From Candidatus Tectimicrobiota bacterium (GTDB lineage: Bacteria > JACPSX01), in NCBI GenBank assembly GCA_016193065.1, contig JACPSX010000171.1:1-5569 (forward strand): 5,569 nt of DNA. The letters are read 5' to 3'. The position numbers were made by a program, and so were the translations under genes. Of this stretch, positions 1 to 5,569 are shown in pieces; the first letter of the stretch is position 1, and every line of letters begins with the position of its first letter. Under the pieces are notes generated by a model, which was given only the letters and a program-made list of their open reading frames with translations, was not told the origin of the DNA and ran no database searches.

Positions 1-357
1 CGAACAAAGCTCGGAATTCACAAAATTCCCTCGATGTTGGAGTACAAGAGCCCGACGACTCTGGATACCCCGGAGATCATCACGATGCTGGTGGAAAACG
101 GAGATCCGGAAGGACCCTATGGAGCCAAGGAGGCGGGGCAGGGGCCGCTGCTTCCCGTGCCTCCTGCTGTCGTCAACGCCGTTTACGACGCCGTGGGAGT
201 GCGTATTGACGAGGTCCCCATTACTCCGGACAAAGTGGTCAAAGCCCTGGAAGCCAGGGCCAAGGGGAGGGTGCTCAAGCCGATCTCAGTTCCAACGATG
301 AGCTATCCGGAACCGGTCCGTTGGTCCCCCAGCCAGATTGCGGTCGGGGTAAAATAA
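1..357 (+). CDS. hcrA: Molybdopterin-binding (alpha) subunit of a 4-hydroxybenzoyl-CoA reductase-like enzyme, C-terminal part
   Basis: This is the 3' end of a gene that starts before the window; frame 1 is open from base 1 and encodes 118 residues before TAA at 355-357. The fragment carries the xanthine-oxidase-family motif GPYGAKEAGQGPLLPVPPA. Within it, GAKE contains the conserved active-site glutamate next to the Mo cofactor (fragment residue 44, bases 130-132). The following stretch, GVRIDEVPITPDKV, is typical of the large subunit of 4-hydroxybenzoyl-CoA reductase and its close relatives. In that family the subunit binds molybdopterin cytosine dinucleotide and reductively removes the phenolic hydroxyl from 4-hydroxybenzoyl-CoA in the cytoplasm. 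The next gene starts 24 bases later and encodes the matching flavin subunit, so they form one operon. Substrate is inferred from the partner subunit; another aromatic or purine hydroxylase of the same family remains possible. Confidence 0.85.
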   Translation, partial: RTKLGIHKIPSMLEYKSPTTLDTPEIITMLVENGDPEGPYGAKEAGQGPLLPVPPAVVNAVYDAVGVRIDEVPITPDKVVKALEARAKGRVLKPISVPTMSYPEPVRWSPSQIAVGVK

Positions 358-381
358 GAAGCCAAGGGAGAGAAACTTTTT

Positions 382-1401
382 ATGCTGCGACTTCCCCCTT
401 TTCGCTACATCGCTCCTGCTTCCGTGGACGAGGCGGCCCGGATACTGGCCGCGCATGGCCCCGAGGCCATGGTGGTGGCGGGCGGGACGGACCTCTATCC
501 CAACATGAAGCGGCGCCAGTTCACTCCGAACGTCCTCGTTGGGCTCAGGGGCTTGAGAAGCCTCAAGGGAATCCGCGGGGACAAGAAATCGGGGATCGCG
601 ATGGGAGCCGGCACCACGCTGACGGAAATCAACGAAGATCCCCGCATCCAGGAGATGTATCCGGCTCTGGCAAAGGCGGCCGGGTGGGTTTCGACGCCGC
701 AACTGCGCAACATGGGAACCATTGGCGGGAACATCTGCTTGGATACCCGCTGCAACTACTACAACCAGAGCTACTTCTGGCGGAAGGCCATCGGTTTTTG
801 CATGAAAAAGGACGGAGACATCTGCTTGGTAGCTCCGGGAAGCCCGCGCTGCTGGGCCATCTCCTCCTCGGATACCGCTCCGGTCTTGACAAGCCTGGGG
901 GCGTCGGTGACCCTCCAGAGCAGCCGGGGGGAGCGGCAAATTCCCGTGGCCTCCCTGTTTCGAGATGACGGAATCGAGTACCTGGCCAAAGCACCCGATG
1001 AGATTCTGGTCGGCGTGAACCTGCCTCCGATCAATGGTCTCAAGTCCACCTACTGGAAGCTGCGCCGGAGGGGCTCCTTCGATTTCCCGGTGCTGGGCGT
1101 GGCTGCCGCTATTTCCCTGGATGGAAACGGCCGGTGCGAGGACGCGCGTATCGTCCTTGGCGGCGTGGGCAGCGAACCCCACGTCTGCAAGGAAGCCCAG
1201 GAAATGCTCCTCGGCAAAAAGCTTACGCCGGAAATCATCGAGGCCGTGGCAGAGGTGGCATCAAAACCTTCCCGACCCCTGGACAACTCCGACCTGGATC
1301 ACGGCTACCGCAAGCGCATGACCCGGGTTTTCGTGACCCGGGCCTTGAGGGAGCTGGCCGGTCTCCCGATTCCCAGAATGGGTGCTCCTTACGATTTGTA
1401 G
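382..1401 (+). CDS. hcrB: FAD and [4Fe-4S] (beta) subunit of a 4-hydroxybenzoyl-CoA reductase-like enzyme
   Basis: The product has 339 residues, normal for CO-dehydrogenase-type flavoprotein subunits. The FAD-binding domain fills roughly residues 1-220, with AGGTDLYPNMK (33-43) and TIGGNI (113-118) as the two flavin-binding turns; the C-terminal domain follows from about 230. Between them is an insertion with cysteines at 124, 140, 148 and 157 (plus C119). The spacing 16-8-9 and the context CLDTRCNYYNQS match the loop that binds an additional [4Fe-4S] cluster in 4-hydroxybenzoyl-CoA reductase. Ordinary xanthine dehydrogenases lack it. In the known enzyme this cluster lets electrons from a low-potential donor flow toward the Mo site, making the enzyme reductive. 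The ATG at 382 follows AGGGAGA (365-371). The small 2Fe-2S subunit is not seen and presumably lies upstream. The gene is last in its operon and runs into a convergent gene. Confidence 0.87.
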   Translation: MLRLPPFRYIAPASVDEAARILAAHGPEAMVVAGGTDLYPNMKRRQFTPNVLVGLRGLRSLKGIRGDKKSGIAMGAGTTLTEINEDPRIQEMYPALAKAAGWVSTPQLRNMGTIGGNICLDTRCNYYNQSYFWRKAIGFCMKKDGDICLVAPGSPRCWAISSSDTAPVLTSLGASVTLQSSRGERQIPVASLFRDDGIEYLAKAPDEILVGVNLPPINGLKSTYWKLRRRGSFDFPVLGVAAAISLDGNGRCEDARIVLGGVGSEPHVCKEAQEMLLGKKLTPEIIEAVAEVASKPSRPLDNSDLDHGYRKRMTRVFVTRALRELAGLPIPRMGAPYDL

Positions 1402-1414
1402 CCTGGTTCCCTTG

Positions 1415-1912
1415 TCATTGCACCTCGCCAAGACCCTGATCGGGAATGACAGGATCAGGGTCTTGGCGATCCCGGCGGCGGTCCTGGCGGTCCTCTCTCA
1501 GGTCCCGGCGATCGCGCCTGGCGTCCCGGCGATCCCGGCGGAGATCCCGCACGTCTTCTTTGAGTTCGCGGCGGTCGTTGCGGATTTCCTGCTTATCGTC
1601 ACGGATCTCCTGACGGTCCTTGCGGGTACCCGCCTTGCGGGTGTCCTCCTTGCTGGCCCCGCTCCGAATATCTTCCCTTAGTTCCTTGCGATCTTCTCGC
1701 AGTTCCTGTTTGTCTTTGCGGAGCTCCTGGCGGTCGCGCTGAATTTCCCGGCGGTCCTGCTTCATTTCCTGGTGATCCCGCTTTACTTCGCGGGCATCCC
1801 GGCGCACCTCCCGGCCCCGTCCCTTCTCGGCGGCTGCGGAAGCCGTGAACAGGGCCAGAGCGATGCAAGCTACGGAAAAGACAAGCGAAACGGATTTGCT
1901 GCTGGGTCTCAT
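1415..1912 (-). CDS. Small exported protein made of charged heptad repeats, function unknown
   Basis: I do not recognise a named family. The 165-residue product starts with a Sec-type signal peptide: R2 and K6, a hydrophobic core from about V8 to F22, and a likely cut after ASAAA (A28). The mature part (about 137 residues) is dominated by Arg, Lys, Asp and Glu. Aspartate recurs every seven residues at 39-81 and again at 99-148, giving units such as DRQELRK with one hydrophobic residue per heptad. An 18-residue phase-breaking linker (81-98, containing IRSGASKEDTRKAG) separates the two blocks. The tail from P152 is Pro-rich and not repetitive. This predicts a long, very soluble single helix or weak coiled coil in the periplasm. 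C16 is not in a convincing lipobox. A good ribosome site (AAGGAGG, 4 bases from ATG), the signal peptide and the clean periodicity support a real gene. Binding of polyanions, metal or envelope is only speculation. Confidence 0.75.
   Translation of the reverse strand: MRPSSKSVSLVFSVACIALALFTASAAAEKGRGREVRRDAREVKRDHQEMKQDRREIQRDRQELRKDKQELREDRKELREDIRSGASKEDTRKAGTRKDRQEIRDDKQEIRNDRRELKEDVRDLRRDRRDARRDRRDLREDRQDRRRDRQDPDPVIPDQGLGEVQ
1425..1469. other. Perfect 17-bp stem-loop between convergent genes
   Basis: Bases 1425-1441 (T followed by CGCCAAGACCCTGATC) are exactly complementary to 1453-1469, with an 11-base loop at 1442-1452. It begins 24 bases after the stop of the reductase beta subunit and lies inside the last codons of the minus-strand gene. 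No T-tract follows on either strand, so it does not look like a standard intrinsic terminator. A role in ending or stabilising one or both convergent transcripts is inferred from position only. Confidence 0.6.
1451..1798 (-). repeat. 21-bp coding repeats (heptads) in two blocks
   Basis: Block one (1798 down to 1673) encodes six heptads and block two (1618 down to 1451) encodes eight. Each unit is 21 bp with the pattern Asp-Arg/Lys-x-Glu/Asp-hydrophobic-Arg/Lys-x. The last heptads lose the hydrophobic residue and become Arg-Asp only. Units are diverged in DNA but hold the protein pattern; an 18-codon linker breaks the phase between blocks. Confidence 0.75.
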
Positions 1913-1916
1913 GTGC

Positions 1917-1923
1917 CCTCCTT
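1917..1923 (-). promoter_or_regulatory. Ribosome binding site fixing the start of the heptad-repeat gene
   Basis: The plus strand reads CCTCCTT, so the minus strand reads AAGGAGG, a perfect anti-Shine-Dalgarno match four bases before ATG at 1912-1910. It decides the start, which also places the signal peptide at the N terminus. Confidence 0.8.
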
Positions 1924-1998
1924 AGGATAGTGTCGATGGAGGTTATTTCGGACCGGCGAGGATGCACTTTAGGGGGAAATGGGATTTACAAGGCTCAA

Positions 1999-2025
1999 GG
2001 TTGAAAAAAAAGGGGGTTGAAAAAA
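1999..2025 (+). repeat. Tandem A-tract repeats upstream of the trp promoter
   Basis: GGTTGAAAAAA occurs at 1999-2009 and again at 2015-2025, a 16-base period; a shorter GTTGA follows at 2028-2032 as part of the predicted -35 box. The A-runs sit directly upstream of the -35 hexamer, where an UP element or bent DNA would act. Function is inferred from position. Confidence 0.5.
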
Positions 2026-2028
2026 GAG

Positions 2029-2057
2029 TTGACGGGTGGAGACGGTCATGTTACAAA
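2029..2057 (+). promoter_or_regulatory. Predicted sigma70-type promoter of the trp operon
   Basis: TTGACG (2029-2034) matches five of six -35 consensus bases. After a 17-base spacer, TACAAA (2052-2057) matches four of six -10 bases. Transcription would start near 2064, giving a leader of about 277 bases before trpE, enough to include the whole leader peptide and both terminators. No TrpR-like operator palindrome was seen overlapping it. Confidence 0.6.
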
Positions 2058-2085
2058 CCCCTTCATGTTTCTTTAGGAAGAGGTC

Positions 2086-2184
2086 ATGGGAGAAAGAAGC
2101 ATTCATTTCCGTGATCGTGAAACCGGCTGCTGGTGGGTCTGGCGAAGCGGGAATTGCCCGGCAGCCGGCCAGGGAGAAAGGTAA
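2086..2184 (+). CDS. trpL: trp operon leader peptide, 32 residues with Cys-Trp-Trp-Val-Trp
   Basis: A short reading frame begins at ATG 2086 behind AGGA (2075-2078, seven bases away) and ends at TAA 2182-2184. Residues 15-19 read C-W-W-V-W, with Trp codons at 2131, 2134 and 2140. Three Trp codons in 32, next to each other, directly upstream of terminators and trpE, is the hallmark of a leader peptide used to sense charged tRNA-Trp. The peptide itself is expected to have no function. Ribosomes stalling at the Trp codons would occupy bases up to roughly 2147, blocking pairing of 2121-2133 while leaving 2148 onward free. An earlier ATG at 2065 stops after three codons (the TAG overlaps the ribosome site), so 2086 is the sensible start. 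It is too short for ordinary gene calling and likely unannotated. Confidence 0.9.
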   Translation: MGERSIHFRDRETGCWWVWRSGNCPAAGQGER

Positions 2185-2238
2185 GAGAACCTAGACACCA
2201 CATCCTAGCCGGTTCCTGAAAGCCATGGGCAGTTCCCG
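2121..2238 (+). promoter_or_regulatory. Alternative pairings of the trp leader RNA (attenuation switch)
   Basis: Several mutually exclusive helices can be drawn. (a) CCGGCTGC at 2123-2130 pairs perfectly with GCAGCCGG at 2161-2168, extendable to 2133:2158 with one G-U; it includes the first Trp codon. (b) AACCGGCT at 2121-2128 also pairs perfectly with AGCCGGTT at 2207-2214. (c) 2148-2160 pairs with 2226-2238 over 13 positions (GGGAATTGCCC with GGGCAGTTCCC, plus one pair at each end), with two G-U wobbles. (d) GAACC 2187-2191 pairs with GGTTC 2211-2215. Helix (c) invades the first terminator and would be the antiterminator; (a) and (b) would be blocked by a ribosome stalled at the Trp codons. 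No folding energies were computed. Confidence 0.65.
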
Positions 2239-2256
2239 AGAGCACATGGCTTTTTT
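2219..2256 (+). terminator. First intrinsic terminator of the trp attenuator
   Basis: AAAGCCATG at 2219-2227 pairs perfectly with CATGGCTTT at 2245-2253, followed by a run of six T (2251-2256). The 17-base loop contains most of the segment that pairs with 2148-2160. No plus-strand gene other than the leader peptide lies within 800 bases upstream, so its only evident job is to stop the trp leader transcript. Confidence 0.75.
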
Positions 2257-2285
2257 GTTGGGCGGCACAACCGGAAAAAGCCATG
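2245..2285 (+). promoter_or_regulatory. Cross-terminator helix (predicted second antiterminator)
   Basis: The 3' arm of the first terminator (CATGGCTTTTT, 2245-2255) is perfectly complementary over 11 bases to the 5' arm of the second (AAAAAGCCATG, 2275-2285). The intervening loop can form a small GTTG/CAAC hairpin (2257-2260 with 2268-2271). This helix cannot coexist with either terminator. Its use in the cell is inferred. Confidence 0.55.
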
Positions 2286-2311
2286 GAAAGCAGATCCCAT
2301 GGCTTTTTTTT
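2275..2311 (+). terminator. Second intrinsic terminator of the trp attenuator
   Basis: AAAAAGCCATGG at 2275-2286 pairs perfectly with CCATGGCTTTTT at 2297-2308, a 12-bp stem with a 10-base loop, followed by eight T (2304-2311). It is the stronger looking of the pair and ends 29 bases before the trpE start. The stem is nearly symmetric and could also act on the minus strand, but no minus-strand gene needs it here. Confidence 0.85.
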
Positions 2312-2340
2312 ATGATTTCGCCAAGGAATGAGGTGCCAGT

Positions 2341-3816
2341 ATGACGCCATCGTTTTCTGAATTTTGCCGGCAGGCCCGCCGGGGGAACCTGATCCCCGTC
2401 TACCGGGAGGTACTTGCCGATCGGGATACACCTGTTTCCGCATTTTTGAAACTGGATGGGAAGCCGTATCGCTTCCTGCTGGAGAGCGTGGAGGGGGGAG
2501 AGCGCTGGGCCCGCTACTCCTTCCTGGGGATGAATCCAATGCTCATGATTCGCAGCCTGGGCCCCGAGGCGGAAGTGTGGGAGGAAGGGGAATGGAGGCG
2601 GGTCTTGCTGGAGAAGGATCCCATGCATCTGGTCAAGGATATCCTGACCCGGTATCGTCCGGTCCCCTGCGAGGATCTTCCCCGTTTCTGGGGAGGAGCT
2701 GTTGGGTATCTGAACTATGACGTGGTCCGCTTTCTAGAAAAACTCCCCGGAACATCCCATGACGATCTGGGGTTGCCGGAGAGTTTTTTCATGGTGGGCG
2801 ACACCTTGCTGATTTTTGACAACGTGACCCACAAGCTCAAGGTGATTGCCCTGGCTTTTCTGGACGGCTCTCCACTTGAGGAGGTTTACGGTCGGGCCTG
2901 CGAGAGAATCGAGGAGGTGATTGTTCGGCTCCGCAAGGCTCCGGTTCCCGATGCGGCCCCGGTGTCCGCGGCCGGCCCCATGGTTTTGGAATCAAGTGTC
3001 AGCAAGAAGGAGTTTATGGACTCTGTGCTCCGGGCCAAGGAGTACATTGAGGCGGGGGACGTTATCCAGGTCGTGCTGGCCCAGAGGCTCGCCACGGAAA
3101 CCTCAGCCCCACCGTTTGACATCTACCGGGCGCTGCGCTCCATCAACCCCTCGCCGTATATGTACTTCCTGGATGTGGGGGAGTTCCACGTCATCGGAGC
3201 CTCTCCGGAGGTGCTCGTGCGCCTCGAAGATGGCTGGGCGGAGGTAAGGCCCATTGCCGGCACCCGGCGAAGGGGAGCGACCCCGCGTGAAGACGGGGAG
3301 CTGGAGCAGGAGCTGCGCAATGACCCAAAGGAACGGGCTGAGCACATCATGCTCGTCGATCTGGGCAGAAATGATGTGGGCAGGGTAGCGGAGGCGGGCA
3401 CGGTGGCCGTGGTGGAGCTGATGACGGTGGAGCGCTTCTCCCATGTGATGCACCTGGTCAGCCACGTGCGCTCGCGGCTGCGCTCCGGTGAGGATGGGTT
3501 TGGGCTCCTGAAGGCCTGCTTTCCGGCCGGCACCGTTTCCGGTGCTCCCAAAGTTCGGGCCATGGAGTTCATCGACGAGCTGGAGCCCGTCCGGCGGGGG
3601 CTTTATGCGGGCGGTGTCGGGTATTTCGGATTTTCAGGGAACATGGAGTTTTGCATCGCGATCCGCACCATCCTTCTGGTCGGCCAGAGGGCCTATGTCG
3701 GAGTTGGGGCGGGGATCGTGGCGGATTCGAATCCCGAGGCCGAGTACGAGGAGACCATGAACAAGGGAAAAGCTATGGTGGCGGCTTTGAAAATGGCGGC
3801 GGCGGGGCTGCTGTGA
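2341..3816 (+). CDS. trpE: Anthranilate synthase component I
   Basis: TrpE converts chorismate plus ammonia (delivered by TrpG) to anthranilate and pyruvate, the first committed step of tryptophan synthesis, in the cytoplasm. The 491-residue length is normal. The N-terminal domain has [16 protein letters not shown] (46-61); the LLES segment with S49 corresponds to the tryptophan feedback site. The chorismate-binding domain (about 220-485) shows PIAGTRRRG (304-312), [18 protein letters not shown] (328-345), FSHVMH (366-371, conserved active-site histidine), [19 protein letters not shown], and [11 protein letters not shown] (462-472) whose E468 and E471 fit the Mg2+ ligands. PIAGTR and the LLES site favour TrpE over PabB. 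The ATG at 2341 follows GAGGTG (2330-2335, five bases away). It is first structural gene of the operon, directly behind the attenuator; trpG starts eight bases after its stop. Confidence 0.96.
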
Positions 3817-3824
3817 GGAAAAGT

Positions 3825-4469
3825 ATGATTCTCGTGATTGATAATTATGACTCGTTCACCTATAACCTGGTCCAGTACTTCCAGGAACTGGGTGCTGAAG
3901 TCGTAGTCCGTCGCAACGATGCGATAACGCTGCCGGCCATACGGGCCTTGCCACTGGAAGGGATCGTTCTCTCGCCGGGCCCCCGGACTCCCGCAGAGGC
4001 GGGGATCACCCCCAAGGTAGTCTCTACCTTTGCCGGTACAATCCCCATTTTGGGGGTTTGCCTGGGGCACCAAGCCATCGGCTGGTGCTTTGGAGGCAGG
4101 ATTGGCCGGGCCAGGCGCCTGATGCACGGCAAAAAATCCACGATTAGTCACGACGGCAAGGGAGTCTTCCGGGGTCTGCCAAACCCTTTGGAGGCGATCC
4201 GCTACCATTCCCTGGCGATCCTGGAGGAAGGATTTCCTGACGAGCTCGAGATTACTGCGAGGTCCGAAGACGGGGAGATTATGGGGGTCCGCCATCGCTC
4301 GTTTCCCGTGGAGGGCGTCCAGTTCCACCCCGAATCGATCTTGACGGAGCGGGGCAAGGATTTGCTGGCCAATTTTCTGCACATGATCGAGATGTCTTCA
4401 TCACACGGAAGCCGGCACCCGCAAGGCGCGGGTACCCACGAAGCGGGTGCGGCAGGAGGAGGGGCATGA
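3825..4469 (+). CDS. trpG: Anthranilate synthase component II (glutamine amidotransferase)
   Basis: TrpG hydrolyses glutamine and passes ammonia to TrpE. The 214-residue product shows the class I amidotransferase signature: [11 protein letters not shown] (50-60) for the oxyanion region, [10 protein letters not shown] (77-86) with nucleophile C79, HGKKS (101-105), and VQFHPES (165-171) giving H168 and E170 of the triad. [15 protein letters not shown] is the usual N terminus, so the start is ATG 3825, behind TGAGGA that overlaps the trpE stop; the longer upstream open frame is just trpE read in another frame. The family usually ends near residue 190. Here a tail of about 25 Gly/Ala/His/Ser-rich residues (190-214) follows, encoded by GC-rich inverted repeats. 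The TGA overlaps the trpD start (ATGA), implying translational coupling. No pabA-specific context is seen, though such subunits can serve both TrpE and PabB. Confidence 0.95.
4415..4450 (+). repeat. GC-rich inverted repeats at the end of trpG
   Basis: GCACCCGC (4415-4422) is perfectly complementary to GCGGGTGC (4443-4450). Its core ACCCGC also pairs with GCGGGT at 4428-4433 around a five-base loop. The two foldings exclude each other. The element codes for the unusual TrpG tail and ends four bases before the trpD ribosome site AGGAGG (4454-4459), so it may influence trpD translation or mRNA decay. That role is inferred from position. Confidence 0.5.
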
Positions 4470-5515
4470 TTCTGGAGGCACTGCAGCGGGTTGTGGAGCG
4501 CAAGAACCTGACCCAGGAAGAGGCGGTCCTGGTCATGGATGAGATTATGTCGGGCAAGGCCACCGACGTTCAAATTGCCGCCTTTCTGGCGGCGCTGCGC
4601 ATGAAGGGAGAGACCGTAGAAGAACTGACCGGCTTCGCCCGGGTCATGCGGGAAAAGGTCGTTCCCATCCGGGCCGCCCACGAGGTGGCGGCCGGAGTGT
4701 CCGGTACGGAAAGGGAGCTTCTGGTGGACACGGCGGGGACCGGAGGGGATGCCCGGGGCACCTTCAACGTTTCCACGGCCACGGCCTTCGTGGCGGCCGG
4801 GGCCGGCCTGACGGTGGCCAAGCATGGCAACCGCTCCGTCTCCAGCCTGTGCGGCAGCGCCGACGTGATTGAAGCCATGGGGATCCACCTGGACATCACT
4901 CCTCAACAGGTCGGCCGGTGCATCGACGAGATCGGCATTGGATTTCTCTTCGCTCCTCTCCTGCACCTGGCCATGAAGTACGTCATGGTGGCCCGGCGCG
5001 AGATGCGGATCCGTACCGTCTTTAATATCCTCGGTCCCTTGACGAACCCGGCGAAAGCCGGGGCCCAGATCCTGGGAGTGTACGATGGCAACCTGACGGA
5101 GCCCATGGCTCAGGTTCTTCGGGATCTGGGCAGCAAGCGGGTCTTCGTCGTGCACGGAGACGATGGGCTGGACGAGATCTCAAATACAGGAAGGACCAAG
5201 GTTTCGGAAGTCCACGACGGCCAGGTGAAGACGTACTATGTGACCCCCGAGGACTTCGGGATGCAGCGCGCCACCATGGCGGACCTGCAGGGTGGGGATG
5301 TCAAGGACAATGCCCGCATCGTTTTAGACATTTTGCGGGGAGAGAAGGGACCCAAGCGGGATATCGTGTTGATCAACTCCGCAGCGGCTCTGGTGGCGGG
5401 GGGAAAAGCCCAGGATTTCCTGGAAGGAGCGGCCCTGGCGCGGGAGTCCATCGATTCCGGCGCCGCCATGGGAAAGTTCGAGGCCCTGCGCGCCCTCACC
5501 CAGAGTTTCAAGTAG
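4466..5515 (+). CDS. trpD: Anthranilate phosphoribosyltransferase
   Basis: TrpD transfers the phosphoribosyl group of PRPP to anthranilate, the second step of the pathway. The 349 residues are full length for the family. The N-terminal helical domain (1-70) precedes the nucleoside phosphorylase-like domain. Visible motifs are GTGGD (91-95) and NVST (101-104) for [13 protein letters not shown] (119-127), CGSAD (129-133), [14 protein letters not shown] (160-173), [13 protein letters not shown] (183-195) for anthranilate, and GDDGLDEIS (231-239) with D236/E237 as metal ligands. Positions 128-129 are Leu-Cys where Lys-Ser is common; the remaining motif is intact. The ATG at 4466 sits six bases after AGGAGG and overlaps the trpG stop by four bases. 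It is a stand-alone protein, not fused to TrpG as in enteric bacteria. Confidence 0.96.
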
Positions 5516-5536
5516 GAGAGGAGAGAAGGCAATAGG

Positions 5537-5569
5537 TTGCTCTCCCCGCGCTTTATTGAAGAATTTACA
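5537..5569 (+). CDS. Possible start of the next trp gene (indole-glycerol-phosphate synthase?), cut by window end
   Basis: From TTG at 5537 the frame stays open for 11 codons to the window edge and reads M(L)-L-S-P-R-F-I-E-E-F-T. A purine-rich site GAGAGAAGG (5521-5529) lies seven bases upstream, and the spacing from the trpD stop is 21 bases, as expected within an operon. No ATG is available in this stretch. A short Phe/Ile/Glu-containing N terminus is compatible with trpC, which often follows trpD, but 11 residues do not allow identification. The start could also lie beyond the window. Confidence 0.4.
   Translation, partial: MLSPRFIEEFT

Follow-up and report, generated by a model that had tools for sequence, protein, structure and literature searches.

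How could a single leader peptide release an operon that lies behind two transcription terminators? The question is raised by a 5,569-nucleotide stretch of DNA (the window) whose plus strand carries three trp genes: trpE, for anthranilate synthase component I (2341–3816; TIGR00564, 551.7 bits against a cut-off of 517.7, and Pfam); trpG, for the anthranilate synthase glutamine amidotransferase (3825–4469; TIGR00566 and Pfam GATase); and trpD, for anthranilate phosphoribosyltransferase (4466–5515; TIGR01245, 420.5 bits, exceeding the cut-off).

Ahead of trpE, on the same strand, stand two hairpins with the form of intrinsic terminators. The first, T1, is built from 2219–2230 and 2242–2253 (12 nt, 92% complementary; nine perfect pairs and then a bulge) and has a T-run at 2251–2256. 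The second, T2, pairs 2275–2286 with 2297–2308 (12/12 complementary) and has a T-run at 2304–2311. Numbering upstream elements as well, we call the four arms segments 3 to 6 (a to d): segment 3 is the 5' arm of T1 (2219–2230), segment 4 its 3' arm with the T6 tract (2242–2256), segment 5 the 5' arm of T2 (2275–2286) and segment 6 its 3' arm with the T8 tract (2297–2311), which ends 29 nt 5' of trpE; segments 3, 5 and 6 were each identified as part of an inverted repeat.

The two hairpins can exchange strands. Over 2245–2255 the T1 3' arm is a perfect complement (11/11) of 2275–2285 in the 5' arm of T2, so that segment 4 doubles as the 5' arm of a predicted relay hairpin, a second antiterminator that spans 2245–2286 and has 16 pairs (2245–2260 with 2268–2286) in the full-length minimum free energy (MFE) structure. 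In this structure the hairpin is lengthened by spacer bases, GUUG at 2257–2260 with CAAC at 2268–2271, that are dispensable for either terminator. Segments 3 and 6 are complementary too (2219–2229 and 2296–2306, 11/11). An initial annotation of this DNA had numbered the four arms 1 to 4 and claimed the pairings 1:2, 3:4, 2:3 and 1:4, here 3:4, 5:6, 4:5 and 3:6; sequence reading and a repeat search bear out the coordinates and all four pairings. We do not count 3:6 as independent evidence, because it is a logical consequence once the other three hold. It is a by-product, which on equilibrium folding may serve as a back-up terminator stem.

The match between segments 4 and 5 is not a matter of chance. 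The T1 3' arm pairs with its own T2 arm at −16.8 kcal/mol, and none of the 5' arms of 112 unrelated terminators, taken from named loci away from trpE, does equally well (best −15.8, mean −6.6 kcal/mol). The arms are also near-copies of one another (2239–2256 and 2292–2309 are 89% alike in the repeat search), and tandem terminators are generally common. Both points favour a simpler reading in which the terminators are redundant duplicates: T1 would be regulated, T2 would be a leaky fail-safe with its own control or none, and the cross-complementarity would be left over from duplication. Duplication of one hairpin, as the initial annotation suggested, may have given rise to the pair. A T2 that was always active would, however, block the operon, and the comparative evidence given below makes us regard this redundancy as unlikely.

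What might open T1? Upstream of it lies a short translatable reading frame (2085–2183) with a good ribosome-binding site, AGGAAGAGG (2074–2082). Its product, MGERSIHFRDRETGCWWVWRSGNCPAAGQGER* (...GCWWVWRS...), has the look of a trp leader peptide, with Trp codons clustered at 2130–2135 and 2139–2141 (WWVW). Such clustered Trp codons upstream of trpE, trpG and trpD are a feature of ribosome-mediated trp attenuators. Segment 1 (2123–2133) is complementary to 2158–2168 (inverted repeat, 91% over 11 nt). Segment 2 (2148–2168) can pair with segment 1 or, according to the inverted repeats and the MFE structure, with 2227–2238 and upstream as an antiterminator. The antitermination that the initial annotation had supposed upstream of T1 thus has a candidate: 2148–2159 is complementary to 2227–2238 at 11 of 12 positions, a score equalled by 3 of 400 shuffles; the pairing overlaps the T1 5' arm and is present in the MFE fold of the window. 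By computation, then, antiterminator and intrinsic terminator are mutually exclusive, a second feature of trp attenuators. Transcription may start near 2064, downstream of a candidate promoter at 2029–2057 (TTGACG, 17 nt, TACAAA; plus strand). This promoter was spotted by eye and is weak evidence; it is absent from the list of a promoter scan of the window, whose rule demands T at the final −10 position.

The leader of the window is, in our judgement, likely a ribosome-stall (trp-type) transcription attenuator in which six mutually exclusive segments take the place of four and one stall relieves both terminators. From sequence and folding models we infer that the ribosome stalls, in what order the RNA folds and that transcription terminates, as follows. 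The pairings 1:2, 3:4 and 5:6 would terminate, and 2:3 and 4:5 would read through. With charged tRNA-Trp plentiful, the ribosome would pass the Trp codons and leave segment 2 masked or bound to segment 1; 3:4 would form and T1 would terminate, and polymerases leaking beyond T1 would meet 5:6 and stop at T2. With Trp short, the ribosome would stall at 2130–2141 and segment 2 would capture segment 3 (2148–2159 with 2227–2238). T1 would then be blocked and segment 4 freed to take segment 5 ahead of the synthesis of segment 6. Once 4:5 had formed, T2 would fail too and trpEGD would be transcribed. By this strand relay, one stall would relieve two serial terminators.

Folding of the leader is consistent with such a relay. 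The whole leader is more stably folded than expected (z = −3.25). At equilibrium the relay hairpin has a probability of 0.9–0.98 while the 3' arm of T2 is not yet made; because it can form before segment 6 exists, it should be kinetically favoured. In greedy kinetic folding of the window with a stalled ribosome, the antiterminator and the relay form and T1 and T2 are absent; with the ribosome at the stop codon, T1 and T2 form. When unrelated terminators stood in for T2, 7 of the 10 formed in spite of the stalled ribosome. The models also show where the balance is delicate. In the equilibrium calculation T1 can give way to the relay hairpin until segment 6 appears, also when no ribosome is stalled, so the back-up role of T2 would hinge on kinetics or on the 3:6 stem. 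Once segment 6 is made, either 5:6 or 3:6 precedes the T8 tract, and both are terminator-like. In the full-length stalled leader the relay and T2 are nearly equal in energy, P(T2) ranging from 0.19 to 0.88 depending on the mask. Applied to 45 other leaders, the crude greedy kinetic model let T1 form under the stall in 17; the antiterminator formed in 26, and 20 of these had the relay; we judged the method too noisy for these counts to serve as proof.

Is the arrangement peculiar to this locus? The relatives that we compared come from outside the window's phylum, since the comparison genomes include none from it, and no TrpE closer than 58% to that of the window was found among the genomes searched. 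The same design is present in a Deltaproteobacteria metagenome-assembled genome (Zod_Metabat.1361, locus L046), with the stem core CCGTGGG where the window has GCCATGG. The class to which this genome belongs is represented by 85 genomes, 46 of them with a TrpE at the cut-off. We examined 42 trpE leader loci of this class; a Trp leader with matched T1 and T2 hairpins is present at 39. The exceptions are two loci at which no leader was seen (L131 and L141) and one with a single terminator before a second trpE copy (L149). At this last locus (G087:C27) the terminator is T2-like, and a Trp leader was not found within 450 nt.

A covariance model built from 37 leaders of this class, with the window excluded, matches the twin terminators of the window (E = 4e-6). 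The model matches 254 of the 395 genomes of the same phylum at E <= 0.01, the weakest of these matches being no proof of twins. The stronger loci retrieved nearly all have both hairpins and lie 5' of trpE, trpD or a TrpB-like gene. Weak matches were rejected as proof of twins; two of them, L197 and L206, are Trp leaders with one terminator. Single-terminator Trp leaders also precede trpE in other bacteria (L016, L027, L050, L056, L063, L088); like the window, these have a Trp-rich leader reading frame and an intrinsic terminator before trpE, but one terminator rather than two.

What the sequences show directly are the segments, how they complement one another, that they are conserved and that leader peptides accompany them. 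The layered design, which the initial annotation had called not standard, is not unique to the window and recurs in the leaders of many other species. It had also pointed to covariation across homologous leaders as a check. The leaders compared have two hairpins and conserved 4:5 complementarity, both in the class and in further species of the phylum, which is the opposite of a single hairpin without such complementarity, the outcome that the initial annotation had named as counting against its proposal. This comparison supports, at the level of sequence, the proposal that the T1 3' arm captures the T2 5' arm once T1 is opened. Recurrence in so many species points away from a chance pattern and towards a textbook trp attenuator extended in an unusual way.

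How well is the relay pairing itself conserved? We aligned 81 leaders (alignment A3), fitting them to T1 and T2 alone. The cross-pairing between the T1 3' arm and the T2 5' arm is intact in 92.3% of cells, a value equalled by 0 of 500 shuffles, and both partners have changed at 7 of its 10 pairs, in statistics that ignore kinship. With the partner slid along, the cross-pairing falls to 37–55%; the terminators themselves are 96.5% paired. Much of this agreement is plain conservation of the stem cores. When each leader's own T2 arm was set against the 112 unrelated terminator arms, it won at p <= 0.02 in 73 of 83 leaders and at p <= 0.05 in 80 of 83. The relay is imperfect in some leaders (L117, L226, L269a). 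Swaps of arms between trpE and aroF leaders within a genome were dropped as a test, as G-U pairs leave poor discrimination.

A second comparison of pairing energies bears on whether a relay is needed at all. Segments 3 and 5 have a common core, so segment 2 could to some extent pair with segment 5 directly and disable T2 by itself. A single segment 2 is, however, unable to hold segments 3 and 5 together, and in 80 of 82 leaders the segment-2 region binds segment 5 less strongly than the leader's own segment 4 does (means −10.7 and −19.8 kcal/mol). We therefore consider direct capture of segment 5 by segment 2 highly improbable, and favour passage of the signal through segment 4.

Loss of the T1 U-tract allows a further comparison between the relay and redundancy. 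In 8 of 83 leaders (L120, L124, L127, L171, L173, L189, L235, L236) the T1 U-tract has been lost, and by its sequence such a T1 has probably ceased to terminate. The T1 stem (7–9 of 9 pairs) and a 7–13 bp cross-helix between its 3' arm and T2 nevertheless persist in all eight. This persistence fits a relay gate and not redundant terminators, for which decay would be expected. Redundant T2 stems should also drift, yet they match T1 across species whose TrpE proteins differ by ~30–50%. An opposite case was seen in one Trp leader (L195, G709), in which T1 is intact and T2 seemingly lacks a U-tract.

The design is not confined to trpE. Twin attenuators stand before trpD (L218, L219, L223, L224, L233, L236), before trpB-like genes (L226, L237) and, with Trp or Phe/Tyr leaders, before aroF (L191, L229, L239–L247, L260, L273–L278). 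The genome of the window itself has a second twin element (L238; G000:C201:2810-2933, minus strand) before a DAHP synthase gene (aroF). Its leader peptide, ...GAWRYFYCFYFTPVCPG (..WRYFYCFYF..), is rich in the aromatic residues W, Y and F, and its relay hairpin has an energy of −20.8 kcal/mol. Among aroF leaders from the phylum of L046, the encoded peptides are rich in Phe/Tyr (FYFYF, WRFYFIF, YYFWYFF) or in Trp; behind them again lie two terminators whose arms match, and the core is often the GCCATGG of the window.

The stem cores follow the type of leader: those of Trp-type leaders are mostly CCGTGGG and those of Phe/Tyr-type aroF leaders mostly GCCATGG, with T2 generally matching T1. That T2 tracks T1 in this way is again at odds with redundancy. 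Conservation of sequence is in itself unusual for terminator stems, and could mean that a protein, whether a dedicated antiterminator or a NusA-like factor, binds the stem shared by T1 and T2 and acts on both hairpins. But the cores vary by leader type and by species while complementarity is retained, and a sensor is already there in the leader peptide; we give a protein site very little credence. If the relay is real, the stems would be conserved because each segment must suit two partners. It seems to us probable that domino-like attenuators with six segments are widespread, in which the parity set by one ribosome governs two terminators, T1 is sometimes a mere relay gate, and Trp as well as Phe/Tyr signals control trpE, trpD, trpB and aroF.

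Attenuation is a textbook form of RNA-based control, usually drawn with four segments. In the classical trp attenuator of enterobacteria, worked out by Yanofsky, a Trp-rich leader chooses between a 2:3 antiterminator and a 3:4 terminator. The window is like it in its Trp-rich leader peptide, its stall-sensing segment 1 and its choice of 2:3 or 3:4 before trp genes; it is unlike it in having segments 5 and 6, whose hairpin adds a second terminator that 4:5 pairing links to T1. Rather than the four-segment layout with exactly one terminator, the window and most relatives examined have two terminators and six segments. Rfam matches in the window, taken to E = 10, include neither the Trp leader model (RF00513) nor a T-box; on one of the trpD leaders (L218), RF00513 matches the first part only (470–577; 31 bits, under the threshold of 41).

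Two terminators behind one leader are not new. The ermK transcriptional attenuator of Bacillus licheniformis was reportedly described by Kwak et al. in 1991. As summarized in PMC4335068, one stall-sensing leader of ermK is followed by two adjacent Rho-independent terminators. On that description the window resembles ermK in placing a pair of adjacent terminators after a single leader peptide, and differs in having a Trp-rich leader before trpEGD where ermK has a macrolide-stalled leader before an rRNA methylase resistance gene. The initial annotation's remark that a layered design is not standard holds against the classical layout, with its one terminator; for a second terminator behind the same leader, ermK is a published precedent. 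In some Gammaproteobacteria, tandem terminators with a proposed antiterminator are also reported for the rimP leader (Naville and Gautheret 2010, PMC2965389); the gene and the motif are different, and the passage on rimP mentions no amino-acid leader peptide. We found no description of tandem-terminator attenuators of amino-acid operons, in Deltaproteobacteria, Geobacter or otherwise, in the open-access literature, so that the novelty of the design for such operons is a limited claim, set against that literature and general knowledge.

A conserved six-segment form, if true, would matter in several ways. Two serial terminators would cut leak while a single sensor is retained, and switching could be passed along an RNA through strand exchange. 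It would also predict leaders whose T1 is a pure gate, and offer a modular part for RNA circuits.

The DNA upstream of the leader holds some further features. Within 1–1401, adjoining the trp operon, are a gene resembling that for the beta subunit of 4-hydroxybenzoyl-CoA reductase (TIGR03195, below cut-off) and the tail of an upstream reading frame that matches no Pfam family. On the minus strand, 1415–1912 is an open reading frame of 165 amino acids whose predicted product begins much like a signal peptide and contains a stretch of charged repeats (DRREIQRDRQELRKDKQELRED); it has no Pfam family, and its NCBIfam match is weak and below the cut-off. A strong inverted repeat at 1424–1468 (GCCAAGACCCTGATC / GATCAGGGTCTTGGC) is flanked by two convergent genes and is probably a two-way terminator.
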